A stretch of 64,000 bases of DNA, from assembly GCF_000622325.1 (NCBI RefSeq), contig NZ_JASE01000005.1, positions 2,294,001 to 2,358,000 on the forward strand, in the 5' to 3' direction. The stretch is from Sulfitobacter geojensis (GTDB taxonomy: Bacteria; Pseudomonadota; Alphaproteobacteria; Rhodobacterales; Rhodobacteraceae). Shown here one piece after another: positions 1 to 64,000 of this stretch; within the stretch, counting starts at the first letter, position 1, and each line of letters begins with the position of its first letter. The notes beneath the pieces are model-generated. The model saw only the letters and a program-made list of their open reading frames with translations, was not told the DNA's origin and ran no database searches. The position numbers and the translations under genes are program-made.

Positions 1-489
1 CGTCGGGCCAACGGCCACCATGCTGCGGGTGCCCACCTCCACCACACCGCGACAATGCGCGGCGGCATAAGCCGGATCGTCAGTGCGCATGATGGTATCG
101 CCGCCGCCCAATAGCGAAACACCCGTCGTCACGCCAAAACGCAACCGCTCCAACGCTGCAAGACGTGCTTCGGCGTACCAGAACTCCGGCGGTGAGGCTT
201 GCGTATAAACCTCGCCGCAGATGTCTTCCCACCGGTCACCGCCATGCATACCGATTGATTTGATCAACCCGTGCCCCGCATGGGCATGGACGTCGATCAG
301 TCCCGGTATGATGATCTTTCCCGCGCACTCAATGACCTCTGCGGCCTGAACCTGCGCGCCAATTTCATGCGCCGTTCCGATTGCAACGATCTTGCCCGCC
401 GCGACAGCGACCGCGCCCGCGTCGATCACGCGGCGCTGCGGGTCCATAGTCACGACCGTGCCGCCGGTCAAAAGTGTATCAACCTGCAT
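1..489 (-). CDS. Amidohydrolase family protein (3' end outside window)
   Basis: Only the first 163 codons are present; the gene runs off the left edge. The N-terminus has the beta-sandwich opening of metal-dependent amidohydrolases (LLTGGTVVTMDP), followed by the first metal ligands HAH at residues 68-70 (DVHAHAGHGLIKS). Known members hydrolyse amide or amine bonds, often in ring compounds. The start ATG lies 11 bp inside the 3' end of the upstream binding-protein gene, so it is the last visible gene of the importer operon. This suggests it acts on the imported substrate in the cytoplasm. The substrate cannot be read from this fragment. Confidence 0.88.
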   Translation of the reverse strand, partial: MQVDTLLTGGTVVTMDPQRRVIDAGAVAVAAGKIVAIGTAHEIGAQVQAAEVIECAGKIIIPGLIDVHAHAGHGLIKSIGMHGGDRWEDICGEVYTQASPPEFWYAEARLAALERLRFGVTTGVSLLGGGDTIMRTDDPAYAAAHCRGVVEVGTRSMVAVGPT

Positions 490-1918
490 CGCGCACCTCG
501 CTCAGATCGGGAAGACGCGCCACGTCGATCACGCCGTCGGCGGGCATCTCGAACGCGGGGTGGTTGCCCGCCAGTCCAATCACGCGCAAGGGATTATAAA
601 GCGTCAGCCATGCAGGGTCTTCTTGTAGAAGGGCATAAGCCTCGCGCCAGATATCGGCCCGTGCGCCGCGGTCTGTTTTTACGCGCCCCTCATCAATCAG
701 CGCTTCGACCTTGGGGTTCGCGTAGCCCTGCCACCATGACCCTGCCACACGTGAATCGATTTTTTCGAAAAGCACGCGGTATGTGCTCATCGGGCTGGAA
801 TCGAAAACACATAAATCGCGGATCTCCTTGCGCCGCACCATATGTGCGTATTCCTCCCTTTCGGGGTGGATAAACACCTCCAGTTTGATCCCGACCTGCG
901 CCAATTGTTCGCCAAGCGCCGCCGTCAGGCGCTCCGCTTCGTCTGGCAGACGTGTGGGGCAGTCAACGCGCAGGGTCAGGCCATCCGCATACCCTGCACC
1001 CGCCAACAGGGTCTTGGCGCGGGCACGGTCCATGACCATGCCATCACCCTGCCCCGCGCCGAAATGGTTCGGGCTGACAAATCCGCGCAAGGGGCGTGCA
1101 GCGCCCTGCATGACGGTGGTAATCAAAGCCTCCCTGTCGACAGCAAGACTAAGCGCCAGACGGACATCCGCATCGGCCAAAGGACCACGCGCCGCGTTCA
1201 GCAAATAGATGATTGCGACAGGTGACAAGAAGACGTGGCGCATGGCACCAAGACATCGTGACTTTTCGAAATCAAGGCCAATGGCCGCTTGCACCTTACC
1301 CTGCTGCAACAGATCGAGACGCGCTTGCGGATCGACCTCTAATTGCCATGTGACGCGAGCGTTTGCAGGGGAACCTGCGAAATGATTGTCAATTCGCTCT
1401 GCGGTGATGCAGTTTCTGGAAATCTCGGTTAACCGATAAGGGCCCGATCCAATCTGCACCCCGTAATCCTTGGCATCCAAAGCGGCAAACGCAGAGGGGG
1501 CAACAATGAACCCTTGCTCCAGCACATCAAGCAGGTCCGCCATCGGTTCTGCCAGCGTCAGCGTGAGTGTTGATCTGTCCACCACCTCAATCTGCGCACC
1601 GCCAAGGAACTGCCGCCAGACGGCAGGTGCGCCCAGTGTGTACCCCTTGTCCTCGCGGGCCATCCGAACCAGACAGGCCGCAACCGCATCTGCGTCGCAG
1701 GGAGTTCCGTCGTGAAACGCAACATCCGGCTGCAAATTGAATGTCCATTGGCGTGCGTCGGTCGAAACCTCCCAACTTTGCGCAAGATGGGGCACAAAGT
1801 CCTGACCGACGCGGCGCACAAGCGTGTCGTATACCGCGTGCAGGATCGTCAACTCATCCGTCGCATCCGTACAATCATGAGGGTCGTGCAGGCCAAGCCG
1901 CGGTTGCGCAATGATCAT
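479..1918 (-). CDS. ABC transporter substrate-binding protein, family 5 (no signal peptide)
   Basis: A 479-residue protein resembling SBP_bac_5 (dipeptide/oligopeptide/nickel binding proteins), with the typical ESWEVS-like segment, the FHDGTPCDADAV segment and the GSGPYRL motif. The family normally starts with a Sec or lipoprotein signal. This one begins directly with the mature fold (MIIAQPRLGLHDPHD), and its ATG overlaps the preceding ATPase stop by 4 bp, leaving no room for a leader. It may be a cytoplasmic ligand sensor, or may be exported another way. It is the second binding protein of this operon; the one at 5860-7419 has a normal signal. Family is clear; role is inferred. Confidence 0.88.
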   Translation of the reverse strand: MIIAQPRLGLHDPHDCTDATDELTILHAVYDTLVRRVGQDFVPHLAQSWEVSTDARQWTFNLQPDVAFHDGTPCDADAVAACLVRMAREDKGYTLGAPAVWRQFLGGAQIEVVDRSTLTLTLAEPMADLLDVLEQGFIVAPSAFAALDAKDYGVQIGSGPYRLTEISRNCITAERIDNHFAGSPANARVTWQLEVDPQARLDLLQQGKVQAAIGLDFEKSRCLGAMRHVFLSPVAIIYLLNAARGPLADADVRLALSLAVDREALITTVMQGAARPLRGFVSPNHFGAGQGDGMVMDRARAKTLLAGAGYADGLTLRVDCPTRLPDEAERLTAALGEQLAQVGIKLEVFIHPEREEYAHMVRRKEIRDLCVFDSSPMSTYRVLFEKIDSRVAGSWWQGYANPKVEALIDEGRVKTDRGARADIWREAYALLQEDPAWLTLYNPLRVIGLAGNHPAFEMPADGVIDVARLPDLSEVRDAG

Positions 1919-2949
1919 GTCAGTACGTCCCTTTCCGGTTCATCGACCAAATGGCAGGCCACCGTCTGGTCATTGCCTACATCTTGCAGCACCGGCCGCT
2001 CTTTGGCGCAGCGGTCCCACGCAAACGGGCAGCGGGTGCGAAAGCAGCACCCGGAGGGCAGTTCCAGGGCGGATGGCACCTCACCGCTCAGCGAAATTTC
2101 TTCGACTTCGCGCTTTTCCTTAATGCTTGGTGCTGCGGACAGGAGTGCACGCGTATAGGGATGGCGCGGCTTGGCAAACAGCGCATCGCGCGGCGCGTTT
2201 TCGACCATGAAACCAAGGTACATGACCCCGACCCGATCCGCGATGTGATTCACCACGGACAGGTCATGGCTGATGAACAGATAGGCCAGACCGAATTCAT
2301 CCCGCAGATCCATCATCAGATTCAGAATTTGCGCCTGAATCGACACGTCCAACGCCGAGACGGGTTCATCCGCAATGATAAGCCCCGGCGTCACCGACAA
2401 GGCGCGCGCGATGCCGATGCGTTGGCGCTGACCGCCGGAAAACTGGTGCGGGTAACGCCCTGCATGTTCCGCGTTCAAACCGACTTTGGCCAAAAGCGCT
2501 TCGGTTTTTGCCGCGACGCCCTTGCGTTCAGCCGCCGATTTGGTCTGCTCCAACAGCGGTTCGGCCACAATGTCGCGCACCCTCTGGCGCGGGTTAAGAG
2601 AGGCGAAGGGGTCTTGGAAAATCATCTGCATCTTGGCCCTTACGGGCAACATTTCCGAAAACCCGTGCTGGGCGATGTCCTCGCCATCGACTTGCACGGT
2701 GCCGCCCGTTGGTTTGTAAATGCGGGCGATTGTCTTTGCGACCGTGGATTTGCCACAGCCGCTTTCGCCGACCAGCGCCATGATCTCGCCGCGCGCGATC
2801 TTGAAGCTGACACCGTTCACCGCATGCACGACGGGCCGGTCAATGCGGATGCCTTTGGCGCTTAACCGAAGGCGATCCAGCACGCCGCCCCCGATGGGAA
2901 AGTGCATCTCAAGGTCACGCACGTCGAGCATGGGTGTCATATCGTTCAT
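1915..2949 (-). CDS. Dipeptide/oligopeptide-type ABC transporter ATP-binding protein (DppF/OppF-like)
   Basis: A 344-residue ABC ATPase on the cytoplasmic face of the importer. Visible motifs are Walker A GESGCGKST, signature FSGGQRQRIGIARAL, Walker B LIIADEPVSALD and H-loop ISHDLSVV. The C-terminal oligo_HPY extension (EVPSALELPSGCCFRTRCP, Cys-rich) is diagnostic of the peptide/nickel subfamily. It overlaps the DppD-like gene by 4 bp upstream and the second binding protein by 4 bp downstream, so translation is probably coupled. It should pair with the 2946-3935 product to power the two permeases. Substrate is unknown, but the genomic context points to a cyclic amide or a derived compound rather than peptides. 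Confidence 0.95.
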   Translation of the reverse strand: MNDMTPMLDVRDLEMHFPIGGGVLDRLRLSAKGIRIDRPVVHAVNGVSFKIARGEIMALVGESGCGKSTVAKTIARIYKPTGGTVQVDGEDIAQHGFSEMLPVRAKMQMIFQDPFASLNPRQRVRDIVAEPLLEQTKSAAERKGVAAKTEALLAKVGLNAEHAGRYPHQFSGGQRQRIGIARALSVTPGLIIADEPVSALDVSIQAQILNLMMDLRDEFGLAYLFISHDLSVVNHIADRVGVMYLGFMVENAPRDALFAKPRHPYTRALLSAAPSIKEKREVEEISLSGEVPSALELPSGCCFRTRCPFAWDRCAKERPVLQDVGNDQTVACHLVDEPERDVLT

Positions 2950-3935
2950 GCGCTTTCTCCCGGTGCCAATGGAAAGTGGCAGGCCGCCTCCAGCGAGGTA
3001 TGTTGGGGCTGCAACACCGGCTCTTGCTGGGCACAGAGGGCCTGCGCGCGGGGGCAGCGATCCTGAAAATTACACCCTTTCGGCAGGTTGCGGATATCCG
3101 GCACCGAGCCGGGAATTTGTTTAAGACGCGCATGACGGTTCAGCGGGTCAGGAATACTGTCGATCAACCCACGGGTGTAAGGATGCGCAGGCGAAGAGAT
3201 CAGATCGCGCGTACGGCCGCGTTCCACGACTTTGCCGCAATAAAGGACGGTGATGTGATCGGCCATTTCCGACACCACAGCCAGATCATGGGTGATCAGG
3301 ATCATGGACGCGCCTTTTTCCGCAATCTGCGCGCGCATGAGCTTGAGTATCTGGCTCTGGATTGTGACGTCCAAAGCCGTTGTCGGTTCATCCGCAATGA
3401 TCAATTGCGGCCGCGCCAGCATCGCGATCGCAATCACGACGCGCTGGCGCATGCCGCCGGAAAACTGGTGCGGATAGGCACCCAGCCGCTCTGCGGCACG
3501 GCTGATACCGACGCTTTCAAGCATATCAATGCAGGCCTGTTTGCGTGCTGCTGCATCCAGATCGGTGTGCAGGCAGAGCATTTCGTCCATTTGACGTCCG
3601 ACCGTATGCAACGGGTTCAGCGATGTCATCGGGTCCTGAAACACCATGGCAATGTCGCGCCCGCGTATCTGGCGCAGCCGGTCTTCGCCAGCCTGAACCA
3701 GGTTTTCCCCCTCAAGCAGGATTTCCCCGCCTTCGATTTTTCCGGGGCTGTCGATGAGGCCAAGGATGGAAAAGCCGACGACCGATTTGCCGCCGCCGCT
3801 TTCGCCCACAAGGCCCATCACCTCGCCTTTGCCGACGGAAAAGCTGACGCCGTTGACGGCCTTTACCGTGCCGGAAAACGTGTGGAAATAGGTGCGCAGG
3901 TCACGCACATCTAGCAAAGGATCAGACACCGTCAT
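2946..3935 (-). CDS. Dipeptide/oligopeptide-type ABC transporter ATP-binding protein (DppD/OppD-like)
   Basis: A 329-residue ABC ATPase with Walker A GESGGGKS, signature FSGGMRQRVVIAIAM, Walker B LIIADEPTTALDVT and H-loop ITHDLAVVSEMA. Like its partner it ends in an oligo_HPY extension (GSVPDIRNLPKGCNFQDRCP). In this family the two ATPases form a heterodimer. Four-bp overlaps with the permease gene upstream (3932-3935) and with the DppF-like gene downstream support a single polycistronic transcript. Length is normal for the family and no key residue is missing. Confidence 0.95.
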   Translation of the reverse strand: MTVSDPLLDVRDLRTYFHTFSGTVKAVNGVSFSVGKGEVMGLVGESGGGKSVVGFSILGLIDSPGKIEGGEILLEGENLVQAGEDRLRQIRGRDIAMVFQDPMTSLNPLHTVGRQMDEMLCLHTDLDAAARKQACIDMLESVGISRAAERLGAYPHQFSGGMRQRVVIAIAMLARPQLIIADEPTTALDVTIQSQILKLMRAQIAEKGASMILITHDLAVVSEMADHITVLYCGKVVERGRTRDLISSPAHPYTRGLIDSIPDPLNRHARLKQIPGSVPDIRNLPKGCNFQDRCPRAQALCAQQEPVLQPQHTSLEAACHFPLAPGESA

Positions 3936-4804
3936 TTCAACCTCGGATTCAATTCGTCGCGCAGGAAATCACCGAACAGGTTGATCCCGAAAACCAGCAT
4001 CATAATGGCGACCCCGGGAAAGACCGACGTCCACCACAGGCCCGAAAACAAAACGTCAAAGCCGTTTTTGATCAGCAAACCCAATGACGGCTGGGTGATC
4101 GGCACCCCCACCCCCAAAAAGCTGAGCGATGCTTCGATCAGCACAAAGGTACCGACCTGAATTGTCGCAATAACGATCAGCGGCGTCAGCACATTCGGCA
4201 AAACATGTTTGCGGATAATTTTCGCGTTCGACAGCCCCGCAACCTTAGCCGCCTGAACGTATTCTTTTTCGATCTCGGACAAGGTGGAGCCGCGCACCGT
4301 GCGCGCATATACGACCCAGCCAACCGCTGTTAAGGCGATCAGCACTTTGTCGACCCCCGTGCCCACAGCCGACATCAGAAACAGTGCGATCAGGATTGAG
4401 GGAAACGACAACTGAATGTCTGCAATCCGCATGATAATCGCATCGGCGATACCACCATAAAACCCTGCAATCAGTCCCAATACCGTTCCGATGGTGCAAG
4501 ACGCGATCATCGCCACCAGACCGATGAAAACGGAAATGCGCGCGCCGTACAGGATTGACGCCCAGACATCACGGCCCTGCCCGTCTGTGCCCAGCACGAA
4601 TTGCGGATCTCCACCCTCAAGCCAGACCGGTGGTTTGTAGCTGTCCATCAGGTTCAACGATGCGATGTCATAGGGGTTTTGTGACACCAGAAACGGCCCC
4701 ACGATCACCGCAAACGCAAAAAGGACCATCAACGCGCTGCCAATGACGGCAGAGGTGCTGCGGGTGTAATTATGGAAGAACTCCGAGCGGAGGAAAGAAG
4801 TCAT
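3932..4804 (-). CDS. ABC transporter permease (DppC-like)
   Basis: A 290-residue inner-membrane permease with an N-terminal cytoplasmic segment, a first helix near residues 20-40, then the BPD_transp_1 core with the conserved DxxGRDVWASILYGAR loop and the EAA-type segment around EKEYVQAAKVAGLSNAKII, where it contacts the ATPase. DppC-type subunits carry the long loop after the first helix seen here. It lies 7 bp after the DppB-like gene and overlaps the DppD-like gene by 4 bp. Confidence 0.94.
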   Translation of the reverse strand: MTSFLRSEFFHNYTRSTSAVIGSALMVLFAFAVIVGPFLVSQNPYDIASLNLMDSYKPPVWLEGGDPQFVLGTDGQGRDVWASILYGARISVFIGLVAMIASCTIGTVLGLIAGFYGGIADAIIMRIADIQLSFPSILIALFLMSAVGTGVDKVLIALTAVGWVVYARTVRGSTLSEIEKEYVQAAKVAGLSNAKIIRKHVLPNVLTPLIVIATIQVGTFVLIEASLSFLGVGVPITQPSLGLLIKNGFDVLFSGLWWTSVFPGVAIMMLVFGINLFGDFLRDELNPRLK

Positions 4805-4811
4805 GCGACCC

Positions 4812-5777
4812 TCATTTCAGCGTGATGCGCGGATCGATCAGCGTATAAACGAGATCGACCAGAAAATTGATGACAACAAAAATCACCGCAACCAGCATCA
4901 GGTAGACGACAATCACAGGACGGTCGGCACGGTAGATTGAATCGATCAGCAGTTTGCCCATCCCTGGCCAGGAAAAGATGGTCTCGGTGATCGTGGCAAA
5001 GGCGATAAGATCGCCCAGTTGCAGACCGAAGATCGTCACAACCGGGATCAGCGCATTTTTCAGGCCGTGCTTGTACAGGACATCGCGCCGCGTCGCGCCC
5101 TTTGCCCGCGCGAATTTCATATAGTCCTGACGGCCGACTTCCATCATGCCCGCGCGCGTCATGCGCAGCAGAATGGCCATGGTGCCAAGGGACAGGGTCA
5201 CAGCGGGCAGCACGATGTGATGCCAACCGTCCCACGTCACCAAACTGATGCGAAAGCCGAATACCTCTGCAGTGTCCCCCCGCCCCGAGGACGGAAAAAT
5301 GCCCCAGTTCACCGCGAACAGGTAGATCAGCACCATGCCAACCCAGAAACCGGGCAGTGAAATGCCCAGCAACGAACCCGACATGATCGCGCGGCTCAAC
5401 CGGCCGTTCGGGTTCGCACCGGCATAGACCCCAAGGGGAATCGCGAAAACGATTGCCAGAACCATTGCGACCAGAACCATTTCGACGGTCGCGGGCAGTC
5501 GTTCAAGGATCAGCGTCATCGCGGGTTGGCGGAAAACGTAAGAATGTCCGAAATCACCCTGAAGCAGGCTGGTCAGGAATTTCCAGTATTGAACGATCAA
5601 TGACTGGTCGAGCCCGAGGATACGGCGTGCCTGTGCAATTTCAGCGTCCGTCGCATCAATTGGCACGACCATAAAGACCGGATCGCCCGTAAAGCTCATC
5701 ATCATGAAAACCACGACAGAGACGACCCAGAGCACGAGCAGCATCTGTATCAGGCGTTTGAGAAGGTATCCAAACAT
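4812..5777 (-). CDS. ABC transporter permease (DppB-like)
   Basis: A 321-residue permease beginning with the family hallmark MFGYLLKRLIQMLLVLW, then a periplasmic region containing DATDAEIAQARRILGLD, and the EAA loop near RQDYMKFARAKGATRRDVL. These features are typical of DppB/OppB, which forms the membrane channel with the DppC-type partner encoded next. The gap to the upstream periplasmic binding-protein gene is about 80 bp, usual in such operons, and I see no strong terminator in it. Confidence 0.94.
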   Translation of the reverse strand: MFGYLLKRLIQMLLVLWVVSVVVFMMMSFTGDPVFMVVPIDATDAEIAQARRILGLDQSLIVQYWKFLTSLLQGDFGHSYVFRQPAMTLILERLPATVEMVLVAMVLAIVFAIPLGVYAGANPNGRLSRAIMSGSLLGISLPGFWVGMVLIYLFAVNWGIFPSSGRGDTAEVFGFRISLVTWDGWHHIVLPAVTLSLGTMAILLRMTRAGMMEVGRQDYMKFARAKGATRRDVLYKHGLKNALIPVVTIFGLQLGDLIAFATITETIFSWPGMGKLLIDSIYRADRPVIVVYLMLVAVIFVVINFLVDLVYTLIDPRITLK

Positions 5778-5859
5778 CGCAGCGGGCCGTCTTTCATTGA
5801 AGGGAAATCAGAACGTTCCCCACAGCGTATAGGCTGCGGGGAACGCAGGACGTGCAGGA

Positions 5860-7419
5860 TCAGTCGACGTCCATTTCAAAGGCCGAAATGAACTTGTCGA
5901 CGCGCGGTACAAGCGTAACACCTTTGCGGGCGGCATAGACGTCCTGCTCGTAATGCATCGGGATCATCGGAATGTCCGCCATCAGGATTTTGGTCGCTTC
6001 CTGAAGGTATTCATCGCGTTTGGCGATGTCGGGCGTTGAATCGGCCTTATCCAGCAGCGCGTCCATTTCGGCGTTGGAATAGGAACCGCGGTTGACCTGT
6101 CCATAGCCCTCTTTCTTGTCGCGGCTATAGAACAGCGCACCGTACATCGAACCGGCATCCCCCGATGGCACATCCCAGCCGCTCATGATCAGGCTAGAGT
6201 TTTCCGTCGGCACCCGGATATAGCCCCAGAAGTTGGACTTGGGCATGATGTTCAGTTCAAGATTTACATTGATCTTGGCCAGCATTGACGCAAGCGCCTG
6301 TGCAATCTGCGCATCGTTGACGTAGCGGTTGTTTGTAGCGTCAAGCGTCATCGTAAAGCCGTCAGGATACCCCGCGTCGGCCAGCAGCTCTTTCGCCTTT
6401 TCGATATCAACCGGATACATCTCGCGGAAATCCATTCCGTCCACAAAGCCCAGATGGGCCTCTGGCACGAATTGCGCGGAGGGCGTGGCCAGTCCATTCA
6501 TGACGATTTTGTTGATCGCATCCATGTCGATGGCCCGCGCGATTGCTTCGCGCACACGCTGGTCCGTCATCGGGTTCTTGCCTTCGATGGTCGGCGATTT
6601 CTCACGCGTGTCCATCGCAAGAACGACGTTCAAAAGACTTGGCCGTGTGATCACCTGAAAGCGGTCTTCGGACTTTACGCGGTCAACATCGCGCACCGCG
6701 AGATCCTGAATAACGTCAACTTCGCCCGTCAAAAGCGCGGCTGTGCGTGTTGCCGGATTGGTGATCGGACGGAAGGTGACCGTCTGGATCGCAGGCGCAC
6801 CGCCCCAGTAATCGCCAAATGCCGTCAGGACCAGTTTTTCTTCCTTGATCCACTCTTTCAGCATGTATGGGCCTGTGCCCATCGGCTTGAGGTCCATTTT
6901 CTCGTCGCCGGTCTGTTCCGTGTATTCCTCATCAAGGATCAACAATTCGGCCAGATCGTTCGGAAGTACCGCATAGGGTTTCGGCGTTGTGATCTCAACC
7001 GTCAGGTCATCCACGGCCTTCACGGAGGCAACATTCGCCACAAGATCAGGACGGATAGACGCACGCGCTTTTTCGACCGTGTAAACAACATCCGCTGCGG
7101 TGAACGCATTCCCGTTATGGAACGTTACCCCCTCGCGCAGCTTGAAGCGCCATGTCACGTCGTCCACATTTTCCCAGCTTTCCGCGAGGCCGGGACCGAA
7201 TTCCAGTTCCGGGCTGCGCGACACCAGCGCATCATACAGATGGTAGTACATGATATTGGAGGACAACTCCTCGCCCGCAAGCGGGTACAGGTGGCTCGGA
7301 TCCGATGTCAGACCGATGGTCACGGCCTTCTCTTGGGCGAGCGTCGCGCCGGCAGCAGCCACGACAAATGTCGCGCCAAGGGCGCCAATGCGCCACGTAT
7401 TTCTATTCAGGTATTTCAT
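5860..7419 (-). CDS. Periplasmic ABC substrate-binding protein, family 5
   Basis: A 519-residue SBP_bac_5 protein. The ATG at 7419 is preferred over an upstream extension because it is preceded by AAAGGAGT and opens a classic Sec signal (basic MKYLNRNTWR, hydrophobic core, cleavage near TLAQ-EKA). The mature part shows LAESWENVDDVTWRFKL, FHNGNAFTAADVVYT and GTGPYMLKEW, all conserved in the family. It should deliver the substrate to the DppBC-like permeases encoded downstream. The VOC gene 76 bp upstream is on the same strand and may share its promoter. Confidence 0.94.
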   Translation of the reverse strand: MKYLNRNTWRIGALGATFVVAAAGATLAQEKAVTIGLTSDPSHLYPLAGEELSSNIMYYHLYDALVSRSPELEFGPGLAESWENVDDVTWRFKLREGVTFHNGNAFTAADVVYTVEKARASIRPDLVANVASVKAVDDLTVEITTPKPYAVLPNDLAELLILDEEYTEQTGDEKMDLKPMGTGPYMLKEWIKEEKLVLTAFGDYWGGAPAIQTVTFRPITNPATRTAALLTGEVDVIQDLAVRDVDRVKSEDRFQVITRPSLLNVVLAMDTREKSPTIEGKNPMTDQRVREAIARAIDMDAINKIVMNGLATPSAQFVPEAHLGFVDGMDFREMYPVDIEKAKELLADAGYPDGFTMTLDATNNRYVNDAQIAQALASMLAKINVNLELNIMPKSNFWGYIRVPTENSSLIMSGWDVPSGDAGSMYGALFYSRDKKEGYGQVNRGSYSNAEMDALLDKADSTPDIAKRDEYLQEATKILMADIPMIPMHYEQDVYAARKGVTLVPRVDKFISAFEMDVD

Positions 7420-7495
7420 GGTAACTCCTTTGTTGGTCGCTTTCGCGTGAGGTCGTCGGGGCGGTTTGCCGCCTCTCTTGCTTATCCGTCGTTCG

Positions 7496-7897
7496 TCAGT
7501 GGCCCGGCTTCGCGGTTTGCACTTCGATCTGGTATCCTTCGGGGTCATTCATGGCGAAGGCACGTATGCCGAGTTCTTCGCTGTCGCGCAGTTCGGTCAT
7601 CCCCGCCACGCCATGCGACTGCGCCCAGGCATACCAAGCGTCTACATTCGGGACGCGCAGACAGATCTGCACTGTTTTATCCTCGGCCCAGTTCTGCATC
7701 CCGCGGGCTTCATCAACCAGACCGACGTGGGCCTGCCCGTCTATGCGATAGATTTTGGACCATCCCTGATCGATGGCCAACTCGAACCCCAGCACGTTTT
7801 CATAAAACGCCATCGCCGTCGGCAGGTCGCGATAATATTGAAACGTGATCGCAAGGACGATGCCATCGTCGGGCCGTTGAGGGGGGTGTTGGGACAT
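7496..7897 (-). CDS. VOC (glyoxalase/bleomycin resistance) family protein
   Basis: A 133-residue single-domain vicinal-oxygen-chelate protein. Two beta-alpha-beta-beta-beta modules are visible, the first around ITFQYYRDLPTAMAFYENV and the second ending in FAMNDPEGYQIEVQTA, whose Glu is a usual metal ligand. Known members include isomerases, dioxygenases and binding proteins, so the reaction cannot be named. Its start lies just downstream of a candidate GntR operator (7914-7939). It therefore looks like the first gene of the importer operon and part of the same regulated catabolic unit. Confidence 0.88.
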   Translation of the reverse strand: MSQHPPQRPDDGIVLAITFQYYRDLPTAMAFYENVLGFELAIDQGWSKIYRIDGQAHVGLVDEARGMQNWAEDKTVQICLRVPNVDAWYAWAQSHGVAGMTELRDSEELGIRAFAMNDPEGYQIEVQTAKPGH

Positions 7898-7913
7898 GTG
7901 CGTTCCTGAATAT

Positions 7914-7939
7914 CAAATTTGGTATCCAGACGGTATACA
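7914..7939. promoter_or_regulatory. Candidate GntR operator upstream of the VOC/importer operon
   Basis: The 12-mer CAAATTTGGTAT (7914-7925) runs into a second GGTAT at 7932, giving two GGTAT starts exactly 11 bp apart. The same 12-mer and the same 11-bp spacing occur at 8707-8729 between gntR and the dihydropyrimidinase gene. FCD-type GntR proteins often bind short TGGTATACC-like elements, so these are the likely sites of the regulator encoded at 7999-8646. Binding itself is inferred. Confidence 0.6.
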
Positions 7940-7998
7940 TTAAAAAAACCGAGTCAACGCCTGTCGGAAAAAAACCGGCTGTCACGGGCCTTCGTCAA

Positions 7999-8646
7999 TC
8001 AGAATGGGTGATTAATGTGCGAGATGATCGATTCGCGCACCTTTTTAAGATGCAGCCTCATCGCTTCAGCGGCATTCTCAGGCGCACCATCCACAATCGC
8101 GTCGATGATGGCGAGGTGTTCATGACAACCTGGTTCGAACCGTTCAGGAATGGACCCTTGGTCATACATGCGGGTTTTGACCTTCAGACTCTCGATCAGT
8201 TCGGCCAACAATCGTGACCCCGCCCTGCGGGCGATTGCAAGGTGAAGCTGGACGTCCAGAGCGAAATGCGCTTCGGGGTTTGGGCGACTTCCATCCAAAA
8301 AATCAACGGTTTTCGCACGTAAACTCAGCAATTCATCCAATTTTGCGTTAGATGCGGCAGCCTTGCGCGCCGCCTCGCACTCCAGCAGACTGCGGACGTG
8401 CAAGATCTCCATAATATCCGCCAATGAGATACTACTAACCACCGGCGTGCCGGAGGGCGCACGTTCGGCAAATCCTTCGCTCACCAACTGACTGATCGCC
8501 TCACGCACCGGCGTGCGCGACACGCCAAGCCGGTCGGCAAAGCTTTTTTCCCGCAGGGGCAAGCCGGGCTCCAATGTCCCGTCAAGGATCATCGCCTTCA
8601 TCCGCTCGAAGGTTGAAGTGCCCAAAGTTTGTGCGGCATCGGCCAT
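7999..8646 (-). CDS. GntR family transcriptional regulator, FCD (FadR-like) subfamily
   Basis: A 215-residue regulator with an N-terminal winged helix (residues ~10-70, LREKSFADRLGVSRTPVREA is the recognition region) and a C-terminal all-helical FCD domain. The FCD domain has conserved metal/ligand residues in HFALDVQLHLAIA and CHEHLAIIDAI. The ATG at 8646 is chosen over one eight codons upstream because it follows AGGAGGGAC at good spacing. It sits between the importer operon and the divergent dihydropyrimidinase, each preceded by the same repeated motif. It is probably a repressor relieved by the imported compound or its breakdown product. Confidence 0.92.
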   Translation of the reverse strand: MADAAQTLGTSTFERMKAMILDGTLEPGLPLREKSFADRLGVSRTPVREAISQLVSEGFAERAPSGTPVVSSISLADIMEILHVRSLLECEAARKAAASNAKLDELLSLRAKTVDFLDGSRPNPEAHFALDVQLHLAIARRAGSRLLAELIESLKVKTRMYDQGSIPERFEPGCHEHLAIIDAIVDGAPENAAEAMRLHLKKVRESIISHINHPF

Positions 8647-8706
8647 GTCGTCCCTCCTGATGGCATGCATTTTCTATGTAAAAGCACGCAGTGTATTCCA
8701 AGTTTC

Positions 8707-8730
8707 CAAATTTGGTATACACTTGGTATT
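8707..8730. promoter_or_regulatory. Candidate GntR operator in the gntR / dihydropyrimidinase divergent region
   Basis: CAAATTTGGTAT at 8707-8718 with GGTAT repeated at 8714 and 8725 (11 bp apart), matching the site at 7914-7939. It lies 33-56 bp upstream of the dihydropyrimidinase ATG and about 60 bp upstream of gntR. A bound regulator could therefore control both directions, including its own synthesis. TTGGTATTTCATTATACAAA also carries TATAC-type promoter elements. Confidence 0.6.
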
Positions 8731-8762
8731 TCATTATACAAAACTCAGGCGGCGGAAACCAC

Positions 8763-10166
8763 ATGAAAGACGCAGATTTCGACACACTGGTGCAAGGGGC
8801 CACCGTCGTCCACTCAAATGGCGTGGATATTGCCGATATCGGCATTCAAGATGGCATCATTACCGCAATCGGGCCGGACCTGAAAAATACAGCCGTGACG
8901 AGGATCGATGCGCGCGGATTGATCGCCCTACCCGGCGGTGTGGATACCCATTGCCACATCGAACAGGTGTCCGGTGCGGGCCTGTTGAATGCCGATACCT
9001 TTGAAACCGCAACTCGGTCTGCAGCGATGGGCGGTACGACAACTGTCGTCTCCTTTGCGGCGCAACACCCCGGCAACAAGATCAGGGATGTTGTCGACGC
9101 CTATGCCACATTGGCGCGCAAGGGTTCGTTGATCGACTATGCCTTCCACATGATCGTCGCCGAGACAGCACATGGTAATCTGGAAGACGACATTCCCGCC
9201 CTGATCGCGCAGGGTCACCGTTCGATCAAAATTTTTACGACCTATGATAAGGTAAGACAGGACGATAAATCGATTCTGGACATTCTGGCCGTGGCGAAAC
9301 GCGACGGCGCACTGGTGTGTTTCCACGCAGAAAACGACGGCCTGATCCGCCACATGACTGAAAAGCTTTTGGCCGAAGGCAAAACAGCGCCGAAATATCA
9401 CGCCCTGTCGCATCCCCGTCTGGCCGAAACCGAAGCCATCGACCGGATGTGCCGGTTTGCCGAATTCACTGATACGCGCATCATGATTTTTCATGTCTCC
9501 ACACGCGAGGGAGCCGAAATCATTCGTGCGGCCCAGAAACGCGGCGTGAAGGTCATGGCGGAAACCTGCCCTCACTATCTGTTCATGACGGCGGATATTC
9601 TGGAGCAGGACAATCCTGCGCGTTTCATGTGCTCGCCGCCACAGCGCACGACGGATGACCAAGATGCACTGTGGGACGCGATTGCTGACGGAACCATTCG
9701 GCTGGTCACGTCGGATCATGCCCCGTACCGCATGGATGAAACCGGAAAGTTCGCCCACGGCGACGATGCGCCGTTCAACAAAATCGCCAATGGCATGCCC
9801 GGTCTTGAAACGCGATTGCCCCTGATGTTCAACGAAATGGTGAGCAAAGGGCGCATGGATCTGACCGCCTTCGCTGAACTGACAGCGACCGCGCCCGCCG
9901 ACGCGTTTGGTCTGTCGCGTAAAGGGCGCATTGCCGAGGGCTTTGACGCCGACATCGCCCTCTGGAACCCCTCGATTTCACACACGTATGGTGCAAACGA
10001 CCTGCACGACAACGTGGGCTACAATCCGTTTGAAGGCACCACCATACGCGGAATGCCTGTGAGTGTGCTTTCGCGGGGGCGCCGGATTGTGACCGAGCGA
10101 TCCTTGCAAGGACTGGCCGGCGATGGCGCATGGCAGCGCATGGCCCACCCCAACCTTTCCGCTTAG
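8763..10166 (+). CDS. Dihydropyrimidinase / D-hydantoinase family cyclic amidohydrolase
   Basis: A 467-residue cytoplasmic amidohydrolase. Metal-site motifs are visible: DTHCHIE (His 63 and 65), Lys ~156 in HRSIKIFTTYDK (position of the carboxylated lysine bridging two zincs), CFHAEND, IFHVST and TSDHAPY, with C-terminal GRIAEGFDADIALWNP. The family opens cyclic diamides such as dihydropyrimidines, hydantoins or allantoin. The ATG at 8763 is chosen because the mature fold starts there; upstream codons overlap the operator. It diverges from gntR. Exact substrate is undecided: no N-carbamoyl amidase or dihydropyrimidine dehydrogenase is nearby. Confidence 0.92.
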   Translation: MKDADFDTLVQGATVVHSNGVDIADIGIQDGIITAIGPDLKNTAVTRIDARGLIALPGGVDTHCHIEQVSGAGLLNADTFETATRSAAMGGTTTVVSFAAQHPGNKIRDVVDAYATLARKGSLIDYAFHMIVAETAHGNLEDDIPALIAQGHRSIKIFTTYDKVRQDDKSILDILAVAKRDGALVCFHAENDGLIRHMTEKLLAEGKTAPKYHALSHPRLAETEAIDRMCRFAEFTDTRIMIFHVSTREGAEIIRAAQKRGVKVMAETCPHYLFMTADILEQDNPARFMCSPPQRTTDDQDALWDAIADGTIRLVTSDHAPYRMDETGKFAHGDDAPFNKIANGMPGLETRLPLMFNEMVSKGRMDLTAFAELTATAPADAFGLSRKGRIAEGFDADIALWNPSISHTYGANDLHDNVGYNPFEGTTIRGMPVSVLSRGRRIVTERSLQGLAGDGAWQRMAHPNLSA

Positions 10167-10531
10167 CTCTGACAGTCCCCGGTATTGTCCCCCCGCGTGT
10201 ACAGCATTTACGCGCCGCCATGATGCGCAGTTGATCCTTGCCTTGATGATCATCTGCGCACCTTGGACCTACCGGCCAATTATTGTTTCATCCGCCACCT
10301 TGCCACCTAAAAATGGGCGTTTGGTGTAGGGTTCAAGCGCGGCTGCGTGCTCCGCATGCCGCAAATTTGCGCGACAGCCAGCCGTGTTCGTGCGTCCCTC
10401 GCGTCCCGCCCGCGAAACACCATCTGCATTGCTTCTTGACACGATCTTAACCGGCAGCCTCTACATGACGGGCCGGTGTTGTCCTGCGTTTAACGCATCG
10501 TGCCAAATTGAACAGAAAAACAGGAGCAGAA
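10167..10531. other. 365-bp intergenic gap with a possible promoter
   Basis: No gene or stable RNA is recognised here. A TTGACA hexamer at 10436-10441 followed after 18-19 bp by TCTACAT is a weak sigma70-type promoter candidate for the metalloprotease gene, leaving a leader of roughly 60 nt. The rest shows no clear repeat or hairpin. Confidence 0.4.
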
Positions 10532-11953
10532 ATGTATACTTTAAGCGAATTCAAATGGGGCACCGGTGAAACCGGAGAGGCAGGCGGGATCGTGAACTGG
10601 AGTTTCGCAACCTCACCCGGGGACGGATTTGTATTCGCAGATTTCATCACACAAGAGGCCTTTCGCACCAATATCCGCGATGCGTTTCAAACTTGGGAAA
10701 ACGTGGCCAACATCGACTTTGTTGAAGTTGCCGACGGCGCCGACACACAAATCCGTTTGGGCTGGGATGACATGGACGGACCGTCCGGCGTCACGGGTGA
10801 AGCGTCGTTCGGCGGTTCCAAAACTACATCAAGCCTGTTCACCATGACCTCTGCCGAGGTGCGTTTTGACCAAAGTGAAAACTGGATCACAACCTTTGAT
10901 GGCGCGGCGGGGGAGATCGGTTTCTTTCAGGTAGCGGTGCACGAGATCGGGCATGCCATTGGCCTTGATCACACCAATGACCCCGACACCATCATGTATG
11001 ACCGCAATCTGGACCATCTGACGGGATTGGGTGCGGGTGATATTGAAGGGGTGCAAATTCATTACGGGGCCTCGATCCCACCGGCAGGAACCGATGGCGA
11101 TGACGTTTTTGCGGCGCGCTTTGGCGATGATGTGGTGGACGGGCTGGCCGGTACCGACACCCTGAACCTGAGTGGCGATCAATCGCAATATACCCTGACC
11201 CTCTCTGCGGATACGCTGGTCGTAACAGATCGCCAAACCGGACGCGATGGCAGTGACACGCTGGTCAACATGGAACGGCTGGATTTCCAGACGGGCACGG
11301 ACCCCGATTTCAACATCGATACCTTCGACAGTATCGCCACGCTGGCACCCGCTGATCTCTCGCAGATTGTCGAACTATATATTGCCTATTTCGACCGCGC
11401 ACCGGACGCGTTGGGACTGGCGTTCTGGGGTAATGCATATGCGGACGGGTTGTCACTGAACGCCATGGCCGCCCTGTTTATCGACCAGGCTGAGACTCGC
11501 GCCACCTATCCTGAGGGCATGAGCAATGCTGAAATCGCCACAGCCGTATACAACAACGTGCTGGGGCGTGTACCGGACGCGGATGGGTTCAATTTCTGGG
11601 TCGGTGTGCTTGATGAGGGCGCGGTCGGGCGCGATGTGTTTATTCTTTCGGTCCTTGAAGGGGCAAAGGCCGACATCCCCGACGGATCTTCGGCAGAGTT
11701 CGCCGCACAGGTACAGGCAGACCGCCAATACCTTGCGGACAAATTCGATATTGGTACCTATTTCGCGGTCACCAAAGGCATGTCCGACACGGATGATGCG
11801 CGACAGGCCATAGCGCTGTTTGACGGATCGCAAAGCAGCATCGAGGCGGCAGTAAGTGCAACGGATGGTCATTACGCCGCTGCACTGGATGCGAATAGCG
11901 GTGATTTCCTGATGCCATTGGTCGGGGTTCTTGACGATCCCTTTGCGGCCTGA
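10532..11953 (+). CDS. Secreted M10-type zinc metalloprotease with DUF4214 domain
   Basis: A 473-residue protein. The zinc motif HEIGHAIGLDH (HExGHxxGxxH, His137/141/147) and a following TIMYD Met-turn mark a metzincin of the serralysin/M10 type. After residue ~190 a short, degenerate RTX-like stretch (FGDDVVDGLAGTDTLNLSG) leads into a DUF4214 domain (two YxxxxxRxPDxxGxxFW-like repeats, ~280-380). There is no N-terminal signal, consistent with type I secretion through a C-terminal signal; no T1SS genes are in the window. The ATG at 10532 follows AGGAGCAG. Probably an extracellular protease or surface-layer processing enzyme. Confidence 0.88.
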   Translation: MYTLSEFKWGTGETGEAGGIVNWSFATSPGDGFVFADFITQEAFRTNIRDAFQTWENVANIDFVEVADGADTQIRLGWDDMDGPSGVTGEASFGGSKTTSSLFTMTSAEVRFDQSENWITTFDGAAGEIGFFQVAVHEIGHAIGLDHTNDPDTIMYDRNLDHLTGLGAGDIEGVQIHYGASIPPAGTDGDDVFAARFGDDVVDGLAGTDTLNLSGDQSQYTLTLSADTLVVTDRQTGRDGSDTLVNMERLDFQTGTDPDFNIDTFDSIATLAPADLSQIVELYIAYFDRAPDALGLAFWGNAYADGLSLNAMAALFIDQAETRATYPEGMSNAEIATAVYNNVLGRVPDADGFNFWVGVLDEGAVGRDVFILSVLEGAKADIPDGSSAEFAAQVQADRQYLADKFDIGTYFAVTKGMSDTDDARQAIALFDGSQSSIEAAVSATDGHYAAALDANSGDFLMPLVGVLDDPFAA

Positions 11954-11978
11954 CGCCATACCCCAGTAGAATGCGCGA

Positions 11979-12010
11979 CAAGGCCGCCAGTCGACAGGCG
12001 GCCTTGTTTC
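11979..12010. terminator. Rho-independent terminator, possibly bidirectional
   Basis: A 10-bp perfect stem CAAGGCCGCC / GGCGGCCTTG (11979-11988 with 11997-12006) with an 8-nt loop, followed by TTTC. It sits between the convergent metalloprotease and Na/Pi cotransporter genes and could stop both. Confidence 0.75.
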
Positions 12011-12013
12011 CTG

Positions 12014-13669
12014 TCAGGTCAGCCGGCTTTTCAACAGATCACCGGATTTGGCCAGTATCGGATAGCCAACCATCGAAAACGACGTGTTGATCTGCTTGAG
12101 CGCGCGCAGCGTTTCCTGATGGATATTGCTGGTCTCGATGCTTTCCACCAACCCCTCGCGCAACCGCTCCAGATGATGGCGCTGCAGTTTTTGCTCCACG
12201 CGGCGCACCTTTTCCTTGGCGGCCACCAGTTCACGCGCCTCCGCAGGATTCTGGTTCATCATCACATTCAATGCCAGCTGCACATTCCCCGACACCCGAT
12301 CCAGAAAATCACCAATCTCTTCGCGCCCTTTTGGCGAAAAATGAACGCCTTGTGCGTGCATGCGCTGGGTCAGCTCCAACATCGTTCGCGTGATCGCATC
12401 GGAAGCGGCATCAAGGCTGGTTGAGATCGACGCAAGGTCCATCGAGCGGCGGCTCAACTCCTCGTTCAGCCCCTTCTGCCCCAGCTTGGCCAGATACAGC
12501 TTTATCTCCAGATGCATTTTCTTGATGGTGCGGTCCTGATCCTCAATCGCTTGCGCGCCAAGGCTGTTCCACGTGTCGTACAGGGGCTCCACCGCGATCA
12601 GCATTTTTTCGATGCGCTGCCCCATGTCCAGCAATTCGCGTGCCGCACAATCGAGCCCGCGACTGGGGCGCTCAAGGGCCGCAGGGTCAAGCGCGCTACC
12701 CGCGTCAAGCGTCAGCGTCGCCGAGGACTTGTCCGTTAGAACGCGGGCAATGACACGCGTAACACTGACGGTGAAGGGCAGCGCGACAACGGCGACGGCG
12801 ACGTTGAATACCAAATGCAGGTTTATGGCCTGTCGCGCCGGATCCGCCCCGAGATAGGTCAGAAGCTCCGGTTTCACACTGACCAGAACCGCGGCAATCA
12901 ACGCACCACCGCCGCGCAAGACAAGGTTTGCGACAATCATCTGCCGTGACACAACCGGTGCCGACAGCGTCAACACATAAGCGATAAAAGCCCCGCCAAG
13001 ATTGGCCCCAAGGATCATGGCTGCCGCTGCAGTAGGCGGCAAAATCCCCTGCCCTGCCAAAGTAACAAACAGCAGGACCGCTGCTACGCTGGAATGCACG
13101 ATCCATGCGAAACCGGTGCCAATCACAAAAGCCGTTAACAGATCACGCCCCAGGTATTCCATCACCGCCAAAGTGCCCGGATTGGCGACCATGGGGCCGG
13201 TTGCAGCGCGGATCATATCCAAGGAAACAAAGATCAACGCGAGGCCGGTCAGGATGCGCCCGACCTGACGCAGAGTGTCATTGCCTGAACGCAAAAACAG
13301 CGAGACACCAAGCAACAAAAGCAAGGGGATGAAAAACGACTGTCGCACTAGCAACAGTTGCGTCACCAGCGCCGATCCGACGTCCGCCCCCAGAAGTATA
13401 ACAAGTCCAGTCGCCGCAGTGAGCGCACCTTTGGCCACGAAATTTGACGTTAAAACTGCCACAGCCGTTGAGCTTTGCAAGAATACCGCCGCCCCAAGAC
13501 CAGAGCCGGCCGCCAGCAAACGGTTGTTGGCCGAATGCCTAAGCCACGTCCGAAGCTGGTTGGCGAAACCGCGCTCCACACCCGTACGTACAAGCCGCAC
13601 CGCCCAGATCAACAAGGCAGCAGCGCCTGCAATATTCAGCAGGAATTGAATGAGATGCGGTTCGTTCAA
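12014..13669 (-). CDS. Na+/phosphate cotransporter family protein (NptA/YjbB-like)
   Basis: A 551-residue membrane protein. Two Na_Pi_cotrans repeats are visible in the first ~330 residues, each with the QSSTAxxV-type signature (LQSSTAVAVL and VHSSVAAVLL). A PhoU-like helical domain follows (residues ~350-551). Family members move phosphate with sodium; E. coli YjbB exports Pi. The start is a TTG at 13669 with AAGG upstream; it gives the usual short N-terminus before the first helix. It is the last gene of the same-strand phosphorus block, 55 bp from the HAD gene. Confidence 0.9.
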   Translation of the reverse strand: MNEPHLIQFLLNIAGAAALLIWAVRLVRTGVERGFANQLRTWLRHSANNRLLAAGSGLGAAVFLQSSTAVAVLTSNFVAKGALTAATGLVILLGADVGSALVTQLLLVRQSFFIPLLLLLGVSLFLRSGNDTLRQVGRILTGLALIFVSLDMIRAATGPMVANPGTLAVMEYLGRDLLTAFVIGTGFAWIVHSSVAAVLLFVTLAGQGILPPTAAAAMILGANLGGAFIAYVLTLSAPVVSRQMIVANLVLRGGGALIAAVLVSVKPELLTYLGADPARQAINLHLVFNVAVAVVALPFTVSVTRVIARVLTDKSSATLTLDAGSALDPAALERPSRGLDCAARELLDMGQRIEKMLIAVEPLYDTWNSLGAQAIEDQDRTIKKMHLEIKLYLAKLGQKGLNEELSRRSMDLASISTSLDAASDAITRTMLELTQRMHAQGVHFSPKGREEIGDFLDRVSGNVQLALNVMMNQNPAEARELVAAKEKVRRVEQKLQRHHLERLREGLVESIETSNIHQETLRALKQINTSFSMVGYPILAKSGDLLKSRLT

Positions 13670-13723
13670 CGCGACGCTACCTTGTAACTATCGAAAGATA
13701 CTAGTGACCTGCGCCGATTGTTT

Positions 13724-14617
13724 TCAAGGGCGGTGCAGGATGTAATCCGGCTGGATCCCTGATATTTCAATCGGTCCCAAAACATCAGTGCCCCCGAAAA
13801 ACCCATAGCCGGATATCAACGCAGTCTTAATGCCCGCCGCCTGCCCGCCCAGAATATCCGTGTGCAAACTGTCCCCGACCATCACCGTGCGGGCTGGATC
13901 GAAACTGCCTATACGGGAAAATGCCAGATCAAAAATATTGCCGAAAGGTTTGCCGAAAAAATTCACAGCCACGCCAGTTGCATCTGCAAGCCGGTGGGCG
14001 AAATGGCCCGGTTCGGTGGAAAACCCGTTTTCACGTGGCGCGACAATATCAGGGTTGCCCACATAGACCGGACGCGGCATGCGCCTGAGCGACGTTTCAA
14101 GCAGGGTCTGGCGCTGCTCTGTCCACACAGCACTGCCCAACAACAAAAATGCTTCTGCCGCATCATAGGTTTGCCGGTCTTCTGCCAGATAGGTGATGTC
14201 CAGCCCTTCAATATCCCCGCGCCCGAGGCTTTCGGTGGCCATTAACCCCCATTTGCGGGCTGGTTCTGCCGCCAAACCGTGCAGGATTGTCTTGCGGCTG
14301 GTGATCACATCCTCGGGCGCGAAATCATAGCCAAGGCGCGCGTATTTCGTCATCAGGTCCGCATGGGGATAGCCGGCAGCATTGGATACAACCATCACCC
14401 GTTTACCGGCCTTCTGCAGCCCTGCGACCCTTTCGGGCACGCCGGGAATAGCCGTCTCCCCGATGTTCAGAACGCCGAAAGCATCAAGCAAAAACGTGTC
14501 GATATCGTCCCTTAACGCATCAAGATCAGGCAGCCGTGAACAGGGCGCTGTCCGCTGCACATCCGGCAAACGGTGGCGCACCTTTTCATAGGCGGCAAAG
14601 GCGTCATTCGTGTTCAA
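13724..14617 (-). CDS. HAD superfamily subclass IIA protein
   Basis: About 297 residues. HAD motifs are LLDAFGVLN (motif I), VVSNAAGYP (II), FGKPFGNIF (Lys, III) and VGDSLHTDILGG (IV), with the large IIA cap between II and III. The usual acid/base Asp two residues after the nucleophile is Phe here (D-A-F-G), so normal phosphatase activity is uncertain. No ATG precedes motif I; the TTG at 14617, 13 nt after the phnE stop, is my best start, while a TTG at 14680 would overlap phnE by 50 bp. It is the last gene of the PhnCDE-like operon. Confidence 0.82.
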   Translation of the reverse strand: MNTNDAFAAYEKVRHRLPDVQRTAPCSRLPDLDALRDDIDTFLLDAFGVLNIGETAIPGVPERVAGLQKAGKRVMVVSNAAGYPHADLMTKYARLGYDFAPEDVITSRKTILHGLAAEPARKWGLMATESLGRGDIEGLDITYLAEDRQTYDAAEAFLLLGSAVWTEQRQTLLETSLRRMPRPVYVGNPDIVAPRENGFSTEPGHFAHRLADATGVAVNFFGKPFGNIFDLAFSRIGSFDPARTVMVGDSLHTDILGGQAAGIKTALISGYGFFGGTDVLGPIEISGIQPDYILHRP

Positions 14618-14630
14618 TTCACTGGCCTGC

Positions 14631-15446
14631 TCAAATGATCGCACCGCGTACCTTGGCCGACACCCATTCGGAAACGACAACCGCCGCCAGAATAACCAAC
14701 AGGATCAAGGACACCTGTGGCCATGCCAATACGTTGAGCGATGACGACAGTTGCAACCCGATGCCCCCGGCACCGACCAGACCCAATACCGTGCTTTCGC
14801 GGATGTTGATGTCCCAGCGGAACACGGCAATGCCGGCGAAGGCGGGCATGATCTGTGGCACGATACCATACGCCATGACCTGCCATCGGGACGCCCCTGT
14901 GGCGGTGATTGCCTCGACCTGCGTTTCGTCGATCTCTTCAATCGCCTCGTACAGCAATTTTGCGCAGAACCCGATCGAGCGGATCGCGATGGCGACAACC
15001 CCTGCAAACACGCCCGGTCCGATGATCGCGATCAGCAACAGCGCCCAGATCAGCGAATTGATTGAACGGGTCGACACGATAATCAAAAGCGCAATCGGGC
15101 GGATGATATAGCGCGACGGCGTCGTGTTGCGCGCGGCAAGAAAAGCGACCGGCACCGCAAGGATCAAAGAAAAGATCGTGCCCAATGTCGCGATGTTCAA
15201 CGTGTCCCAGATCGGTTTGCCCAATTGGGTGATGTATTCCCATTTCGGCGGTGTCGCGCGGGTCCAGATGTCATTGGCAATGCGCGGGGCATCCCACACA
15301 AAAAACCACGTGGTGGATTTGGAAATCTGCTGCCAGCAATAGGCGAAAATCGCGATGCCAACCAGCCAGAGCGCCCAATGGAACAAGCTTTCGCGCCCCG
15401 TGCGCCGCTGCCAGATTTTCAGACCTTTTGAATCTTGTACCGGCAT
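14631..15446 (-). CDS. phnE: Phosphonate-type ABC transporter permease (second PhnE)
   Basis: A 271-residue inner-membrane permease of the PhnE type. The EAA loop near EIDETQVEAITATGASRWQ and the ending GAGGIGLQL are typical. Its ATG overlaps the stop of the first PhnE by 1 bp (TAATG), so the two are probably translated together and form a heterodimeric channel. Some PhnE-type importers carry phosphonates, others phosphite, hypophosphite or phosphate esters; sequence alone does not separate them. Confidence 0.92.
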   Translation of the reverse strand: MPVQDSKGLKIWQRRTGRESLFHWALWLVGIAIFAYCWQQISKSTTWFFVWDAPRIANDIWTRATPPKWEYITQLGKPIWDTLNIATLGTIFSLILAVPVAFLAARNTTPSRYIIRPIALLIIVSTRSINSLIWALLLIAIIGPGVFAGVVAIAIRSIGFCAKLLYEAIEEIDETQVEAITATGASRWQVMAYGIVPQIMPAFAGIAVFRWDINIRESTVLGLVGAGGIGLQLSSSLNVLAWPQVSLILLVILAAVVVSEWVSAKVRGAII

Positions 15447-16264
15447 TATTGCACCCTCGCCCTGACGACACCCGACAGGTATTCCAGCGCCATCACAATC
15501 ACGATGATGATCAGCAGGATCGCCGCCGCCGTGTCATATTCATAGCGGTCAAACGCCGTGTTCAACGTGGCCCCGATGCCGCCTGCACCAACCAGTCCCA
15601 GAATCGCGCTTTCGCGGAAATTGATGTCCAGACGGTAGATGCTCAGCCCGATTAATCGCGGCATGACTTGCGGTTGCACGCCGTAGTTAATCCACTGTGT
15701 CCAGCGCGCGCCAGAGGCTTTGATCGCCTCGGCCTGCACACGGTCCATGCTTTCGATGTCTTCGGCCAGGAGTTTGGACAAGAACCCGATGGTCGCAAAA
15801 CTAAGCGTCAGAAAGCCGGCCAAAGGGCCAAATCCAAAGATCGCAACCAGCAGGATCGCAACGATGATTTCCTGCAAGGCACGGCTGATGGCAATGATGC
15901 CCCGGCAGATCAGATAAACTGGCAAGGGTGCCACATTACGCGCCGCGCCAAGGGCGATGGGGATGGAAATCGCGATGCCCACAACCGATGCCGCAACCGT
16001 CATCACGATGCTTTCGATCATCCCTTCCCAGATATCACCAGAACGCGTAGCGAAATCGGGATTGGTAAAGGCAAGGATGAACTTTTTGCCCCGCTCCAAA
16101 CCTTCATAAACCCGCGACCAATTCACCTCTACCGTGAGGTAGGCGGCGATAAGATAGGCGATGAACCCGATGATCAACGTCCAGCGCAACCAGCTGCGTT
16201 GCACAAACGGCGGCTTTTTCCAGGGTTGGCCCAGTTTTGTCTGAACGTCGAATGTCGCGCTCAT
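15446..16264 (-). CDS. phnE: Phosphonate-type ABC transporter permease (first PhnE)
   Basis: A 272-residue PhnE paralog of the next gene, with the EAA loop around [19 protein letters not shown] and the conserved [12 protein letters not shown]. The ATG at 16264 overlaps the PhnC stop by 4 bp (ATGA); an upstream Arg-rich extension is rejected because it lies inside phnC. A long periplasmic insertion after the first helix ([19 protein letters not shown]) is usual for the family. Confidence 0.92.
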
Positions 16265-17052
16265 TCTGTGACCTCTTCGTCTTCTTCGTCGACCGCTTCG
16301 ATGGTCGCTTCCCAATCTTCGGCACCATAAATGCTGGTCAACACGTCAGGGGTCAGACCCTCTGGCGGCCCGTCAAATTTGATCGCCCCCAGTTGCAGGC
16401 CGACAACGCGCTGCACAAACATTTGCGCCAGCGCCACGTCGTGAATGTTGATGATCGCTGCCAAACCGCGCTCTTTGCACAGCTCGCAAATCAGGCGCAT
16501 GATCTGGCGCGATGTTTTCGGATCCAGCGAAGCCGTCGGCTCATCCACCAACAACAGTGCAGGGTTCTGGATCAAGGCGCGGCAAATGCCGACCCGCTGG
16601 CGCTGTCCGCCGGACAGTTCGTCCGCGCGCTTGTCTGCCATATGGGCAAGCCCCACACGGTCCAGCAAGCGGAATGCCTCGTCCACATCGGATTGCGGAT
16701 ACCGCCGCAGGAAGCTGCGCCAGAACCCCACATAACCCAGCCGGCCGGACAAGACGTTTTCCATGACGGTCAGCCGCTCAACCAGCGCATATTCCTGAAA
16801 TATCATGCCCATACGGCGACGTTCGCGGCGCAGCCCACTGGCAGACAGACCGGTCAGTTCGACATCGCCCAGATGAACCTTGCCCGAGGTCGGTTCCACC
16901 AACCGGTTGATACAACGGATCAAGGTCGACTTGCCCGCGCCGGAGGGGCCGATCAGCGCCAGCACCTGCCCTTCGGGAATTTCCAGATCAACAGCCTGCA
17001 ACGCCTGATCGCCGGTTTTATAGGTCTTAACAAGTTTCTCAAGCCGCAGCAT
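16261..17052 (-). CDS. phnC: Phosphonate-type ABC transporter ATP-binding protein
   Basis: A 263-residue ABC ATPase with Walker [10 protein letters not shown], signature [15 protein letters not shown], Walker [13 protein letters not shown] and H-loop [10 protein letters not shown]. These, plus the PhnC-specific [21 protein letters not shown], identify it as the energising subunit for the two PhnE permeases. It ends in an acidic tail. It is 83 bp downstream of phnD. Confidence 0.94.
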
Positions 17053-17135
17053 GAAGCTTCCCCGCCTCTATTATTATCATTGGAAAAGGTCGTCAGATGG
17101 ATCAAAGCGGGCCCGAAGGCCCGCCCGATCAGTGC

Positions 17136-18110
17136 TTATTCGCAAGAATAGCTGACACCGTTCGCGGCATCGATCTTGCGGATCACTTCCCAGAATTCCT
17201 GATAGGTCATTGGCAGGAACTGGCCCTCGTTCGACTTTTCAAACTCGGCCTGAAGCGACGTGCCTTCCCACTCGAAGTTGAAGAAGGCGTTCTTGATCTT
17301 GTCCTTCAGCTCAGGAGTAAGATTATGCGCCGTGCCGAAACCCGTGGTCGGGAAAGTTTGCGATTTGTAGATCGTTTTGACCTGATCTTCGGTAATCACA
17401 TCACGGCTCAGCATACGTGCCTTGACCGAGTTGGCGATAGAGGCCGCCATGTAGTCTTTGTTGGCAACGCCGAGGATCGAGTTGTCGTGCTTGCCTGAAT
17501 AAACAGGCTCGAAATCACGTTCGGGCAGCATGTCGAAATCGCCCTTCAGGATCGCGGACGGTGCCTTGAAACCCGAATTTGACGTGGGCGAAGTAAAGGC
17601 CAACTGCTTGCCCTTAATGTCCTCGACTTTTTCGATGCCGGAACCGGGGTATGTGATGATTTCCATTTCATACCCGAAGTTGCCGTCTTCGGACGCCATG
17701 ATGGTGAAGGGGTTGAAGCCCGCGCAGTTCACAGCCAGCGGGTTCGAGCCGGTGTTGAAACCCGCGATATGCAGACGGCCGGAACGCATCGCCTCGATCT
17801 GGGCGGCGTTGTTCTGCACAGGGAAAAACACCACGGATTTACCGGTCTCTTTTTCCAGATGGGTCAGGAAGTCGGACCATGCGGCCTTGTAAACAGCCGG
17901 ATCTTCGACAGGTGTATAGGCAAAAACAAGCGTGTCAGGATCAACCTGATCCGCGACATCGGTTGGCGTATCCGCAATCAGATCGCCGTTCACATCGCAA
18001 TATCGCTTGTCCAGATCACCGCGTTCACATTCCTGTGCTGCTGCGGGACCCGCAAGGGTCATGGTGAACGCCAAGGCGGCGCCAGACAAAAGTGAGTTCA
18101 TAAGTTTCAT
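17136..18110 (-). CDS. phnD: Phosphonate-type ABC substrate-binding protein
   Basis: A 324-residue periplasmic binding protein. The ATG at 18110 follows GGGAGGATT and opens a Sec signal (MKLMNSLLSGAALAF, cleavage near AAAQ-ECE). The body matches the PhnD/PtxB family: TLVFAYTPVEDPAVYKAAW, the ligand-site region KSVVFFPVQNNAAQIEAMRSG and FNTGSNPLAV, where Ser/Thr cap the phospho group in known structures. I see no clear Pho box upstream. Ligand could be a phosphonate, phosphite or a small phosphate ester. Confidence 0.93.
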   Translation of the reverse strand: MKLMNSLLSGAALAFTMTLAGPAAAQECERGDLDKRYCDVNGDLIADTPTDVADQVDPDTLVFAYTPVEDPAVYKAAWSDFLTHLEKETGKSVVFFPVQNNAAQIEAMRSGRLHIAGFNTGSNPLAVNCAGFNPFTIMASEDGNFGYEMEIITYPGSGIEKVEDIKGKQLAFTSPTSNSGFKAPSAILKGDFDMLPERDFEPVYSGKHDNSILGVANKDYMAASIANSVKARMLSRDVITEDQVKTIYKSQTFPTTGFGTAHNLTPELKDKIKNAFFNFEWEGTSLQAEFEKSNEGQFLPMTYQEFWEVIRKIDAANGVSYSCE

Positions 18111-18180
18111 GTAGAATCCTCCCAGATAGCGAAACGCTAGCCGTAACACTGTGATTTATAAACCCCTTATTGGCATAGGT

Positions 18181-18837
18181 TTATGCGGGGAGGATCCCGT
18201 TTTGATGCCAGTTATCGAACTGTTCTGTTGCGGAAAGCAACGGCAACGGTTCATTCAGGTAGCCCCTTGAGAACAGCCGGAACGTTACGTCACAGTTGCG
18301 CGCGGTCTGGTAGTCAACCGCGCTGTCGCCGACGTAAATCGCCTTTTCGCGCGGACAACCAAGCTGCGACAGGCACGCCAACAGCATATCGGGCGCAGGT
18401 TTTTTCGGCCGCCCCGCTTCGGCTCCGACGATCACATCGAAATACTGCGTCAGATCAAGCCGCGCGCAGATATCCAGCGCAGGCGCAGTTGGCTTGTTGG
18501 TGCATATACCCAACTTGATGCCTTCGCTGCGAAATGTCTCCAGGCTTGCGATTACCCCGTCATAGGGACGTGTCAACGTTGTGATGTTTTCGGCGTAAAC
18601 TTCTAAAAACAATGCCAGAACCGTGCGTTCGAGCGCTTCATCGCCACCGCCCGTTGCCGCCAAGGCGCGTTTGACCAAAGTTTCCACGCCATTGCCGATG
18701 AAGGAAATGATCGTGGCCAGATCAAGTGGCCCGCGCCCGATCGTTTCCAGTGCCTCATTGGCTGCGAAGTGCAAATCGGGGGCGCTGTGAATGAGTGTGC
18801 CGTCCAGATCGAAAATAATCGCAGTGAACCGTGTCAT
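18181..18837 (-). CDS. gph: Phosphoglycolate phosphatase-like HAD hydrolase
   Basis: A 218-residue HAD hydrolase with intact motifs: FDLDGTLIHSAPD (I), GICTNKPT (II), RPKKPAPDMLL (III) and YVGDSAVDYQTA (IV), plus a small helical cap. Gph converts 2-phosphoglycolate to glycolate. The ATG at 18837 follows AAGGGG and begins at the beta strand before motif I. It lies 70 bp upstream of phnD on the same strand, so it may share the phosphorus operon and could dephosphorylate an imported compound. That link is inference; a housekeeping role in glycolate salvage is equally possible. Confidence 0.88.
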   Translation of the reverse strand: MTRFTAIIFDLDGTLIHSAPDLHFAANEALETIGRGPLDLATIISFIGNGVETLVKRALAATGGGDEALERTVLALFLEVYAENITTLTRPYDGVIASLETFRSEGIKLGICTNKPTAPALDICARLDLTQYFDVIVGAEAGRPKKPAPDMLLACLSQLGCPREKAIYVGDSAVDYQTARNCDVTFRLFSRGYLNEPLPLLSATEQFDNWHQNGILPA

Positions 18838-18863
18838 TATGTGGTGTCCCCTTAGGTGCTCGT

Positions 18864-18980
18864 TCAAAGCAGGTTGAGCAGATCATACTTACCGGTAGCG
18901 GTTAATCTGGCAGTTGTTGAGCATGAAGCCGATGATGTGTTGAATTCGGATTGCCCGTGCCGGATAAAATAGATGGCCAT
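18864..18980 (-). pseudogene. Truncated histidine phosphatase (phosphoglycerate mutase-like) remnant
   Basis: A 38-codon frame opens with MAIYFIRHGQSEFN, containing the RHG catalytic signature of histidine phosphatases, and continues with a recognisable ARLTATG segment that in intact homologs follows soon after. It then stops. The family is normally 180-220 residues, so about 80 percent is gone, including the second catalytic His. It ends 26 bp before gph. I read this as a decayed gene, not a functional small protein. Confidence 0.75.
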
Positions 18981-19209
18981 AGTGGTCTTTCGTAAAGATA
19001 AGGACAGCGGCCTGCACCTACTGCGTAACGCGCCCCCGCCTATAAGCAACAAAAACTACAAACGCCATCGTTGCCCTATCCGAACGCTGCGCACGCCTGA
19101 TCTCTGTTAGGGTCGGGCCAGATGGCCCCCTCGCGCCAAGATACTCAGCGCCTCTAAAGACTTACGCGATTGAATTAGACCGAAAGAACCTAGGATCGAA
19201 CTGGATGCC

Positions 19210-19320
19210 GTGACCGCTTTCACGCAAGGCGCGTCTTTACTCGGTGGCATCCTGATCGGGTTGAGTGCTGTGATGGTAATGGGTCTGTTCGGACGTATTT
19301 CAGGGATTTCAGGGATTACA
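19210..19320 (+). pseudogene. N-terminal remnant of a YeeE/YedE (DUF395) family membrane protein
   Basis: From a GTG at 19210 the frame reads ASLLGGILIGLSAVMVMGL followed by FGRISGISGI, matching the first transmembrane helix and the conserved GRIxGISGI motif of YeeE/YedE transporters (sulfur compound import). The frame then runs into unrelated sequence to about 19509. The rest of the family's helices are absent, so this is a remnant. Together with the broken histidine phosphatase it marks a decay zone or old deletion scar. Confidence 0.6.
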
Positions 19321-19501
19321 AATGTTGTACTGACAGGGATTGGACATCAACAGATGCGCACAAGCGACTGGGGGTGGCCGGTTGAACATCGGGGCGCGAG
19401 GTTATGCCGCGGCGAAGGCACCGCCATATCGCCTGAACCTCGCCCTGCCCAAGCCATATTGCGCGCTTATCGGATAGCTCAATTAGGAAGAGTGATTGAC
19501 G

Positions 19502-19741
19502 ATGGATGAATTTGAGCAAGAGCACAACAGCAGGTATAAAAAGATGTTCGAGTTGCTGCGTCAGGGTGATCTGCGGCCCGATGCTGGCACGCAAAACCGT
19601 TCTGCGGCGACGGCGGCACGATATCTTGAAGGCGATGCAGCAACCCGGTTTATCTCGCGGGGTGTGTCGTCGCTAAAGCAGGATGCAATGCTGCCGCAGC
19701 CTATCGCCACGCGATCTGAGGATGCGCACCGCGGGGACTGA
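19502..19741 (+). CDS. Small hypothetical protein
   Basis: A 79-residue frame with an ATG at 19502 preceded by AGGAAGAG. The product starts MDEFEQEHNSRYKKMFELL, charged and probably helical, and ends in a low-complexity hydrophilic tail. There is no signal peptide or recognisable domain. It sits in the decay zone between two gene remnants, so it may be real but young, or chance. Only the ribosome site and the clean frame support it. Confidence 0.4.
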   Translation: MDEFEQEHNSRYKKMFELLRQGDLRPDAGTQNRSAATAARYLEGDAATRFISRGVSSLKQDAMLPQPIATRSEDAHRGD

Positions 19742-19963
19742 CGGGGCGCAAGCCGGCGGGGCGAATATGCGGGTCTTGTCAAGTGGCTGCCTATGTAAAG
19801 CAGCCAAATATAGATGGTGTTCCCCAACCAACCTCAACCTATAGGGTAGCTATTGGGAAATTTTGGCTGAAAAATCACGGAGATCAGGAAGATTTCTGGA
19901 CAAATTACCCCGCAAGGGGCATCAATTGATCATAAACGAGCAGATAAAAACGCGAGATTCCTT

Positions 19964-20512
19964 ATGTATTTATTCCCCCGCACGGTTTCCATCGGGCTTA
20001 TAAGCCTGCTATGCACCCTGCCCTTTTCTGCGGCTGCAATCGGTCCGGAAGATGTGGTCGACAGCGATCCCGTCGAACAACCGGAAGTGCCCGAACCGCC
20101 AACGCCAGAGCCACCTGCCCCAGAACCACCGACGCCCGAGCCGCCGACACCTGAGCCGCCGGAAGAGGAATTCGAGGACAGCGACAAAACCTTTCAGGGT
20201 GAAGACAAGGATCCCGGTGATCGCAACAAAACACCCGAGCGCACAACAAAAACCAAAACGCCCGTCATGGTACCGCCGACACGAACCAACACATATCCGG
20301 TGCCATCAAAGAAGAACTATTGCCCTGCCGGCCTTCAGCCGGTGACGATCTCGGGCGAAATCAGCTGTGGGTCGCCCAATCGTGCGGTGACTTATCAACA
20401 GATGTTGAAACACCCGCAAAAAAAGCGCGTCGTGAAGCCGCGCCGCGTGATACGTCACCGCTCTGCAGTGCCCACGTGCTATCCCGGCACAAAAGGGTGC
20501 TCCGACCGTTAA
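19964..20512 (+). CDS. Secreted proline-rich protein of unknown function
   Basis: A 182-residue protein with an N-terminal Sec-type signal (hydrophobic VSIGLISLLCTLPFSAAA). Residues ~40-66 hold a tandem PEPPTPEPPAPEPP-type repeat, then an acidic stretch and a Lys/Thr/Pro linker. The C-terminal third has four cysteines (NYCPAG, ISCGSP, PTCYPG, KGCSDR) that could form disulfides, and is basic. The layout suggests an envelope protein with a rigid spacer and a small Cys-rich head. No family is recognised. No partner gene is on the same strand. Confidence 0.7.
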   Translation: MYLFPRTVSIGLISLLCTLPFSAAAIGPEDVVDSDPVEQPEVPEPPTPEPPAPEPPTPEPPTPEPPEEEFEDSDKTFQGEDKDPGDRNKTPERTTKTKTPVMVPPTRTNTYPVPSKKNYCPAGLQPVTISGEISCGSPNRAVTYQQMLKHPQKKRVVKPRRVIRHRSAVPTCYPGTKGCSDR

Positions 20513-20620
20513 GGGCACCTCCCTGCCCGATGCCTACGCACGGGTTCAGGATTTGACGCGCGGGCAATACCGTTGATCTACACCGGTATTGCCCCAAACA
20601 ATCCAAAAGGCGAATTCAGG

Positions 20621-21190
20621 TCAAAAGAACGTGCTTGCGTTAAGACCGACGGTGATTGCGCCAATCACCACACCGGTTTGAGGGTCGGTCACCGCAAATG
20701 AAACCTGCCCCTGATAGGTCTGCGTGCTTTCATCTAGATCAATATCATCAACAAAAACCGAACCTGCACCTTTTGCGTAGGTCTGTTTGAACTTGGCTTC
20801 ATCGCCCTGCCAATAGTCGGATGTGATCCCACTCGACGCGACATTCAGTCCGTGATGGTCCATGACAAAAACCTCGGTAATCCGTCCCGCCGATTTGCCC
20901 ATATGGTCCCGCAGGAAATTGGAGAGCGGCGCGTTCACCACCTCGTTTATCAGCGGGGAATCGTCCGCACTAATTTCGGCCCGCCAGATTTCGTCCCTTG
21001 CGATGATGTCCGCTTCGGTCAGACCGTCAGTCAGATTGTTTTGCGCGTTTATGGCTTGAACGATCTGCGCGTCATTCACCCATTTCATAAGATCATCATA
21101 GATATACTGGGACATCGCCGGCGGCACTTCGGCGGCCTGTGCCATGGGGGATGCAAGTACGCCGAGGGCGAAGAGCGTCGATCTAAACAT
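20621..21190 (-). CDS. Secreted Cache/PDC-like sensor-domain protein without output domain
   Basis: A 189-residue protein whose ATG at 21190 follows AAAGGAA and opens a Sec signal (MFRSTLFALGVLASPMAQA). The mature part resembles a single Cache (PDC) domain: a long helix with PLSNFLRDHMGK, then EVFVMDHHGLNVASSG, DYWQGDEAKF, and the last strand pair SFAVTDPQTGVVIGAITVGL. Such domains normally sit in front of a membrane helix and signalling output. Here nothing follows, so it is a free periplasmic sensor-like protein. A CtrA-type box and an 11-bp inverted repeat lie about 70-108 bp upstream. Confidence 0.75.
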   Translation of the reverse strand: MFRSTLFALGVLASPMAQAAEVPPAMSQYIYDDLMKWVNDAQIVQAINAQNNLTDGLTEADIIARDEIWRAEISADDSPLINEVVNAPLSNFLRDHMGKSAGRITEVFVMDHHGLNVASSGITSDYWQGDEAKFKQTYAKGAGSVFVDDIDLDESTQTYQGQVSFAVTDPQTGVVIGAITVGLNASTFF

Positions 21191-21258
21191 GTCTGTTCCT
21201 TTGATCTGAAAAGAGAAAGCGGACAGCAGCCGCATGTGATCTCAGATTAGGAACAGGC

Positions 21259-21289
21259 GGTTAACTCTGCGTGAAACACAGAGTTAACC
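21259..21289. repeat. 11-bp perfect inverted repeat upstream of the Cache-like gene
   Basis: GGTTAACTCTG (21259-21269) and CAGAGTTAACC (21279-21289) flank a 9-nt loop containing GTGAAACA. The same 8-mer recurs at 21398-21405, with its complement at 21337-21344. It could be an operator or a leader hairpin; there is no T-run directly after it on either strand. Confidence 0.6.
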
Positions 21290-21298
21290 ACTTGTTAA
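21284..21298. promoter_or_regulatory. Perfect CtrA-type box TTAA-N7-TTAA
   Basis: TTAACCACTTGTTAA (21284-21298) fits the alphaproteobacterial CtrA consensus TTAA-N7-TTAA exactly and overlaps the right arm of the inverted repeat. It lies about 94-108 bp upstream of the ATG of the Cache-like protein. CtrA controls motility and cell-cycle genes in related bacteria; control of this gene is inferred. Confidence 0.5.
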
Positions 21299-21327
21299 GA
21301 TCGATTTTCAATGCATTGATAATTAAT

Positions 21328-21374
21328 GAAAAAAGATGTTTCACCTAATCCGAATTTCAATTCGTTAGGTGAAA
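21328..21374 (-). terminator. Long imperfect palindrome, probable rlmE terminator
   Basis: TTTCACCTAA (21339-21348) pairs with TTAGGTGAAA (21365-21374), and inside it CGAATT pairs with AATTCG, interrupted only by a 2-nt bulge: 16 base pairs in 36 nt. On the minus strand it is followed by CATCTTTTTTC, so it can terminate transcription from rlmE, whose stop is 55 bp away. Confidence 0.6.
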
Positions 21375-21428
21375 ATTTCCGCTCAATTTGAAACGCAGTG
21401 AAACATTCTCAATACAAGATAAATGGTA

Positions 21429-22226
21429 TCAAAACCGCTCGTCTTGCGCAGACCCGCTGTCCCCCTTGAACCCCAAGGCCACCACAAACTTTTCGGAACT
21501 ATCCGACCTGCTGGCGGGGGGTTTCATATTATGGACCTTGGTGAACCGCTGCTTGAGCAGTTTTTGCAATTCCGCCTCGGCACCGCCCGCAAGAACCTTG
21601 GCAACAAAAGTGCCGCCTTCTTCCAATACGTCAAACGCGAAATAGGCTGCCGCCTCGCAAAGCGCCATGATCTTGAGGTGATCGGTCTTTTTATGCCCCG
21701 ATGACGAGGCCGCCATATCCGACATCACGACATCCGCCTTGCCGCCAAGCCATTCCTTGACCTGATCGTCCGCCCCTTCGTCCATAAAATCCAGCACGTG
21801 CAGCTCACAGCCCGCAATCGGCTCCATCACCTGCAAATCGACCCCAAGGATCGTGCCGACTGCCTTGCCACCGCGTTCGCCCAAGACGTTCGAACGTTTG
21901 ACCGCCACCTGACACCAGCCCCCGGGGGCGGCACCAAGGTCGACAATGCGGGCACCGGGCACAAGAAAGCGAAACTTGTCGTCCAGTTCCATGATCTTAT
22001 AGGCCGCACGTCCGCGATAGCCTTCGGCCTGTGCGCGTTTCACATAAGGATCGTTCAACTGGCGTTGCAGCCAGCGGGTTGAACTTGTCGTGCGCCCGCG
22101 CGCCGACTTGACCTTGACCTTCAGGTCGCGCTGTCCGCGCCCTGATGTGTTCTTGCCGGTCGGTGTCTTCTTGCCCGTCGGGGTCTTGCCCGCGCCGCCG
22201 CCACTGCCTGTTGGTGTCTTGGCCAT
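21429..22226 (-). CDS. rlmE: 23S rRNA (uridine-2'-O)-methyltransferase RlmE/FtsJ
   Basis: A 265-residue enzyme that 2'-O-methylates a uridine (U2552 in E. coli numbering) of 23S rRNA in the 50S subunit using SAM. The N-terminus is a low-complexity basic tail with TPTGK repeats, then the FtsJ core: [13 protein letters not shown] (catalytic Lys), [10 protein letters not shown] (SAM motif I), [18 protein letters not shown] (catalytic Asp) and FVAKVLAGG (catalytic Lys), with Glu in [10 protein letters not shown]. The ATG at 22226 is 1 nt after the ppx stop with GAAGGA upstream, so it is coupled to ppx. Confidence 0.95.
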
Positions 22227-22227
22227 C

Positions 22228-23349
22228 TCAATATGTTCCTTCTTCCAATACGCCATCCGCCGACATCTGAGCGTACAACAATCCTTCGCGCAGACCACGA
22301 TCCGCCACACTTAACCGGTCGGTCGGCCAGCAGCGCATCAACGCTTGCAGAATTGCCGCCCCCGACATGATCAATGCCGCACGGTCCGATCCGATCCGAG
22401 GATCAGAACGCCGTCCCGCCGGTCCCATCGCCAGATAGGAGTGGATCACCTTGTCGATCTGCGCCGATGTCATGCGCAGCCCGTCGATTTTGGTACGGTC
22501 ATAGCGGCGCAATCCCAAATGGCTAGCTGCAACTGTCGTCACGGTGCCTGACGTACCGACAATCTGGAACCGTTCTTGCGGCTGGGCAGATTGATAAGGT
22601 GTGAAATCTTGCAAATTTTCCTCAAAGAACCAACTCATCAGGGCAAAGCGGGCGGCGTCGTCGTCCACGTCCACGAACTGGTCCCGCAAGGTCGCCACGC
22701 CCAGAGGTACAGAGATCCAGTCCACCACCTTGGCCGCAGGGATATCGCTCTTGGCTTGATGGAACCCCGAATGCAGTCGCATAATGCTTTGCGCGCGGTC
22801 CTTTTTCGGCACCTTCGAGATGTCGATCCATACCAGTTCGGTCGATCCGCCACCGATATCCACCACCAGCAGGTTTTCCGTTTTGTGATTGACCAGTGGC
22901 GCGCAGGAAATAACCGCAAGCTGGGCTTCTTCTTCGGGCTTGATGATATCCAGCACCAGCCCGGTTTCGCGTTGGATGCGGCGCATGAAATCGGCACCGT
23001 TCAGGGCACGACGGCAGGCTTCGGTCGCAACCAGTCGCATACGCCTGACCTTGTTGCGGCGCAGTTTCTGCTGACAGATACGCAATGCCTGTATGGTACG
23101 CGCCATGGATCCGCGCGACAAACGCCCGGATTTCTCAAGCCCCGCCCCCAATTGGACGGATTTCGAGAAGCTGTCTACCACGTGAAAACCGCTGCCTTTC
23201 GGCTGGGCGATCAACATGCGGCAGCTATTTGTGCCCAGATCAAGGGCCGCGTATAGCTCGGACGATCTGGGCGAAACTGGCACGGGGCTCAGAGCCGACT
23301 GTATGTCCTTATCGAGCGCGCCCGCACCTTTGGGACGCTGTGGCGCCAT
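22228..23349 (-). CDS. ppx: Exopolyphosphatase / guanosine pentaphosphate phosphatase family
   Basis: A 373-residue Ppx/GppA protein of the ASKHA fold. [16 protein letters not shown] is the phosphate-1 loop, [15 protein letters not shown] and the conserved Glu region follow, and [14 protein letters not shown] is the phosphate-2 loop. The protein lacks the C-terminal HD extension of E. coli Ppx, as is usual in alphaproteobacteria. It removes terminal phosphate from polyphosphate or from pppGpp; sequence does not decide which. It is co-transcribed with rlmE, an arrangement common in this order. Confidence 0.92.
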
Positions 23350-23638
23350 GGTTCGCGCCTTTCATTTCGAGTTACCTTCAAAGTAGTCCCGCAAAAGGTT
23401 CCGCGCAAGCGCCAAGGCAGCAAGATCGCATAATTCCGGCACATCCGCTTTTAGCGGCACCTCACGATGAACATGAATATTATGGGGCCACTGCCCCCTC
23501 GTCCTCTGGTCGCCGCAGGGATAGAAAGGGCGTGCATTTGCGCAGGGGTCGCGGAATGCGCATGTGAAGTCGAAAAACGGCGCTGACAGACAGGCCGTTA
23601 CGTTTAGACCGATGAAAGACTGCAAGAGGAATCAGCCG

Positions 23639-23944
23639 ATGGTGGACGTAACAATAGTGTACTGGCGCGATATTCCCGCGCAGGTGATTGTGGGTAAAGG
23701 CCGTCGCGGATCAAAGCGCCCGCTGCCGGAACGATTTGAGCAGGCGATTGACCGCGTCGCGATGCGCATCGGTGCCGAAGACAGCGACGCCTATATGGCG
23801 GACTGGCGCAAGGCGGAACCGTTCAGCGTTGAAGGCGATGCAGATGCTGTGGCTGACGCCCAAGCCGCACGGATCGATACCGAATATGACAAGGAACGCC
23901 TTAAGGCGTTGATTGATAACGAAGGTCGCGCCGGAGGCGTGTAA
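23639..23944 (+). CDS. Small 'virulence factor' family protein (PF13769-like) of the folate/cobalamin module
   Basis: A 101-residue acidic-tailed protein starting MVDVTIVYWRDIPAQVIVG; the ATG at 23639 follows AAGAGGAA. Databases label this family 'virulence factor', a misleading name: in Rhodobacterales it is commonly found directly upstream of a methylenetetrahydrofolate reductase and a methyltetrahydrofolate-corrinoid methyltransferase, as here. There is no signal or catalytic motif. Likely an accessory or partner in methyl-group metabolism (inference from gene order). Confidence 0.75.
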   Translation: MVDVTIVYWRDIPAQVIVGKGRRGSKRPLPERFEQAIDRVAMRIGAEDSDAYMADWRKAEPFSVEGDADAVADAQAARIDTEYDKERLKALIDNEGRAGGV

Positions 23945-24003
23945 AAGCTCAGGGGGCTTGAACCCCGAATGGATCTGATCCCCGCATGTTGAAGGATAAA
24001 ATC

Positions 24004-24930
24004 ATGGCATTGCTGAATTTCCGCCGCAAAGAAGCCCCTGCAAACACGCCCACCGCCGAAGTCGAAGCCCTTTTGCGGGACTATTCAATCGAGGTGATGC
24101 CGCGCACCGCCGAAAAGGTCGAGGATTTCACCGCCCTTTTGCCGGCCGAAACCCGCGTCTATGTCGCCCATATTGAGGGCACCCCGATCGAGGATATGGT
24201 CGCCACAGCCAAACGACTGAACGCGGACGGGTATAAGGTTATGCCGCATTTCCCCGCGCGCATCATCAAGGACCGCGCCACGCTGGCCAACTGGATTGCC
24301 ATGTATCAGGGCGAAGCGGATGTGAAACAGGCGTTGCTGCTGGCCGGCGGTGTGACCACCCCTCACGGTGATTTCAGCGACAGCATGCAGTTGATGGAAA
24401 CCGGGCTGTTTGACGCCGCAGGCTTTGAGCGTCTGCATGTGGCAGGCCACCCCGAAGGCAACCGCGATATTGATGCCACTGGCACCGCTGGCGTGGATGC
24501 CGCGTTAAAGTGGAAGAATGACTTCCAGACCCGCACGGATGCAAAAATGGCCATCGCCACGCAGTTCGCATTTGACGCCAAACCGATCATCGCCTGGGCA
24601 GATAGCCTGCGCGAGGCTGGCATCACCCTGCCCGTGCATATCGGCATCGCGGGCCCGGCCAAGCTGCAAACCCTTATTAAATTCGCCATCGCTTGCGGTG
24701 TCGGTCCCTCGCTGAAGGTACTGCAAAAGCGCGCGATGGATGTGACCAAACTGCTGTTGCCGTACGAACCCACGGATGTGATCAACGAACTGGCCCTGCA
24801 CAAGGCCGCCAACCCCGATTTCAATATCTCTCACGTGCATTTCTTCCCGCTGGGCGGGATCAAGACCAACGCCAGTTGGGCGATTGAAAACGGTGGATCC
24901 TCTGCCGTCCCCGCCAACACTTCCGTTTAA
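24004..24930 (+). CDS. Methylenetetrahydrofolate reductase-like (MetF family) protein
   Basis: A 308-residue TIM-barrel protein of the MetF/MTHFR type: SIEVMPRTAEKVEDF at strand 1, the ALLLAGGVTTPHGDFSDS loop, and HVAGHPEGNRD, which is the conserved HPEGH-like segment. It would reduce 5,10-methylene-THF to 5-methyl-THF with FAD. The start at 24004 is preferred over 23986 because GAAGGATA lies 6 nt before it. The next gene uses methyl-THF as donor. It is diverged from E. coli MetF in the N-terminal strand, so it may be specialised for this module. Confidence 0.82.
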   Translation: MALLNFRRKEAPANTPTAEVEALLRDYSIEVMPRTAEKVEDFTALLPAETRVYVAHIEGTPIEDMVATAKRLNADGYKVMPHFPARIIKDRATLANWIAMYQGEADVKQALLLAGGVTTPHGDFSDSMQLMETGLFDAAGFERLHVAGHPEGNRDIDATGTAGVDAALKWKNDFQTRTDAKMAIATQFAFDAKPIIAWADSLREAGITLPVHIGIAGPAKLQTLIKFAIACGVGPSLKVLQKRAMDVTKLLLPYEPTDVINELALHKAANPDFNISHVHFFPLGGIKTNASWAIENGGSSAVPANTSV

Positions 24931-24957
24931 ACCTCTCTCTTGTCCAAGGACACCTGA

Positions 24958-26037
24958 ATGACCCGTACCATCATCGAATCCAAAACCAAAACCGCCGTTA
25001 TCGGCTTTGATGAACCCTTCTGCGTCATCGGCGAGCGGATCAACCCGACGGGCCGCAAGATATTGGCGGAAGAGCTGGAGCGTGATGATTTCAGTCGGGT
25101 CGAGTTTGACGCAATAGCGCAGGCCAATGCGGGGGCCACGGTGCTGGACGTGAACTCCGGCGCGGTGTTTTCCAACAAAATGGCCGAAGATCCACGGTAT
25201 GCTGACAATAACTTTGTCGAACCCATGCTGATGCCTGAAATGATCAAACGGGTACAGGCCGTGACAGACACGCCACTGTGCATCGACAGTTCTGTTCCCG
25301 GTGCATTGGAAGCGGGATTGCAGGCTTGTGAAGGCCGCCCACTGCTGAATTCCGTCACCGGTGAAGAGGAACGGCTGGAACTGGTTCTGCCGCTGGTGAA
25401 AAAGTACAATGTACCGGTCGTGGCGATTTCAAACGATGACACAGGCATTTCCGAAGATCCCGACGTGCGCTTTGCCGTGGCCAAGCTGATTGTGGAACGG
25501 GCCGCTGATTTCGGCATTCCTGCGCATGATATCGTGGTAGATCCATTGGTCATGCCCATCGGGGCCATGGCAACCGCAGGCCATCAGGTCTTTACCCTTG
25601 TAAGGCGGCTGCGCGAGGAACTGGGCGTGAACACGACTTGTGGCGCATCCAACATCAGCTTCGGATTGCCCAACCGTCACGGCATCAACAATGCGTTTCT
25701 GCCTATGGCGATGGGGGCTGGCATGACCTCTGCCATCATGAACCCTGTCGCCCTTCCGGTGAATGCCAAAAAAATCGCCGAGAAAAAGGCCGAGTTGGAA
25801 GCGCTGGGCGTAGTCCTGCCCGAAGGAATGGACGACGAAGCTTTTGTGCAGCTCTTCGGCATGGGATCGACCCAGCCGCGGCCGGGCAAGGAAATGGAAG
25901 CCATCCGCGCGGCAAATTTCCTGTTCGATCGTGATCCGCACGGCGGCGACTGGATTAAATTCAACAAGGTAGCCCCCAAGGCCGGCCAGGAAGGCCGCGG
26001 TCGCGCAGGTCGTGTAGGGGGTCGCCGCCGCGGTTGA
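24958..26037 (+). CDS. Methyltetrahydrofolate:corrinoid methyltransferase (pterin-binding domain)
   Basis: A 359-residue pterin-binding (DHPS-fold) enzyme: CVIGERINPTGRKILAEEL at the start, then GATVLDVNSGA, LCIDSSVPGALEAGL, LLNSVTGEEERL and NTTCGASNISFGLPNR, matching MtrH/AcsE and the central folate domain of MetH. A short Gly/Arg-rich tail closes it. The protein lacks MetH's homocysteine, B12 and reactivation domains, so it must pass methyl groups to a separate corrinoid protein. It is third in the 23639-26037 operon; a terminator follows. Confidence 0.9.
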   Translation: MTRTIIESKTKTAVIGFDEPFCVIGERINPTGRKILAEELERDDFSRVEFDAIAQANAGATVLDVNSGAVFSNKMAEDPRYADNNFVEPMLMPEMIKRVQAVTDTPLCIDSSVPGALEAGLQACEGRPLLNSVTGEEERLELVLPLVKKYNVPVVAISNDDTGISEDPDVRFAVAKLIVERAADFGIPAHDIVVDPLVMPIGAMATAGHQVFTLVRRLREELGVNTTCGASNISFGLPNRHGINNAFLPMAMGAGMTSAIMNPVALPVNAKKIAEKKAELEALGVVLPEGMDDEAFVQLFGMGSTQPRPGKEMEAIRAANFLFDRDPHGGDWIKFNKVAPKAGQEGRGRAGRVGGRRRG

Positions 26038-26065
26038 ACCAACCCGACCACGCATATTTTAATGC

Positions 26066-26100
26066 AAAGGCCCTGACATCACGTCGGGGCCTTTTGCGTT
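26066..26100 (+). terminator. Rho-independent terminator after the methyltransferase gene
   Basis: Stem AAAGGCCCTGAC (26066-26077) pairs with GTCGGGGCCTTT (26083-26094), loop ATCAC, followed by TTGCGTTTTG. It closes the folate/cobalamin operon before the chemotaxis cluster. Confidence 0.75.
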
Positions 26101-26243
26101 TTGCCATATGAACTTCACAGAAATTCCGTTCCCCGCCCATCTGGTAACGCGGAATTAACGGACCGCACTCTAAAACCACTTCATTCAAAAGATGTGGAGC
26201 GCTGTGATGATCCCTGCCCGACCTTTGCCAAACCGGTTTTCTT

Positions 26244-26519
26244 ATGAGTGAAACGCTTGCACTGACTGGCAAGCTGGATGTCACAGCCGCTGCTGCGTTT
26301 CACGCGGAACTTACAGCGCGCAAAGGACAGGACATCGTGCTTGACTGCGAAAAAGTAACCCTGTTCGGGGCGTTATGTGTACAAACCTGTCTGGCCGCCG
26401 CGCGCGAGGCACGCCAACAACAAACCCGATTTGACATCATTAATGTCTGCGATCCCGTCTTGGTACAGCTGACCAGCATGGGTTTTACCCCCGAAACCCT
26501 TGCGGAAGGCAACATATGA
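26244..26519 (+). CDS. STAS-domain protein of the chemotaxis cluster
   Basis: A 91-residue single STAS domain (anti-sigma factor antagonist fold). The loop that carries the phosphorylated Ser in SpoIIAA-type proteins reads LFGALCVQTCL, with no Ser, so phosphorylation control of that type is unlikely. It overlaps the following cheY by 4 bp and is therefore the first gene of the chemotaxis operon. Known relatives in che operons have unclear roles; a scaffold or array protein is possible. Confidence 0.85.
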   Translation: MSETLALTGKLDVTAAAAFHAELTARKGQDIVLDCEKVTLFGALCVQTCLAAAREARQQQTRFDIINVCDPVLVQLTSMGFTPETLAEGNI

Positions 26520-26881
26520 CCCTTCAAATACTGGCCGTTGATGATAGCCGAACCATGCGCGACATGATCAAACTTGCCCTGCTTCCCTCTGGGTTTACCG
26601 TCCATACTGCGGACGATGGGATCCACGGGATCGAGGTATTGGACGGCATCGAACCCGACGCGATCATTACCGATATTAACATGCCACGCATGGACGGCTT
26701 CGGCTTTATCGACGCCGTGCGCGATCAGGACAAACATCGTTCGACCCCCATTCTTGTACTCACCACAGAAGCGGCTCCCGAACTCAAGGCCCGCGCCCGT
26801 GCCGCAGGGGCCACCGGCTGGATCGTGAAACCGTTCGATCCCGCAAAGCTTGTCAAAGCCCTTCAGATGGTTGCCGGATAA
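26516..26881 (+). CDS. cheY: CheY-type response regulator
   Basis: A 121-residue stand-alone receiver domain. The acidic pair is AVDDSRTMRD (Asp 8-9 region), the phosphoacceptor Asp lies in AIITDINMPRMDGF, Thr in LVLTTEA and Lys in WIVKPFDP. Phospho-CheY binds the flagellar switch. It sits between the STAS gene and cheA. Its relation to the second receiver at 30510 (sink versus motor output) is not resolved by sequence. Confidence 0.95.
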   Translation: MTLQILAVDDSRTMRDMIKLALLPSGFTVHTADDGIHGIEVLDGIEPDAIITDINMPRMDGFGFIDAVRDQDKHRSTPILVLTTEAAPELKARARAAGATGWIVKPFDPAKLVKALQMVAG

Positions 26882-26893
26882 AGGATTCTTCCC

Positions 26894-29158
26894 ATGAGCA
26901 CCGACAATGACCCGATGGCAGAAATACGCGCCTCCTTCTTTATTGAATGTGAGGAATTGCTCGAAGCACTGCAGGACGGGCTTCAAACCATGGACGAGGA
27001 AGGCGGCGATGATCTGGAAACGATCAACGTTGTCTTTCGCGCGGTACATTCGATCAAGGGGGGGGCTGGTGCTTTTGGGCTGGAAGGGTTGGTGCGATTT
27101 GCCCACAGGTACGAAACGGTTCTCGACGAGGTACGCGCCGGCCGATTGACCGTCGAATCTGATGCGCTGAAGGTATTTTTTCAAGCTGCCGATCACCTGT
27201 CCGATCTGGTACGGATCAGCCGTGATGGCGAAGACCTGCCAGATGACGAAACCGCGCGCCTTCTGGTTGATTTGGACGCCTTTCTGGGCGATGCGCCCCA
27301 AGAGGAAGAAGAAGAGAACATCGATTTTCAACCGATGGGTCTGTCCTTCGATTTTGACGCTGAAGAGGACGGGGCGGACCCCGCCGCTGCTCTGCCGGAT
27401 CTAGACAACTTGCCCCCGCCACCGGATTTCAGCAGCCCACCTCCTGCATCGATGACACCTTACCGGATTGTTTTCACGCCCCAAGCCGAACTGTTTGATA
27501 CCGGGAACGAACCGGCTCTGCTCCTGCGTAATCTAATGGAACTTGGGGAAATGTCGGCGCATTGCGACGCCACAGCCCTTCCCGAACTGTCAAAAGTTAC
27601 ACCCGATATTCCGCACCTCAGCTGGACGGTGACCCTGCACAGCGACGTGGAAGAAAGCGAAATCAGGTCGGTTTTCGAATTCGTCGAAGGGCTTTGCCAA
27701 CTTGATATCACGCGAGCGGTCGAAGCCACCGCGCATTTGCCCACCGTCGAAGAGTTACCCGAACGATCCGAGCCAGAGGCCGTCGAAGGACCCGCCGTCC
27801 CCCAAGCGCCGCCGCTCCCTCTCGACGCGGATGACTCGCCAGCAGTGGGCGTTGCCACATCGCCTGCGCCGAACATCCCAAAAACCCCAGCAGAAGCACC
27901 AAAGCCCGCAGATAAACCAGCAAAGTCGCAAGGTAGCGCACAGGCTAAATCGGTCGTCCGGGTGGACCTTGACCGCATCGAGCGGCTGGTCAATTTGGTG
28001 GGCGAACTGGTGATCAATCAGGCCATGCTCAGCCAAAGCCTTGAGAAATCCGGTCTCTCCCCGCATTCCGACGCGATGAGCGGATTGGAGGAGTTCCAAC
28101 GGCTGACGCGGGATATTCAAGACAGCGTCATGATGATCCGCGCCCAACCGGTAAAATCCCTGTTTCAGCGTATGTCGCGCATTGTTCGTGAGTCTTCGGC
28201 AGCTGTCGGGAAAGACGTCCGGCTCCACGTCTTCGGTGAAGGCACCGAAGTTGACAAAACGGTCATCGAACGGTTGGCAGATCCACTGACCCATATGATC
28301 CGCAATGCTGTTGATCACGGGCTGGAAAATCCTGAACAACGACTTGCTGCCGGCAAACCGGCGCAGGGTCGGGTCAATCTAACGGCAGCGCACCGTTCAG
28401 GCCGCGTGGTTATCGAAGTGGCCGACGATGGCGCGGGTATCAACCGACCCAGAGTTCTGCAAATCGCCATCGACAAGGGTTTGGTACCTGCCGATGTATC
28501 CCTTAGCGACACCGAAATCGACAACCTGCTGTTCTTGCCAGGATTTTCGACAGCGTCAGTGGTCTCCGATCTGTCGGGGCGCGGTGTTGGGATGGACGTT
28601 GTGCGTACGGCAATTCAAGCGCTGGGCGGGCGGATTACCATCACCTCTAGTCCGGGCGAAGGCACGACTTTTTCAATCTCGCTCCCTCTCACATTGGCCG
28701 TTCTGGACGGTATGGTGATCAAGGTCGCGGGCGAAACGCTGGTTTTGCCGCTGAACTTGGTGATCGAAACCCTGACCTTGGGACCGGATGACGTTCAAAT
28801 GGTGCGCCCCGGTCGAAATGTCATCGAAGTGCGCAGTGGATTTGTGCCTCTTTTCGACCTAGGTGCCGCGCTCGGCTATCGCCCGCGACTGGACAGCTTT
28901 GAGGGCTACGTTGTCTTGCTGATCGCACAAGAAGACGGCAGCTGCGCAGCATTGGTGATCGACAACATTATCGACCAGCGGCAAGTCGTGATCAAAGGGT
29001 TGGACGAGAGTTTTTATCGCGCTCCCGGCATCGCCGCTGCAACCATTCTTGGAGACGGCCAGATCGCCCTGATCCTTGATCCCACCGACATCATATCCAC
29101 CCCGGGCTCGGCGCAAACGCCCTTGCAACCGGCACAACAATTGGGGCTTTCAGCATGA
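26894..29158 (+). CDS. cheA: Chemotaxis histidine kinase CheA
   Basis: A 754-residue kinase. The Hpt (P1) domain has the phosphorylated His ~52 in RAVHSIKGGAGAFG. A long acidic and Pro/Ala-rich linker (~130-340) contains a P2-like region. The dimerisation domain follows (LVNLVGELVINQAML, ~365-430), then the ATPase domain with N box HMIRNAVDHGLENP, G1 ADDGAGI and G2 GRGVGMDVVR. A C-terminal CheW-like domain couples it to receptors. It overlaps cheW by 4 bp (29155-29158). Confidence 0.96.
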   Translation: MSTDNDPMAEIRASFFIECEELLEALQDGLQTMDEEGGDDLETINVVFRAVHSIKGGAGAFGLEGLVRFAHRYETVLDEVRAGRLTVESDALKVFFQAADHLSDLVRISRDGEDLPDDETARLLVDLDAFLGDAPQEEEEENIDFQPMGLSFDFDAEEDGADPAAALPDLDNLPPPPDFSSPPPASMTPYRIVFTPQAELFDTGNEPALLLRNLMELGEMSAHCDATALPELSKVTPDIPHLSWTVTLHSDVEESEIRSVFEFVEGLCQLDITRAVEATAHLPTVEELPERSEPEAVEGPAVPQAPPLPLDADDSPAVGVATSPAPNIPKTPAEAPKPADKPAKSQGSAQAKSVVRVDLDRIERLVNLVGELVINQAMLSQSLEKSGLSPHSDAMSGLEEFQRLTRDIQDSVMMIRAQPVKSLFQRMSRIVRESSAAVGKDVRLHVFGEGTEVDKTVIERLADPLTHMIRNAVDHGLENPEQRLAAGKPAQGRVNLTAAHRSGRVVIEVADDGAGINRPRVLQIAIDKGLVPADVSLSDTEIDNLLFLPGFSTASVVSDLSGRGVGMDVVRTAIQALGGRITITSSPGEGTTFSISLPLTLAVLDGMVIKVAGETLVLPLNLVIETLTLGPDDVQMVRPGRNVIEVRSGFVPLFDLGAALGYRPRLDSFEGYVVLLIAQEDGSCAALVIDNIIDQRQVVIKGLDESFYRAPGIAAATILGDGQIALILDPTDIISTPGSAQTPLQPAQQLGLSA

Positions 29159-29613
29159 CCGACACCGTGGGCAACACGACAATCGAACTTCTGACATTTA
29201 GGTTGGCAGAGCAAGAATATGCGCTGGATATTATGTCTGTGCGGGAAATTAGGGGCTGGACCCACGCAACACCATTGCCCCATGCGCCCCAATATATGAA
29301 GGGCGTGATCAACCTACGTGGCACCGTTTTGCCCGTGATGGACCTTGCCTCTCGGTTGGGCATGGCTGAGCGGGAACAGAACGAACGCAGTGTGATTATT
29401 GTCGTGAAGTTCGAGGACACGATGACCGGGCTTTTGGTCGATGCGGTATCCGACATTGTCGCCGTCACAGAAGACGATCTACAGCCACCGCCAGAACTTG
29501 CCGCGAATACAGCCGACGGCGTGGTCAGTGCCCTGACCCTGATCGACGAACGAATGATCCGCGTTCTGAACCTGCCAATGACAATCAATTCGTTCGAAAG
29601 TGCTGCTGCATGA
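29155..29613 (+). CDS. cheW: Chemotaxis coupling protein CheW
   Basis: A 152-residue CheW (SH3-like pair) protein: TFRLAEQEYALDIMSVREI, then PQYMKGVINLRGTVLPVMDL and the usual VDAVSDIV. It bridges chemoreceptors and CheA. Four-bp overlaps on both sides tie it to cheA and cheR. No receptor gene is within the window, so its MCPs are encoded elsewhere. Confidence 0.95.
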   Translation: MTDTVGNTTIELLTFRLAEQEYALDIMSVREIRGWTHATPLPHAPQYMKGVINLRGTVLPVMDLASRLGMAEREQNERSVIIVVKFEDTMTGLLVDAVSDIVAVTEDDLQPPPELAANTADGVVSALTLIDERMIRVLNLPMTINSFESAAA

Positions 29614-30461
29614 CGGCACGCAGGCAACATATTGCCAATCTCGACACTGCGAGCTTTCGCGCGATCGCTGCGTTGGCGTATCGCGAAAGCGGGCTGACCC
29701 TTGTCGAAGAAAAAAGTTCGATGATCCAGTCGCGATTGCGCCACCGTTTGCGCGATCTGGGATTGGCAGATTTCCCGTCTTACTGCGCATTGATCGAATC
29801 AGAGGAAGGTTCAACAGAACGACAGCATCTAATTTCCGCGCTCACGACAAACGTATCGCATTTCTTTCGGGAAGAGCATCATTTCGATATTTTGAAAACC
29901 GAAGTGGACCGCTGTTTGCCGCGGCTGCGCGCGGGTGGGTCTATGCGGATCTGGTCTGCCGGCTGTTCGAACGGCCAAGAAGCCCTGTCCGCGGCTATGA
30001 CACTGACTGAACATGTACCGGATATTGCCAAGTTGGATGTGCGGATCCTAGGGACCGATATTGATCCCGAAGTTATCCGTTTTGCGCGGCAGGCCGTGTA
30101 TCCGCAGCGACTGCTGGGGGGCGTCTCCAAAGGATTGATGAGTAAATATTTTGAGCAGGTTGAAGGCCCCACCGCTGGTGCACACTTTACGGCCCGAAAT
30201 GATCTGAAAAACATGATCCGTTATAATGAACTGAACCTGCTCTCTCGCTGGCCCATGAAAAAGAAATTCGACGTGATCCTGTGCCGAAATGTCGTGATCT
30301 ATTTTGATTTGAAAACCCAAGAGGATCTTTGGCCCCATTTCCACGCCACCCTGGCATCCGACGGCGTCTTATTCTTGGGACATTCCGAAAGGATCGCTGA
30401 TCCTGCGAAATTCGGATTTTCCTGCACCGGCCCAACGACTTATCGGCCCACCACGCGCTGA
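29610..30461 (+). CDS. cheR: Chemoreceptor glutamate methyltransferase CheR
   Basis: A 283-residue CheR with the helical N-domain (TASFRAIAALAYRESGL) and a SAM-binding C-domain: TNVSHFFREEHHFDIL, IWSAGCSNGQEALSAAM (SAM loop), ILGTDIDPEVI and VILCRNVVIYFD. It methylates receptor glutamates for adaptation and opposes CheB. It overlaps cheW by 4 bp; 48 bp separate it from the second receiver gene. Confidence 0.95.
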   Translation: MTARRQHIANLDTASFRAIAALAYRESGLTLVEEKSSMIQSRLRHRLRDLGLADFPSYCALIESEEGSTERQHLISALTTNVSHFFREEHHFDILKTEVDRCLPRLRAGGSMRIWSAGCSNGQEALSAAMTLTEHVPDIAKLDVRILGTDIDPEVIRFARQAVYPQRLLGGVSKGLMSKYFEQVEGPTAGAHFTARNDLKNMIRYNELNLLSRWPMKKKFDVILCRNVVIYFDLKTQEDLWPHFHATLASDGVLFLGHSERIADPAKFGFSCTGPTTYRPTTR

Positions 30462-30509
30462 CCTTTCCGGTCGACAAAACGATAAAAACACTCACGAAGG
30501 ACGAACATA

Positions 30510-30896
30510 ATGGCATTGCGCGATCAAATTCGGATTATGGTAGTTGATGACATGTCAACAAGCCGGGGGCTGATCACACAAGCGCTGGACGCTTTCGGCG
30601 TCCGCAATGTGGCCACGGCAGAAAACGGCAAACAGGCGCTACAGATTCTGGCAACTAAACCTGCGCATCTGGTCATCTCGGATTACAACATGCCGGAGAT
30701 GGACGGACTCCAGATGCTGCACTATCTGCGTGCTTCTCCCAAGACAAAGGGCGTTGGTTTTATTCTCATTACCGGTCGCGCTGAACAACAGATTATTGAC
30801 CATGGTAAGAAGTTGGGGATGAATAATTATCTCAAAAAACCGTTCCAACCCGATGATCTGCGCAATTGCATTGAAACAGTTGTGGGCCGCCTGTGA
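30510..30896 (+). CDS. cheY: Second CheY-type response regulator
   Basis: A 128-residue receiver with acidic pair IMVVDDMSTSRG, phosphoacceptor Asp in HLVISDYNMPEMDGL, Thr in ILITGRA and Lys in YLKKPFQP. AAGGACG precedes the ATG. Having two CheY proteins in one cluster is common in alphaproteobacteria, where one may act as a phosphate sink. It overlaps the next small gene (GTGA), so the two are probably made together. Confidence 0.94.
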   Translation: MALRDQIRIMVVDDMSTSRGLITQALDAFGVRNVATAENGKQALQILATKPAHLVISDYNMPEMDGLQMLHYLRASPKTKGVGFILITGRAEQQIIDHGKKLGMNNYLKKPFQPDDLRNCIETVVGRL

Positions 30897-31261
30897 AAAC
30901 TGTGCAGGCCGAAAACCTGTCTTTGTCTGATTTGCTGGCCCGCCTCTCCAACCATATGGACGGATTGGCGACAGAGGTGCACCGGATCGAACAGACACTC
31001 GGCGATGCATTCGGCCGGACTACCGCTGAAGGTGCACAGACGATCATGCGCCTTCAGCGCCTCGACTTTCTGCGTCAATCAACGGAAGATTTAGCCTTAT
31101 TGCTGCATTTTCTGTCGAAGACCCATGACGGGACGCTGGATCGCAATCTTGCGAACATGGTGCGCCTTGATGTAACGAAGGCGTTGATCAACGACGACGG
31201 ATCCGGCAGCGCCGAATTGCTGCCGCAAGAACATGTTATGGGTGACGTAGACCTGTTCTAA
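30893..31261 (+). CDS. Conserved-looking small protein at the end of the chemotaxis operon
   Basis: A 122-residue protein translated from a GTG that overlaps the cheY2 stop (GTGA). It is predicted helical: LSLSDLLARLSNHMDGLATE and LGDAFGRTTAEGAQTIMRLQ look like amphipathic helices that could form a bundle. The C-terminus ends in MGDVDLF after a flexible Ser/Gly stretch. I do not recognise a family. Its coupling to cheY2 and its helix-plus-short-C-terminal-motif shape recall CheZ, whose tail binds CheY. That similarity is only of architecture. Confidence 0.75.
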   Translation: MKTVQAENLSLSDLLARLSNHMDGLATEVHRIEQTLGDAFGRTTAEGAQTIMRLQRLDFLRQSTEDLALLLHFLSKTHDGTLDRNLANMVRLDVTKALINDDGSGSAELLPQEHVMGDVDLF

Positions 31262-31474
31262 TACAGTTTTCGTTGTGGAACCGGCCAAGCTTTCAGCCCT
31301 TAAGCTTGCAGTAGAAGCTCGACACCCATAGCCCAACCAAGACTTCGCAGAACGTCAAACGCGCTGCGTTATCAGAGTTGGAAACCGGTTCCCGCCTCCC
31401 TGCGTTTTCAAGAGCTTCTGCCGGTTTGGTTCGCGCAATGCTGTCCGTCGCGGGCTATTAGCCCAACACACACC

Positions 31475-31990
31475 TCAAAACAGTTCAAGGTCATTGCCGC
31501 AAGCTGGTGCCGGAGGTGTCGCTGGGATCGCAATTTCCACCTCTGTGCTTTGATGGGTTTTGACCCGAACTGCACCTGTGGTCGGGGTAAACACGACGTT
31601 GCGCGACAGCATTCCGCCAAGGGAGCTGGACACACAGGTAATGTTTTCCATTTCAAGGAAGTTCATTGCAAAGGCGCAATTGGATGGCCCGATTTCCGAT
31701 AGCCCTTTGATCATCTGGGCACCGCCAAACGCTTTAGCCAACAGACGTCCGCGGCTCGCCCCCAATTTCAACAGATCATTGATCAAGAGCTCCATCGCAT
31801 TCACACCGGCCAGATCACTTTTTGCAGCGTTGCGTGTAGTGGAGGCGAGCAGAATATGGTTCATGCCGCCCACAGCCGCGATTGGATCCCACAGGCAACA
31901 TGCGACACAGGACCCCAGAAGGGTCGAGATCGTCGTGTCTGGGTCCGCCGAGGTTTTGAACTCTCCTTGGGTGATGACGAATTTACTCAT
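31475..31990 (-). CDS. cheD: Chemoreceptor glutamine deamidase CheD
   Basis: A 171-residue CheD. The catalytic Cys 28 and His 45 are visible in TLLGSCVACCLWDP and GGMNHILLAS, with Thr 22-23 nearby. It deamidates receptor glutamines to glutamates. The ATG overlaps the cheB stop by 4 bp, so cheB-cheD form an operon that converges with the cheY2 operon across a 213-bp gap. Confidence 0.94.
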   Translation of the reverse strand: MSKFVITQGEFKTSADPDTTISTLLGSCVACCLWDPIAAVGGMNHILLASTTRNAAKSDLAGVNAMELLINDLLKLGASRGRLLAKAFGGAQMIKGLSEIGPSNCAFAMNFLEMENITCVSSSLGGMLSRNVVFTPTTGAVRVKTHQSTEVEIAIPATPPAPACGNDLELF

Positions 31991-33090
31991 TGTATAATCT
32001 GCCCATTTTTCGCCCCGGCGTGACGTCTGACCGCATGATTTATCCCATCTGCGATTTTGTCCAAGGGCAGTTGTTGGCGAACGGCCCCCATCTCGAAAGC
32101 AGCACGCGGCATGCCATAGACAACACAGCTTTTCTCGTCCTGACCGATGGTCTGTGCCCCGCCTTCATGCAGTTGCAACAGACCATCCGCACCATCACGT
32201 CCCAACCCCGTCAGGATCACTGCGATGATGTCGGGGCTGTATTTTTGCGCCGAGCTGAACAGCACGCCCACCGACGGGCAGTGTTCCGACCCTGTGTCTC
32301 GCGACACAAGAGCACAGCTCCATCGTCCGTCATGCCGCCGGATTTCTGTGTGCTGGCCCTGGGCAGGTGCCAGACGAACCTGCCCAGCCTGTAACGCCTC
32401 ACCTTCCTGTGCAACCGCCACGTCTTGCAGCAGCGCCTTGTTCAAGCGATTTGAAAAACTTACCAGAAACGGTCCCGGCATATGTTGAACGATCACCACG
32501 GGAGGCCCAGCTGTGTGCAGCGCGGCCAACATATGTTCAAGTGCCGCAACGCCACCGGTCGAAGCACCGATCAGGATCAACGGCATTTGCTGATCCGAAG
32601 GCTGCGCAACATGAGCTGACGAAGGGTGTGCCGGCGCAAGGTCGACATGGATCGTACTGCAAGCCGCAGCAAAAACCCGGCGGCAGATGTCACGATGGGT
32701 TGTGGCGTCAGGGGCGCTTGTCGGTTTAAGAATGCAATCCACCGCACCGGATGTCAGGGCCGTGATTGCCGCATTGGAATTGCGCTTGGTGGTACCGGAA
32801 ATCATGACAACCGGCATCGGCCGCAATGCCATCAGTTTTTTGAGGAACTCCAGACCATTCATTCCAGGCATTTCGATATCAAGCGTTACAACATTGGGGT
32901 CCGTGTCCTTGATGACTTGCCGCGCGGTGAGGGCGCAACCGGCCTCTCCCACCACGACAAGACGCGGGTCTTCTTCGATGACCATACGTAGCCAACGCCT
33001 GATGCTGCGAGAATCGTCAACGATTACAACCCTTTTACGGGTAGAGCGGTGCAGCATATCGGCACCGAAATCTAATATCTGGTCCTGCAT
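31987..33090 (-). CDS. cheB: Receptor methylesterase/deamidase CheB
   Basis: A 367-residue two-domain protein. The receiver has the acidic pair VIVDDSRSIR (Asp ~25-26) and phosphoacceptor Asp 71 in VVTLDIEMPGMNGL. The methylesterase domain has its catalytic Ser in LILIGASTGGVAAL, His in VVIVQHMPGPF and Asp in LTGLGRDGADGL. It removes methyl groups added by CheR. The linker between domains is Ala/Pro rich. AAGGACC precedes the start. Confidence 0.95.
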   Translation of the reverse strand: MQDQILDFGADMLHRSTRKRVVIVDDSRSIRRWLRMVIEEDPRLVVVGEAGCALTARQVIKDTDPNVVTLDIEMPGMNGLEFLKKLMALRPMPVVMISGTTKRNSNAAITALTSGAVDCILKPTSAPDATTHRDICRRVFAAACSTIHVDLAPAHPSSAHVAQPSDQQMPLILIGASTGGVAALEHMLAALHTAGPPVVIVQHMPGPFLVSFSNRLNKALLQDVAVAQEGEALQAGQVRLAPAQGQHTEIRRHDGRWSCALVSRDTGSEHCPSVGVLFSSAQKYSPDIIAVILTGLGRDGADGLLQLHEGGAQTIGQDEKSCVVYGMPRAAFEMGAVRQQLPLDKIADGINHAVRRHAGAKNGQIIQ

Positions 33091-33340
33091 CCCTTGGTCC
33101 TTGCGCCCCTTGCCTCACAGGTTGCGCCGTCACTGACACCCGCAGACTGATCTGTCCTTGCTCTGACAAAAGGATGAAGGATAGGTAAAAACACCCCAGC
33201 AACCGAAGGTAAATTCGTTTAAACTCGGGCGGGGCGGCTGCCCCCTTTTCCACGCGATTTGACCGACAGCGGGGGCATCGGTAGGCGCGCTATATTCTCC
33301 CCGTTCACCTGCGCTTGCAGCGCAGGCGTGAGGAAAAGGA

Positions 33341-33862
33341 TCAGACTTCTTTCAAACCATCGCGAAAGCGGGCGGCATTTGCCGAATAATGCCGCGCGGA
33401 GGCAGTCAAACCCGCAATTGCTGCGTCATCAAGGGCGCGCACCACTTTGCCCGGCACGCCCATCACCAATGACCCGTCAGGAATAACCTTGTTTTCCGTG
33501 ATCAGCGCCCCTGCCCCGATCAGGCAGTTTTTTCCGATCTTGGCCCCGTTCAGCACCGTAGCCCCCATCCCGATCAGGGAGTTATCGCCAATCGTACAGC
33601 CGTGCAGCATAACCTTGTGACCGATGGTGCAGTCCTGCCCGATGGTCAAGGGACATCCGGGGTCGGTGTGAAATACGCAGTTTTCCTGAACATTGCTGCC
33701 TTTGCCGACGTGGATCACTTCGTTGTCACCGCGTAAGGTTGATCCGAACCAGACCGACGATCCAGACTCAAGCACGACATTTCCAATCACATTGGCATCG
33801 GGTGCCACCCACGCGTCTGCGTCCACGGTCGGGGTGATATCGGCCAAAGCGTAAAGGGTCAT
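33341..33862 (-). CDS. Gamma-class carbonic anhydrase family protein
   Basis: A 173-residue left-handed beta-helix with hexapeptide repeats ([35 protein letters not shown]). Metal ligands would be His in the [18 protein letters not shown] region, as in YrdA/CaiE-like proteins. Activity as a carbonic anhydrase is proven for few members. Its ATG overlaps the gmk stop by 4 bp. Confidence 0.9.
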
Positions 33863-34512
33863 GTGTCTTCCTCGAATTCGGTTTGTAGTTGGCGCACGCG
33901 GTCCTTGAGACGGGGTTGCTGTACCACACGCATGCGTTCTGCTTCTATGATGGTTTTCAATTTGGCCTCAGTTTCGTCCAGATTGTCGTTGATCAGGACA
34001 TAGTCGTAGCCATCCCAGTGGCTGATTTCATCCCAGCTCTTTCGCATGCGTTTTGTGATGGTTTCCGGGGTATCTTGCCCCCTGCTGACCAACCGGCGCT
34101 TCAACTCTGCAATGGAAGGGGGAAGGATAAATATTGAAAGAGTATGGGAGCTGAGCGAGGATGTTTTGATCTGCTGGGCCCCCTGCCAGTCGATATCGAA
34201 CAACACATCTTTGCCTGCTGAAATGGCCTCTTCAACGGGGGATTTCGGCGATCCGTAGTTATTTCCGAAAACATGGGCGTGTTCCAGCATCTCGCCTTCG
34301 GTTACCCACCGTCTGAAGTCTTCCTGGGTGACAAAATAGTAATCTTTCTTGTCAACTTCGCCACTACGGGGCGGGCGCGTCGTGGCCGAGACAGAAAACT
34401 CCAGCGACGGGTCCCACTCCATCAATCGTTTGGCCAAAGTCGATTTCCCCGCACCCGAAGGCGAGCTGAGGATGATCAAAAGGCCGCGGCGTTCTGGGGT
34501 TTCACGGCTCAT
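33859..34512 (-). CDS. gmk: Guanylate kinase
   Basis: A 217-residue guanylate kinase, which converts GMP to GDP with ATP. The P-loop [15 protein letters not shown], the GMP-binding region [20 protein letters not shown], and [17 protein letters not shown] (lid) are all present. It lies 3 bp after yicC and overlaps the carbonic anhydrase gene; yicC-gmk is a widespread bacterial pair. Confidence 0.96.
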
Positions 34513-34515
34513 CTT

Positions 34516-35406
34516 CTACTCCACATTCTGAACTTGTTCGCGCATCTGGTCGACGACCGCTTTCAGCGCCAGACCGATCGTTGTCAGTTCTTTCATCTGC
34601 GCCTTGGAACACAGGGTGTTTGCCTCGCGGTTGAATTCCTGCGTCAGGAAATCCAGCTTCCGGCCCGTTGCCCCGCCCTCGGCCAACAGCGCCCGCGCCG
34701 CGACAACATGCGCTTTCAGGCGGTCGATTTCTTCGGTGATGTCCGTTTTGACAGCGATCAGCGCCAGTTCCTGCGCCACGCGGTCCGCGTCAACAGCTTC
34801 GGTATTTTCCAGAATCCGGGCCAGCGTGTTGCGCAGATTTTCAGCCATCTCGGTCTGGCGATCCTGCATCAGGCTGGCAGCCTGCCCGGTCAGGCGTTCG
34901 ATCTCGTCAAGTTGACCGGTCAAAACCTGCGCAAGGGCTGCGCCTTCCTGTGCGCGCATGATGCTGAAATCTGCCAATACCGCGTCGAAATCGGCCAGAA
35001 GAACCTTGCAGAGCGCATCGGCATCATCTTCAAATCTTGCCTGTTCAAGAACGCCGCGCATGGTCACGATGTCGGTGGCCTTGGACGGTGCCAATGAAAC
35101 CCCCGCCTCCATCGCGCGCTCTTCGATCTGGTGCAGCGCGTTCAGAACGGTTTCCAGCTGCGCGGCGTTGACTTCCAGCGCGCCGCCCGCTTCATCGCGG
35201 TTCAGGCGCAGATTGCAGGTGATATTGCCCCGCGCTGCAGCACCGGTGAGCTTTTTGCGCAATCCTGCTTCCAACCCGTCGACCCAATCAGGCACCCGCA
35301 GCCGCAGGTCAAGGCCGCGTCCGTTGACGCTACGCAGCTCCCAGCTCCAGCTGAACGGCGCCTCTGCGCCGCTGGCGGATGCAAAACCGGTCATTGATCT
35401 GATCAT
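34516..35406 (-). CDS. YicC family protein (endoribonuclease-like)
   Basis: A 296-residue YicC protein: the N-terminal IRSMTGFASASG and ELRSVNGRGLDLRLR and the C-terminal RKLDFLTQEFNREANTLCSK are family hallmarks. E. coli YicC has been reported as an endoribonuclease that acts on small RNA. It heads the yicC-gmk-carbonic anhydrase operon, with its start at 35406 and a 270-bp divergent region towards the PAS_5 gene. Confidence 0.94.
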   Translation of the reverse strand: MIRSMTGFASASGAEAPFSWSWELRSVNGRGLDLRLRVPDWVDGLEAGLRKKLTGAAARGNITCNLRLNRDEAGGALEVNAAQLETVLNALHQIEERAMEAGVSLAPSKATDIVTMRGVLEQARFEDDADALCKVLLADFDAVLADFSIMRAQEGAALAQVLTGQLDEIERLTGQAASLMQDRQTEMAENLRNTLARILENTEAVDADRVAQELALIAVKTDITEEIDRLKAHVVAARALLAEGGATGRKLDFLTQEFNREANTLCSKAQMKELTTIGLALKAVVDQMREQVQNVE

Positions 35407-35676
35407 GCGCGTCCTTTCCCATGGGCTGTGCAGCCTTGGTCACAAGTTGTCGTAAGGTGGATGTGCAATAGGTCGAAACACCCCCAAGGGGCAAGCCTTT
35501 GCCGCCGATGCAGCGTTAACCAGAAGTAAAGAATTCAGCACAATTGCCTCAAAACGATGATATTAAGGTTTCAAACACATAGCTGCTTGGGTGCAGTGCA
35601 AGATGCGGGATCGGCGTGACGACCAATGACGGGGCGCATGGCCTTTGTCGCTGGCGAAAGGCTCGGATCAAGGCTC

Positions 35677-36456
35677 ATGGACAAGTCACCACATAAGGCG
35701 CAGAATGTCGTTGCAATGACACATTACCAGCCGGACACCGGATATAGCGCAATTGCGCAGATCGAATCCTATTGGGAAGCCATACGCGGCACCCATCTTA
35801 TTCCCAAACGATCGGATATTGATCCGCGCGGGATCGAACAGGCCCTTGAAAACGCCTTTATCCTTGAACGGATCGCCCCCGGCATCGCCCGTCTGCGCAT
35901 TGCGGGGAGTCATCTGAACGACCTGATGGGGATGGAAGTACGCGGCATGCCGCTCACGTCATTTTTCACCCCCGCAGCACGCCCTACCGTTTCCGACCTG
36001 CTTGAAGTGGTTTTCCAGACACCGGCCATCAGCACCCTGCGCCTGACCTCGCCAGCGTCTGGCACGCGTCCGGCCTTGGAGGCGCGGATGATCTTGCTGC
36101 CTTTGAAAAGTGATCTGGGTGATGTCAGCCGCGTGCTTGGCGGATTTGTCAGCAAAGGCGAAATAGGACCAGCGCCGCGTCGCTTCGACATATTGACCAA
36201 AGAAGTGTTGCATATCGTGACCGGTCAACCGCCCATGCCTGCACCGGTACCGCCGCCCGCCCCTGCCGCGAAACCGGCCCAAGCGCATGCGGACCTGCGC
36301 AAACCCGCAGGGGTCGCGGAAGAGAAACGGCCCTTTATCGGCCAGCCAAAGGCGCGCAAGCCGGAAGCGAATAAACCAGATGCGCAAGGATCGGATAGGA
36401 AAAAATCGGGCAAACTCCGACCGCCTTATCTGCGGCTGGTCAAATCAGACGACTGA
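35677..36456 (+). CDS. PAS_5 family (PAS domain-containing) protein
   Basis: About 259 residues. The first ~165 match the PAS_5 family: IESYWEAIRGTHLIPKRSDIDP, ILERIAPGIARLRIAGSHL and the LGGFVSKGEIG ending. The remainder is Pro/Ala/Lys-rich and disordered (PAPVPPPAPAAKPAQ). PAS_5 proteins are sensors or regulators in alphaproteobacteria with unsettled roles. The ATG at 35677 follows CAAGG; one 17 codons upstream is possible. A near-CtrA box (TTAA-N7-TAAA, 35516-35530) lies in the divergent promoter region shared with yicC. Confidence 0.82.
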   Translation: MDKSPHKAQNVVAMTHYQPDTGYSAIAQIESYWEAIRGTHLIPKRSDIDPRGIEQALENAFILERIAPGIARLRIAGSHLNDLMGMEVRGMPLTSFFTPAARPTVSDLLEVVFQTPAISTLRLTSPASGTRPALEARMILLPLKSDLGDVSRVLGGFVSKGEIGPAPRRFDILTKEVLHIVTGQPPMPAPVPPPAPAAKPAQAHADLRKPAGVAEEKRPFIGQPKARKPEANKPDAQGSDRKKSGKLRPPYLRLVKSDD

Positions 36457-36489
36457 CAGTCGTTTGGCCGCCAGATAAAATAAAACGAA

Positions 36490-36524
36490 AAAAGCCGCCG
36501 AAGTCTCCTTCGGCGGCTTTTCTG
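36490..36524. terminator. Strong bidirectional Rho-independent terminator
   Basis: A 10-bp perfect GC-rich stem GCCGCCGAAG / CTTCGGCGGC (36494-36503 with 36508-36517) and a TCTC loop, flanked by AAAAAA and TTTT. It lies between the convergent PAS_5 and DAHP synthase genes and fits termination in both directions. Confidence 0.85.
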
Positions 36525-36542
36525 TTTAAAGTCAATATAGTG

Positions 36543-37913
36543 TTATCCGGCGGCTTGCGTGCGCTGCTGATTGCGACGCGCGCTCAGCTCCTCTGCGACG
36601 AGAAAGGCCAGTTCAAGGGATTGGCTGGCATTCAGACGCGGATCGCATGCAGTGTGATAGCGATCTGAAAGGTCCTCATCAGACACCGCACGTACACCAC
36701 CGGTACATTCGGTGACGTCCTGACCGGTCATCTCGAAATGCACACCACCGGGCACGGTGCCCTCAGCGGCATGCACGCCAAAGAACTCGCGCACTTCGCG
36801 CAGTACGGATTCAAAAGGCCGCGTCTTGTAGCCAGACGAGGATTTGATCGTATTGCCGTGCATGGCGTCGCAGGTCCAGACAACATTTGCGCCCTCTTCC
36901 TGAACCGTCTTGATCAGCCGTGGCAGGTGTTCACCCACTGACCCTGCCCCAAAGCGCGCAATCAGGGTCAAACGCCCCTCTTCGTTTTCCGGGTTCAGTT
37001 TGGCCATCAAAAGCTTCAGGTCTTCGGCGGTCATCGTCGGACCACATTTCAGGCCAATCGGGTTCATCACGCCGGATGCAAATTCAACATGCGCACCATC
37101 GGGCTGGCGTGTGCGGTCACCGATCCAGATCATGTGTCCCGATCCCGCCAGCCACTTGCCGGTCATGCTGTCCTGACGGCACAGCGCCTCTTCATACTCC
37201 AGCAGCAGCGATTCATGGCTGGTGTAGAATTCGACCGATTGCAATGTGTGTGCGGTGTCGGAATTGACGCCAGCGGCCGACATGAAATCAAGCGTGTCAG
37301 AAATGCGGTTGGCAATTTCACGGTACTTTGCGGCCTTTTCGCCGTCGGTGAAGCCCAAGGTCCAGCCGTGCACCTGATGCACATCCGCATACCCGCCTGT
37401 TGAAAACGCCCGCAGCAAGTTCAGCGTTGCCGCCGCTTGCGTGTAGGCGCGCAGCATTTTGTCGGGGTTCGGGATGCGCGCATCGGCGGTGAAATCCAGA
37501 TCGTTAATGATGTCACCGCGGTAGCTGGGCAGCTCAACACCATCCACCGTTTCGGTATTGGCCGAACGGGGTTTCGCGAATTGGCCGGCCATCCGGCCCA
37601 GTTTGATCACCGGCACTTTCGCGCCGTGGGTCAAAACGATCGCCATCTGCAACATCACTTTGAAGGTGTCGCGAATCGCATCCGAGCTGAACTGCTCGAA
37701 GCTTTCGGCACAATCGCCGCCCTGCAACAAAAATGCCTCGCCGCGCCCTGCCGCGCCCAGATGACGCTTGAGGCGGTTCGCTTCGCCGCCAAAAACCAAA
37801 AGTGGATAACGTGCAAGCTGTGCCTCAACGGCTTTCAGGGCCGCTTGATCAGGATAGTCAGGCATCTGGATTCGCGGTTTAGTGCGCCAGCTTGATTTGC
37901 TCCACGTGGTCAT
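36543..37913 (-). CDS. Class II 3-deoxy-7-phosphoheptulonate synthase (DAHP synthase)
   Basis: A 456-residue type II (plant/Mycobacterium-like) DAHP synthase. It condenses phosphoenolpyruvate and erythrose 4-phosphate in the first step of aromatic amino acid synthesis. Conserved blocks are [64 protein letters not shown] and [11 protein letters not shown], which include the metal ligands Cys, His, Glu and Asp. The ATG at 37913 is chosen over 37919 because GGAGA is then 8 nt away. A 19-bp palindrome lies just upstream. Confidence 0.95.
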
Positions 37914-37931
37914 GGTCATTTCTCCGGTCAA

Positions 37932-37950
37932 AGCGCTGACTGTCAGCGCT
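37932..37950. promoter_or_regulatory. 19-bp perfect palindrome upstream of DAHP synthase, candidate operator
   Basis: AGCGCTGACTGTCAGCGCT (9-bp arms around one central base) lies 19-37 bp upstream of the start codon. On the minus strand a TATAGA -10 hexamer (37963-37968) with a 4/6 -35 match TGGTCA at 17 bp would place the palindrome about +7 to +25. That is a usual repressor position. As RNA it could also fold into a hairpin before the ribosome site. Confidence 0.55.
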
Positions 37951-38105
37951 ATCAAGGTCCTTTCTATACAAAAGCCTGCCCGCAGTGACCAGAACCCATT
38001 TGCGACCACTTGACGCCGCCCTTGGAGCATGAGCAGGGTTCGGGTCAGGTTTCTTTGCAATTCTGGCTTGGGGCCCTGTTGACACCTCCATCAAAGGACG
38101 CTGCG

Positions 38106-39110
38106 ATGTCCGCTTTGCGCTCTGCCACCCGTGTTCCGGTCGACACCGACAAGCCCCGCCGCTTTGTCTTTGTTTTGTTGGACCAATTCAGCCTGTTGTG
38201 TTTTGCCACAGCCATCGACAGTTTGCGCATCGCGAACCGGATGGCCGGAAAAACGGTCTACAGCTGGACCACCATGGGCGAAGGCGGCGAAACGGTGGCA
38301 TGTTCAGCTGGATCAGTGTTCCAGCTGGATGAAGATCTGGGCGAACTGTCGCGTGACGATTCGATTATGGTCTGCGGCGGCATGGATGTGCAGGATGCCA
38401 CCAGCAAAAGGGTATTGGGCTGGCTGCGTCGCGAAGCCCGCAAAGGGCTGGTGGTTGGCGGACTGTGCACAGCGGCCTACACGCTGGCGAAGGCCGGTTT
38501 GCTGGACGGCAAACGCGCGACCATCCATTGGGAAAATCAGGACAGCTTTGCCGAGGAGTTTCTTGAGGTCGACCTGACCAAGTCTGTTTTTGTCGTTGAT
38601 GGCAACCGCATGACCACTGCCGGCGGGACATCGTCAATCGACCTGATGCTGAAACTGATCGCCGATGATCAGGGCGAGGAACTGGCCAATTCTGTGGCGG
38701 ACCAGCTGATCTATTCCTCCATCCGCACCGATCAGGACACACAACGCCTGTCCGTGCCGACCCGCATCGGGGTACGCCACCCGAAGTTGAGCCAGGTCAT
38801 CCAGATGATGGAAAACAACATCGAAGAGCCGATAAGCCCTTCGTTGCTGGCTAAGGAGGTCGGCATGTCGACCCGCCAGTTGGAGCGGCTGTTTCGCCGG
38901 TACCTGAACCGCTCGCCCAAACGCTATTACATGGAATTGCGCCTGCAAAAGGCCCGCAACCTGTTAATGCAAACGGATATGTCAGTGATCAACGTCGCAC
39001 TCGCCTGCGGTTTTGCGTCGCCGTCCCATTTCTCCAAATGTTACCGCGCGCATTACGAAACCACGCCGTACCGCGAACGCGGCAGTCACGCCGCGCGGCT
39101 GTCAATCTAG
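38106..39110 (+). CDS. GlxA family transcriptional regulator (DJ-1/PfpI-like + AraC HTH)
   Basis: A 334-residue regulator. The N-terminal ~180 residues form a class I glutamine amidotransferase-like (DJ-1/PfpI) domain (FVFVLLDQFSLLCFATAID, VVGGLCTAAYTLAKAGLLD), which binds ligand rather than catalysing. The C-terminus is an AraC-type double HTH (LLAKEVGMSTRQLERLFRR, VALACGFASPSHFSKCYR). The ATG at 38106 follows AAAGGAC. Relatives control catabolism of quaternary amines such as carnitine or glycine betaine. Its target here is unknown: neighbours are DAHP synthase (divergent) and the broken dehydrogenase. Confidence 0.9.
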   Translation: MSALRSATRVPVDTDKPRRFVFVLLDQFSLLCFATAIDSLRIANRMAGKTVYSWTTMGEGGETVACSAGSVFQLDEDLGELSRDDSIMVCGGMDVQDATSKRVLGWLRREARKGLVVGGLCTAAYTLAKAGLLDGKRATIHWENQDSFAEEFLEVDLTKSVFVVDGNRMTTAGGTSSIDLMLKLIADDQGEELANSVADQLIYSSIRTDQDTQRLSVPTRIGVRHPKLSQVIQMMENNIEEPISPSLLAKEVGMSTRQLERLFRRYLNRSPKRYYMELRLQKARNLLMQTDMSVINVALACGFASPSHFSKCYRAHYETTPYRERGSHAARLSI

Positions 39111-39135
39111 GCGCTCGGTTCAGACAAAGGCGACA

Positions 39136-40230
39136 TCACTTCGTGATCCGGTAAACCGCCCCGTCGGTCACCGAGATGAACCAGATCGACCCGTCGGGCG
39201 CTTCGACAACATCGCGCACGCGGCCGGTTTGCGCTGTTTTGATCTGCTCCACCTCGCGCAAAGGCGTTCCTGACAGACGGCTGATGTAGTCGAACTTGAG
39301 CGACCCCACGAACATATCGCCCTTCTAATCTGCAAACATCTTGCCCGAATGGATCAGCAAACCCGAGGGCGCGATGGACGGGTCCCAATAATAGGCGGGC
39401 TGTTGCATGCCGTCCTTGGCGGTGCCTTCGCCAATCTTGCCACCCGAATAATGTCGCCCGTAAGAAATCACCGGCCATCCGAAATTCGCACCGCGCTTTA
39501 CGGCGTTCACTTCGTCACCGCCGCGCGCGCCATGTTCCGAAACCCACAGATTGCCCGCCAAATCCAACGCAGCGCCCTGCGGATTGCGGTGCCCGAAGGA
39601 CCATATTTCCGGCAGGCCGCCCCCCTGCACAAAGGGATTGTCGCGCGGAATGCTGCCATCGCGCCCGACACGGACCACCGAACCGTTGTGGCGGGTCACA
39701 TCCTGCGCCGCAGGTCGGTCGCCCCGATCGCCGATGGTCATAAACAAGGTGCCGTCGGTGCCCTCAACCACGCGGCTGCCGAAATGGCGCCCGCCGCTGC
39801 TGCCGGTTTTCATTTCGAAAATGGGGGTAACGTCACGCAACCTTGTCGCCCCTTCGCGGTAGATTGCCGTGCTGAGTGCTGTGCCGCTGCCGCCACCGGA
39901 CTGGCGTTTGGCGTAGGTCAGGAACAACATCCGACTGCGGGCAAAGTCGCGCGCAAGTGTGATGTCCAGCAGACCGCCCTGCCCGCGATTCGCGACCTTT
40001 GGCACGCCGCCGATACGGCTGTTTTGACCGTCACGACTGAGGATCAGATCGCCGCCGCGCTGGGTGATCAATGCCCCCCCTTCCGGCAGGGGCGCAACCG
40101 CCCAAGGCGTGTCCAAATCCGTGGCGACGGTCGTGATCCGCCAGCCTTCCTGCGCGAATGCAGGCAAGGATATCATAATCAAAACACCGGCCACACGCAG
40201 AACATTCGTGGCGTTTTTTAGTAACCGCAT
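39136..40230 (-). pseudogene. PQQ-dependent sugar (aldose/sorbosone) dehydrogenase-like gene interrupted by an in-frame TAG
   Basis: The frame opens at an ATG (40230, AGGAG upstream) with a Sec signal (MRLLKNATNVLRVAGVLIMI) and the six-blade beta-propeller of soluble glucose/sorbosone dehydrogenases: TPWAVAPLPEGGALITQR, GDRPAAQDVTRHNGSVVR and YYWDPSIAPSGLLIHSG. At 39325-39327 the codon is TAG, and the same frame continues without any gap (KGDMFVGSLKFDYISRL ...) for 62 residues to TGA at 39136. Homologs usually have Trp or Arg there, so this looks like one TGG-to-TAG change. The truncated product would lack the last blade. Sequencing error is the alternative. Confidence 0.8.
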
Positions 40231-40411
40231 TGTTTTTCTCCTGTTGTGGCCAGCTCTTTCGGGAAATCTAACCTTTTCTGGTGAAATGACCACTTCTGCA
40301 TTTGACAACCAGATGACACGGCCCTGGCGCACAGCAAAAACACCTTTTCTTTTCAACGGCCCCCGCTTAACCTCTGGCGCGAACATCATGTTCCAACAAG
40401 GGAGTTACCAC

Positions 40412-41602
40412 ATGAAAAAGATGCTTATGGCCACAACGGCTGCGGCACTGGTTGCAACGGGCGCGATGGCAGACGGCCACGCCAAAGAAGTGAAGCTCGG
40501 CGTTCTGTTCGGCTTTACCGGCCCTATTGAATCACTGACCGGCCCGATGTCTGCGGGTGCGGAAATGGCAATGAAAGAAGTCACTGACAGCGGCATGTTT
40601 ATGGACGGGGCCAAGGTCACCTCTGTACGCGCGGATTCCGGCTGTATCGACAACGGTATGGCAGTCGCTTCTGCTGAACGTCTGATCGCGGACGGCATTA
40701 GCGGCCTGGTCGGCGCGGATTGTTCCGGCGTTACTGGCGCGGTTCTGCAAAACGTTGCCATTCCAAACGGCATGGTCATGATCTCGCCTTCCGCGACATC
40801 CCCCGGCCTGACCACCATGGAAGACAACGGTCTGTTCTTCCGCACATCCCCGTCCGACGCCCGCGAAGGCGAAGTCATGGCGGAGATCCTGCAAGAGCGT
40901 GGCGTGAAATCCATCGCCCTGACCTATACCAACAACGACTACGGCAAGGGTCTGGCGGACGCGATTGAAACATCGTTCAAAGCAGTCGGCGGCGAAGTCA
41001 CAATCGTAGCGGCACACGAAGACGGCAAAGCGGACTACTCCGCTGAAGTTGGCGCGCTGGCATCTGCCGGTGGTGATCTGCTGGTTGTTGCGGGCTACCT
41101 TGACCAAGGTGGTGCGGGCATCATCAAATCCGCGCTGGACGCCGGCGCTTGGGAGCAGTTCGGTCTGCCCGGCGGTATGATCGGTGAAAACCTGCCAAAG
41201 ACAATCGGTCCTGACCTGAACGGGTCTTACGGTCAGATCGCGGGTTCACAAGGCGACGGCATCGACAATCTGGTCAAGATGGTGGATGGCGCATTTGACG
41301 CAACTTCGCCTTACACACCGGAAGCATATGACGCAGCGGCCCTGTTGTTGCTGGCGATGCAGGCGGCAGAGTCGACCGATCCGGCGGCCTATAAGGACGA
41401 GATCCTGAACGTGGCCAACGCACCGGGCGAAAAGATCTATCCTGGTGATCTGGGCAAAGCGCTTGAGTTGATCAAAGCCGGCACAGAAATCGACTATGTC
41501 GGTGCATCGGCGGTCGAGCTGATCGGACCGGGTGAATCTGCGGGCACCTACCGCATGATCGAAGTCAAAGATGGCAAAAACGAAACCATTGGCATGAAAT
41601 AA
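40412..41602 (+). CDS. Branched-chain amino acid-type ABC substrate-binding protein
   Basis: A 396-residue periplasmic binding protein (Peripla_BP_6/LivK type). The ATG at 40412 follows AGGGAG and opens a Sec signal (MKKMLMATTAAALVATGAMA). KLGVLFGFTGPIESLTGPM, GADCSGVTGAVL and MISPSATSPGLT are the ligand-binding loops. A hairpin after the gene separates it from the livG-type gene and would allow higher expression of the binding protein. The ligand may be a branched-chain amino acid, another amino acid or an amide. Confidence 0.94.
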   Translation: MKKMLMATTAAALVATGAMADGHAKEVKLGVLFGFTGPIESLTGPMSAGAEMAMKEVTDSGMFMDGAKVTSVRADSGCIDNGMAVASAERLIADGISGLVGADCSGVTGAVLQNVAIPNGMVMISPSATSPGLTTMEDNGLFFRTSPSDAREGEVMAEILQERGVKSIALTYTNNDYGKGLADAIETSFKAVGGEVTIVAAHEDGKADYSAEVGALASAGGDLLVVAGYLDQGGAGIIKSALDAGAWEQFGLPGGMIGENLPKTIGPDLNGSYGQIAGSQGDGIDNLVKMVDGAFDATSPYTPEAYDAAALLLLAMQAAESTDPAAYKDEILNVANAPGEKIYPGDLGKALELIKAGTEIDYVGASAVELIGPGESAGTYRMIEVKDGKNETIGMK

Positions 41603-41620
41603 GCCAATTGGAACAACCGG

Positions 41621-41650
41621 ATACAGCCTGCCCTCGGGTGGGCTGTATTT
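41621..41650 (+). terminator. Intercistronic hairpin between binding protein and livG
   Basis: ATACAGCC (41621-41628) pairs with GGCTGTAT (41641-41648), with an inner CCC/GGG pair, followed by TTGCATATAATAG. It probably lets part of the transcripts stop, so that the binding protein is made in excess of the membrane components. Confidence 0.55.
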
Positions 41651-41709
41651 GCATATAATAGATCGAAAAAGATCAGGCGCCCAACGCGGCGCGAACGGGG
41701 AAGTTATAC

Positions 41710-42513
41710 ATGGTGCACTCGGATGAGCACATGATCGTCGTTGACGATCTGCACAAGCATTTCGGCGGATTTCATGCGGTAGACGGGGCAAGCCTGTCGA
41801 TTGACCGCGGGTCCATCACCGGATTGATCGGGCCGAACGGCGCGGGAAAGACCACACTTTTCAATGTGATCGCAGGCGTTCTTCAACCGACCAGCGGCAA
41901 GGTTTACATGGACGGCGAGGACATTTCAGGTCTGCCGCCCCATACGCTGTTTCACAAGGGGCTGTTGCGCACCTTCCAGATCGCCCATGAATTCCATTCG
42001 ATGTCATGCCGCGAGAACCTGATGATGGTGCCCGGTGGCCAGTCTGGCGAAACCCTGTGGAACACGTGGTTCGGACGCAAGCGCATCGCAGACGAGGAAC
42101 GCGCGCTCAGGGCGAAGGCCGACGAAGTGCTGGAGTTCCTGACCATCGAACATCTGACCGACCAGAAGGCGGGACAAATCTCGGGCGGGCAGAAAAAGCT
42201 GCTTGAGCTGGGGCGGACTATGATGGTGGACGCCAAGATCGTGTTTCTGGACGAGGTCGGTGCCGGTGTGAACCGTACCCTGCTGAACACCATTGGCGAT
42301 GCGATCATCCGCCTGAACCAGGAGCGCGGCTATACCTTTGTTGTGATCGAACACGACATGGATTTCATCGGACGTCTTTGTGATCCGGTGATCTGCATGG
42401 CCGAAGGGCATGTACTGGCCCAAGGCACGCTGGACGAGATCAAAGCGAATGAACAGGTCATCGAAGCCTATTTGGGCACCGGCCTGAAAAACAAGGACAA
42501 GGTGGGCGCATGA
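41710..42513 (+). CDS. Branched-chain amino acid-type ABC transporter ATP-binding protein (LivG-like)
   Basis: A 267-residue ABC ATPase with Walker A GPNGAGKTT, the LivG-type RTFQIAHEFHSMSCRENLMM, signature ISGGQKKLLELGRTMM, Walker B IVFLDEVGAGVN and H-loop VIEHDMDFIGRLC. Note DE-V-GAGVN in place of the more usual DEPxAGxN after Walker B. It forms the ATPase pair with the next gene. GGGGAAG precedes the ATG. Confidence 0.94.
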   Translation: MVHSDEHMIVVDDLHKHFGGFHAVDGASLSIDRGSITGLIGPNGAGKTTLFNVIAGVLQPTSGKVYMDGEDISGLPPHTLFHKGLLRTFQIAHEFHSMSCRENLMMVPGGQSGETLWNTWFGRKRIADEERALRAKADEVLEFLTIEHLTDQKAGQISGGQKKLLELGRTMMVDAKIVFLDEVGAGVNRTLLNTIGDAIIRLNQERGYTFVVIEHDMDFIGRLCDPVICMAEGHVLAQGTLDEIKANEQVIEAYLGTGLKNKDKVGA

Positions 42514-42562
42514 CCCCGCAAATGTCATTTCCTCACGACCCTCAAGAAAAGAGACGCGTAGC

Positions 42563-43381
42563 ATGAGCGATCCATATGGCGACCGCGGCAATAAAGATCT
42601 GTCGATCGGCAACCCCAAGGGCATGGGCTCTGAAATTCCACAACGCGGCGGCACCAGTTTCGCGGCACCCGGCGGGCCCTTCCTGATTGGTGACGGTATG
42701 ACGGCCGGATATGGTCAGGGACCGGACATCTTGCATGACTGCACCATTGCCGTCGACAAGGGCGAGATTGCCGTGATTGTCGGCCCCAACGGGGCGGGCA
42801 AATCAACGGGGATGAAAGCGGTGTTCGGCATGCTGGACATGCGCAAAGGCCATGTGCGGCTGGACGGCGAAGACATCACCGACCTGTCCCCGCAAGACCG
42901 CGTGGCCAAAGGCATGGGGTTCGTGCCGCAAACGTCAAACATCTTTACCTCGATGACAGTCGAAGAGAATCTGGAGATGGGCGCGTTTATTCGCACAGAT
43001 GATTTCAGCGATACCATGGCGCAGGTCTATGACCTGTTTCCGATCCTCAAGGACAAACGGTCCCAGCCTGCCGGTGAGCTTTCGGGCGGTCAGCGCCAGC
43101 AGGTTGCCGTGGGCCGTGCCTTGATGACGCAACCCAAGGTTCTGATGCTTGACGAACCGACAGCGGGGGTTTCGCCGATTGTGATGGACGAATTGTTCGA
43201 CCGGATCATCGAAGTGGCGCGCACCGGTATTCCCATTCTGATGGTGGAACAAAACGCCCGCCAAGCGCTTGAAATCGCGGACAAGGGTTATGTTCTGGTG
43301 CAGGGCGCAAATGCGTACACAGGCACCGGCAAGGAATTGCTGGCCGATCCCGATGTGCGCAAATCGTTTCTGGGGGGCTGA
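42563..43381 (+). CDS. Branched-chain amino acid-type ABC transporter ATP-binding protein (LivF-like)
   Basis: A 272-residue ABC ATPase with an unusual ~40-residue N-terminal extension before the core (GMTAGYGQGPDILHDCTI). Walker A GPNGAGKST, FVPQTSNIFTSMTVEENLEM, signature LSGGQRQQVAVGRAL, Walker B VLMLDEPTAGVSP and MVEQNARQAL are typical of LivF. It ends 1 bp before the small secreted-protein gene. Confidence 0.94.
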   Translation: MSDPYGDRGNKDLSIGNPKGMGSEIPQRGGTSFAAPGGPFLIGDGMTAGYGQGPDILHDCTIAVDKGEIAVIVGPNGAGKSTGMKAVFGMLDMRKGHVRLDGEDITDLSPQDRVAKGMGFVPQTSNIFTSMTVEENLEMGAFIRTDDFSDTMAQVYDLFPILKDKRSQPAGELSGGQRQQVAVGRALMTQPKVLMLDEPTAGVSPIVMDELFDRIIEVARTGIPILMVEQNARQALEIADKGYVLVQGANAYTGTGKELLADPDVRKSFLGG

Positions 43382-43382
43382 T

Positions 43383-43763
43383 ATGCGGTTATTGCTTTGT
43401 TCAAGCTTGCTGGCCGGTTTCGCCTTTTCGGCTCAGGCGCAAGAGGCCGGCTTTGGCATCCTGTGCAACTTTTCAAAGATGGTGAAAGACACGGGCACCG
43501 GCGTCACCGCATCGGACCCGCAATCATCGGTGGCGCTGGCGACAAAATCCGCGCCTGAAAAGCTTATGACGGCGAAAGCGTCGGGCACTGTCGAGCTGAC
43601 CGGCGATGACGGCACCCGCTATTTTCTCACCCGGCTGAACGGGGATCTCAAGGCACAACTTGTCGCCGTGTTCCCTGACGGACGGGCCGTTCAAACACAA
43701 ATTTTCGATGAAAATCCTCTGGGTGTCATATCCCAAGTAGGGTCATGCGAGGTGACGGAATAA
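43383..43763 (+). CDS. Small secreted protein embedded in the liv-type operon
   Basis: A 126-residue protein with a clear Sec signal (MRLLLCSSLLAGFAFSAQA, cleavage before QEAG). The mature part has a conserved-looking Cys in ILCNFSK and a second in VGSCEVTE that could pair as a disulfide. No family is recognised. It lies between the LivF-like stop (1 nt away) and the LivH-like start (TAATG, 1-bp overlap), so it is part of the transport operon. An accessory or ligand-related periplasmic role is likely. Confidence 0.82.
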   Translation: MRLLLCSSLLAGFAFSAQAQEAGFGILCNFSKMVKDTGTGVTASDPQSSVALATKSAPEKLMTAKASGTVELTGDDGTRYFLTRLNGDLKAQLVAVFPDGRAVQTQIFDENPLGVISQVGSCEVTE

Positions 43764-44773
43764 TGGATTTTCTAAACGCAATCATTGCCTTGGCCAACTA
43801 TGTGTTGATCCCGGGCATCGCTTACGGATCGCAACTGGCGCTTGGCGCCTTGGGGGTGACACTGGTTTACGGCATCCTGCGGTTTTCCAACTTTGCCCAT
43901 GGTGACACTATGGCGATGGGCGCGATGGCGACCGTTTTGATGACCTGGCTGTTCCAGTCATGGGGCATTTCGCTGGGGCCGCTTCCCACCGCCTTGCTCG
44001 CCCTGCCCTTCGGCATCCTGTTTGCCATCGGTTTGTTGCTGTTCACCGACCGTGCAGTTTACAAATTCTATCGTGTGAAAAAGGCCAAACCGGTCATTCT
44101 GGTGATCGTATCGTTGGGCATTACCTTTATTTACAACGGGGTAACGCGCTTTATCATCGGTGCCGATGACCAGAGTTTCTTTGACGGGGAACGCTTTATC
44201 ATCTCGGCGCGCGAGTTCAAAAAAGCCACCGGTCTGGCCGAAGGGCTGTCGTTCAAAACCACCCAAGGCATCACTATTGTCACGGCGATTATCGTGGTGA
44301 TTGCGCTGTTCTGGTTCCTGAACAAGACGCGCGCGGGCAAATCCATGCGCGCCTATTCCGACAACGAAGATCTGGCGTTGCTGTCGGGCATCAACCCCGA
44401 ACGCGTGGTGATGATCACATGGATCATCGTGGCATCCTTGGCGACCATCGCCGGCGTGCTTTATGGTTTGGACAAGTCTTTCAAACCCTTCACCTATTTC
44501 CAGCTGCTCCTGCCGATTTTCGCCAGCGCCATTGTCGGCGGTCTGGGCAATCCGCTGGGGGCAATTGCCGGTGGCTTTGTCATCGCCTTTTCCGAAGTGA
44601 CAATCACCTATGCGTGGAAAAAAGTGCTGGTCTATATGATGCCCGAAAGCCTTGAGCCAAGCGGCCTCGTCCAACTTCTCAGCACGGATTACAAGTTCGC
44701 CGTCAGCTTTGTGATCCTTCTCATTGTGTTGCTGTTCAAGCCTACGGGCCTATTCAAGGGGCAATCGGTATGA
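43763..44773 (+). CDS. Branched-chain amino acid-type ABC transporter permease (LivH-like)
   Basis: A 336-residue permease of the LivH type with about eight helices. YGSQLALGALGVTLVYGIL RFSNFAHGD is the family start; LSGINPERVVMITWIIVAS and GGLGNPLGAIAGGFVI are the ATPase-contact and C-terminal blocks. Its ATG overlaps the small gene's stop by 1 bp, and its end overlaps the LivM-like gene by 4 bp. Confidence 0.93.
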   Translation: MDFLNAIIALANYVLIPGIAYGSQLALGALGVTLVYGILRFSNFAHGDTMAMGAMATVLMTWLFQSWGISLGPLPTALLALPFGILFAIGLLLFTDRAVYKFYRVKKAKPVILVIVSLGITFIYNGVTRFIIGADDQSFFDGERFIISAREFKKATGLAEGLSFKTTQGITIVTAIIVVIALFWFLNKTRAGKSMRAYSDNEDLALLSGINPERVVMITWIIVASLATIAGVLYGLDKSFKPFTYFQLLLPIFASAIVGGLGNPLGAIAGGFVIAFSEVTITYAWKKVLVYMMPESLEPSGLVQLLSTDYKFAVSFVILLIVLLFKPTGLFKGQSV

Positions 44774-46074
44774 CCGAAACCGTTCGAAATACATTGTTGT
44801 TTGGCGTTATCGCCATTTTGATCCTCTTTGTCGGCTTCCAGCAAAGCTGGAACTCTGCCCTGTTGATCATCGCCATGGGCCTTATCTCAAGCATCATGGC
44901 CTTAGGGGTAAACCTGCAATGGGGTTTTGCGGGGCTGTTTAACGTTGGCATCATGGGCTTTGTCGCCCTTGGCGGTCTGGCCGCTGTGCTCATCGGCATG
45001 CCCCCGACCGAAGGCGCATTCGCGGCGGGAGGTCTGGGCGTGATCGGCGCACTGCTGCTGGGTGCGGGCACGATCCTGCTGGCGATTGCCGTGATGAAGC
45101 GGATGGGCGCGGGATGGCTGCGCAACATTGCCGTGATCGCGGTTCTGGTCGCCGGCTTCTTTATCTTTCGTGCTGTGCTGGATCCTTCCGTTGCGCGGAT
45201 TGAGGAAATCAACCCGGCCCAAACCGGATATCTGGGCGGCTTGGGTTTGCCCGTGCTGCTTGCCTGGCCTGTTGGCGGCGTATTCGCGGCCGCGGCCGCC
45301 TGGCTGATTGGCAAGACGGCGCTGGGGCTGCGGTCCGATTATCTGGCGATCGCAACCTTGGGCATTGCCGAGATCATCATCGCCATTCTGAAAAACGAAG
45401 ACTGGCTGACACGCGGTGTGAAAAACGTCATCGGTGTGCCGCGTCCGGTCCCATACGAGATCGATTTGCAAAACAGCGCCGCATTTGTTGAACGTGCCGC
45501 GGGTTTCGGTTTTGATCCGGTAGAGGGCTCCACCCTTTATGTGAAAGTCTTGTATATCCTGTTGTTTGCAACGGTACTGGTTATCCTGATGTGGATGGCG
45601 CAACGCGCTTTACATTCACCATGGGGCCGCATGTTGCGCGCCATCCGTGACAACGAGGTTGCTGCGGAAGCTATGGGCAAAGATGTCACCGCGCGCCATC
45701 TGCAGGTGTTTATTCTGGGGTCCGCCATCTGCGGCATTGCAGGGGCGATGATGACAACGATGGACAGCCAGCTCACGCCCGGCACCTATCAGCCGCTGCG
45801 CTTTACCTTCCTGATCTGGGTGATGGTGATTGTCGGCGGGTCGGGCAACAATCTGGGCTCGGTTCTAGGCGGTTTCCTGATCTGGTTCTTGTGGGTTCAG
45901 GTTGAACCGATGGGGCTGTGGCTGATGACAGCAATCACTTCTGGCATGGCTGAAGAGGCCCCGTTGAAGGTGCATCTGATTGAATCGGCAGCGCATATGC
46001 GGTTGCTGACCATGGGTTTGGTATTGTTGTTGGTCTTGCGGTTTAGCCCGCGTGGTTTGATCCCCGAGAAGTAA
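44770..46074 (+). CDS. Branched-chain amino acid-type ABC transporter permease (LivM-like)
   Basis: A 434-residue permease with an extended N-terminal half: about ten hydrophobic segments, including ALGVNLQWGFAGLFNVG (family hallmark), LGLRSDYLAIATLGIAEIII and GRMLRAIRDNEVAAEAMGKD, the ATPase contact. It is longer than E. coli LivM by an added central membrane/periplasmic stretch (~80-160). Together with the LivH-like protein it forms the channel. Last gene of the operon. Confidence 0.93.
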   Translation: MTETVRNTLLFGVIAILILFVGFQQSWNSALLIIAMGLISSIMALGVNLQWGFAGLFNVGIMGFVALGGLAAVLIGMPPTEGAFAAGGLGVIGALLLGAGTILLAIAVMKRMGAGWLRNIAVIAVLVAGFFIFRAVLDPSVARIEEINPAQTGYLGGLGLPVLLAWPVGGVFAAAAAWLIGKTALGLRSDYLAIATLGIAEIIIAILKNEDWLTRGVKNVIGVPRPVPYEIDLQNSAAFVERAAGFGFDPVEGSTLYVKVLYILLFATVLVILMWMAQRALHSPWGRMLRAIRDNEVAAEAMGKDVTARHLQVFILGSAICGIAGAMMTTMDSQLTPGTYQPLRFTFLIWVMVIVGGSGNNLGSVLGGFLIWFLWVQVEPMGLWLMTAITSGMAEEAPLKVHLIESAAHMRLLTMGLVLLLVLRFSPRGLIPEK

Positions 46075-46130
46075 AAGGGGTAAACGCTGCTGGGCGGTGC
46101 TGGGCGTGAGTGCGGACAGTATATAACGCC

Positions 46131-46167
46131 AAAAAGAGGGGGGCGTGGGCGATAGGCCCGCGCCCCC
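46131..46167. terminator. GC-rich bidirectional terminator between the liv operon and the HerA-like gene
   Basis: GGGGGCGTGGGC (46139-46150) pairs over 12 bp with GCCCGCGCCCCC (46156-46167), loop GATAG, one G-U pair. The minus strand continues into a CTTTTTGG run, so it mainly terminates the minus-strand HerA-like gene. The plus side has only a weaker GTTCGTTTT. Confidence 0.75.
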
Positions 46168-46175
46168 TGTTCGTT

Positions 46176-47726
46176 TTAGCGCCCTTTGAAGAGACCGCCG
46201 AGAATGCCGCGCACGATGCGGCGGCCGGTGGTCCCTTTCAGTTCTTTGATGACCACACTTGCCACGGCAGCGCCGAAGCCTTGTTGCGATTTGCGGCGCG
46301 GGGCACGGGACGTCGAGCGGGTAACGCCCTTGCCCGCATAGCGACGCGCACTGTTGAATTCGCGCAGGGCCGGTGTGTCGATTTCTTCGGCTTTTTCCTC
46401 CGCAATTGCGGCTTCTTTTGCAGCATCGTCGGCGCGTTTTCGCAGCATTTCAAATGCGGAATTGCGATCAAGCCGCGCGTCATATTTTCCGGCCATCGGG
46501 GAGAGGGCCATAAGGGCGGCGCGTTCGCTGTCCTCGATAGGGCCAAGTTGCGAGGACGGGGGCCGGATCAATGTGCGTTCGACGATACCGGGCACACCCT
46601 TTTTCTGTAGGAAAGACGTCACCGCCTCGCCCACCCCAACTTCGCGAATGGCTTCTTCGGTATCGAAACGCGGGTTTTCACGATAGGTTTCGGCCGCCAT
46701 GCGCAATTCTTTACGGTCCTTGGCCGTAAAGGCGCGCAGGGCATGTTGCACGCGATTGCCAAGCTGGCCCAGGATGTCGTCGGGCACGTCCGCCGGGTTT
46801 TGCGTGATGAAGTAGACGCCGACCCCTTTCGAGCGGATCAGGCGTGCCACCTGTTCGACCTTGTCGACCAATGCTTTGGGCGCATCGTCGAACAAGAGGT
46901 GCGCTTCGTCGAAGAAGAAGACCAGTTTCGGTTTGTCGGGGTCGCCAACTTCGGGCAGTTCTTCGAAGAGTTCAGACAGCAGCCAGAGCAGAAAGGTCGC
47001 GTAGAGTTTCGGCGATCCCATCAGTTTGTCTGCGGCGAGGATGTTGATCACGCCGCGCCCGTCCTCTTCCGTCCGCATCAGATCGCTGAGCGCCAAAGCC
47101 GGTTCGCCAAATAGATCAGCCGCGCCCTGATTTTCAAGCACCAGCAAGCGGCGTTGGATCGCACCGACCGATGCGGCCGAGACATTCCCGTATCGCAGCC
47201 CCAGTTCCTTGGCGTTCTGGCCGATCCAGACCAGCAGCGCCTGCAAATCCTTGAGATCGAGCAAGGGCAAGCCATCTTCGTCGGCGACGCGAAACGCAAT
47301 GTTCAAAATGCCTTCTTGCGCCTCGGTCAATCCAAGAAGCTGGGAAAACAGCAAGGGGCCCATTTCGGAAACAGTTGTGCGCACCGGATGGCCCTGTTCG
47401 CCGAATAAATCCCAGAAGGTGACAGGAAAGGCGTCATAGCTGAAATCGCTAAACCCGATCTTTTCAGCGCGGCTCATGAAGGGGGCGTGCAATTTGTGAT
47501 CCGCACTGCCGGATTTCGCGAGACCGGACAGATCGCCTTTTACGTCTGACAGAAAGACGGGCACCCCTGCGGCAGAAAACCCTTCCGCGAGGATTTGCAG
47601 GGTCACGGTCTTGCCAGTGCCCGTGGCACCCGCAATCAGCCCGTGGCGGTTGGCATAGCCGATATTGAGAAACTGCTGGGTTGCGTATGCGTCACCGCCC
47701 CCTCCGATAAAGATGTCTTGCGTCAC
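46176..47726 (-). CDS. HerA-like / DUF853 family ATPase
   Basis: A 516-residue DUF853 (YjgR-like) protein. The P-loop [16 protein letters not shown], Walker [16 protein letters not shown] and [15 protein letters not shown] place it with HerA/FtsK-type ATPases. The C-terminal ~90 residues are basic and coiled ([20 protein letters not shown], then Arg/Lys-rich). A GTG at 47726 with AGAGGA upstream is the better start; a TTG five codons upstream is less likely. Function in the cell is not established for the family; a role in DNA processing has been suggested. Confidence 0.88.
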
Positions 47727-47901
47727 AAAAATTCCTCTCAAGCGGTGCCTGTTTAAGCGTTACACCGGTATTCTTATCCGTAAATGCCCAGCCCTTCACG
47801 ATCAAATCCTGCAATTGGCCCTACTCGGGGCGATTTAATGGAAAACCGAACAGAAGAACCTGTCGAAGGGGCACAGAAAGTTAACCTTTGGGCACCATAT
47901 T

Positions 47902-47952
47902 GGGAGGTGTCATCGGTGCTTATGTCCTTTTGCACGGATGACACTTCCTCCC
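47902..47952. other. Long hairpin (possible structured RNA)
   Basis: GGGAGGTGTCATCGGTGC (47902-47919) faces GCACGGATGACACTTCCTCCC (47932-47952): about 17 pairs with one mismatch and a 2-nt bulge, loop of 12 nt. Nine bases further lies a typical terminator. No clear promoter places its transcription start, so whether it is a small RNA, a leader or only a DNA palindrome is open. Confidence 0.5.
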
Positions 47953-47961
47953 TGTCAGACT

Positions 47962-47990
47962 GGCCGCGCCTTTGGGTGCGGCCCTTTTTA
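47962..47990 (+). terminator. Rho-independent terminator following the long hairpin
   Basis: GGCCGCGCC (47962-47970) pairs with GGTGCGGCC (47975-47983 region), loop TTTG, one G-U pair, followed by CTTTTTATG. It has no protein gene directly upstream, which suggests a non-coding transcript ends here. Confidence 0.65.
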
Positions 47991-48204
47991 TGAACACAGC
48001 TGTTGTGACCTGCAAAAGAGCATCGCCTACGGCACCCGCATTTGCAGTCGCCTGGCATTAAGCTGCGGAAATCTAGTCTTTTTTGAATTTTCCGGACAAT
48101 TCCGCGTGAGGAAGGGGCGATACTCCACTCCAATCCTTAAGAGATTGATAATTAACGATATTTAAACTGTTGACCGCCTCGCCAAGCTCTCGTAACGTTA
48201 CGGC

Positions 48205-48272
48205 ATAAGTCGGCCCAGTCCGACGGGGAGAGAAGATTGGAAAAGGGAGCGTGATGCGTTCCCTTTTTCTTA
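48205..48272 (+). ncRNA. Candidate small RNA with own promoter and terminator
   Basis: A TTGACC hexamer at 48170-48175 and TAACGT at 48193-48198, spaced 17 bp, form a good sigma70-type promoter. From about 48205 the transcript would fold into a GUCGG-CCCAGU-CCGAC hairpin, a purine-rich single strand (GGGGAGAGAAGAUUGG), and an 11-bp terminator stem AAAAGGGAGCG / CGUUCCCUUUU with a U-run ending near 48272. Length is about 68 nt. The next coding start is 135 bp away, so it is not simply a leader. No known RNA family is recognised. Confidence 0.5.
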
Positions 48273-48406
48273 TTTCAGCGCCCCCTGCCTGCGACAGGAT
48301 GTGTCGGCGGTTTTCGGCCTTGGTGCGTTCAAATTATTGAGGAACGACACTGACATTGCCGATGCGGCATGGTAAACGGCGCGAAAGTAACAATCGTGGA
48401 TTTGAC

Positions 48407-49033
48407 ATGAGCAAGTTTTTCACCGCACTGCCCCTTTGTGCCGCCCTCGCCCTGATGGCTCCGCTGCCGGTTCTGGCGCAGACAGCCACCGCCACCGAAG
48501 AGGCACAGCCACAGACCGATGAGGCCCCAAAGGTCGAAGAGCAACTGAGCCTTGGCGAGGATGCCGATAAGGATCCGGAGCTGGGCAAACCCTATACGCA
48601 GGAAGTCATCGGCGCGTGGGAAATGCGCTGTATCAAGACCGAAGCAGAACCCGACCCTTGCCAGATGTACCAGTTGCTGGACGACGGCCAGGGCGCACCG
48701 GTTGCAGAAATCTCGCTGTTCCGCCTGCCCAATGGCGGCAAGGCCGAAGCAGGTGCGACGATCGTTGTGCCGCTTGAAACCTCCCTGCCCCAGCAGTTGA
48801 CCATCGCGGTCGATGGCGGCAAGGCCCGCCGGTACCCTTACGCCTTTTGCAACCCTGTCGGATGTTACGCGCGTCTGGGTCTGACCGCTGCTGATATTTC
48901 TGCGTTCAAGCGTGGTAATGCGGCCGAGATCACAATCATTCCGGCATTGGCACCCGACCAGAAGGTCAAATTGGCCCTGTCCTTGAAAGGCTTTACCGCC
49001 AGCTATGACAAAGTTTCCGTGATCGAACAGTAA
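48407..49033 (+). CDS. Invasion-associated locus B (IalB) family protein
   Basis: A 208-residue periplasmic protein with a Sec signal (SKFFTALPLCAALALMA, cleavage near VLAQ-TAT). After a Glu/Asp-rich linker the IalB fold starts at IGAWEMRCIKTEAEPDPCQMY, with a Cys pair, and later FCNPVGCYAR, the second family Cys pair, and KLALSLKGFTASYDK. Named after a Bartonella protein involved in host-cell invasion; in free-living relatives the function is unknown. A terminator follows at 49057-49088. Confidence 0.88.
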   Translation: MSKFFTALPLCAALALMAPLPVLAQTATATEEAQPQTDEAPKVEEQLSLGEDADKDPELGKPYTQEVIGAWEMRCIKTEAEPDPCQMYQLLDDGQGAPVAEISLFRLPNGGKAEAGATIVVPLETSLPQQLTIAVDGGKARRYPYAFCNPVGCYARLGLTAADISAFKRGNAAEITIIPALAPDQKVKLALSLKGFTASYDKVSVIEQ

Positions 49034-49056
49034 GACCGGTTTAACGGTACGAAATC

Positions 49057-49088
49057 AAGGGCCGCTCCGGTTTCGGGGCGGCCTTTTG
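49057..49088. terminator. Rho-independent terminator after the IalB-like gene
   Basis: AAGGGCCGCTCCG pairs with CGGGGCGGCCTTTT across a GTTT loop, with one bulged base and one G-U pair. It sits between the convergent IalB-like and ketosynthase genes and ends in TTTTGC on the plus strand. Confidence 0.7.
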
Positions 49089-49121
49089 CATGTCCCCTCG
49101 AAGTCGCAGGATCAGTGGCCC

Positions 49122-50330
49122 CTAGATCTTGCGCAGGGCAACCACCGCGTTCATCCCGCCAAAAGCAAAGGCATTCGACAAGGCCACCGACACGTTGGCA
49201 TCACGCGCCGCGTTAGGCACCACATCCAATGCGCATTCCGGGTCCTGTTCTTCGTAACCGATGGTCGGGGCAACCACCCCGTCGCGCAATGCCATGATGC
49301 AGGCCAGCAGTTCCACCGCGCCGGTGCCACCGATCAGATGGCCGTGCATCGATTTCGTGGACGAGATCATCAACTGGTCCGCATGCGGTCCGAATACATC
49401 CGCCACGGCTGCGCATTCGGTTTTGTCGTTCGCCGCTGTGCCGGTGCCATGCGCGTTGATATAGCCGACCTCTTCGCGGTTGATCCCTGCGTCTTGCAAG
49501 GCCCCAGCCATGGCCCGCGCCGCGCCTGCCTTGGACGGCATAACGATGTCGCTGGCATCCGAAGACATGGCGAAGCCGATGACTTCGCACAGGATATCCG
49601 CGCCGCGCGCACGGGCGTGTTCAAATTCCTCAAAGACGAAGATGCCCGCCCCTTCGCCCTGCACCATGCCATTGCGGTTGGCCGAAAACGGACGACATGC
49701 ATCGCGGCTCATCACGCGCAGCCCTTCCCATGCTTTGACACCGCCGAAACACAGCATGGATTCAGAGCCACCCGTTACCATGGCTGGGGCCATGCCGGAA
49801 CGGACCATGGAAAACGCCTGTGCCATTGCGTGATTGGACGAGGCGCAGGCGGTGGAAACGGTAAAGGACGGCCCCTTGAGATTCCATTCCATGCTGACAT
49901 GGCTGGCGGCCGCATTGTTCATCAGCTTGGGCACCACAAAGGGATGCACGCGGTTTTTACCCTCTTCATAAACGGCGCGGTAATTGTCGTCCCATGTGGA
50001 CACACCACCCCCCGCCGTGCCCAGAACCACGCCGGATTTTGCGGCGAGTTCACCCGAAAACGTCAGACCCGATTGTTCAATGGCCTCTTTCGCCGCGGCC
50101 AGCGTGAATTGGGTGAACCGGTCATACAGCGACATCTGCTGGCGGTTATAGCGCCCCTCGGCCTCAAATCCGCGCACCTGCCCGCCAATCTGGATTTGCA
50201 GCCGTTCGACATCGCGAAATGCCAGCTGGCCGATGCCGCAGACCCCTTCGCGCATCGCCTGCAGGGTCGCAGGCACAGAATGCCCCAACGCGTTGATCGT
50301 GCCCGCCCCTGTGATCACCACACGTTTCAT
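49122..50330 (-). CDS. Beta-ketoacyl-ACP synthase (FabF-like)
   Basis: A 402-residue condensing enzyme with a full thiolase-fold active site: Cys in SFTVSTACASSNHAMAQ, His in YINAHGTGTAANDKTE and His in STKSMHGHLIGGTGAVELL. It elongates acyl chains on an acyl carrier protein. It is less similar to housekeeping FabF in its N-terminal region (CGIGQLAFRDVERLQI) and is coupled to a dedicated ACP 4 bp upstream. It may therefore build a special acyl chain, perhaps for the LpxD encoded next to it. Confidence 0.9.
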   Translation of the reverse strand: MKRVVITGAGTINALGHSVPATLQAMREGVCGIGQLAFRDVERLQIQIGGQVRGFEAEGRYNRQQMSLYDRFTQFTLAAAKEAIEQSGLTFSGELAAKSGVVLGTAGGGVSTWDDNYRAVYEEGKNRVHPFVVPKLMNNAAASHVSMEWNLKGPSFTVSTACASSNHAMAQAFSMVRSGMAPAMVTGGSESMLCFGGVKAWEGLRVMSRDACRPFSANRNGMVQGEGAGIFVFEEFEHARARGADILCEVIGFAMSSDASDIVMPSKAGAARAMAGALQDAGINREEVGYINAHGTGTAANDKTECAAVADVFGPHADQLMISSTKSMHGHLIGGTGAVELLACIMALRDGVVAPTIGYEEQDPECALDVVPNAARDANVSVALSNAFAFGGMNAVVALRKI

Positions 50331-50334
50331 CGGC

Positions 50335-50592
50335 TCAGGCCTGTTCGGCTTTCAGCCGTTCAATGCCTTTGATGATGCTGGCCACAGACGTGATGTCGAA
50401 ATCGGAGTCTGTCGGGTTGTTGGCATTAAAAGGTACCGTAATGTCAAAGGCTTCCTCGATCGCAAATATGCTTTCGACCACCCCCATCGAGTCAATGCCG
50501 AGACTTTCAAGTGTGCTGTCCGGCGTCACATCTTCGGGCTCCAGCAGCGCTTGCTCTGCTATGATGGCAATGACTTGATCGGAGATGTTCAT
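50335..50592 (-). CDS. Dedicated acyl carrier protein
   Basis: An 85-residue ACP. The phosphopantetheine Ser is in ESLGIDSMGVVESIF, with Met after Ser where most ACPs have Leu. The C-terminal part differs from housekeeping AcpP (FNANNPTDSDFDITSVAS). The ATG at 50592 follows AAGGAC. It sits 4 bp from the ketosynthase gene and 65 bp after lpxD, so the three are probably one operon. The arrangement recalls AcpXL-type special ACPs for lipid A, but that is inference. Confidence 0.88.
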   Translation of the reverse strand: MNISDQVIAIIAEQALLEPEDVTPDSTLESLGIDSMGVVESIFAIEEAFDITVPFNANNPTDSDFDITSVASIIKGIERLKAEQA

Positions 50593-50657
50593 TGGCCCGT
50601 CCTTCGTTTGGGTCATGTACTCAATTCGCGGTGTCTCAGGTCACGTTTACAACTGAT

Positions 50658-51752
50658 CTAGTCGTCCTTTTCCGATTTGAAAACCACCTTTCGCAGTTCT
50701 GCGACCTCGCGCAGCAACCGTGGCAGACGCCGTTGTGCTTTATATAGGTCGACCTGTTTATCCATCTGTGTGGCCGGATACCCCAGCATGGTGCGGCCCG
50801 CGGGCACGTTGCTCATCAATTTGGTGCCACCGCCCGCGATCACGCCATCCCCGACAAAGATATTGTCGTTCACGCCGACCTGACCCGCCATGACGACGTT
50901 ATTGCCGATGCGGGCGGAGCCCGCGATGCCAACCTGTCCGCAGATCAGACAGTTGTCGCCAATGCTGACGTTATGCCCCATGTGCACTTGGTTATCGAGC
51001 TTGGTGTTATTGCCAATCGTCGTGTCGCGAATTGTACCGCAATCAATGGTGCAGCCCATCCCGATTTCAACGTCATCGCCGATGGTAACACTGCCAAGGG
51101 AATGAATGCGGATCCACGGCTGCGCCTCTGCCGCGCCTTGATCACCCAGAGTTTTGCGCGCGGATTCCACGGTCGAGGGTTCCGCCGTGACAAAGGAAAA
51201 CCCGTCGCCCCCAATTCGCGCGCCCGGCTGGATGATGCAGCGTTCGCCGATGGTGACACGCGCACCGATGCTGACCTGTTCGCGCAGATACGCATCCGCG
51301 CCCAAGGTTACATCAACACCGATAAAGCAATGCGGCCCAATGACCGATCCCTTGCCAATCCGTGCCCCTGCAGAAATGATCGCCAGTGGTCCCACGCTGA
51401 CGCCCTCGGCCAGAACCGCCGTCGGATCAATGATCGCAGAGGGGTGAATACCCGTGCCAAACCCCTGCCCCTTATCCAACATCCGCGTCATGCCGGACAT
51501 GGCAAATCTGGGACGAGTCGGAAAAATCGCGGCCTGCAATCCCATGGCCTGCCAATCGGCTTCCGGCCATAACATCGCAGCGCGCGCTGTTCCTTGTGAC
51601 AGACCTTCGGCGTATTTCGGGTCCATCGCCAGTGCCAGATCATCCGGCCCCGCCGATTGTGGTTCAGCCGCGCGGGCAATCACCAGTGACGTATCACCGG
51701 CGGCCTCGGCCCCCAGTGATTTCGCAATCTGTGCAATAGTGTAAGTCATCAT
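50658..51752 (-). CDS. lpxD: UDP-3-O-(3-hydroxyacyl)glucosamine N-acyltransferase LpxD
   Basis: A 364-residue LpxD. The N-terminal uridine-binding domain (~1-100) is followed by left-handed beta-helix hexapeptide repeats ([15 protein letters not shown] onward, [35 protein letters not shown]). The catalytic His is in [16 protein letters not shown]-terminal helical tail ([18 protein letters not shown]) closes it. It adds the N-linked 3-hydroxyacyl chain in lipid A. Rhodobacterales usually carry lpxD beside fabZ-lpxA-lpxB, so this copy next to an ACP/KAS pair may be a second one. AAGGGG precedes the ATG. Confidence 0.93.
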
Positions 51753-51781
51753 GGGCACCCCTTATGGCAGCGCCCCAAGAT

Positions 51782-53410
51782 TTACCCCTGAACGCCGCCC
51801 AAGACCACCCCTGCGCGTGACAGCGCATTCCAGATTTTGGCGTCACGTCCGTAAACGTCGGCGCGGTATTCCGTATGGCCGCGCGCATTGGTCACAGCCG
51901 TCCGGTAAATCAGATGAACCGGCACAGGCGTGTCCAACACCACCTTGGTTTCACTGCGCGAGCGCAGGATCGACTGGAAGTGACCCTTTGGATCTGCCTC
52001 TTGCTTGCTTAGTAATTCATAAGCAAATTCAAAAGGTTGCGCCAAGCGCACGCAGCCGTGGCTAAAGGCCCGCACATCGCGAGAAAACAGGCTCTTGGCC
52101 GGGGTGTCATGCAGATAGATGTTGTATTTATTCGGGAACATAAACTTTACCAACCCCAGCGCATTGGATTTGCTGGGCGGCTGGCGCATGGCGTAGGGAA
52201 AGTTCCGTTCGGTAAACTGCGAGAAGTTCACGGCAGCACGATTGATCTTGCGTCCACGCCGGTCCGTGATCTCGATGTGGCTGGCCGCATTGTAATTACG
52301 TTTAAGCGCAGGCAGGTATTCTTTGGTCACAATGGAGCGCGGCACGTACCAGCTGGGATTGACGACCATATGGGTCATCGTATCCGAAAACTCCGGCGTC
52401 GGACGGTCGTCCCTGTTCGCCCCGATGACGGAACGGGTGTAAAAGGTCAGCTTGTCATCATCGATGATCTTGGCCGAAAAGTCCGGCAGGTTCACAAGGA
52501 TATGTCGCTTGCCCCGTTCCGTGTTGAACCAGCGCTCGCGCTCAAGCGCGACCAGCACCGATTGCAGACGCTTTTCCACGCCAACGTTGATCTGGTTCAT
52601 CGTGGCAACCCCCGCCACACCATCATCGTTCAAACCATGTGCAATCTGGAATTGCTGTACAGCGGCCTGCATGTCGGCATCATATTCACGGGTGTTGGTG
52701 CGCTCCAGATACTCCATCGCAATCAGACGGTTGCGCAGCGCAATGACGGCGTTTCCGCTGTCCCCGGGTTTTAGCGATTTGGCAGGCACGGTTGCGCCCC
52801 AGCCCCCCGACAGCAAAAGCCGCTCCATCGCGACCTTTTCCTTGATCAGCGCGTTGTACTCCATGCTGGTTGGCGGTAGCGCGCGGAAAAATGCGGCAGG
52901 TTTCGCCTCGGCGAGGCCCGACAGATAGGTACCCCGCTCACGGTAGGGAATTTCGCGCACCATCGCAGGGTCAATCGACTTGGGCGTCAGCATGCCGGTC
53001 TGGATATCGCGGGCGTACTTCAGAAAGACGCGGCTCATCTCGACCTCTGCCATGCCCCGATCCCGTGCGGTGCGCACGGAGGCCAGCGTGTTCATCAACC
53101 CTTCAGGGTCATAGCGTGCAACGGGCAAGCCATGCGACGCAACCGAACGGATCGCGCGCAACAGTTCCGCGCGGCGGTTGCGGTCGACGTCTCCCGCACC
53201 AGTCCAAATCGGGCTGTACCCGTTGGCGCGATAAAAGGCTGCGATATCATCATCTTGCGCTGCCGCTTCGGCGATTGCTTGTTTAAACGCGGTCACCTGT
53301 GCGCTGCCCGCACGCGGCGCGAAAGAAACCGCTGCCCCGAATGCAATCACGAACCCCGCCATCAGGGCCTGCCGCCGTGATGCTTTCGTAAATAAAGCCG
53401 TTCGCATCAT
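51782..53410 (-). CDS. L,D-transpeptidase (YcbB/LdtD-like)
   Basis: A 542-residue cell-wall enzyme. A signal or anchor (ALMAGFVIAFGAAVSFA) is followed by a scaffold domain, a PG_binding_1 domain (LKPGDSGNAVIALRNRL ... FQIAHGLNDDGVAGVAT) and the YkuD catalytic domain with SHGCVRLAQP, where Cys is the nucleophile and His the base. It forms 3-3 peptidoglycan crosslinks. The ATG at 53410 has GGTGGGA upstream. The next gene on the same strand is lpxD, 29 bp away; an envelope operon is plausible. Confidence 0.92.
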   Translation of the reverse strand: MMRTALFTKASRRQALMAGFVIAFGAAVSFAPRAGSAQVTAFKQAIAEAAAQDDDIAAFYRANGYSPIWTGAGDVDRNRRAELLRAIRSVASHGLPVARYDPEGLMNTLASVRTARDRGMAEVEMSRVFLKYARDIQTGMLTPKSIDPAMVREIPYRERGTYLSGLAEAKPAAFFRALPPTSMEYNALIKEKVAMERLLLSGGWGATVPAKSLKPGDSGNAVIALRNRLIAMEYLERTNTREYDADMQAAVQQFQIAHGLNDDGVAGVATMNQINVGVEKRLQSVLVALERERWFNTERGKRHILVNLPDFSAKIIDDDKLTFYTRSVIGANRDDRPTPEFSDTMTHMVVNPSWYVPRSIVTKEYLPALKRNYNAASHIEITDRRGRKINRAAVNFSQFTERNFPYAMRQPPSKSNALGLVKFMFPNKYNIYLHDTPAKSLFSRDVRAFSHGCVRLAQPFEFAYELLSKQEADPKGHFQSILRSRSETKVVLDTPVPVHLIYRTAVTNARGHTEYRADVYGRDAKIWNALSRAGVVLGGVQG

Positions 53411-53739
53411 TAATTTTCCCACCGTTGCGTTTGCCTGTATTTTGAATACTTATATTAAAGCCGATTGTCCGAAGGGACGAGACCACTGTCCAATAACATT
53501 GAAGTTAACCCGGAACAAAATCGTGCATGATGCCAAAACAACACCGCAGCAAAGCGCGGGTTCCGTTGGATGGTCACGCTTTGAGCAGAAAATTGCCTAA
53601 AGTTGCATCAACTTAATCTCTATAAGATTAAAGGCTTGGTTCAGGATTCTGCCTATGACATAAAAAGGTTGCATCTGGGGACTAAAATTTACGCCCATGT
53701 AACATCATGGACACAGGCAGAAAACGGGACTGACGACCT
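53411..53739. other. 329-bp divergent gap between ldt and the DUF882 gene
   Basis: No gene is supported here. It is AT-richer than its surroundings and contains a 7-bp inverted repeat TTAATCT-N5-AGATTAA (53613-53631) that could be an operator for either gene. No CtrA-type spacing or riboswitch is recognised. Confidence 0.4.
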
Positions 53740-54309
53740 ATGACTGGAACAAGCTCAACGGGGATGACCCGGCGTGCACTTCTTGGGGCATTCGCCGCAA
53801 CCGCGGTAGCAGCAGCACCGACATATTCCAAAGCCGCAGGTTTCCTGCGCGGTGGCGGCGATATCCGCCGTATCAAGATGTATTCGGGCCGCACCGGTGA
53901 ACGCATCGACATGATCTACTGGATCGAAGGCAAATACATCAAAGACGCCGTGAAAGAAGTGAACTATTTCATGCGCGACTGGCGCACCGACGGGGTCAAA
54001 TCGATGGACCTGCGCACGGTTGATATTATGGCTGCCGCCCATAACCTGCTGGACGTGAACGAACCCTACATGTTGCTGTCCGGTTATCGCAGCCCGAAGA
54101 CAAATGCGATGCTGCGCTCGCGCTCGCGCGGGGTGGCAAAAAACTCCTTGCACATGAAAGGCCAGGCCGCTGACCTGCGTCTCGGGTCGCGTTCGGTGAA
54201 CCAGATGGCCCGCGCCGCAATTGCCTGTCACGGCGGCGGTGTTGGCCGTTATTCAGGGTCCAACTTTGTGCATATGGATTGCGGCGTCGTACGCAGCTGG
54301 GGCGGCTAG
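53740..54309 (+). CDS. DUF882 (YcbK-like) peptidoglycan peptidase
   Basis: A 189-residue peptidase M15-like protein with a Tat-type signal (TRRALLGAFAATAVAAAP). Zinc ligands of the fold are visible in NSLHMKGQAADLRLG (His, Asp) and SNFVHMDCG (His). Relatives such as YcbK are paired with YcbB-type L,D-transpeptidases. That pairing is present here: the Ldt is divergent 330 bp away. It is likely an endo- or carboxypeptidase trimming peptidoglycan. A terminator follows. Confidence 0.9.
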   Translation: MTGTSSTGMTRRALLGAFAATAVAAAPTYSKAAGFLRGGGDIRRIKMYSGRTGERIDMIYWIEGKYIKDAVKEVNYFMRDWRTDGVKSMDLRTVDIMAAAHNLLDVNEPYMLLSGYRSPKTNAMLRSRSRGVAKNSLHMKGQAADLRLGSRSVNQMARAAIACHGGGVGRYSGSNFVHMDCGVVRSWGG

Positions 54310-54327
54310 GTTTTCCTTCTGCCCGTG

Positions 54328-54355
54328 AAAAGCGCCCTTTCGCGGCGCTTTTTTT
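54328..54355 (+). terminator. Rho-independent terminator after the DUF882 gene
   Basis: AGCGCC (54331-54336) pairs with GGCGCT (54344-54349), loop CTTTCGC, followed by a 7-T run. It lies between the convergent DUF882 and galE genes. Confidence 0.8.
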
Positions 54356-54379
54356 ATGTCTTGCCCCAACCGGCATCGC

Positions 54380-55465
54380 CTAATGTGACAGATCCATGCC
54401 CTGGGGTATAGGGATCGCCCCTGGGTACCTGTGGTGATCTGCGTATTTTGGATGCCAGCACGGATCGCTATTGGTTTCCCAACGCCAGCTTGACCGGCAC
54501 ATATCCAGCAAATCGTGTTCTGCCCGAAATCCAAGCACCGTCTGCGCCATGGACGGGTCCGCAAAGCTTGCCGCGACATCACCGGCACGTCGAGGGGCGA
54601 ACCGGAACGGGATCTTCTGCCCGCTGACTTGCTCATAAGTCTTAATCAGGTCGAGTACGGAATAGCCCGCCCCTTTGCCCAAATTAACTGTGTGTGATCG
54701 CCCCCGCTGCAACAGGTGTCCCACCGACAGAACATGCCCCCGCGCCAGATCGCACACATGGATGTAATCGCGAATTCCCGTGCCGTCTGGGGTGCCATAA
54801 TCACAACCGAACACCGTGAGCCCCGGCAGCTGGCCCTTGGCAACCCGCGCCACCAAGGGCATCAGATTGCCGCCATCGCTCAACGCCGCCTCGCCAATCA
54901 AGCCGGAAGGATGCGCACCCGCAGGGTTGAAATATCGCAATATCCCTGTCGCCCAGCCCTGCCCGCGGCGCGTGCGCTGGTTCAAAAACTGCTCGCCCAT
55001 CAGCTTGGACAGGCCATAAGGATTGGTATAGCCAAGCGGCGCATGTTCGGGGATCGGCAGAGCTTCAGGTGCGCCGTAAACTGTTGCGCTCGATGAAAAA
55101 ACAATCGTTTTCACCTGATGCTGTTCCATCACCCGGAGCAGACTTAGCAGGGCGGCGATGTTACTGTTGAAAAACCCTTGGGGGCTGGCAAGCGATTGTG
55201 GCACGGATTTTCGGGCCGCCAGATGGATCACGGCATCAATTGAATGGGTGCAAAACACTGCCTCAAGTGCCGCCGCGTCCGAGACATCCACGTCATAGGC
55301 CACCACCTGCGCACCGGTGATCTGCGCCAGCCGGTCAGGGACATCCCGCGCCGCGTTCGAGAAGTTGTCCACAATAACAACGCGGTACCCCGCCTCTATC
55401 AAGGCGACGTAGGTGTGAGAACCGATAAAACCGGCCCCGCCTGTCAACAGAACTGTGCCTGACAT
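54380..55465 (-). CDS. galE: UDP-glucose 4-epimerase
   Basis: A 361-residue short-chain dehydrogenase fold with the NAD loop LTGGAGFIGSHT, the catalytic Tyr-Lys in YGLSKLMGEQF, Ser in VFSSSATVYG, and the sugar-binding FNPAGAHPSG. It interconverts UDP-glucose and UDP-galactose for surface sugars. It ends in a Trp/His-rich tail of ~30 residues that is longer than usual. It precedes a sugar transferase and a membrane-protein pair on the same strand, which suggests a small exopolysaccharide or glycolipid locus. Confidence 0.93.
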   Translation of the reverse strand: MSGTVLLTGGAGFIGSHTYVALIEAGYRVVIVDNFSNAARDVPDRLAQITGAQVVAYDVDVSDAAALEAVFCTHSIDAVIHLAARKSVPQSLASPQGFFNSNIAALLSLLRVMEQHQVKTIVFSSSATVYGAPEALPIPEHAPLGYTNPYGLSKLMGEQFLNQRTRRGQGWATGILRYFNPAGAHPSGLIGEAALSDGGNLMPLVARVAKGQLPGLTVFGCDYGTPDGTGIRDYIHVCDLARGHVLSVGHLLQRGRSHTVNLGKGAGYSVLDLIKTYEQVSGQKIPFRFAPRRAGDVAASFADPSMAQTVLGFRAEHDLLDMCRSSWRWETNSDPCWHPKYADHHRYPGAIPIPQGMDLSH

Positions 55466-55559
55466 GGATCCTCCATCCGCAAGGCACGCAGCGCACCTTT
55501 GGCACGACCATTAGGGCGGGAATGAGAGGATTTGGTTAACCCCGAAGGGTCCGCACAGG

Positions 55560-56159
55560 TTAAATCGCGCCGTAGCCGGTGATCACTGTGACCAAAGTGC
55601 GCCAAAAGACATAAGCTTCCATCCGGAAGCCCGATTTGGAGATATAGCGCAAATCAAGCGCCAGTTTGACGCGGGTACCCTGATCATCACTGGTATATCC
55701 TTGCACCACCTGACTAAGCCCGCTTAACCCCGGGCGCACCACGTGCCGGCGATGATAGTCGGGCAAAGTCTGGCGGTATTGGCGGGCAAACTCCGGCTGT
55801 TCGGGCCGCGGACCGATCAGGCTCATCTCGCCGCGCAAGACGTTGATAATTTGTGGTAATTCATCGATCCGGAAGCGTCGCAACAGCCCCCCGAAACCGC
55901 TGATCCGGTGCCCTTCAGCGTCGGCAAACTTCGCAGCCCCCGCATAAGGCCGCATGGTGCGGAATTTGAACATCACAAACAGACTATCATGCTGCCCGAC
56001 ACGTTCTTGGCAGTAAAGCAAAGGACCGGGGTTCAACCACGGGTTCAACATCCACAGGATCACGGCCACCCCCGCCAGCACCGGCAAAAGCAGCACCGAA
56101 ATCACCAGATCAGTCATCCGTTTGATCAGCCAAAACAGCCGCGTGCCGCCAATTCGCAC
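55560..56159 (-). CDS. Undecaprenyl-phosphate sugar phosphotransferase (bacterial sugar transferase)
   Basis: About 199 residues. One N-terminal membrane helix (KRMTDLVISVLLLPVLAG) is followed by the catalytic block: FVMFKFRTMRPYA, RRFRIDELPQIINVLRGEMSLIGPRPEQP and RPGLSGLSQV. These are the signature of WbaP/PssY-type enzymes that put the first sugar-phosphate on undecaprenyl phosphate. I prefer a GTG at 56159 (AGGGGG upstream) to a TTG at 56222 that lacks a ribosome site. No polymerase or flippase is nearby. Confidence 0.9.
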   Translation of the reverse strand: MRIGGTRLFWLIKRMTDLVISVLLLPVLAGVAVILWMLNPWLNPGPLLYCQERVGQHDSLFVMFKFRTMRPYAGAAKFADAEGHRISGFGGLLRRFRIDELPQIINVLRGEMSLIGPRPEQPEFARQYRQTLPDYHRRHVVRPGLSGLSQVVQGYTSDDQGTRVKLALDLRYISKSGFRMEAYVFWRTLVTVITGYGAI

Positions 56160-56269
56160 AATTTCTGGCCCCCTATTTGGGTGGTTCACCACGGACCAGA
56201 ATGTCTTGGAATTCGTTAACAAAAGGTTTCGATCAGGCCGCTTGCCCTAATCCTTCGGGCCGAAAGCGT

Positions 56270-56959
56270 TTAAATCCCCTGCATCAAACGTCCCTGCACC
56301 CACAGGATCGACGGATAGGACGCGATCCAGAACCACAAGAACCGGTTCAATCCGAACAGGCACGCATTTGCCAGATGAAACAGCGCCGCCACGCTCAGGG
56401 CAGCAACTAAACTGGCTGGGTGCAACAAGGCCAGCGGGAACACCACTTCGAACCCCATCACCGCCCATGCCATCGCCCACAATAGCCAGGGTCGCGTTGC
56501 GAAACCGCGCAGATTTTCACTGACGGGATAGGCCGAAAAACCGAAAACATCCCGCAGGGCCCTGCCACTGCGCCAATCGGGATTGACGATCTTGACCCAG
56601 CCGGAAATGAAATAGGACAAAACCACCTGAACGCCCAGATAGCCAAAAGCGGCTTCGCGCGCCAAACCCTCTGGCAACAGCCGCGCCAGACAAAGGCAAT
56701 AGAGGATCAAAAGGCCCATCCGGTCGCTACCGCCATTATAGGGGCCGTCAAAGCGGTGCAGGACAAAAATGCTATGCAGCGAAAGCGCCAACAGCACCCA
56801 AGGGCTGTAGAGTCCGAACAACAAAAGAAGACTCAGACCGGCCCGCAACACAAACAGCCCCCGCGCGGCAGCGGAGCCTAAAATATGTTCGCTGCATTGC
56901 TGTAAGAACGCCAATGCCAACAGGATTTCCGTCGCCCGCAGCGCAGTATCAAAGCTCAA
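56270..56959 (-). CDS. HTTM-domain membrane protein
   Basis: A 229-residue integral membrane protein with about six hydrophobic segments and no hydrophilic domain. The helix pairs and the motif GYLGVQVVLSYFISGWVKI NPDWRSG-like loop match the HTTM (vitamin K carboxylase-like) family. Function is unknown in bacteria. It starts at a TTG (56959) that overlaps the partner gene stop (TTGA) with GGAGA upstream, so translation is coupled to the 56956-57390 protein. Confidence 0.82.
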   Translation of the reverse strand: MSFDTALRATEILLALAFLQQCSEHILGSAAARGLFVLRAGLSLLLLFGLYSPWVLLALSLHSIFVLHRFDGPYNGGSDRMGLLILYCLCLARLLPEGLAREAAFGYLGVQVVLSYFISGWVKIVNPDWRSGRALRDVFGFSAYPVSENLRGFATRPWLLWAMAWAVMGFEVVFPLALLHPASLVAALSVAALFHLANACLFGLNRFLWFWIASYPSILWVQGRLMQGI

Positions 56960-57390
56960 ATCGGGTCTCCGACAGATGCAGGGTCGGACAGGAAAACGAC
57001 GTCTTCGACCCGTTGCCCCCCATCGTGATGCACAAAGACCAGCCTGAATTTAAAGGTTCCGCCCTGCCCGCCCTTGCCGGCGGCATGGATGTCGCGCCGC
57101 ACACGCGTTTCAATCTCGTTGATGCTGTGGGTGGTCCGCCCCAATGCGATCCTTTCCGCGCAGCTGACCACAAACAGCGCATCATTCCACGCCGGGTTCC
57201 AGAACAGACGCTGCAGCATCCGGCCAATCGACAGGGTTTGGGGTCGGGGTTGGTATTCTTGCCAATCCGCAGCCTGCGATTGCTCTGCCCCCCCTACGGC
57301 CCATTGCACCCGTGGGGAGGGTTCGACTGCTTTGAAAAACCGCCACGACGGGATCAATACTGGTAAGATTAATGAAACCGTCTTTTTCAT
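56956..57390 (-). CDS. Membrane-anchored partner of the HTTM protein, unknown function
   Basis: A 144-residue protein with a short hydrophobic N-terminus (VSLILPVLIPSWRFF) as anchor or signal, then a soluble part with WNDALFVVSCAERIAL and KFRLVFVHHDGG. I do not recognise a domain. Its end overlaps the start of the HTTM gene by 4 bp, a pairing that suggests a two-protein membrane unit. The ATG at 57390 begins at the basic-hydrophobic segment; a TTG 18 codons upstream is less likely. Confidence 0.75.
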   Translation of the reverse strand: MKKTVSLILPVLIPSWRFFKAVEPSPRVQWAVGGAEQSQAADWQEYQPRPQTLSIGRMLQRLFWNPAWNDALFVVSCAERIALGRTTHSINEIETRVRRDIHAAGKGGQGGTFKFRLVFVHHDGGQRVEDVVFLSDPASVGDPI

Positions 57391-57591
57391 AAGCGTGGCT
57401 AGCACAAACGCGGTTAAAGCCGCGTTAAGCTTATCCGCATCCAATAGAATACCGCCGGTTTATGCAGGGTTGTTGAAAGCTCTGCCACTGCCGTCGATCC
57501 GTCCAGCCGCCAGTTATTTAGGCAATCGCCCACAAAATAGCAAAAGAAGCAGGCAATTCAGAACCACTGCGCCTTTCATTCGGCGCGGACC

Positions 57592-58212
57592 ATGTACAAC
57601 CCGACAGCGCCGCAAGATCACACTGGGGTGAGAAAAGATCTACGCATCCTTGTCGTCGAGGCCGATCGCGCCAAAGCGGAAAACATCATCGACGCGTTGC
57701 AAGACGCGGGATGGAGCGAACTGCACGCGATCAGTCATGTTTCAGGGTTAGAGCATTCTATCGAAGAACATGCGCCAGACATCGTTCTGATCGATATGGC
57801 AAACCCCGACCGCGACACGCTTGAACATATTGGTGCCGTTTCCAACACCAGATCACGCGCCGTGGCGATGTTCGTCGATCAAACCGATCCCCATCTGACC
57901 CAAGCGGCCCTTGCCGCGGGGGTAAGCGCCTATGTGGTCGACGGCTTGCAAATGAACCGGATCAAATCGGTGATCGAAACCGCCATCGCCCGTTTCCAGA
58001 TGATGCGCAAAATGCAATCGGAACTTGATGCTGCCAAACAGGCACTGGAAGATCGCAAGACCATCGACCGCGCAAAGGGCATCCTGATGCGCCGCCGCAG
58101 CATTCCCGAGGATGAAGCGTATAAACTGTTGCGCAAGGCGGCGATGGATCAGGGCCGCAAAGTCATTGACGTGGCGCAAGCCTTGGTCACCGCGTCGGAT
58201 CTGTTGGCATGA
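57592..58212 (+). CDS. nasT: Nitrate-responsive antiterminator NasT (ANTAR)
   Basis: A 206-residue protein: an N-terminal receiver-like domain (~15-130, ILVVEADRAKAEN, IVLIDMANPDRDTL) and a C-terminal ANTAR RNA-binding domain with KTIDRAKGILMRRRSIPEDEAYKLLRKAAM. NasT binds two-hairpin leader RNAs and prevents termination. In the family, NasS holds NasT inactive until nitrate is present. The nasS start overlaps its stop by 4 bp. The target leader is visible at 59475-59561. Confidence 0.93.
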   Translation: MYNPTAPQDHTGVRKDLRILVVEADRAKAENIIDALQDAGWSELHAISHVSGLEHSIEEHAPDIVLIDMANPDRDTLEHIGAVSNTRSRAVAMFVDQTDPHLTQAALAAGVSAYVVDGLQMNRIKSVIETAIARFQMMRKMQSELDAAKQALEDRKTIDRAKGILMRRRSIPEDEAYKLLRKAAMDQGRKVIDVAQALVTASDLLA

Positions 58213-59357
58213 ACCGCACGGTTTTGAATTGCGGCTATGTTCCGCTGGTTGATAGTGCGCCACTGATCATCGCGCACGAATTGGGTTTCGCCGCCGAAGA
58301 GGGTCTGGAACTTAACCTCATACGCCAGCCCTCGTGGTCGGCCCTGCGGGATATGCTGGGCCTTGGTCATCTGGACGCCGCACAGATGTTGTCCCCGCTG
58401 CCAGTGGCGATGACGATGGGGCTTGGCGGTCTGTCGGCACAAATCGACACCTTGATGGGGTTGTCGGCAAACGGCACTGTATTCGGCGTCTCCAAACAGC
58501 TTTCCCACACCCTTTCGCCCATCGAATTCGGCAATCCCAAATCCTTGCTGGCTCAGCTTGAAGCGCGTGGACCTCGCCCCTTGCGCGTGGGTGTTCCCTT
58601 TCCTTTCTCGATGCATCGGTTGTTGCTGTCTTACTGGACGGCCTCTGCGCCGAACCTCGTTGTGGAAAGTGTCACCGTGCCGCCCCCGCGCATGGCCGAA
58701 GCGGTCGCCGAAGGGCATGTCGATGCCTTTTGGGTTGGTGAACCCTGGGGCAGCGATATTGTATCACGCGGCGTTGGCGACATTGCGATGGCAGGATCCC
58801 ATGTCTGGGGTTTCGCGCCCGAAAAAGTGCTGGCTGCCCGCCATGACTGGACAGAAAACAACCCAGAGACGGCCCAAAAGCTGATGCGCGCGGTCTATCA
58901 GGCGTCGCGCTGGCTTGATCTGGAACAGAACAAACCGCTGGCTGTCGAAATTCTGGGCCGCAGCGAGCACTTGAACCTTGCCCACGAGGTGATCGAACCG
59001 GCGGTGACCGGCATGCTGACCCTCAGCGCAGGGGCTGCCCCAACACATGTCTCGCAATTTTTGATGTTTCACGATCACGCGGCCTCCTTTCCGTGGCGCA
59101 GTCAGGCGGCGTGGATCGCCAAACAGCTCGGCGCGGATGCAGCCGGCATCGCTTTGGCCATGACCTGTTGTCGCACCGATCTCTATCGCAAATACCTCGG
59201 TCCCATCGGCGCAGATTTGCCCGGTGCCTCGGAAAAGGTTGAAGGCGCGATGAACGAAATGACCGCCGTCGCCTCATTGCGCGGACAGATGATTCTTGCG
59301 CCAGATGCATTTTTTGACGGCAACACGTTCGATTTTTCAGCAGATACGGCTGAATAA
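58209..59357 (+). CDS. nasS: Cytoplasmic nitrate/nitrite sensor NasS
   Basis: A 382-residue protein of the NrtA/CmpA binding-protein fold that lacks a signal peptide: it starts MNRTVLNCGYVPLVDSAPLI. RVGVPFPFSMHRLLLSYW and AFWVGEPWGSDIV, the ligand loops of NrtA, are conserved. In Azotobacter and Paracoccus, NasS binds NasT and releases it when nitrate or nitrite binds. Overlap with nasT by 4 bp fits equal production of the two. Confidence 0.92.
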   Translation: MNRTVLNCGYVPLVDSAPLIIAHELGFAAEEGLELNLIRQPSWSALRDMLGLGHLDAAQMLSPLPVAMTMGLGGLSAQIDTLMGLSANGTVFGVSKQLSHTLSPIEFGNPKSLLAQLEARGPRPLRVGVPFPFSMHRLLLSYWTASAPNLVVESVTVPPPRMAEAVAEGHVDAFWVGEPWGSDIVSRGVGDIAMAGSHVWGFAPEKVLAARHDWTENNPETAQKLMRAVYQASRWLDLEQNKPLAVEILGRSEHLNLAHEVIEPAVTGMLTLSAGAAPTHVSQFLMFHDHAASFPWRSQAAWIAKQLGADAAGIALAMTCCRTDLYRKYLGPIGADLPGASEKVEGAMNEMTAVASLRGQMILAPDAFFDGNTFDFSADTAE

Positions 59358-59474
59358 ACGGGCGGTTTGTGGCCATGCGGACATTTTTGACGCTGCAACG
59401 CAGAAAAACATTGTGCCACGCAGCGAAGCACCTAATCGTAGGGACAAGACAGCAGGCGCTGCCGCCTGACACCT

Positions 59475-59561
59475 TTCCGCCAATGACGGTGGAATTCTCT
59501 CAAGAGCAAAGCCGCTCGTAAGAAGCATGGATTTTCCGTGGCGCTTACGTGTGGCTTTTTT
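59475..59561 (+). promoter_or_regulatory. NasT-type (ANTAR) antiterminator leader upstream of nrtA
   Basis: Hairpin 1 is TTCCGCC-AATGAC-GGTGGAA (59475-59494). Hairpin 2 is GAGC-AAAGCC-GCTC (59504-59517). Both hexaloops have A at position 1 and G at position 4, the recognised ANTAR rule. The terminator left arm AAAGCCGCTCGTAAG (59508-59522) shares bases with hairpin 2, pairs with CTTACGTGTGGCTTT (59544-59558), and ends in TTTTTT. Formation of hairpin 2 therefore excludes the terminator. NasT binding would thus permit transcription of the nrt-nir operon. Confidence 0.85.
59544..59561 (+). terminator. Intrinsic terminator within the nrtA leader
   Basis: The right arm and T-run of a 15-position stem (left arm at 59508-59522; one G-U pair, one mismatch), with an inner stem CATGG / CCGTG in its loop. 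It would stop transcripts about 40 bp before nrtA unless the anti-terminator hairpin forms. Confidence 0.8.
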
Positions 59562-59602
59562 CGTTTTACGGGCCCCGCCCATCCAACCACAGGACGTATA
59601 AA

Positions 59603-60976
59603 ATGATTGCAAAACTCCCCGTCGCCCTTGCTACAACCGGCATGCTGCTGAGCACGGCCGCCTATGCCGAAATGCTCGATCTTGAAAAAGACGAGCTGAC
59701 CTTCGGCTTCATCAAGTTGACCGACATGGCCCCGCTCGCTGTGGCTTACGAAAACGGCTATTTCGAGGACGAAGGCCTGTTTGTGACCCTTGAGGCGCAG
59801 GCCAACTGGAAGGTGTTGCTTGACGGTGTGATCGACGGGCAGCTTGACGGCGCGCATATGTTGGCCGGTCAGCCGCTGGCCGCGACAATCGGATATGGCA
59901 CAGAGGCGCATATCATCACGCCCTTCTCGATGGATTTGAACGGGAACGCGATTACCGTTTCCAACGACATCTGGGAACAGATGAAGCCGAACGTGCCGAA
60001 GATGGACGATGGCCGCCCGCAGCACCCCATCTCAGCCGAAGCGCTGGTGCCGGTTGTCGAAGCGTATAAGGACGAAGGCCTGCCCTTTAACATGGGGATG
60101 GTGTTTCCGGTCTCCACCCATAACTACGAAATCCGCTATTGGCTGGCCGCCGGTGGTCTGGAACCGGGCTATTACGCGCCTGAGGACGTGACAGGAACAA
60201 TCGGCGCGGATGTCTTCCTCTCCGTCACCCCGCCCCCGCAAATGCCCGCCACGATGGAGGCCGGGACGATCTACGGTTACGCCGTGGGCGAACCGTGGAA
60301 CCAACAGGCGGTATTCAAAGGCATCGGCGTGCCCGTCATCACCGATTACGACATGTGGAAGAACAACCCCGAAAAGGTCTTTGGCATCACAAAGGAATTC
60401 GCGGATGAGAACCCCAACACGACATTGGCCCTGACCAAGGCGCTGATCCGTGCGGCGATCTGGCTTGACGAAAACGACAACGCCAACCGTGAAGAAGCGG
60501 TCGAGATGCTGGCGCGCTCCGAATACGTCGGGGCCGATGCCGAAGTCATCGCGAATTCCATGACCGGTTTCTTCGAATTCGAGAAAGGCGACCGTCGTCC
60601 CGCGCCGGACTTTAACGTCTTCTTCCGCTACAACGCGACCTACCCGTTTTATTCAGACGCCATCTGGTATTTGACCCAGATGCGCCGCTGGGGCCAGATC
60701 GCCGAACCGCAGTCGGATGAATGGTTCATTGATCAGGCCAAAAAGGTCTATCGCCCTGACATCTATCTTGAGGCGGCCCGCCTGCTGGTCGACGAAGACA
60801 TGGCAAATGAGGCCGACTTTCCCTTCGACAGCGATGGTTTCAAACAGGCGACACCGGCCGAAGATGTCATCGACGGCATCCCCTTTGACGGGCGCACCCC
60901 CAACGCCTACCTCGACAGCCTGCCCATCGGTCTGAAGGGCGCGCAGAAAATCATCGACAACGAAGTAAAAGGCTAA
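59603..60976 (+). CDS. nrtA: Nitrate ABC transporter substrate-binding protein
   Basis: A 457-residue periplasmic nitrate-binding protein. The ATG at 59603 follows AGGACG and opens a Sec signal ([19 protein letters not shown], cleavage after AYA). [36 protein letters not shown] and [15 protein letters not shown] are the NrtA/CmpA signatures that shape the anion site. Its expression should depend on the ANTAR leader in front of it. A hairpin before nrtB may keep its level above that of the membrane parts. Confidence 0.94.
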
Positions 60977-60983
60977 GCCTTGC

Positions 60984-61011
60984 GCCTTTTGCGGCATCTG
61001 TCGCGAAAGGC
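60984..61011 (+). other. Hairpin between nrtA and nrtB
   Basis: GCCTTTTGCG (60984-60993) pairs over 10 positions with CGCGAAAGGC (61002-61011), one G-U pair, 8-nt loop; CCGCTTTTC follows. It may stabilise the nrtA 3' end or attenuate downstream genes. T-run is weak for a full terminator. Confidence 0.5.
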
Positions 61012-61046
61012 CCGCTTTTCTACGGCCAGATCACAGGATACCCGAT

Positions 61047-62135
61047 ATGTCTGTCACCGACCCCGATACATTTACGACCCAAACCCTGGACAAAGAGGCC
61101 AAGCGCGCCCGCCTGTTCACCCGCATCAACAAAGCCGACAACTGGTTTCAGGTGCTGGGTCTTGCCTGGCTGACACCGATCCTGAAAGCCGCCGCAGGCG
61201 ACAATCCGCGCGCGCAAGTCGGTGAAATCTGGCGTCTGTTGGGCGTGCCACTGCTGGCGATTGCCCTGTTCCTGCTGGCTTGGGGCACGCTGGCACCAAA
61301 GGTGCAAACCTCGCTGGGTGCCGTGCCCGGTCCCGCGCAGGTCTGGGAACAAGCGCTCAGCCTGAACGCCGACGCCATCCGCGAACGCGAGAAAGAGGCC
61401 GCGTTCTACGAACGTCAGGACGCGCGCAACGCGAAATTGATCGCCGACGGTCAAGAGGACCGCGTCAAACAGCGCAGCTATACCGGGCGTCCCACGTATT
61501 ACGCGCAAATCTGGACCTCGATCAAAACCGTCTTCTTCGGTTTTTTGATCGCTGCCATCATTGCCATTCCGTTAGGCATTGCCGCAGGCCTGTCGAAAAC
61601 GGCAAATGCAGCGCTGAACCCGCTCATCCAGATCTTCAAACCTGTCTCGCCGCTTGCATGGCTGCCGATTGTAACCATGATCGTCTCTGCGCTTTACGCC
61701 AGTAACGACGGGATGTTCTCCAAATCCTTCCTGATTTCGGCCATCACCGTGACCCTCTGCTCACTTTGGCCAACGCTGATCAACACGTCCCTCGGGGTGG
61801 CCAGCATCGACAAGGATCTGGTCAGCGTCAGCCGCGTTCTGAAGATGAACACATGGACCAAGATCACCAAACTGGTTCTGCCTTCCGCCCTCCCCCTGAT
61901 CTTTACGGGTCTGCGCCTCTCGCTCGGCGTGGGTTGGATGGTTCTGATCGCGGCCGAGATGCTCGCGCAAAACCCCGGTCTTGGCAAATTCGTCTGGGAC
62001 GAGTTCCAGAACGGGTCCTCTCAGAGCCTCGCCAAAATCATGGTCGCAGTGTTCACGATCGGCATCATCGGCTTCTTGCTGGATCGCGTCATGTATGCGC
62101 TGCAGTCCATGTTCACCTTTTCGGCCAACCGGTGA
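61047..62135 (+). CDS. nrtB: Nitrate ABC transporter permease
   Basis: A 362-residue permease: a long N-terminal cytoplasmic part, a first helix (LLAIALFLLAWGTLA), then a hydrophilic insertion (EREKEAAFYERQDARN) before the BPD_transp_1 core. The ATPase-contact loop is VASIDKDLVSVSRVLKMNTWT, and MLAQNPGLGKFVWDEFQ is the NrtB end. The insertion is common in proteobacterial nitrate importers. AGGATACC precedes the ATG. Confidence 0.94.
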   Translation: MSVTDPDTFTTQTLDKEAKRARLFTRINKADNWFQVLGLAWLTPILKAAAGDNPRAQVGEIWRLLGVPLLAIALFLLAWGTLAPKVQTSLGAVPGPAQVWEQALSLNADAIREREKEAAFYERQDARNAKLIADGQEDRVKQRSYTGRPTYYAQIWTSIKTVFFGFLIAAIIAIPLGIAAGLSKTANAALNPLIQIFKPVSPLAWLPIVTMIVSALYASNDGMFSKSFLISAITVTLCSLWPTLINTSLGVASIDKDLVSVSRVLKMNTWTKITKLVLPSALPLIFTGLRLSLGVGWMVLIAAEMLAQNPGLGKFVWDEFQNGSSQSLAKIMVAVFTIGIIGFLLDRVMYALQSMFTFSANR

Positions 62136-62178
62136 CCCGCGCGCCAGCCGCGAAACGCCAGCGCATAAAGGAAAAATC

Positions 62179-63867
62179 ATGAGCATTCTCAGTATCAAAG
62201 ATGTAAACAAGGGTTTTGGCGTCGGAACCGACCGCGCCGAAGTTCTTCGAAACATCAACCTAGAGGTCAAAGAGGGCGAATTCCTCGCCATCCTCGGATT
62301 TTCCGGCACAGGAAAATCCACTTTGATGAACCTCATTGCGGGGCTTGAATTGCCCGACAGTGGCACGCTGACCTATCGCGGCGCGCCGATCACCGAACCC
62401 GGACCAGAGCGCGGCCTGATCTTCCAAAGCTATTCGTTGATGCCGTGGCTGACGGTAGGCGGCAATGTGGGGCTCGCAGTGGACGCGGTCTTTCCCAAAC
62501 TGGGCAAGGCGGAGCGCGAGGCAAAGATCAATCATTACGTTTCCATGGTCGGCCTGCCCCACGCCATTTCGCGCCGGCCGGCCGAATTGTCGGGCGGCAT
62601 GCGCCAACGGGTCGCCGTTGCGCGGGCGCTGGCAATGAACCCCGAAATGCTGCTGCTTGACGAACCGCTTTCGGCGCTGGATGCGTTGACGCGGGCTAAT
62701 CTGGCGGATGAAATTCTGGAGATTTGGGAAAGTGACAAGAAAACCTGCATCCTGATCACCAACGATGTGGACGAGGCCATCCTGCTGGCTGACCGGATTG
62801 TCCCGCTGAACCCTGATGGCACTTTGGCGGAACCGATTGACGTGAACATCCCCCGCCCGCGCGACCGGATGGAGATGAATAATGACGAAACCTTCAAGGC
62901 CCTGCGCGCCAGTGTCACGAAATACCTGATGGATGTGGGCATTGAGGCAAAGGTCGACGAAAGCAAAACCCTGCCCAATGTGACGCCCATTCATGCCGTA
63001 CCCAAAGCAGTGTCGGACGCGCAGAAAAGCCCCATCGAAGAACGCTATCTGAACTTCTCGCAGCTGCACAAAGTCTATCCTACCCCCAAGGGGCCGCTGA
63101 CCGTGGTCAAGGATTTCGATCTCAAGGTTAACAAGGGCGAATTCATCTCGCTGATCGGGCATTCCGGGTGTGGTAAATCAACGGTGTTGACGATGGCCGC
63201 CGGCCTGAACCCGATTTCCAAGGGTGCGATCAAACTGGACGGTTGGAACGTTGAAGGCGCGGACCCCGAGCGTGCCGTCGTGTTCCAATCCCCCAACCTG
63301 TTCCCGTGGCTGAGCGCCAAGGAAAACGTCGCAATCGGTGTCGACAAAGTCTATCCCCGCGCATCGCAGGCCGAGCGGCAGGATGTCGTGGAGTATTACC
63401 TCGAACGTGTCGGGCTCGCGGACAGCATGGACAAGGGAGCGGCGTCGCTTTCCAACGGCATGAAGCAACGCGTCGGCATCGCGCGGGCCTTTGCGCTTTC
63501 ACCGAAACTGCTGTTGCTGGACGAACCCTTCGGCATGCTCGACAGCCTTACGCGCTGGGAATTGCAGGAGGTTCTGATGGAGGTCTGGTCGCGCACCAAG
63601 GTCACCGCCGTTTGTGTCACCCATGATGTGGATGAAGCGATCCTGCTGGCCGATCGCGTGGTGATGATGACCAATGGGCCGCAAGCGACAATCGGCAAGA
63701 TCACCGACGTGAAACTGCCCCGCCCGCGCACCCGCAAGGCGCTGCTGGAGCACCCGGATTATTACACCTACCGGCAGGAGGTGCTCGATTTCCTTGAGGA
63801 ATACGAACATGGCAACACCTCCAAATCGGCGCAAACCACGCCCTCGAAACCCATCGCTGCGGAGTAA
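62179..63867 (+). CDS. Nitrate ABC transporter, fused tandem ATP-binding protein (NrtC/NrtD-like)
   Basis: A 562-residue protein with two ABC domains in one chain. Domain 1 (~1-245) has Walker A GFSGTGKST, signature LSGGMRQRVAVARAL and Walker B LLLDEPLSALD, but its H-loop reads ILITNDVDEA with Asn 195 in place of the usual His. Domain 2 (~295-545) has GHSGCGKST, LSNGMKQRVGIARA (Asn in place of the first Gly), LLLDEPFGMLD and a normal VCVTHDVDEA. The two sites of the fused dimer are thus unequal. AAAGGA precedes the ATG. Confidence 0.92.
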   Translation: MSILSIKDVNKGFGVGTDRAEVLRNINLEVKEGEFLAILGFSGTGKSTLMNLIAGLELPDSGTLTYRGAPITEPGPERGLIFQSYSLMPWLTVGGNVGLAVDAVFPKLGKAEREAKINHYVSMVGLPHAISRRPAELSGGMRQRVAVARALAMNPEMLLLDEPLSALDALTRANLADEILEIWESDKKTCILITNDVDEAILLADRIVPLNPDGTLAEPIDVNIPRPRDRMEMNNDETFKALRASVTKYLMDVGIEAKVDESKTLPNVTPIHAVPKAVSDAQKSPIEERYLNFSQLHKVYPTPKGPLTVVKDFDLKVNKGEFISLIGHSGCGKSTVLTMAAGLNPISKGAIKLDGWNVEGADPERAVVFQSPNLFPWLSAKENVAIGVDKVYPRASQAERQDVVEYYLERVGLADSMDKGAASLSNGMKQRVGIARAFALSPKLLLLDEPFGMLDSLTRWELQEVLMEVWSRTKVTAVCVTHDVDEAILLADRVVMMTNGPQATIGKITDVKLPRPRTRKALLEHPDYYTYRQEVLDFLEEYEHGNTSKSAQTTPSKPIAAE

Positions 63868-63871
63868 ACAG

Positions 63872-64000
63872 ATGACCCAGAAACTGATCATCATCGGGGC
63901 GGGCATGGCGACGGGCCGTGCTTTGGAAACCCTGCTGGAAACCGCGCCGGACGCCTATGACGTGACCCTGTTCAACGCGGAGCCGCGCGGGAATTACAAT
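63872..64000 (+). CDS. nirB: Nitrite reductase large subunit NirB (5' end only)
   Basis: The first 43 codons, cut by the window edge. The start MTQKLIIIGAGMATGRALE is the FAD/NAD-binding Rossmann motif GxGMAxGR of NADH-dependent assimilatory nitrite reductase, followed by FNAEPRGNYN, which fits NirB. It begins 4 bp after the fused ATPase gene with GGAG before it. It would reduce nitrite to ammonium with NirD, presumably encoded beyond the edge. Confidence 0.85.
   Translation, partial: MTQKLIIIGAGMATGRALETLLETAPDAYDVTLFNAEPRGNYN

Follow-up and report, generated by a model that had tools for sequence, protein, structure and literature searches.

A predicted NasT antitermination leader with three ANTAR-type hairpins upstream of nrtA in Sulfitobacter geojensis

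Introduction

ANTAR two-hairpin antiterminator RNAs have been described for EutV and eut, NasR and nasF, and AmiR and amiE (PMC3369931, PMC7496416). In eut leaders the two hairpins are separated by a linker of 5–12 nt, and the A29 and A53 positions of eutP imply a loop spacing of 24 nt (PMC3369931); a C-G pair closing the loop was preferred in SELEX with NasR (PMC7496416). In P. denitrificans, NasT binds the nasA leader RNA, nitrate dissociates the NasS–NasT complex and the freed NasT is oligomeric, with about six subunits; the authors of that work mention 'a series of regulatory hairpins' and give no detail (PMC3795266). Two hairpins of this leader, HI and HII, have been named, and mutation of HI destroys induction (PMC5424462). 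In the open-licence papers searched, we found two-hairpin elements only and no description of a three-hairpin ANTAR element.

Here we analyse the leader of nrtA in S. geojensis, which lies in a window of 64,000 nt (the whole stretch of DNA that was analysed). Judged from its sequence, the leader is very probably a NasT-controlled antitermination leader of nrtABC-nirB-nitrate reductase-cysG with a three-hairpin platform. A defined RNA switch would then control the nitrate-assimilation operon of this marine bacterium.

The nasT-nasS-nrtABC locus

An earlier note on this DNA, made from the letters of the window, had placed nasT about 1.3 kb upstream of the leader. This is borne out, as hairpin 1 begins 1.26 kb downstream of the nasT end and the encoded protein carries both PF00072 and PF03861. 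The genes of the locus are the following:

57592–58212, plus strand: nasT (PF03861, E = 5e-22; PF00072, E = 1e-7)
58209–59357, plus strand: nasS, NrtA-like nitrate/nitrite sensor (PF13379, E = 3e-62)
59603–60976, plus strand: nrtA, nitrate ABC transporter substrate-binding protein (PF13379, E = 4e-92)
61047–62135, plus strand: nrtB, permease (PF00528; TIGR01183 ntrB, E = 9e-47, below the TIGR01183 cut-off)
62179–63867, plus strand: nrtC, nitrate ABC transporter ATPase with two ABC domains (TIGR01184 ntrCD, E = 1e-177)

The start of nasS overlaps the stop of nasT. As expected of a NasS–NasT pair, NasT combines a receiver-like domain with ANTAR, and NasS is an NrtA-like protein without a signal peptide; the N termini were compared by eye, with a signal-like start seen in NrtA and no obvious signal peptide in NasS. 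A genome-wide domain search returned NasT as its single match, making it the sole ANTAR protein of the S. geojensis genome, and the solved structures closest to it are Rv1626, NasR and AmiR. Past the window end lie nirB, a gene for a nitrate-reductase-like molybdoenzyme and the siroheme synthase gene cysG, with one extra open frame (PF02885) between the latter two. The gene order, checked past the window edge, is nrtABC-nirB-nitrate reductase-cysG, and we infer that nrtA is the first gene under the leader's predicted control.

Of 58 genomes from the genus, just 11 have a DNA match to the leader region (59300–59660), which suggests that the operon is patchy, reflecting gain or loss of nitrate assimilation.

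Anatomy of the leader

Between nasS and nrtA, the leader is predicted to form four structures:

59453–59468, plus strand: P0, outermost ANTAR-type hairpin (caggc-GCTGCC-gcctg; loop with G1 rather than A, and G4)
59475–59494, plus strand: P1, hairpin 1 (ttccgcc-AATGAC-ggtggaa; 7 bp including one G·U)
59504–59517, plus strand: P2, hairpin 2, the putative antiterminator (gagc-AAAGCC-gctc)
59508–59561, plus strand: intrinsic terminator (left arm 59508–59522, right arm about 59544–59558, T6 at 59556–59561)

The earlier note had read this leader as two hairpins with the hexaloops AATGAC and AAAGCC, each with A1 and G4. Both hairpins were recovered at exact coordinates, with A1 and G4 at 59482 and 59485 in P1 and at 59508 and 59511 in P2; the count of two did not hold, as the third hairpin at 59453–59468 had been missed. 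Bases 59508–59517 are common to P2 and the left arm of the terminator, exactly as had been claimed, and the two structures are mutually exclusive. Linkers of 6 nt (59469–59474) and 9 nt (59495–59503) separate P0 from P1 and P1 from P2, respectively. The P0 loop lies 24 nt upstream of the P1 loop, which in turn lies 26 nt before the P2 loop, and a C-G pair closes the loop in all three hairpins of the window.

RNA folding, which had been proposed as a check, gave a minimum free energy of −29.1 kcal/mol for 59504–59562 and showed the 163-nt leader to be more stable than every one of 200 dinucleotide-shuffled versions (z = −3.1). In stepwise folding, the three hairpins together are predicted to be the most stable state for as long as the right arm is untranscribed; once that arm is made, the terminator is ahead by about 10 kcal/mol.

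Rarity of the element in the genome

Two A1/G4 hairpins together with an overlapping terminator were found once on the plus strand of the window and 0 times on the minus strand; in 100 strands of 64 kb simulated with a first-order Markov model, the count was 0.0 per strand. The P2-like pattern AGCAANGNNGCT has 31 sites in the genome versus 32 for the reversed control; among the 30 sites inspected, the nrtA leader alone combines a terminator overlap with a partner A1/G4 hairpin upstream. When the genome was scanned with a covariance model derived from relatives, only the nrtA leader and its antisense terminator mirror were returned. Antisense matches at the same loci arise from the inverted symmetry of the terminator and were discarded. 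Further NasT targets in the genome were thus found neither by the P2 pattern (30 of 31 sites inspected) nor by the covariance model.

A scan with 'the ANTAR-hairpin covariance model' had also been proposed; Rfam 15 appears to offer no such model, and our own was built instead. Searching the window and the leader against Rfam 15 gave no family above threshold, and a mir-373 match far below threshold was set aside as chance. From the searches with the nrtA leader, release 15 appears to be without an ANTAR-RNA family, which our alignments could seed. We supply an alignment and a covariance model for this element, apparently absent from Rfam.

Conservation among Rhodobacterales leaders

Next, the leader was compared with its relatives in an alignment of 34 Rhodobacterales leaders, a set weighted towards Roseobacter-type lineages. 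The earlier note had made its reading depend on conservation of the A1/G4 loops and of the overlap between hairpin 2 and the terminator, and both are conserved. The overlap is kept in 34/34 leaders. P1 and P2 each have G4 in 34/34; A1 is found in 34/34 P2 loops and in 26/34 P1 loops, the remaining P1 loops having G1. All stem bases and five of the six loop bases of P2 are invariant. Its 5′ strand, GAGC, is invariant despite its position outside the main stem of the terminator, which points to selection on the P2 hairpin itself. A change of A3 to C in the P2 loop of two leaders is matched by a change of U to G in the right arm of the terminator. Across the alignment the terminator helices are 99.8–100% paired, with changes on both sides. 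For the whole structure, 13 pairs are changed on both sides versus 5.6 ± 1.4 in shuffles, and 0 of 500 shuffles reached the observed covariation value on any of five measures.

Co-occurrence with ANTAR genes

The covariance model matches 44 of 198 family genomes and an ANTAR domain is found in 100 of the 198; all 44 element-bearing genomes have an ANTAR gene (hypergeometric P = 2e-16), and for most element matches the ANTAR domain is located about 1.4 kb upstream. Two genomes in which cysG is not linked to nrtA have a second element match before cysG: a strong match in G127 (L132, about 2015–2127) and a weak one, at 24.7 bits, on the minus strand in G248 (L113, 4899–5013). NirB needs siroheme, so a NasT regulon would be expected to have an extra element before an unlinked cysG. 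In a further, fragmented genome (G065; L093 / L163), an nrtA homologue is preceded by a NasT-type leader, and the contig that carries them has no ANTAR match.

Together, the sequence of the leader, its rarity, the sole ANTAR protein encoded next to it, its conservation and its co-occurrence with ANTAR genes make NasT antitermination the best explanation, supporting the earlier proposal that nrtA-nirB transcription would be switched by NasTS.

The third hairpin

The leaders were also scanned without regard to loop sequence: the terminator served as anchor, the best-paired stem was taken in each fixed upstream interval, and the loop was read last. This loop-blind scan returned A1 together with G4 in 54/63 leaders for P0, 35/64 for P1 and 64/66 for P2, and in 6/77 control intervals (Fisher P = 3e-22 for the enrichment of P0 over the controls). 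In the subset of leaders retrieved solely through the NasT protein, the P0 loop has both A1 and G4 in 26/30. The P1 loop measures 7 nt in 23/64 leaders, with a persisting preference for A or G at position 1 and G at position 4, well above control windows. The closing C-G pair is present in 58/63 leaders for P0, 50/64 for P1 and 65/66 for P2.

In the 34-leader alignment, the P0 stem has compensatory changes and its loop has G4 throughout (34/34) and A1 in all but three (31/34): the window and its closest relative (L042), both with G1, and L012. By this comparison of sequences, the upstream hairpin that is better conserved across the family is the outermost P0, not P1. Loop-to-loop distances in 45 leaders average 27.6 nt between P0 and P1 (range 23–34) and 23.4 nt between P1 and P2 (18–29), with the loops of P0 and P2 45–57 nt apart. 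Three such loops are also found in Rhodobacter, Sulfitobacter and Sphingomonas plasmid records, and only two hairpins in Sinorhizobium and Methylocella records and in some other alphaproteobacterial leaders.

The region upstream of P0

An inverted repeat, CTGCATTGCGGCA ... TGCGGCAATGCAG, is conserved in relatives (L010, L013, L016 and others) between the nasS stop and P0. It lies about 115–150 nt upstream of P2, has a half site in 18 of 32 leaders and is degenerate in the window, around 59385–59425. The repeat looks like a promoter operator, but it is unlike sigma-54 sites and does not fit the NtrC consensus of P. denitrificans. Between nasS and P0 of 32 Rhodobacterales leaders, this NtrC consensus has 0 matches, and sigma-54-like patterns likewise have 0. 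Hyphomicrobiales nas leaders (L166, L168, L171) are preceded by TGGCA...TTGC/CTGC, resembling sigma-54 −24/−12 promoters. Between Hyphomicrobiales and Rhodobacterales, the RNA switch may have been retained through a change in promoter type.

Proposed mechanism and alternatives

We suggest that without nitrate NasS would hold NasT, the terminator would form and transcription would end about 40 nt before nrtA. In the presence of nitrate or nitrite, freed NasT would bind the ANTAR hairpins on the emerging RNA and clamp P2, whose 3′ strand would then be barred from the terminator, allowing the polymerase to read through. P0 is assumed to lie within the transcript. The three evenly spaced hairpins would offer two overlapping two-hairpin registers, P0 with P1 and then P1 with P2, and our preferred course is that NasT would load first on P0–P1 and then be handed or extended to P2. 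Three points favour early loading on P0–P1: the conservation of P0 exceeds that of P1, the freed NasT of P. denitrificans is oligomeric, and the essential HI of that species is compatible with P0. This last match would hold if the HI distance is counted to the 3′ end, and uses computed distances rather than the paper's figure.

Our tentative proposal, judged somewhat less likely than not, is that NasT of Rhodobacterales recognises the three hairpins as an oligomer or as two or more dimers, engaging P0–P1 before P2 is made, and that the outer site is decaying, with the switch reverting to two hairpins, in the Sulfitobacter-like lineage. If true, ANTAR recognition here would be unlike the one-dimer, two-hairpin model and would gain a head start over terminator folding. 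With the P0 loop adenine lost in S. geojensis, P1 with P2 probably carries most of the switch, and the two-hairpin mode may be the working one in the window genome, where the P0 loop starts with G and folding can close it to a tetraloop.

The A1 and G4 of P0 in the loop-blind scan, more frequent than those of P1, together with its closing C-G pair and its stem compensations, argue against a plain two-hairpin element, in which one NasT dimer would sit on P1 and P2 and P0 would be an accessory or relic (RNA-stabilising or pausing). Such an element is possible, if rather doubtful: the published model needs just two hairpins (PMC3369931, PMC7496416), the 9-nt linker between P1 and P2 is within that of eut leaders, P0 is without A1 in the window and in L042, and several non-Rhodobacterales leaders have a single upstream ANTAR hairpin, 18–22 nt before P2.

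We consider it unlikely that the true NasT pair is P0 with P2, P1 being a spacer that joins them and the wrong partner having been picked earlier. P0 and P2 have the loops with the strictest A1/G4, and the distances given for HI and HII of P. denitrificans (137 and 91 bp), of which HI is essential, differ by 46 bp, close to the P0–P2 spacing; however, the loops of P0 and P2, at 45–57 nt, are separated by roughly double the distance in eutP, where the linker can be altered only slightly, and P1 keeps A or G at position 1 and G at position 4 beyond what control windows have. Last, it is highly improbable that an ordinary terminator closes the nasTS transcript here, with a hairpin likeness by chance and an nrtA promoter downstream, since terminators between two transcription units are common but this one has its T tract ending only about 40 nt before nrtA, an invariant GAGC outside its main stem, conserved ANTAR loops, co-occurring ANTAR genes and copies before unlinked cysG.

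The conserved third hairpin opens to experiment the number and register of the ANTAR monomers that engage the nascent leader before the terminator forms. This hairpin is also a possible explanation for the essential HI in Paracoccus and for the oligomeric state of freed NasT.

Comparison with known systems

Like the ANTAR two-hairpin RNAs, the leader has A1/G4 hexaloops, closing C-G pairs, a second hairpin overlapping the terminator, linkers that fall within 5–12 nt and a target in nitrogen metabolism, and in Rhodobacterales the loop spacings of both registers are like that of eutP (24 nt). Unlike these RNAs, Rhodobacterales leaders have a third hairpin upstream and a middle loop that is often 7 nt, and the outer hairpin of the window has G1. 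The leader thus has every sequence-testable feature of ANTAR two-hairpin RNAs except a hairpin count of exactly two, so assignment to NasT stands, as a switch of a kind already described. The third hairpin, with a role that we infer, would be a variant on the described ANTAR antiterminator.

As in the nasABGHC operon of P. denitrificans, nasT-nasS lies directly upstream and the leader lies between nasS and the first structural gene. The P. denitrificans leader (NZ_CP141053.1) has three loops with A or G at position 1 and G at position 4 (AACGGC, AATGAT and GACGAT), 25 and 23 nt apart. The operons differ in content: that of P. denitrificans is led by nasA and is without nrtABC, whereas the S. 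geojensis operon opens with nrtABC and continues with nirB, nitrate reductase and cysG. In Bradyrhizobium diazoefficiens, too, NasT acts by antitermination on nitrogen-oxide genes through leader hairpins; there it governs a dispersed regulon of several operons (PMC6759348), whereas the S. geojensis genome has one site.
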